A stretch of 15,828 nucleotides of DNA from Planctomycetaceae bacterium. GTDB taxonomy: Bacteria; Planctomycetota; Phycisphaerae; SM23-33. The notes below the pieces were generated by a model. It was not told the origin of the DNA and made no database searches. It saw nothing but the letters and a program-made list of their open reading frames with translations. The stretch lies in assembly GCA_021371965.1 (NCBI GenBank), contig JAJFVE010000097.1, positions 1-15,828 on the forward strand, in the 5' to 3' direction. The position numbers and the translations under genes are program-made. Positions 1-15,828 of this stretch are shown here, piece by piece; position 1 is the first letter of the stretch, and every line of letters starts with the position of its first letter.

Positions 1-1
1 C

Positions 2-1540
2 GTAGAAGTGGTCAAGAATTGCACCATCGGCAAGGACAAGACCATCGCGCAGTTGATGAAGGACGGCTTCAAGGCCGTCGTCGTCGCGACGGGCCTGTCC
101 ACCAGCCGCATGCTCCCGCTGCCCGGGGCGAACAACCCGCGAGTCTTGCCCGTGCTGGATTTCCTGGCCGCCGCCGCCTTTGACCGCCCCGTCGACATCG
201 GCAAGAACGTCGTCGTCATCGGCGGAGGCAATGTGGCGATGGACGCCGCGCGCACGGCAGTACGGTACGGGGCCACCCAAGTCCGCTGCGTGATGCTCGA
301 GACGCACGAGGAAATGCCCGCGTTTTCTTGGGAGGCCCGCGAGGCCGAAGAAGAGGGCGTGGCATTCGTGCATCGCCGCGGACCGGTCGAGGTGGTGACC
401 GGCGGCGGCAAGATCACCGGTCTCAAGACCCGCGGCGTCACGCGGGTGTTCGACGAGCAGAAGCGGTTCGCCCCGGCGTATGACGATGCCGACGTGCAGA
501 CCCTTGAGTGCGACACGATCGTCTTTGCCATCGGCCAGGCGCCGGACTGGGGCTTTGCCCAAGGCAGCGGGCTCGATGTGGTCGACGGGCGGCGGCTGAC
601 GTTCAACCCCGCCACTCAGCAGACCAACGTCGAGGGCGTCTTCGCCTGCGGCGAGATCGTCACCAAGCCCGGCTCGGTAGTCGAAGCCTGCGCCTCGGGC
701 CAGCGCGCCGCCAAGGCCGTGGACATGTTCCTGTCCGGACGGCCGATCTCCATCGACGATGCTATCCCGCCGGCGATCGACAAGATCGACGCCGAGACGG
801 CGGCGCTGGTGAAGAAGGTCGCCCGCAACCCCGTGCCGACCGAAGAGCCCGATGTCCGCAACAGGGTCTGGACCGAGACCGATCATAATTATTCAGACGA
901 GGCGGCGCTGGCGGAAGCCCGCCGCTGCATGAGTTGCGGCGCCGGCGCGGAGGTGCTCGTCGACAAGTGCGTGGCGTGCCTGACGTGCCTGCGCGTCTGC
1001 CCGTTCGACATCCCGGTGGTGACGGACGTGGCCCGCATCAGCTCGGCCCTGTGCCAGGCCTGCGGCATGTGCATCGCCGAGTGCCCGGGCAACGCCATCA
1101 TCGCCCGCGGCTGGGATGTTAAGGCCCTGGTCGAACGCACAAAACTCGAATTGGCCGCCATCAAGGGCCCGCGGAAGATCGTCGCCTATGTCTGCGGGCA
1201 TCACAGCCCGGCAGCCGCCTGGGCTGGCACGCTCGAGGATGCGATCGCCGGCGTGGCGGAGATTTATCTGCCCAGCATGAGCCGTCTGTCAGCCGCCGAG
1301 ATGCTCCATGCCATCGAGAACGGCGCCGACGGCGTGATCGTTGTCTCATGCACCAGCGGGGCCGACCGCTACCCCGGCGCGACCGAGCGAGTTCACAAGC
1401 GCGCCGCCCAGGTGCAGCAGTTGCTCAAAGATATCGGAATGTCGACCGACAAAGTGCAGGTCGTCGACGCCGCCGACCAGGGCCGCGCCGCCATGCGAGA
1501 AGCCATGGCCGCCGCTGCGGACAAGATACAGCAGTTGTGA
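2..1540 (+). CDS. NAD(P)-linked flavoprotein with two [4Fe-4S] motifs and a degenerate MvhD-like tail (5' partial)
   Basis: The frame is open to the left edge, so the N-terminus and first FAD-binding fold lie outside the window; the GTG at 8 is probably internal. Counting from that codon, a GltD-type NAD(P)-binding fold is visible (VVVIGGGNVAMDAA, residues 68-81), then the family motif EEMPAFSWEAREAEEEGV and a FAD-contacting GVFACGEI segment (210-217). C307/C310 follow, then two ferredoxin clusters (C321, C324, C327, C331 and C349, C352, C355, C359). Residues 390-500 resemble the hydrogenase iron-sulfur (MvhD/FrhD) domain, but only C396 and C448 remain of its cysteines, so that cluster is probably lost. 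The family passes electrons between NAD(P)H, flavin and Fe-S carriers. Being upstream of metV-metF, it is inferred to be the electron-input subunit of a MetFV complex. The stop codon lies inside the heptamer repeat at 1534. Exact partner and nucleotide preference are unknown. Confidence 0.85.
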   Translation, partial: VEVVKNCTIGKDKTIAQLMKDGFKAVVVATGLSTSRMLPLPGANNPRVLPVLDFLAAAAFDRPVDIGKNVVVIGGGNVAMDAARTAVRYGATQVRCVMLETHEEMPAFSWEAREAEEEGVAFVHRRGPVEVVTGGGKITGLKTRGVTRVFDEQKRFAPAYDDADVQTLECDTIVFAIGQAPDWGFAQGSGLDVVDGRRLTFNPATQQTNVEGVFACGEIVTKPGSVVEACASGQRAAKAVDMFLSGRPISIDDAIPPAIDKIDAETAALVKKVARNPVPTEEPDVRNRVWTETDHNYSDEAALAEARRCMSCGAGAEVLVDKCVACLTCLRVCPFDIPVVTDVARISSALCQACGMCIAECPGNAIIARGWDVKALVERTKLELAAIKGPRKIVAYVCGHHSPAAAWAGTLEDAIAGVAEIYLPSMSRLSAAEMLHAIENGADGVIVVSCTSGADRYPGATERVHKRAAQVQQLLKDIGMSTDKVQVVDAADQGRAAMREAMAAAADKIQQL

Positions 1541-1638
1541 GTGGTGAGTTGTGTGTGGTGAGCAAGAACAGCAGGTTGTGATTGCTGAGTTATGCGTGGC
1601 GAGCAAAAACTCGCCACTCACCACTCACAACTCACAAC
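1534..1638. repeat. Foldback array of degenerate 7-bp units
   Basis: Three blocks of four 7-bp units are visible. Block 1 (1534-1561) reads GTTGTGA, GTGGTGA, GTTGTGT, GTGGTGA. Block 2 (1575-1602) reads GTTGTGA, TTGCTGA, GTTATGC, GTGGCGA. Block 3 (1611-1638) is in inverse orientation; its complement reads GTTGTGA, GTTGTGA, GTGGTGA, GTGGCGA. Blocks 2 and 3 can pair across an 8-base loop (1603-1610), with perfect end units and imperfect middle units. Blocks 1 and 2 are each followed by GCAARAAC, as if block 1 were a copy that lost its inverted arm. The element fills the gap between the flavoprotein gene and metV, and its first unit supplies the TGA stop of the former. Heptanucleotide STRR repeats are known from filamentous cyanobacteria; a relation to them is not shown. 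Confidence 0.85.
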
Positions 1639-1654
1639 TTTTCAGGAGCCAGAA

Positions 1655-2338
1655 ATGATCGTTGCTGAACGCAAACCGATGGACGAGATTCTCCAGATGC
1701 TCCTTCCGTACAAGAAGGTGCTCGTGCTGGGCTGCGGCGGGTGCGTCGCGGTCTGCCTCACCGGCGGCGAACGCCAGGCCGAAGTGCTGGCCACGCAGCT
1801 TCGCATGGCCGCCAAGGCCGCAGGCAAAGAGATGACCGTCGAGTTCGACTGCATCACCCGCCAGTGCGAGAAGGAATTCTTCGCCAACCTCAAAAAGCCC
1901 CTGGGCGACTACGATGCGGTGCTGTCGATCGCGTGCGGGGCGGGCATCCAGTACGCCGGCGAGCAGGCCCCGGCCACGCCCGTGCTGCCGGGCATGAACA
2001 CCACGTTCCTGGCCAGCAACGTCGGCAAAGGCATCTGGGAAGAATACTGCCGCGGGTGCGGCGACTGCATGCTCGGCTGGACCGGCGGCATCTGCCCCAT
2101 CGCCAAATGCTCCAAGAGCCTCGTCAACGGCACCTGCGGCGGGACCAACAAGGGCAAGTGCGAAGTGAAAGCCGACATGGACTGCGGCTGGCTGCTGATC
2201 TACAAGCGCCTCAATGAGCTGGGCAAACTGGGCGAGTACCGCACCCTGCGGGCAGCCCCGGATTATCGAAAAGACCGCGGCAACGGCGTGCGCCGGATGG
2301 TGCTGGCCGAGATGACCGACGACCAGGAGAGCAAGTAA
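1655..2338 (+). CDS. metV: MetV, Fe-S/cysteine-rich subunit of methylenetetrahydrofolate reductase
   Basis: This is the MTHFR C-terminal-domain family protein (MetV) that partners MetF in acetogens and other anaerobes, where it carries Fe-S clusters and links MetF to its electron donor. The 227-residue protein has an N-terminal LGCGGCVAVCLTGGE motif (residues 25-39; C27, C30, C34), then C66, C71, C94, and the diagnostic C-terminal region WEEYCRGCGDCMLGWTGG followed by C147, C152, C161, C169 and DCGW (C177). There are fourteen cysteines in all. The start at 1655 is chosen because AGGAG sits at 1644-1648, six bases upstream, and the family motif follows closely. An in-frame ATG at 1592 would translate the repeat and is rejected. 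The stop TAA overlaps the metF start by one base (TAATG), indicating translational coupling. Confidence 0.93.
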   Translation: MIVAERKPMDEILQMLLPYKKVLVLGCGGCVAVCLTGGERQAEVLATQLRMAAKAAGKEMTVEFDCITRQCEKEFFANLKKPLGDYDAVLSIACGAGIQYAGEQAPATPVLPGMNTTFLASNVGKGIWEEYCRGCGDCMLGWTGGICPIAKCSKSLVNGTCGGTNKGKCEVKADMDCGWLLIYKRLNELGKLGEYRTLRAAPDYRKDRGNGVRRMVLAEMTDDQESK

Positions 2339-3252
2339 TGAGCGCACCCGTGAGTAAGTTCCAGGCCGACCTGCTGGCAGGCAAGTTCGTTTTCACCGGC
2401 GAGATCGGCCCGCCCAAGGGCGTCAACATCGAGCCGGTCATCCATGAGGCCGTCGAGTATCTCCACAGCGGCATCGTGTCGGCGGTGAACGTCACAGACA
2501 ACCAGACAGCCGTCATGCGCGCCAGCTCAGTGGCCGGCGCCAAGCTGCTGCTTGAAAAAGGCATCGAGCCGGTGCTGCAGATGGTCACGCGCGACCGCAA
2601 CCGCATCTCGCTCCTGTCGGACGTGCTGGGCGCCTACACCCTGGGCGTGCGGAACGTGTTGGTCCTCACCGGCGACCACGTCACCATGGGCGACCACCCG
2701 CAGTCCAAGCCCGTCTATGACCTCGACTCGGTCGGCATGCTGATGGCCATGAGCAAGCTCGAGGCCGGCACCGACCTGGGCAAGGACATGAAGGGCAACG
2801 ACAACAAGCTCGACGGCGTGCCGACGTTCTTCAAGGGCTGCTGCGTCACGCCCTGCGCCGACGAGGTCGAGCCGCAGATCATCAAGCTCGAGAAGAAAGT
2901 CGAAGCCGGCGCGCAGTTCGTCCAGACGCAGGCGGTGTACGAGCCGGCGGCCTTCGAGAAGTTCATGAAGAAGATCCAGCACATCAAGGTTCCCGTGCTG
3001 GTGGGCATCGTGATGCTCAAGAACGCGGGCATGGGCAAGTACATGAACAAGTCCGTCCCGGGCGTGGTGGTGCCGGACTGGATCATCCAGAAGCTCACCG
3101 ACTGCGCCAAGGAAGACCGCGAGAAGGTCTCGATCGAAATCTGCGCCCAGCTCGTGCGCGAGATGAAGGGCATGTGCCAGGGCACGCACTTCATGACGCT
3201 GGGATGGGACCACTGCGTCCCGGCGATCATCCAGCAGGCGGGACTGGCGTAG
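2338..3252 (+). CDS. metF: Methylenetetrahydrofolate reductase, flavoprotein subunit MetF
   Basis: It reduces 5,10-methylene-H4folate to 5-methyl-H4folate with FAD, feeding methionine synthesis or the methyl branch of the Wood-Ljungdahl pathway. The 304 residues span the usual TIM-barrel length. Visible family motifs are FTGEIGPPKG near the N-terminus (E22 in the position of the conserved catalytic Glu), VNVTDN (51-55), the stretch LGVRNVLVLTGDH ending in MGDHP (about 102-121), KPVYDLDSV and FVQTQAVY. AGGAGA at 2325-2330 is the ribosome binding site and the ATG overlaps the metV stop, so the two subunits are probably made in equal amounts. The MetV partner marks this as the MetFV type rather than the NADH-only E. 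coli type. It converges on asd with 5 bases between stops and no terminator visible in the gap. Confidence 0.95.
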   Translation: MSAPVSKFQADLLAGKFVFTGEIGPPKGVNIEPVIHEAVEYLHSGIVSAVNVTDNQTAVMRASSVAGAKLLLEKGIEPVLQMVTRDRNRISLLSDVLGAYTLGVRNVLVLTGDHVTMGDHPQSKPVYDLDSVGMLMAMSKLEAGTDLGKDMKGNDNKLDGVPTFFKGCCVTPCADEVEPQIIKLEKKVEAGAQFVQTQAVYEPAAFEKFMKKIQHIKVPVLVGIVMLKNAGMGKYMNKSVPGVVVPDWIIQKLTDCAKEDREKVSIEICAQLVREMKGMCQGTHFMTLGWDHCVPAIIQQAGLA

Positions 3253-3257
3253 GGTTT

Positions 3258-4271
<1,014 letters not shown>

Positions 4272-4320
4272 TCTTTCACCTCAAAATAGACGGTCCGCGG
4301 CGCCCTGCCGCGAGCTGAGC

Positions 4321-4349
4321 ATCGTAGCATAAACTTCCTCCGCCTCCAA
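4321..4349 (-). promoter_or_regulatory. Candidate sigma70-type promoter of asd
   Basis: On the minus strand TTGGAG (4344-4349), a 17-base spacer and TACGAT (4321-4326) lie 50 bases upstream of the asd start. Matches are 3/6 and 4/6 to the consensus, with ideal spacing. The predicted leader is about 43 bases and contains a GC-rich inverted sequence near 4300. This is a moderate candidate only. Confidence 0.35.
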
Positions 4350-4371
4350 TATCCCGCGCGGCAAGAAAGTG

Positions 4372-4436
4372 ATGCCTCCGTTACGGGTCGTGTCGTCCCT
4401 TGGGGACGACACGCGTATCCCCCGTAACTGAGGCAT
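4372..4436. repeat. 65-base palindromic element (long hairpin)
   Basis: Three stacked stems are present: ATGCCTC (4372-4378) with GAGGCAT (4430-4436), GTTACGGG (4380-4387) with CCCGTAAC (4421-4428), and CGTGTCGTCCC (4389-4399) with GGGACGACACG (4403-4413). The loop is TTG, and the unpaired bases are at 4379/4429, 4388 and 4414-4420. The ends are perfectly inverted, as in a small non-autonomous or REP-like palindrome. It has no T-tract on either strand, so it is not a standard terminator. It lies in the divergent gap 4272-4626 between asd and the secreted-protein gene. The rest of that gap (4437-4613) shows no convincing promoter, operator or gene. Confidence 0.75.
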
Positions 4437-4626
4437 TACGCAAGAAAAGACTCCCCCGATGCAATTTATCGCTTGACCGCCCGTTGAGCGAATATGACGA
4501 TGTTCGGCTTGCTTTCGAGCCGTCAAGACGATTTCCACGCACGAGCACCGGAGTCAGGACAGCGTTATGCACGCGGTGTCGCGGGCCCGCCTGCCCTGCT
4601 GCCGGTTTTACTGAAAGGGTAGCATC

Positions 4627-5007
4627 GTGAAGAAGACTGCGATTCTGTTGCTGACTGCGGCGATCCTGGTTGCCTTCTGCGCCACCGACGTCATGGCCAA
4701 ACCCAAAAAGGGCGGCAAGAAGAAAAAGGGCGGCAATGAAGCCGCCGTGGCTGAGGTCAAGACCCTGGCCGGCACCGTTACCGGCGTCGATGACAAGGGC
4801 GTTGTCACCGTCAAGGCCGACGACAAAGAAGTGAAAGTCGCCACCGATGACAAGACCGCCGTCACCGTCGACGGAAAGGAAGCCAAGGTTGCCGACATCA
4901 AGGCCGACATGACCGTCACCGTCACCCCCGCCGAAGGCACTGCCACGAAGATCGAAGCCGTCGCGGCCAAGGCCGAAGCAAAGCCCGCCGAGAAGGCCGC
5001 GGAGTAA
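4627..5007 (+). CDS. Small secreted Lys/Ala-rich protein, copy 1 of a tandem pair
   Basis: No named family is recognised. The 126-residue product has a Sec signal peptide (KK, then a hydrophobic stretch to residue 20 and an A-x-A-like end near VMA-K). A very basic KPKKGGKKKKGG segment follows, then a compact repetitive beta-rich domain of about 65 residues (AGTVTGVDDKGVVTVKADDKEV...) and an Ala/Lys/Glu-rich tail. The domain aligns end to end with that of the gene at 5134 (shared DKE, TDDKT/TDSKT, VDGKE/IDGKE, MTVTV/MPVTV, TATKI/TAVRI), so the two arose by duplication. The start is GTG, supported by AAAGGG at 4614-4619; no good ATG is available. A strong terminator follows at 5028. The domain looks like a small beta-barrel, but its role is unknown. 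Confidence 0.8.
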   Translation: MKKTAILLLTAAILVAFCATDVMAKPKKGGKKKKGGNEAAVAEVKTLAGTVTGVDDKGVVTVKADDKEVKVATDDKTAVTVDGKEAKVADIKADMTVTVTPAEGTATKIEAVAAKAEAKPAEKAAE

Positions 5008-5027
5008 GTTCAGGCTGATTAACAGTC

Positions 5028-5070
5028 AAAACCGCCGGCTGGGCATCCGCGCAGCTGGCGGTTTTCTTTT
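5028..5070 (+). terminator. Strong Rho-independent terminator
   Basis: AAAACCGCCGGCTG (5028-5041) pairs with CAGCTGGCGGTTTT (5052-5065) over 14 bp with one G-T pair, around a 10-base loop, and is followed by CTTTT. It ends the transcript of the secreted-protein gene at 4627 and separates it from the paralogue at 5134. Confidence 0.92.
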
Positions 5071-5133
5071 GCCAATTCCTCTAGCCCCTCTGCCGGCTAT
5101 GATTCTCTGGACACTCCAAGAGAGGGGAAACAC

Positions 5134-5454
5134 ATGAAGAACCACCTGCTTATCATGACAGCGGCCGCCATCGCCTTTTATGCCATCGCGGTCAATGCTC
5201 AAACCACCGCAGCGGCCGACACTACGGCTGACTATTCGGGCGTCATCATGAGAATCGATCCTGGCAACTCCGTCGTGATCAAGGTCAGCGATAAGGAAAT
5301 CAGCATTCCCACCGACAGCAAGACCGTCATTCTCATCGACGGGAAGGAAGGCCGCGCGATCAACCTGGCCAAGAATATGCCCGTAACGGTCAGGACCATC
5401 AACGGCACAGCCGTCCGCATCGTAGCCACCACCCCGCTGCGCCCCGTTGAATAA
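5134..5454 (+). CDS. Small secreted protein, copy 2 of a tandem pair
   Basis: The function is not recognised. The 106-residue product has a Sec signal peptide (hydrophobic residues about 5-20, cleavage likely after VNA). The mature domain (SGVIMRIDPGNSVVIKVSDKEISI onward) is homologous to that of the upstream gene. It lacks the Lys-rich linker and the Ala/Lys tail of copy 1, so the copies have diverged in charge: copy 1 is strongly charged, copy 2 is not. AGAGGGG at 5121-5127 supports the ATG. A terminator stands between the copies, so expression is probably independent. A 5-bp hairpin (5459-5472) without a T-tract lies in the short gap to the convergent znuB. Confidence 0.78.
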   Translation: MKNHLLIMTAAAIAFYAIAVNAQTTAAADTTADYSGVIMRIDPGNSVVIKVSDKEISIPTDSKTVILIDGKEGRAINLAKNMPVTVRTINGTAVRIVATTPLRPVE

Positions 5455-5474
5455 CCGATTCCGCGGACGGAAGA

Positions 5475-6332
5475 TCAACCTTTGCGCCAAAGGCGCGGCA
5501 GCATGCTGACGATGAACCAGACTGTCGCGCAGAGCACCACCGTAGCGCCAGTGGCGGTGCGGGCCCAGGGCTGGGCCGAGATCAGCAGGCCCGCGATGGC
5601 TGAGCTGACGGCGATCGCCAGGGCCCACCAGAACATGCCCCCGGCCGAGCGGGCAAAGTTGCGTCCCGCGGCCGCCGGCACGATCAGCATCGCCGTCACC
5701 AGGAAGACGCCGACCGTCCAGACGGAGAAGATCGCCACCACTGAAAGCAGTCCGGCGAAGATGTATTGGTAGATGCGCGAGCGGATGCGGTGCGCCGCCG
5801 CCAAGGCCGGGTTGAGGGCCACGTACAGCATGCGGTTGTATCCCACGGCCTCGAAGACCATCAGCACCAGCAACATCCCCGCCAGGGAGACGATCTCGGC
5901 GTCGGTAATCGTCAGGATGTCGCCGAAGAGGTATTTCTGAATGTCGCGGGACAGGCCCGGCTCGCGCTTGATAATCGCCAGGCCAAAGGCGATGGCGGCC
6001 GAGAAGAACACGCCGATCACCGCATCCATCGACAGCGTGGTCCGCCGCCCCACCGCCACGATCCCCAGCCCCACCAGCGCCGCAAAGCCCGCCATCGCCA
6101 GATGCGCGTCGAGGCTCAGGATCAGCCCCAGCGCGATGCCGGCAAAAGCCGAGTGGCTGATCGCGTCGGAGAAGAACGCCATGCGGAAGTTCACCACCTG
6201 AACGCCCAGCGACGCCGTCATCGGCGCCAGCAGCACCAGGGCGATCAGGGCCTGCTGCATGAACCGCTGCTGCATGCACTCCAGCGGCAGGGCCCTGCCC
6301 ACCAGGTCGTAGAGCCAGGACAGGTCAGGCAT
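5475..6332 (-). CDS. znuB: Zinc-type ABC transporter permease (ABC-3 family)
   Basis: Inner-membrane channel subunit of a metal-chelate ABC importer of the ZnuB/TroC/MntB family. The 285 residues are mostly hydrophobic, consistent with about eight membrane helices. The family motif SDAISHSAFAGIALG follows the first helices, and the protein ends in a short basic tail (RLWRKG). Its start overlaps the znuC end by 8 bases, showing translational coupling within znuA-znuC-znuB. Zinc rather than manganese is inferred from the ligand set of the binding protein. It converges with the secreted-protein gene at 5134, leaving 20 bases between them. Confidence 0.92.
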   Translation of the reverse strand: MPDLSWLYDLVGRALPLECMQQRFMQQALIALVLLAPMTASLGVQVVNFRMAFFSDAISHSAFAGIALGLILSLDAHLAMAGFAALVGLGIVAVGRRTTLSMDAVIGVFFSAAIAFGLAIIKREPGLSRDIQKYLFGDILTITDAEIVSLAGMLLVLMVFEAVGYNRMLYVALNPALAAAHRIRSRIYQYIFAGLLSVVAIFSVWTVGVFLVTAMLIVPAAAGRNFARSAGGMFWWALAIAVSSAIAGLLISAQPWARTATGATVVLCATVWFIVSMLPRLWRKG

Positions 6333-7095
6333 GATGATGCTCCTGGCAGCAGTCGCGGTGCAACAGGGCCAGGTTCGCCAGGCCCAGGTGGATCCCGAAC
6401 GTCGAGGCCAACACCTCCGGCGTCAGCGCCTCGAGCGTGGGCCCCTGCCCCGTCACGCGGCGGTTGAGGCAGATGACGTGCGAGGCGTGGGCTGTCACCA
6501 GCGACAGGTCGTGCGTGACCATGATCTGCGTGAAGCCCTTCTGGGCCCGTAGCGTCTCGAGCAATTCGCACAGGAGATTCTCGCCGGCAATATCCACGCC
6601 GCTGGAGGGCTCGTCCAGGATCAGGACCTGCGGGTCTTCGAGCATCGCCAGCGCCAGCAGCACGCGCTGCAGTTCCCCGCCCGACAAGGCCCCCACGCGC
6701 CGCCGCGACAGGTGCTCGGCCTTGACCTGCGCCAGCACCTCTGCCGCCCGCCGGCGATGCGCCACCCTGACGCCGAACCACAGCGGCAGGCGCTGACGCC
6801 CCATCGACAGCAGCTCCATCACCGTCAGCGGCATCGCCCGGTCGAAGTCCAGACGCTGCGGCACGTAGCCCAGGCGCACGGCGCTGGCCGCAGCCGGCTC
6901 GTCGCCGACGCGGATGCTCCCGGCGAAGGGCACCTGTCCCAGCAGCGCCAGCAGCAGCGTGGTCTTGCCCGCGCCGTTGGGCCCGATGATAGCCGTGGCG
7001 CTGCCGGCAGGAACCTCGGCCGTGATCGACTCGAGGATCGTCACGCCCGCCAGCGTCACGCTGACGGCGTCAAAAGTGATCGAAGGCGAAGGCAT
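6325..7095 (-). CDS. znuC: Zinc-type ABC transporter ATP-binding protein
   Basis: Cytoplasmic ATPase of the importer. The 256-residue protein has Walker A GPNGAGKTT (38-46), the Q-loop at YVPQ (77-80), signature LSGGELQ (137-143), Walker B VLILDEP (157-163) and the switch histidine in VTHD (H195). The C-terminus ends HRDCCQEHHHA, a cluster of four His and two Cys beyond the nucleotide-binding domain that could bind zinc. Similar His-rich tails occur on some ZnuC proteins. The gene starts 2 bases after the znuA stop and overlaps znuB, so the three form one transcription unit. Confidence 0.94.
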   Translation of the reverse strand: MPSPSITFDAVSVTLAGVTILESITAEVPAGSATAIIGPNGAGKTTLLLALLGQVPFAGSIRVGDEPAAASAVRLGYVPQRLDFDRAMPLTVMELLSMGRQRLPLWFGVRVAHRRRAAEVLAQVKAEHLSRRRVGALSGGELQRVLLALAMLEDPQVLILDEPSSGVDIAGENLLCELLETLRAQKGFTQIMVTHDLSLVTAHASHVICLNRRVTGQGPTLEALTPEVLASTFGIHLGLANLALLHRDCCQEHHHA

Positions 7096-7097
7096 CT

Positions 7098-8075
7098 TCA
7101 GGGTTTCTTCTCGCCGCCAAGCACCCGCTCGAGCGTCGCGAGGTTGGCCGACATAGTCGTTTCGTAATAGTCCAGCGGAGCATCGGTCGGGCCGCCGGCC
7201 ACCGGATCCAGCACCGCAACCGGCACAGCGGCCTCGCGTGCGATGGCCTGGGCAGCCCGAGCGGAATATTGCGGTTCGGTGAAGACGGCCGCCGCCCCGC
7301 TGCCACGAACGATCTTGATGATCTTGAGCATCTCCGCGGCCGAGGGCTCCTGCCCCGGCGCCTCCTCGACGACGGCAACGATCTTGAGCCCGCAGTCGCG
7401 CGCGAGGTAGTCGAACACGGCGTGCTCGGTCACGATATTCTTGCGCGGGAGCCCCTTCACCCTGTCGGCAAATCTTTCGCCCAAGGCCGCCAGACGATCC
7501 TCATACGCCCGCGCGTTTGAGGTAAAGAGCCCCGCTTCGGAAGGCGCCAACTCGCTCAGCGCAGAGGCGATGTTGGCCACGACCATGACTGCCATCTTCG
7601 GGCTGGCGAACAGGTGCGGATTGATTCCGCCATGTTCGTGATGGTGATGGGCGTCGGCCTGGTCTTCCGGCGAGCCCCCTTCTTCAGCGGTCATCTGCAG
7701 CAGTTCCGCCGGCGGTATGCTCTTGGACGTGTCGATGACCCGCACCTTTGGGCCGGCCTTGTTGAGCATGCCGGAAAGAAACTCTTCCATCCCCAGGCCG
7801 TTGATGATCAGGGCATCGCAGCCGGTGATGGCCTGCATGTCCTGTGGCGTCAGGACGTAGTCGTGCGGGCACCCCGCCGACCCCGCGGCCGCCATCTCCA
7901 GCAAGATCGTCTTGCTCCCGGCCGCCACGTTCCGCGCGAACAGATACGTGGGAAAGGTCGTGCACAGCACGCGAACCTTCCCGTCTGCCGTTCGCGTGGC
8001 GGGAGCGGGCTTTCGCTGGCACCCCGTCGCCGCCAGCAAGGTCGCCGCTACCGCAGCCAGAAGTATTGTTCTCAT
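7098..8075 (-). CDS. znuA: Zinc-binding lipoprotein of the ABC importer (cluster A-I)
   Basis: Periplasmic metal-capture protein of the ZnuA/TroA/PsaA family. The 325-residue protein has a lipoprotein signal with lipobox LAATGC (C19). The four expected metal ligands are H71 (GCPHDYVLTP), H154 (INPHLF), H218 (TEHAVFDYL) and D290 (VLDPVAGG). The third ligand is His rather than Glu, which in this family goes with zinc. A mobile His-rich loop, HHHHEH (143-148), lies between ligands one and two as in ZnuA. AGGAAGG (8083-8089) supports the start. It is first in the operon and is preceded by a promoter and an operator-like repeat. Confidence 0.94.
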   Translation of the reverse strand: MRTILLAAVAATLLAATGCQRKPAPATRTADGKVRVLCTTFPTYLFARNVAAGSKTILLEMAAAGSAGCPHDYVLTPQDMQAITGCDALIINGLGMEEFLSGMLNKAGPKVRVIDTSKSIPPAELLQMTAEEGGSPEDQADAHHHHEHGGINPHLFASPKMAVMVVANIASALSELAPSEAGLFTSNARAYEDRLAALGERFADRVKGLPRKNIVTEHAVFDYLARDCGLKIVAVVEEAPGQEPSAAEMLKIIKIVRGSGAAAVFTEPQYSARAAQAIAREAAVPVAVLDPVAGGPTDAPLDYYETTMSANLATLERVLGGEKKP

Positions 8076-8095
8076 GGGATCGCCTTCCTATGGGA

Positions 8096-8120
8096 GATAA
8101 TAGGAATGCATTATCGATAA
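8096..8120. promoter_or_regulatory. Operator-like inverted repeat in the znu promoter
   Basis: GATAAT (8096-8101) and ATTATC (8110-8115) form a 6-bp inverted repeat with 8 bases between. It covers the -10 element and most of the spacer. A second, perfect palindrome TTATCGATAA (8111-8120) abuts the -35. The arms resemble Fur-family (Fur/Zur) operators, though the spacing is one base longer than in the classical Fur box. Position and gene function suggest repression by a zinc-responsive regulator. No regulator gene is in the window. Confidence 0.5.
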
Positions 8121-8125
8121 GTCAA
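8097..8125 (-). promoter_or_regulatory. Promoter of znuA-znuC-znuB
   Basis: On the minus strand TTGACT (8120-8125), exactly 17 bases, then TATTAT (8097-8102) match the sigma70 consensus 5/6 and 5/6. The predicted start near 8090 gives a leader of only about 15 bases, with the Shine-Dalgarno at its very 5' end. The -35 element contains the stop codon of the upstream sulfatase gene (8122-8124). Confidence 0.8.
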
Positions 8126-9540
8126 CCGCTTCTCTTGTGCGTGGCGTAGCCCTGGCGGATAGTCTCGTTCTCGAAGTACGGCATGACGCAGTTGACATGG
8201 CCGGCGTAGTGCTTGTCGGCCACCTCGCGGGATGATTCAAAGGGATCGTTAGTCCGCCCCAGCCAGGCGCGGGTCTGGGCGTCGAGATCAGCTTGCATCG
8301 CTGCGTGGGCGGGCGAGCCGACAAGGTTGGTCATCTGCATGGGGTCGGCCTGATCGTCGAACAGCACCCAGGGCCGGTCTCGCAGCGTCGCATATGTGTG
8401 CCGACTCGTCACGACGCCGCGCCACACGCCGTAAGAGTAGTTCTCCGGCATCACGGGGAAGCTGATGAGCTGGCTGTGCGGGGCAGCCGAATCGTCCCCC
8501 AGGAAATACGCCCACAGATCCTGTCCCTGCACGCCCTCGGGGGCGGCCAGCCCCGCCAGGTGCAGCAGCGTGGGCATGTGGTCGACGATCCCCACCGGCG
8601 CGGGCGCGACGCGACCCGCCGGCACCTGGCCATCCCATCGCACCAGCAGCGGAACGCCCACCGACTCGCGATACGGTTTGCACTTCCAGCCGCGGTTGTG
8701 ATTGAAGAGCATGTCGCCGTGGTCGCTGGAGAAGACGACGATGGTATTGTCGGCGATGCCGGCCGCTTCGATGGCGGCCATCAGGCGGCCGAAGCAGTCG
8801 TCCAGTGCGCTGACGTGCGCGTAGTAGCCCGCGATCTGCTCGCGCTTGGCGCGGTCTTCTTCGGCCGTGGGGCCCGGGCCGCTGCCGCCGTGGACTCGCC
8901 CCTGGCGGGCCGAGGGCATAAGCTCGATGCTCTCGGGCGGGTACATGTCCAGGAATCGCTGGGGCACCTGGCGGTACGGGCAGTGCGGCGGGCCCCACGA
9001 GAGCATCAGGCAGAATGGATCGCGCTGGACCGCCTTCTGCTGGAGATAGCCGATCGCCAGATCGGTCTCAGCGTCGGGCATGTATCCGTCCACCCAGACC
9101 GGATCGGGGCTGTCGCCCGTGTAGTAGTAGCCGTTGAGGTACGAGTGGTGGCAGTTGTACGAAGCCCAGAAGTCATCGAACCCGCGCCGCCGCGGCCCGG
9201 GCGGCGTGAAGGCCCCGCGATCCTGCACGTCGATATGCCACTTGCCGACGTACCCGCAGCGATAGCCCGCCTCGTTGAGCACGTCGGCCAGGCACCGCAC
9301 ATCGGTGCGGAGCATGATGTCATTGAACACCAGCCGGTGCGTCAGCGCGTGCAGCCCCGTCAGCAGCGTCGCCCGCGACGGCGAACACACCGGCGTGTTC
9401 GAAACCGCATTGGTGAACCGCGTGCCCTGGGCGGCGAAGGCGTCCAGGTTCGGCGTGTGAACGCGCTCGACGCCCGCGCAGCCCAGGGCCGTCGAACGCA
9501 TCTGATCGGCAAAGACGTAGATGATGTTCGGCTGGGGCAT
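8122..9540 (-). CDS. Type I sulfatase without a signal peptide
   Basis: Sulfate-ester hydrolase of the formylglycine-dependent S1 family, 472 residues. The FGly site is VCSPSRATLLTG with C52, the residue oxidised to formylglycine. Metal-site residues are D12-Q13 (FADQ) and D273-H274 (SSDHGD); GKWH (99-102) and K288 also fit. The DQ and DHGD variants are closer to choline-sulfatase or phosphonate monoester hydrolase-like members than to arylsulfatase A, so the substrate is uncertain. The N-terminus begins directly with the catalytic strand (MPQPNIIYVFADQ), with no Sec or Tat signal. The enzyme should be cytoplasmic, unlike its neighbour at 11589. No strong Shine-Dalgarno is seen before the start. 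The 3' end overlaps the znu promoter. Confidence 0.92.
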   Translation of the reverse strand: MPQPNIIYVFADQMRSTALGCAGVERVHTPNLDAFAAQGTRFTNAVSNTPVCSPSRATLLTGLHALTHRLVFNDIMLRTDVRCLADVLNEAGYRCGYVGKWHIDVQDRGAFTPPGPRRRGFDDFWASYNCHHSYLNGYYYTGDSPDPVWVDGYMPDAETDLAIGYLQQKAVQRDPFCLMLSWGPPHCPYRQVPQRFLDMYPPESIELMPSARQGRVHGGSGPGPTAEEDRAKREQIAGYYAHVSALDDCFGRLMAAIEAAGIADNTIVVFSSDHGDMLFNHNRGWKCKPYRESVGVPLLVRWDGQVPAGRVAPAPVGIVDHMPTLLHLAGLAAPEGVQGQDLWAYFLGDDSAAPHSQLISFPVMPENYSYGVWRGVVTSRHTYATLRDRPWVLFDDQADPMQMTNLVGSPAHAAMQADLDAQTRAWLGRTNDPFESSREVADKHYAGHVNCVMPYFENETIRQGYATHKRSG

Positions 9541-9575
9541 GATGTCATTCTACTGCTATGCCTGCGTAAAGGCGA

Positions 9576-9604
9576 TTGTCGGGCAGGCCAGGTGGAGGTA
9601 CAAT
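9576..9604 (+). promoter_or_regulatory. Candidate promoter of the two membrane-protein genes
   Basis: TTGTCG (9576-9581), 17 bases, TACAAT (9599-9604). Matches are 4/6 and 5/6 with ideal spacing. The predicted start near 9611 leaves a leader of about 15 bases beginning at the Shine-Dalgarno AGAGGAG (9612-9618). Confidence 0.5.
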
Positions 9605-9625
9605 TTCTGACAGAGGAGCAGAAGC

Positions 9626-9958
9626 ATGCAACCGCCTCCGCTTAATGGGGTCCCGCGCAGGAAGATTCCATTGTTTCCGTTCATCTGGAGCGGCGCAGTT
9701 TTGGCGGTTTATCTCGTACACTTCCTCTATTGTCTTTCTTCCGGGCAGGATGTGGAACTTCGGCTTTTCTATTGCGCTTTGACAGCCTCGATCCCCTTCG
9801 GGACGGCTATCGGCTGCGGAATCCTGGTCTGGTGGCTTGCACGACAGCCCATCAGCGGCCTCCGGAAAGCATGTTTCATGGTGTTGTCTATTGCCGTGGC
9901 CATTCCGATCATCCTGACCAGCGGATTCGTCTGGCTCTTGACGCACATGGCGCCATGA
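9626..9958 (+). CDS. Hypothetical small membrane protein
   Basis: No family recognised. The 110-residue product has a short Pro-rich cytoplasmic-like head (QPPPLNGVPRRK) and three predicted membrane helices: about residues 17-38 (PFIWSGAVLAVYLVHFLYCL), 48-71 and 83-107. AGAGGAG at 9612-9618 is seven bases before the ATG. The next gene starts 15 bases after its stop, so the two are probably co-transcribed. The codon third positions are less GC-biased than in the flanking sulfatases, suggesting a later arrival or relaxed selection. The function cannot be told from the sequence. Confidence 0.65.
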   Translation: MQPPPLNGVPRRKIPLFPFIWSGAVLAVYLVHFLYCLSSGQDVELRLFYCALTASIPFGTAIGCGILVWWLARQPISGLRKACFMVLSIAVAIPIILTSGFVWLLTHMAP

Positions 9959-9973
9959 GCCACTGGAGAGGGC

Positions 9974-10597
9974 ATGAAGCGATCAGACAAACTGCTGGTG
10001 ACGGCGACGCTCGCAGCGGTTGTTTTGGTTATCGCCTTCGTGTGGCTGCTGGCGGTCCCTCGCTACGAGACTTCCGAGAAGCTCCTGTCAAGCCGCGCGC
10101 GGCTGGTTGAAAGATGGTACATCAGGACCTTTCCGCCTTTCGTCTGGACTGGCCAGCGCATTCTCGACGAGCAAACCCTCTGGTTCGATGGCGAGGTGGC
10201 CTGGTCCTCCAAGGCCGAGAATCGGCTCAGCGAGGGGATCCATGTTTCACCGGATAATCGCTGGGCCGTCATCGAGGATTGGATGCACGACAGACCGCTG
10301 ATCATCTTGAACCTTTCCGGTCCTCCATCGGCCAAGGGACAGCGCGTGATGGTGAACGATCCACAACCGAACGAGGTCATGCATGATTATGTCTATTCGC
10401 TCGGTTTCGTCAGGTGGAATGACGATTCAAAATCATTTCTCGCCGCCGCTACGGGCACAGATTGGAATGCACAGAACGACATGGTGGCTTGGCGCGAACT
10501 GTGGAAGGTATCCCCCGAGGATGGCCGGGCGGAACGTGTGAAGCGATTGGAGCGGCCATGGCAGCAGAATCGCGACAGCATTCCATGGCCTGAATGA
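9974..10597 (+). CDS. Hypothetical membrane-anchored protein with a propeller-like external domain
   Basis: No family recognised. The 207-residue product starts with a positively charged head and one membrane helix (about residues 7-28). An extracytoplasmic region follows with beta-propeller-like phrases such as GIHVSPDNRWAVIEDW and LGFVRWNDDSKSFLAA, which resemble blades of WD40/TolB-like proteins. It is too short for a full propeller, so only a few blades are present. GGAGAGGG (9965-9972) precedes the ATG. It probably forms an operon with the three-helix protein at 9626. DNA composition is again lower in GC than around it. Confidence 0.65.
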   Translation: MKRSDKLLVTATLAAVVLVIAFVWLLAVPRYETSEKLLSSRARLVERWYIRTFPPFVWTGQRILDEQTLWFDGEVAWSSKAENRLSEGIHVSPDNRWAVIEDWMHDRPLIILNLSGPPSAKGQRVMVNDPQPNEVMHDYVYSLGFVRWNDDSKSFLAAATGTDWNAQNDMVAWRELWKVSPEDGRAERVKRLERPWQQNRDSIPWPE

Positions 10598-10655
10598 CGC
10601 GCTCCGCTGCACATGATCCTTCGGCCTGCCCGCGAGGCGTTGGGTCTGCGCATGG

Positions 10656-10679
10656 AAACGGGCGGCCGGAGCCGCCCGT
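10656..10679 (-). terminator. Terminator of the PEP-CTERM gene
   Basis: A perfect 9-bp stem, ACGGGCGGC (10658-10666) with GCCGCCCGT (10671-10679), has the four-base loop CGGA. Read on the minus strand it is followed by a short T run (TTTCC), so it fits the end of the gene at 10706-11401. There is no T-tract on the plus side, although it may also slow transcription from the gene at 9974. Confidence 0.6.
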
Positions 10680-10705
10680 CGAGAGTTAACAATCAAGCAA
10701 CGCAA

Positions 10706-11401
10706 CTATAGTGCACGTCGCTTACGGAGCAAGGCCAAACCGCCCAGAACCAGCAGGCCCATCGTCGCCGGCTCGGGAATCGGCTGTTGGCTGATCTGCA
10801 GACCCGTCAGATCCGATTCACCTGTGGTCTTGTGCCATGTCCCGCTGATCGAGCCCGAACCGTCCGTGGTCACGGTAATGAGCACGCCGTTTTGAGTCGC
10901 ATGGTAAGAGGTTCCGTTGACCGTCAACCAGGCGGTCTGGTCCTGCCAAGTGGTGAACTCCTGACTGGTCACAAACAATTTCGTTTCGGTATTGGCCAAC
11001 AACCCGCCGATCGTGAAACCAATGTCTCCGTAGGTGTTTGCCAGGAAGTCGCTCCGAAGATCGCCGACCCCGGTGCCCCAACCGGTGGCGTCATAGGAGT
11101 AAACTGTTCCAGTGAATGAAATGTAGGCGCTGGTGGCCTGCCCCGTCACAGTGTCCAGCAAGCCTGTAAAACTTGGGTTGCTCTCAGAGCCCGGATAAGC
11201 CGCGGCGCTGCGGGCATCCCAGACATTCAGTCCGTAGCTGCCAAACGCCGCCGGATCAGCCGCAGCCGCCAGGGCGTCCACACCAGATACAACGGGGCTG
11301 GTGGGGGTACCGAAATCGAGCCGGACCAACGCCGCTCCCGCTCCCGAAGCCAACACAAACACAATGGTCACAGCCACAACTGTCATCAGTGCTTGCTTCA
11401 T
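10706..11401 (-). CDS. PEP-CTERM sorting-domain exported protein
   Basis: The 231-residue protein has a Sec signal peptide (hydrophobic residues about 4-22, cleavage near GAGA-A). A Ser/Thr/Gly-rich beta-type body follows with no recognised domain. The typical PEP-CTERM signal closes it: IPEPATMGLLVLGGLALL (PEP at 209-211), then RKRR. In bacteria with an exosortase this tail is cleaved after transit of the inner membrane and the protein is delivered to the cell surface. No exosortase gene is in the window, so it must be encoded elsewhere. AAGGAG (11409-11414) is the ribosome binding site. The strong promoter and long structured leader suggest high or regulated expression. Confidence 0.88.
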   Translation of the reverse strand: MKQALMTVVAVTIVFVLASGAGAALVRLDFGTPTSPVVSGVDALAAAADPAAFGSYGLNVWDARSAAAYPGSESNPSFTGLLDTVTGQATSAYISFTGTVYSYDATGWGTGVGDLRSDFLANTYGDIGFTIGGLLANTETKLFVTSQEFTTWQDQTAWLTVNGTSYHATQNGVLITVTTDGSGSISGTWHKTTGESDLTGLQISQQPIPEPATMGLLVLGGLALLRKRRAL

Positions 11402-11417
11402 AGGCCTACTCCTTATT

Positions 11418-11489
11418 TTGCGCCTAAACGCAATATCTCCGCAGTAATGCGATTTTGAATGCGTCCCGGCCCTGACCTCTACTCAGGGC
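11418..11489 (-). promoter_or_regulatory. Structured leader of the PEP-CTERM mRNA (two hairpins)
   Basis: Within the predicted leader of about 115 bases there are two perfect hairpins. GCCCTGA/TCAGGGC (11469-11475 with 11483-11489) has a 7-base loop. TTGCG/CGCAA (11418-11422 with 11429-11433) lies directly beside the Shine-Dalgarno. No known riboswitch class is recognised. The hairpins may control mRNA stability or translation. Confidence 0.4.
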
Positions 11490-11522
11490 GAAGATACTCC
11501 TATCTACAAACGTGACGTCCAA

Positions 11523-11551
11523 ACTATAAGCCCTCCCAGGGGAATTGTCAA
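11523..11551 (-). promoter_or_regulatory. Strong sigma70-type promoter of the PEP-CTERM gene
   Basis: On the minus strand TTGACA (11546-11551), 17 bases, TATAGT (11523-11528): 6/6 and 5/6 matches with ideal spacing. The predicted transcript start is near 11516, about 115 bases before the ATG. Confidence 0.85.
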
Positions 11552-11588
11552 GCCAACACTTTCTGGCCCGAAGCAGCCGCACCCGCTC

Positions 11589-13025
11589 TCAGGGCAGCGT
11601 CTTCTTCCACTCCAGCACCAGGGTCTTGAGGCGGGCGACGACCTCTTCATGTTCGGCGGCCACATTCTTTCGCTCTTCGCCGTCGGCGGGGATGTCGTAG
11701 AGCTCGGCGCTGCTGCCGTCGGGATTGACGAAGAGCTTCCATTTGCCGTCGCGCACCGCCAGCTTGGGCGGGTGGTAGTTCTTGTTGCCAGCCACGCCAA
11801 AGCGCCATTCCCAGAAGATCGGCCGCGTGCGCGGGCGGCTCTTGCCGGTCAGGATATCGGACACGTTCTCGCCATCGGCCTTGACGCTCTCGGGCACGGC
11901 CGCCCCAGCCAGGCTGCACATCGTCGGCAGGAAGTCCACGGCCGTGAGAACCGAATCCTTATCTACCTTGCCGGCAGGGACGCGCCCCTTCCAGCGCGCG
12001 ATGCACGAGGTTCGCAGGCCGCCTTCGTACAAGCTGCGCTTGCGGGCGCGGAACGGTCCGGGGCTGCCCATGCCCGCGTTGGCGGCGTTGCTGATGCGAT
12101 AATCTTCCGGGCCGTTGTCGCTGGTGAAGAAGATCAGCGTGTTGTCGGCCAGACCTTCCTTGTCGAGCCAGTCGAAGAGGCGGCCCAGGGCCTTGTCCAT
12201 GCCGGTCACGGCCGCGGCGAAGACCTTCATCTGCGACTTGAAGTTCTTCGACGAGCCGGCGTATTGCCGCATGTACGAGGGGAAATCTTTGGGGTCGGGG
12301 TCAAGGTCCCTGTAGAACGCCAGTTCTTCGGGCGTGGGTTTGAGCAGCGCGTGGGGCACGAGGGTCCAGAGGTTCACGTAGAACGGCTTTTTGTAGCCGG
12401 CGCCCTTGCCGGCCTCGATGAACTTGATCGTCTCGTCGACCATCAGCCCCGTCGAGCGGGCACGGAAGTACTCTTGTTCTTTCTCGCTGCCCAGTTGCGG
12501 TCCGGTCGAGTTGACGGTCTTGGACACGTCGATGCCGTACTCGGTCGGCGCCGGGGCGCCCTGGCCGTGGCCGAGGTGCCACTTGCCGAAATGCCCCGTG
12601 CGATAGCCGGCCTTTTTCAGCAGACCCGGCAGCGTGGCGGCGCGGGGATCAAGCCAGTTGGGCATGCCGCGTTGTTGGTTCTGTGCATGATCAGCGAAGT
12701 GCCCGTGAATCTTGTGCCGCGCCGGGTAGTGGCTGGTCATGAACCCGCAGCGGCTGGGCGAGCAGACCGGCGAACTGGTATACGACTGCGTGAAGCACGT
12801 GCCCTCGCGCGCCAGGCGGTCGAGGTTGGGCGTCTTGATGTACGGATGCCCGCCGAACAGGTGCGGGTCGCCCCAACCCAGGTCGTCGGTCAGTATGAAG
12901 ATGATGTTCGGCGGCGCGCCCCCCGCCGCGTCGGCGACGGCCAGCAACCTCGCCACCGGCAGCGTTGCTGCGGCGCCAAGCGCGGCGGATTTCAGGAATG
13001 CACGACGCGTGAAATGTTCATTCAT
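11589..13025 (-). CDS. Tat-exported type I sulfatase (arylsulfatase A-like)
   Basis: Formylglycine-dependent sulfatase of 478 residues, expected in the periplasm or outside the cell. It begins with a twin-arginine signal, TRRAFLKS, then an Ala-rich helix to about residue 34. The catalytic core has D47-D48 (LTDDLGWGD), the FGly site VCSPSRCGF (C88), GKWHLGHG (147-154), H225 and D303-N304 (TSDNGPEDYR), the classical metal and sulfate ligands. Substrate cannot be read from sequence; sulfated polysaccharide is inferred from the neighbouring glycosidase-like gene. The start at 13025 is preferred because the Tat signal begins there and GGAG lies upstream. The frame stays open to 13349, but that would overlap the neighbouring gene. 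It is the last gene of the minus-strand operon. Confidence 0.95.
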   Translation of the reverse strand: MNEHFTRRAFLKSAALGAAATLPVARLLAVADAAGGAPPNIIFILTDDLGWGDPHLFGGHPYIKTPNLDRLAREGTCFTQSYTSSPVCSPSRCGFMTSHYPARHKIHGHFADHAQNQQRGMPNWLDPRAATLPGLLKKAGYRTGHFGKWHLGHGQGAPAPTEYGIDVSKTVNSTGPQLGSEKEQEYFRARSTGLMVDETIKFIEAGKGAGYKKPFYVNLWTLVPHALLKPTPEELAFYRDLDPDPKDFPSYMRQYAGSSKNFKSQMKVFAAAVTGMDKALGRLFDWLDKEGLADNTLIFFTSDNGPEDYRISNAANAGMGSPGPFRARKRSLYEGGLRTSCIARWKGRVPAGKVDKDSVLTAVDFLPTMCSLAGAAVPESVKADGENVSDILTGKSRPRTRPIFWEWRFGVAGNKNYHPPKLAVRDGKWKLFVNPDGSSAELYDIPADGEERKNVAAEHEEVVARLKTLVLEWKKTLP

Positions 13026-13075
13026 GATCTCGCTCCGAATCGGTTCTGCCGCGGGACAAGCCCCGCCGCTAACGG

Positions 13076-13966
13076 TCAAAGCGATCCTTCCTTGGCCAGC
13101 GTCCAGTTGAACCCGTCGGCAGAGTACAGCAGACCGGCGCTGGTTTTGTCTTTCTCGTCGACGCCCATCAGGATCATCCAGTAGGCGTCGCCTTCCTGCC
13201 AGACGTACGGGGCGCCTTGCGAGCGCGCCATCCACTTCTGCGGCGGCAGCTTGATCGCCGAGCGGCGCTGCCAGGTGATCAGGTCCGGAGAGGTCGAAAC
13301 GGCCAGGTGCTGCGAGGGGCCCAGGTCTTCGCTGGAGATCATCACCCACTGGCCGCCTGCGCGAAACACTGTCACATTCTCGATGCCGCCGTCTTCGATG
13401 CGATCATAGCCCATCAGCGGCTTATCGACCGTGAGGATCTCCCACGTCTTCAGCGCGGGGTCGCGCGTCACGGCGTGGCCGAGCAGATTGGCGTGGCCTT
13501 TGCGCGTCTTGCGGGCGCACGAGCCGACGAAGAAGCAGTGCAGCGTGTCGCCGTCGATCACCTGCGTCGGATCGATCGCCCGTTCGAACTCGTTCCAGGG
13601 CAGCTTGAGCACCTCTTCGAGATACGGCCGCGGGCGCGTCCAGTTCACCGCGTCGGACGACTCGCTGTAGCACAGCTTCGCGTAGCCGGGATACTTCTGG
13701 AACACCAGCACGTAGCGCCCGTGCCAGAACACCGCGTCGCCCGGCGAGGCGTAGCCCTTGGGCGTGATGTCGCGGTCATCGCTGAAGGTGACGAAGTCTT
13801 CCGTATAGGCCGAGGCGATGGCCCAATTTTCGCTGGGGCCCCAGTCCAAGTTCGAGTGGCGGCTATAAAACAGCACGTAACCGTTGCCCAGCGGCAGGAC
13901 GGCCGGGTCACGAACGTTGTCGGCCCGGCGGTAGACGGGGTTGGTGATCTGGTGGAGACTTAGCAT
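13076..13966 (-). CDS. GH43/GH32-like five-bladed beta-propeller, putative glycosidase
   Basis: The 296-residue protein has repeated blade phrases of the GH43/GH32 clan: VRDPAVLPLGNGYVLFYS, PGDAVFWHGRYVLVFQ, LCYSESSDAVNWT, AVSTSPDLITW and YSADGFNWT. Acidic residues sit where the clan keeps its triad: D20 (RDP), D132 (AIDPTQV) and E196 (GIENVT). It may hydrolyse an arabinoside, xyloside or similar sugar, but the exact family is uncertain. There is no signal peptide, so it probably acts inside the cell. The start at 13966 (MLSLHQITNP) is preferred; an upstream ATG at 14020 would translate the heptamer repeat. The Shine-Dalgarno-like AGGAT before the chosen start comes from that repeat. The sulfatase gene starts 50 bases downstream. 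Confidence 0.8.
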   Translation of the reverse strand: MLSLHQITNPVYRRADNVRDPAVLPLGNGYVLFYSRHSNLDWGPSENWAIASAYTEDFVTFSDDRDITPKGYASPGDAVFWHGRYVLVFQKYPGYAKLCYSESSDAVNWTRPRPYLEEVLKLPWNEFERAIDPTQVIDGDTLHCFFVGSCARKTRKGHANLLGHAVTRDPALKTWEILTVDKPLMGYDRIEDGGIENVTVFRAGGQWVMISSEDLGPSQHLAVSTSPDLITWQRRSAIKLPPQKWMARSQGAPYVWQEGDAYWMILMGVDEKDKTSAGLLYSADGFNWTLAKEGSL

Positions 13967-13973
13967 AAAACAG

Positions 13974-14056
13974 ATCCTAGGTCCTAGATCCTCGATCCTA
14001 GAGGGAAAGAACCCTCCCATATCCTGCCCTAGGATCTAGGACCTAGGATCGAGGAT
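13974..14056. repeat. Foldback array of 7-bp units, permuted arms
   Basis: The left arm (13974-14001) has four units: ATCCTAG, GTCCTAG, ATCCTCG, ATCCTAG. The right arm (14029-14056) is inverted; its complement reads ATCCTCG, ATCCTAG, GTCCTAG, ATCCTAG. The arms therefore contain the same four units in circularly permuted order. Between them a small hairpin, GAGGG (14001-14005) with CCCTC (14012-14016), is visible. The element fills almost all of the 98 bases between the URO-D-like gene and the propeller gene. It has the same architecture as the element at 1534-1638 but unrelated unit sequence. Confidence 0.9.
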
Positions 14057-14064
14057 CTGTTGTT

Positions 14065-15183
14065 CTACTTCCCAATCAGCTTCATCTTCTTTTCGCGGTA
14101 GTAGCAATAGTTCGCATAGGAGATATCCGGCGGCACGAGGTGGTCCAGGTGCGGGATGAAGCCGCCCTGGTCCAACAGCGGGCGGATGCGCTCGAGCTCG
14201 GCGTCGATGGCGGCCTTGCCTTGCGCCAGCGGCACCTTGGCGATGCCGCCTCGCATGCGCAGGTCCAGGCCCCACTCCTTGCGCCAGGCCGCCGCGTCCA
14301 CGCCGGCGGCGACCTCCATCGGGAACATGATGTTGACGCCCTCTTCCAGCCAGTTGCCGACGATGTCGTGCGGGTTGCCGTCGCAGTCGACGATGCCCAG
14401 CACGCAGCCGCGCTTCTTGGCGGCCTGCATGACCGCATGATACGCCGGCTGGAGGAACTCGCGGAACATCCTGGGACTCACGAACGGGCCATTGCGGCTG
14501 GCCATGTCTTCCCACCACGAGACCTGGTCGATCGGAATGTCGGCGGGTGCGGCCTCGACGCTATCGACGATCAACTCGGTGAAGCTTTCCATCATGTCGT
14601 GGATCATCTCGGGATAGTCGTAGAATGCGGTGGAGAGATTCTCAAAACCCATCCAGTTGCGCAGTTGCCCGTAAGGCCCGCACAGGTGTAGCGTGACCAT
14701 CGCCCCGCGGGCGATCGCCTCGCGCACGTGGGCGAAGTCGGAGTCTTTGCCCTTGCGCACCGGGTCGTCGCGGCGGTAGCGCTTCCTCATTTCCTGCCAG
14801 TCGGCCGGCGTCTTGATCGGAAAGTCGATGAAGTGCGGAATGGAGCTTTCGTCCTGGGCGGCTTCGAACCGCTCGGCGACCACGCCGTCGCCGCCGCGCT
14901 CGATGACGGAATGCTCCTTGCGCTCGATAACCTCGTGCTCGAACGACGGATGCATGAAGCACGCCGCCCCGATGCCCGTGCCCTCCCCCTCCAGGCCGAA
15001 GAACTTATCGAACTTGCCGCTGAACATGGAATTGATCTCCTGGGGCGTCATGTCGATCTGGGCGCCCTCGGAAATCCAGCGGCGAATCGTCTGCGGCCAG
15101 TACCCGAACTCCAGGTCCGGCACGCGATCGACGTTCTGGTACGTGTAAACGCGATAGTAACGGTCGGTCACTTCGGGACGCAT
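14065..15183 (-). CDS. Uroporphyrinogen decarboxylase-like (URO-D superfamily) protein
   Basis: The 372-residue protein has the TIM-barrel URO-D fold as seen in the catabolic paralogues common in planctomycetes and other polysaccharide degraders, rather than HemE. Recognisable parts are TLHLCGPYGQLRNWMGFENLSTAFYD (about 203-228), IDQVSWWEDMASRNGPFVSPRMFREFLQP, VDCDGNPHDIV and the C-terminal signature GGFIPHLDHLVPPD followed by SYANYCYYREK. Relatives include the MtaA/CmuA methyltransferases, so a methyl- or corrinoid-linked reaction is possible; heme synthesis is unlikely. It is first in an operon with a GH43-like protein and a sulfatase. Start at 15183; Shine-Dalgarno is weak (GAAAGG). Confidence 0.88.
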   Translation of the reverse strand: MRPEVTDRYYRVYTYQNVDRVPDLEFGYWPQTIRRWISEGAQIDMTPQEINSMFSGKFDKFFGLEGEGTGIGAACFMHPSFEHEVIERKEHSVIERGGDGVVAERFEAAQDESSIPHFIDFPIKTPADWQEMRKRYRRDDPVRKGKDSDFAHVREAIARGAMVTLHLCGPYGQLRNWMGFENLSTAFYDYPEMIHDMMESFTELIVDSVEAAPADIPIDQVSWWEDMASRNGPFVSPRMFREFLQPAYHAVMQAAKKRGCVLGIVDCDGNPHDIVGNWLEEGVNIMFPMEVAAGVDAAAWRKEWGLDLRMRGGIAKVPLAQGKAAIDAELERIRPLLDQGGFIPHLDHLVPPDISYANYCYYREKKMKLIGK

Positions 15184-15208
15184 AGGAAAGACCTTTCTTT
15201 AACGCGGC

Positions 15209-15237
15209 AAGATACCCCTCTGCTCCTGCAGAGTAAA
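15209..15237 (-). promoter_or_regulatory. Candidate promoter with embedded operator for the URO-D/GH43/sulfatase operon
   Basis: On the minus strand TTTACT (15232-15237), 17 bases, TATCTT (15209-15214), with 4/6 matches each. A perfect inverted repeat, CTCTGC and GCAGAG with four bases between (15218-15233), lies exactly in the spacer. It would suit a dimeric repressor such as a LacI- or GntR-type regulator. The regulator is not in the window. Confidence 0.4.
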
Positions 15238-15259
15238 GAAACTGTCAGCAAGACTGCTG

Positions 15260-15491
15260 GACGTCCCGAAGGGACGGCCGGAGCATAGCCGGGGGCAAGC
15301 GAAGCGCAGCCCCCGGATCGGGCCTTGAATCGAACCCGCCCCGCAGGGGCGGGCAGCCTGTCCAAGCCGGTCCCTGCCGCCCCTTGCGGGGCGGCAGGCT
15401 TTTTGGCCCTTTCCGGAGGCGGCGCCTTCGGCTCGCTTCGCTCGCTCAGGCTTGCCCCCGGCTATGCTCCTGCGTCCCTTCGGGACGCTCC
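15260..15491. mobile_element. MITE-like element with 40-bp terminal inverted repeats
   Basis: Left end 15262-15300 and right end 15450-15487 are inverted copies. CGTCCCGAAGGGACG (15262-15276) matches 15473-15487 perfectly, and the 21 bases 15280-15300 match 15450-15470 perfectly, with only the 2-3 base linker differing. Each 15-base end motif is itself a hairpin. Inside are a CCCGCCCC/GGGGCGGG hairpin (15335-15353) and a terminator-like hairpin (15373-15404). GCTG flanks both sides (15256-15259, 15492-15495), but a 4-base match may be chance. No transposase or credible reading frame is present, so this would be a non-autonomous or dispersed palindromic repeat. The rest of the 390-base gap holds only the promoter region of the URO-D-like gene and the start signals of the gene at 15574. 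Confidence 0.65.
15373..15404 (+). terminator. Rho-independent terminator shape inside the inverted-repeat element
   Basis: CCTGCCGCCCC (15373-15383) pairs perfectly with GGGGCGGCAGG (15388-15398) around the loop TTGC, followed by C and five T. It would stop plus-strand transcripts, yet no plus-strand gene lies upstream. It may therefore end a small RNA from the element or insulate the aldolase gene. Confidence 0.6.
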
Positions 15492-15573
15492 GCTGCAACC
15501 ATGCCCCTGCTCACACTCTCGACACTATAGTTGCACAAGCGTAAGATTCGGCCTTGCCAATAAGAGGACAACG

Positions 15574-15828
15574 ATGAAAACGAAGCTGATCAGTGCCGTG
15601 TGCAGTTTGCTTAATGATGACGGGTCCCTTGACGTGGCGGGCATGCGGCAGCACATCGCCGACCAGTGGAACGCCGGGATCGCCGGGATTCTCGCCGCCG
15701 GAACCATGGGGCAGATGCAGCAGCTCTGCGACAAGGCGTACGCCCAGGTGATCGAAGTCGCCTCGCAGCGCATGCCAGGCCGCGGCGAGGTCATGATCGG
15801 CGTGGGCGACGCGTCGTGGCCGCGGACG
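15574..15828 (+). CDS. DapA-family (dihydrodipicolinate synthase-like) aldolase/lyase, 3' partial
   Basis: Only the first 85 residues are in the window. They match the start of the class I aldolase family that includes DHDPS, N-acetylneuraminate lyase and keto-sugar-acid aldolases: SAVCSLLNDDGSLDVAGMRQHI, NAGIAGILAAGTMGQMQQL and GEVMIGVG. The usual GTTGE substrate-carboxylate motif reads GTMGQ here, which argues for a divergent member rather than true DapA. The Schiff-base lysine lies beyond the edge. The start is supported by AGAGG (15563-15567) six bases upstream. It diverges from the URO-D-like operon across the inverted-repeat element, so sugar-acid catabolism is a reasonable guess. Confidence 0.85.
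   Translation, partial: MKTKLISAVCSLLNDDGSLDVAGMRQHIADQWNAGIAGILAAGTMGQMQQLCDKAYAQVIEVASQRMPGRGEVMIGVGDASWPRT

Follow-up and report, generated by a model that had tools for sequence, protein, structure and literature searches.

In many bacterial genomes the long simple repeats met most often are heptamers, which have been put down to slippage or to G-quadruplexes; those of Calothrix go by the name STRR. For Xanthomonas, the accessible parts of Rehm 2015 (PMC4692102) describe GGGAATC heptamers, of a GGGNATC type that also occurs in Nostoc, which stand four in a row in the majority of cases and form convergent pairs, 70 of them in one Xanthomonas genome and 75 in another, with few inverted pairs in Nostoc. 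According to the same parts, the arrays lie mostly between aligned genes, those downstream of a gene being mostly at most 50 bp from its stop codon or over it, and the four units are linked to G-quadruplexes; the Calothrix heptanucleotides are cited there as well. The TAACTGA repeats of Beggiatoaceae, cyanobacteria and Bacteroidetes, as far as the available text of MacGregor 2015 (PMC4679880) covers them, are direct, with one indirect repeat, stand mostly just upstream of start codons in Maribeggiatoa, and differ between two Cyanothece strains by indels that are mostly of 7-nt steps. REPINs, which go with the RAYT transposases, are given in the available portions of Bertels and Rainey 2011 (PMC3116915) and of PMC2817692 as inverted doublets with a GT(A/G)G head and a palindromic core, and the uptake-signal hairpins of Neisseria and Pasteurellaceae, in the available part of Kingsford 2007 (PMC1852404), as predicted terminators built from signals of 9-11 nt that are generally present in at least 1000 copies. 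No literature report of heptamer fold-backs in Planctomycetes was found in a partial search, outside which most subscription journals lay.

The locus described here lies in a 15,828-nt contig of a Planctomycetaceae bacterium, the whole of which is called the window below. Two arms of four heptamers each, all of the type RTCCTMG, face each other there across a loop of 27 nt (14002..14028). Both from the letters and from a repeat search, the left arm (13974..14001, plus strand) is ATCCTAG, GTCCTAG, ATCCTCG and ATCCTAG, and the right arm (14029..14056, minus strand) is the reverse complement of ATCCTCG, ATCCTAG, GTCCTAG and ATCCTAG. The conserved unit of this element reaches 7-8 nt past 13974 and 14056, into outer tails of AAAACAG on the left (13967..13973; on the minus strand CTGTTTT, a conserved family end followed directly by the ATG of the next gene) and CTGTTGTT on the right (14057..14064), which adjoins the stop codon TAG (14067-14065) of the preceding one. 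In register, the repeat search finds the arms 88% complementary over 33 nt (13969-14001 with 14029-14061, flanking AACAG/CTGTT included); in registers shifted by 7 and 14, all of 20 and all of 16 positions are paired. RNA folding gives -51.2 and -54.0 kcal/mol for the two strands (z -7.3 and -5.4), none of 200 shuffles being as good on either strand, and the four-heptamer fold-back is real. Rfam has no match in the window at gathering score, and a terminator scan found nothing at the element. A preliminary description of this DNA held that the arms contain the same four units in the orders A-G-C-A and C-A-G-A (A being ATCCTAG, G GTCCTAG and C ATCCTCG), which the letters confirm. It also called the arms circularly permuted, which they are not, C-A-G-A being no rotation of A-G-C-A.

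The element fills nearly all of the 98 nt between two co-directional genes on the minus strand. The upstream one encodes a URO-D (PF01208) family protein of 372 aa (14065..15183), 98% identical to its counterpart on contig C48 of genome G078, and the downstream one a GH32/GH43-like protein (13076..13966), for which GH43 scores below the Pfam cut-off and the predicted start is the ATG at 13966-13964. This next start codon lies 7 nt from the array, and the AGGA of the outermost heptamer (13978-13975, minus strand) stands 8 nt before it. G078 (5.2 Mb) is the closest genome found, and 1301 bases of the locus match it at 92% identity. Its orthologous element (L252) has a right arm identical to that of the window, a left arm that is one unit shorter with one substitution, and a loop that is heavily changed; at the level of the alignment, arm conservation with loop turnover is shown for the one orthologue compared. 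When the DNA of the locus was searched against 40 genomes, only G078 gave a match across both genes. The loci examined of the nearest URO-D relatives show no GH neighbour, and a URO-D protein query of the genome-contig collection returned no relative. The aspartate-semialdehyde dehydrogenase of the window reaches 82% identity with homologues in assemblies of Phycisphaerae and other Planctomycetota, which makes an origin in that group most likely; one that is 68% identical (L059) sits in a MAG bin labelled Bordetella parapertussis, a label that looks doubtful. Nothing in the G078 locus, syntenic elsewhere, corresponds to window positions 4350-5308 and 9541-10656, which are replaced there by about 230 and 80 nt.

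The window holds a second element at 1533-1639, which the preliminary description had taken to be of the same kind as the first on another heptamer. This holds: it too has arms of about four heptamers, inverted, between co-directional genes. The left arm (1533..1562, plus strand; AGTTGTG, AGTGGTG, AGTTGTG and TGTGGTG) overlaps the stop codon of a plus-strand gene (8..1540) for a pyridine nucleotide-disulphide oxidoreductase with a C-terminal FlpD domain (PF02662), and the right arm (1610..1639, minus strand) is, by repeat search, the reverse complement of AGTTGTG, AGTTGTG, AGTGGTG, AGTGGCG and a final AG. The downstream gene (1655..2338, plus strand) encodes a protein with an MTHFR C-terminal domain (PF12225), which we take to be metV-like. 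The element has three arms: between the two lies a further one of about four degenerate heptamers (1575..1603, plus strand, repeat search), which repeats the left arm directly over 36 nt at an offset of 41 nt, and the right arm can pair with either. This FlpD-metV-MTHFR end of the window (1-3258) is not continued in the G078 stretch beside the shared genes, and the G078 relatives of FlpD and metV lie on a different contig, C34.

Inverted pairs of tandem arrays were sought with a scanner. In the window it reports two matches, both of period 7, whereas periods 4-6 and 8-12 gave no match. A set of 1.49 Mb, made up of 80 housekeeping-gene loci, 25 viral contigs fetched for the RTCCTMG heptamer and the window, contained 17 pairs of period 7 and a single pair for each of the periods 8, 9 and 12; periods 4, 5, 6, 10 and 11 were absent. 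The unselected part of it is the 80 of 105 loci that remain when the 25 chosen for carrying the focal heptamer are set aside, and there period 7 accounts for 10 of the 13 pairs. Stretches of five genomes (1.68 Mb) added 22 period-7 pairs on many seeds: eight in G011, 13 in G005 (two of them overlapping), one in G009, and none in G001 and G010. Other periods from 4 to 13 came to 14 pairs in the same stretches (one at 6, five at 8, five at 9 and three at 12), and period 14, a harmonic, to 10. A single genome can hold several heptamers, for instance AGTTGAT, AGTTGCC/AGTTGTT, GTAGTCC, GGTGATC and others in G011, or TTCAGCR, AGAGGTT, GAATATT and others in G005. Period 7 is the commonest period, not the sole one, and is unevenly spread. 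Three dinucleotide shuffles of 3.17 Mb, scanned at periods 6-9 only, contained no pair, so the period-7 pairs exceed the shuffled level. The proposal that one architecture is built on different seed heptamers is supported by these counts, both the 10 of 13 pairs in the 80 loci and the 22 pairs on many seeds. Three fold-backs of CCAGCCA, AGCCAGT and GTAGGCT types lie within 8 kb in one stretch (L255, G191:C6; 693-853, 3033-3193 and 8332-8444). The 25 viral-collection stretches (L081-L105) carry exact RTCCTMG triple units, four of the contigs with period-7 fold-backs as well; since arrays and fold-backs are found there, either heptamer arrays or host DNA reach viral bins.

The focal element belongs to a dispersed family. 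A three-unit pattern with up to 2 mismatches gives 96 matches at 28 sites in G078, 25 of these sites having a match at 0-1 mismatch; the backward pattern gives 47, a control that is not independent, as in our own reading the backward heptamer resembles a shifted forward copy. The focal pattern is absent from 34 of 39 other relatives, and G199 has eight matches of a related variant. We read 24 of the 28 G078 sites (leaving out those on C33 and C55 and two on C46), as 20 stretches (L291-L310) with 22 sites, together with the window, the L252 orthologue and L268. Among 50 arms from the window and G078, 39 have four units, two have five, three have three, five have two and one has eight, two-unit arms being counted in L291-L310 and not in the window, L252 or L268. 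Twenty-one of the 24 sites are paired, all facing with the same polarity, one pair with about 485 nt between its arms; three are single-armed. Within the unit, positions 2, 3, 4 and 7 are nearly invariant and positions 1, 5 and 6 variable. The outer ends (n=47) are conserved over eight positions (C 47, T 43, G/T 42, T 30, T 41, T 32, T 30 and T 26), and from about position 10 outwards the sequence is close to random. Between copies, loops resemble each other no more than shuffled ones do (13 loops, 78 pairs, mean score 6.1 vs 5.7). A similar picture emerges for the heptamer RGTKGAT in G011, with 243 pattern matches against 199 for a backward control that is likewise not independent. Among the matches listed there, which come from 20 stretches that are not a random sample, the 39 arms have four units in 25 cases, five in five, three in four, two in two, and six, seven and 13 in one each, and the pairs have the same facing polarity. 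Array size had been expected to vary freely if the description were wrong, and in two unrelated families arms of exactly four units make up 39 of 50 and 25 of 39. The architecture, its family in a close relative and the four-unit rule in two unrelated heptamer families are thus established. Two G078 elements at contig ends (L307 and L310, on C9 and C26) are followed by identical sequence, and a longer repeat may therefore break the assembly there. Another G078 fold-back of RTCCYMG type (L303, 627-766) has almost no loop and lies 13 nt before a tRNA-Trp gene.

Position relative to genes was determined for 39 elements, namely 18 of the window and G078 family, eight of G011, 12 of G005 and the second element of the window. 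The L252 orthologue, the first pair of L302, L304, L307, L309 and L310 had been left out beforehand, an overlapping L215 row was merged, and L295, which has no flanking gene, was skipped. Gene ends are the predictions of a simple codon model trained per genome. Of 34 elements with a flanking stop, 29 overlap it or are at most 12 nt away, compared to 15.5 expected from random placement in the same gap, and seven of 34 with a flanking start lie near that start, compared to 13.5. When only gaps with at least 60 nt to spare are considered (n=21), 12 elements are near a stop (1.8 expected) and none near a start (2.1 expected), and placement at the stop codon holds across many heptamers. We also considered whether the heptamers themselves carry a stop codon, which at period 7 would appear in all three frames; this is the case for 33 of 42 fold-backs, on either strand, compared to 28.4 by unit shuffling (p 0.056), and the idea was dropped. 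For 20 window and G078 family elements whose neighbours on both sides are predicted genes, the window and its orthologue counted separately, the neighbours are co-directional in 17 (baseline 89/146, mildly exceeded), convergent in one (22/146) and divergent in two (35/146); with one in 20 between convergent genes, the elements are unlike ordinary terminators.

The same gene junction can carry fold-backs of different heptamers in different genomes, in a small sample of three G011 or G078 junctions followed in relatives and the FlpD-metV junction. Between the large and small subunits of glutamate synthase (L210; PF01645, PF14691/PF07992) there is an AGTTGAT fold-back in G011, one of AGTTGCC in G064, one of GAATGAC in G100, and none in G028. 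The standard scanner detects that of G011 and misses the other two, and a relaxed setting recovers that of G064; in a separate score each of the three exceeds all 200 single-base shuffles. The G064 fold-back is the weakest, with period identity of 0.71 and 0.76 and arm identity of 0.75, and its heptamer has AGTTG in common with that of G011. The junction of FlpD (PF02662) with the metV-like gene carries an AGTKGTG fold-back in the window and an AGTTGAT one in G011 (L157, the only other locus with a metV-like gene among the loci examined), the proteins being 42% identical; in 15 relatives the gap there ranges from about 12 to more than 300 nt, as taken from match coordinates and not from sequence. 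Where G011 has its fold-back at L157:2131-2219, G017 has an overlapping stop and start and no element, between flanks 76% and 69% identical. For the L268 junction, none of eight genomes gave a match across both genes. Recurrence is not a feature of every gene, given that downstream of aspartate-semialdehyde dehydrogenase one of 79 loci has a period-7 fold-back (two have period 9 and one period 10), with one of period 7 upstream. It is conceivable, though doubtful, that what defines an element is not its letters but its period and its layout, from the stop codon through four heptamers and a loop to four more; the junction would then keep its fold-back while the heptamer is swapped, and some machinery with a seven-nucleotide step would read or write it.

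How such elements arise can be approached through their arms. The preliminary description saw in the permuted orders a sign of slippage or of template switching between arms, and a process in which polymerase slippage in place makes the arrays, and foldback copying or arm-to-arm template switching the second arm, would fit several facts: heptamers are the commonest period, the L252 orthologue shows that whole-unit change occurs, having one unit fewer in its left arm, and in the available text of PMC4679880 the TAACTGA sets of two cyanobacterial strains differ mostly by 7-nt indels. Mrazek 2007 also proposed slippage, as cited in the available parts of PMC4692102 and PMC4679880. However, free movement of units predicts that positions are interchangeable and that the two arms of an element are alike, and neither was found. 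G at base 1 of the unit occurs in 2, 10, 24 and 4 of the 39 four-unit arms at positions 1 to 4 (chi-square p = 1.2e-8), and base 6 likewise differs between unit positions (p = 0.004), p values that serve only as a guide because the arms are related and copies are not independent; the differing profiles make the arms look like in-register copies of one 28-nt motif. Where both arms have four units (13 elements), the two arms of an element match at 23.1 of 28 positions, a value that 0.99 of permutations reach or exceed, compared to 24.0 of 28 for arms of different elements, and covariation of the arms within an element is absent (n = 13). The slight deficit hints that perfect pairing is avoided, and with 13 elements we do not rely on it. 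None of the 13, the focal one included, has arms that are exact rotations of each other, and permutation is not common either, since only the focal element has the same unit set in both arms. Eight of 465 pairs among 31 family arms share a unit set anyway, and the focal permutation is thus most likely a coincidence of few tolerant positions. With unit number almost fixed at four, polarity constant in the pairs read and ends conserved across copies as well, slippage and copying are very unlikely as the source of these elements. A mobile origin fares somewhat better. A neutral, non-autonomous element of REPIN or MITE type, moved in trans and seen after stop codons only because insertions elsewhere are lost, would account for 28 dispersed sites in G078 with no match in 34 of 39 relatives, for the conserved ends, and for the G017 genes that overlap, without an element, where G011 has one between flanks of 76% and 69% identity. 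It could also draw on the Y1_Tnp (PF01797) matches in G078 (15, one of them 1.6 kb from an element on C41) and G011 (nine). Against it, random placement within the same gaps does not reproduce the stop preference (12 of 21 vs 1.8, and no starts among 21), loops are not common to copies, and GTRG or CYAC heads were found within 12 nt of one of 36 element ends. Nor is there target-site duplication above chance in 18 elements, the longest flanking direct repeat averaging 2.1 nt for an element's own flanks and 2.0 between elements. As a sign of linkage to a RAYT the Y1_Tnp matches do not discriminate, since each of the seven genomes searched has them, even G001 and G010 with no period-7 fold-back in their samples. 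Purely neutral mobility we therefore consider rather unlikely.

Two further readings concern what the elements do. A bidirectional intrinsic terminator, like the inverted uptake sequences of Neisseria and Pasteurellaceae, is suggested by stems of the RTCCTMG family that are A-rich before and U-rich after, and by elements that adjoin stop codons. The tail of this family has 5.0 T per 10 nt compared to 2.0 further out (13 hand-picked elements), but in 15 elements of other heptamers it is absent (1.87 vs 1.93), and for those a general terminator is not supported. Convergent gene pairs are moreover not enriched, a canonical-looking terminator stands just past the array in L218 (by eye), and at the focal locus 7 nt separate the array from the start codon that follows, so that a role of this kind is improbable. 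We give equally little weight to a site in DNA for a protein that binds four heptamers in a row, of the uptake-signal, nucleoid or segregation type. The four units, the constant polarity and the division of the unit into nearly invariant (2, 3, 4, 7) and variable (1, 5, 6) positions would all suit such a protein, yet several heptamer families per genome would need several proteins, and the position after the stop codon points to RNA.

The reading that we prefer, with about even confidence, is that of a dispersed family of imperfect hairpins with four heptamers per arm, directly after stop codons, which acts as a hairpin in mRNA and spreads in the manner of REPINs. A hairpin a few nucleotides after the stop codon is best read as an mRNA element; it would lie in the 3'-UTR or between cistrons and separate the fates of the upstream and downstream frames in decay, read-through or ribosome traffic. 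E. coli REP sequences near stop codons reportedly affect translation. On the upstream side, the hairpin could shield the first reading frame at its 3' end or keep the ribosome there; on the downstream side, it could set how much of the second gene product is made. In the RTCCTMG family the U-rich tail may give partial intrinsic termination and the element may supply the AGGA ribosome-binding site of the next gene, AGGA standing 8-9 nt before an ATG in the window and in L268; with both present, a single stem may link partial termination to the start of translation. Copying across the genome would be of the element as a unit, REPIN-like, by a putative mover, after which the units would drift, mostly by point changes at the three tolerant positions, and now and then a whole unit would be gained or lost. 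Selection for perfect pairing predicts covariation between the arms of one element, and its absence counts against this reading. So do the lack of a U-rich tail in elements of other heptamers, the negative terminator scan at the focal element, and the gene orientations, with two of 20 elements between divergent genes and the co-directional share only mildly raised.

Compared with the known systems, as far as the available parts of the cited reports describe them, the elements are nearest to the Xanthomonas heptamers. Both consist of tandem 7-nt units with four preferred (39 of 50 and 25 of 39 arms here, the latter among the matches listed), both form convergent pairs (21 of the 24 G078 sites read are paired, all facing, and G011 likewise), and both keep close to stop codons (29 of 34 within 12 nt here, 15.5 expected). 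They differ in that Xanthomonas has one G-rich heptamer type and several heptamers are found per genome here, with conserved outer tails and with junctions that carry different heptamers in different genomes. Runs of three G or C are lacking in 27 of the 39 RTCCYMG four-unit arms, with one run in 11 and two in one, and in all 25 RGTKGAT four-unit arms among the matches listed; since these arms lack four G-tracts, the G-quadruplex cannot be the general reason for four units. Arms nearly fixed at four units, constant polarity, placement after stop codons and the lack of G-tracts together argue that neither slippage nor G-quadruplexes are the general cause, and that a selected or actively spread hairpin underlies heptamer arrays. 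Comparative genomics and reporter assays can test this directly at junctions whose fold-backs differ in heptamer.

The remaining likenesses are more distant, again within what the available texts cover. The TAACTGA and Calothrix repeats are similar in that they, too, are heptamer arrays of few units, scattered between genes and patchily distributed, but TAACTGA repeats are direct and in Maribeggiatoa mostly precede starts, whereas those here are inverted pairs that follow stops. The uptake-signal terminators are likewise complementary pairs of a dispersed short repeat that form hairpins downstream of genes, with much shorter stems, signals of 9-11 nt and generally at least 1000 copies. REPINs, by analogy, would be the nearest mobile counterpart: inverted doublets of a short dispersed repeat that form hairpins outside genes, in many copies and possibly several families per genome, though they have a GT(A/G)G head and a palindromic core where the elements here have arrays of four by seven nucleotides, T-rich ends and no such head. 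The layout described for Xanthomonas in Rehm 2015 is the same as the one found here, and it is the closest known system.
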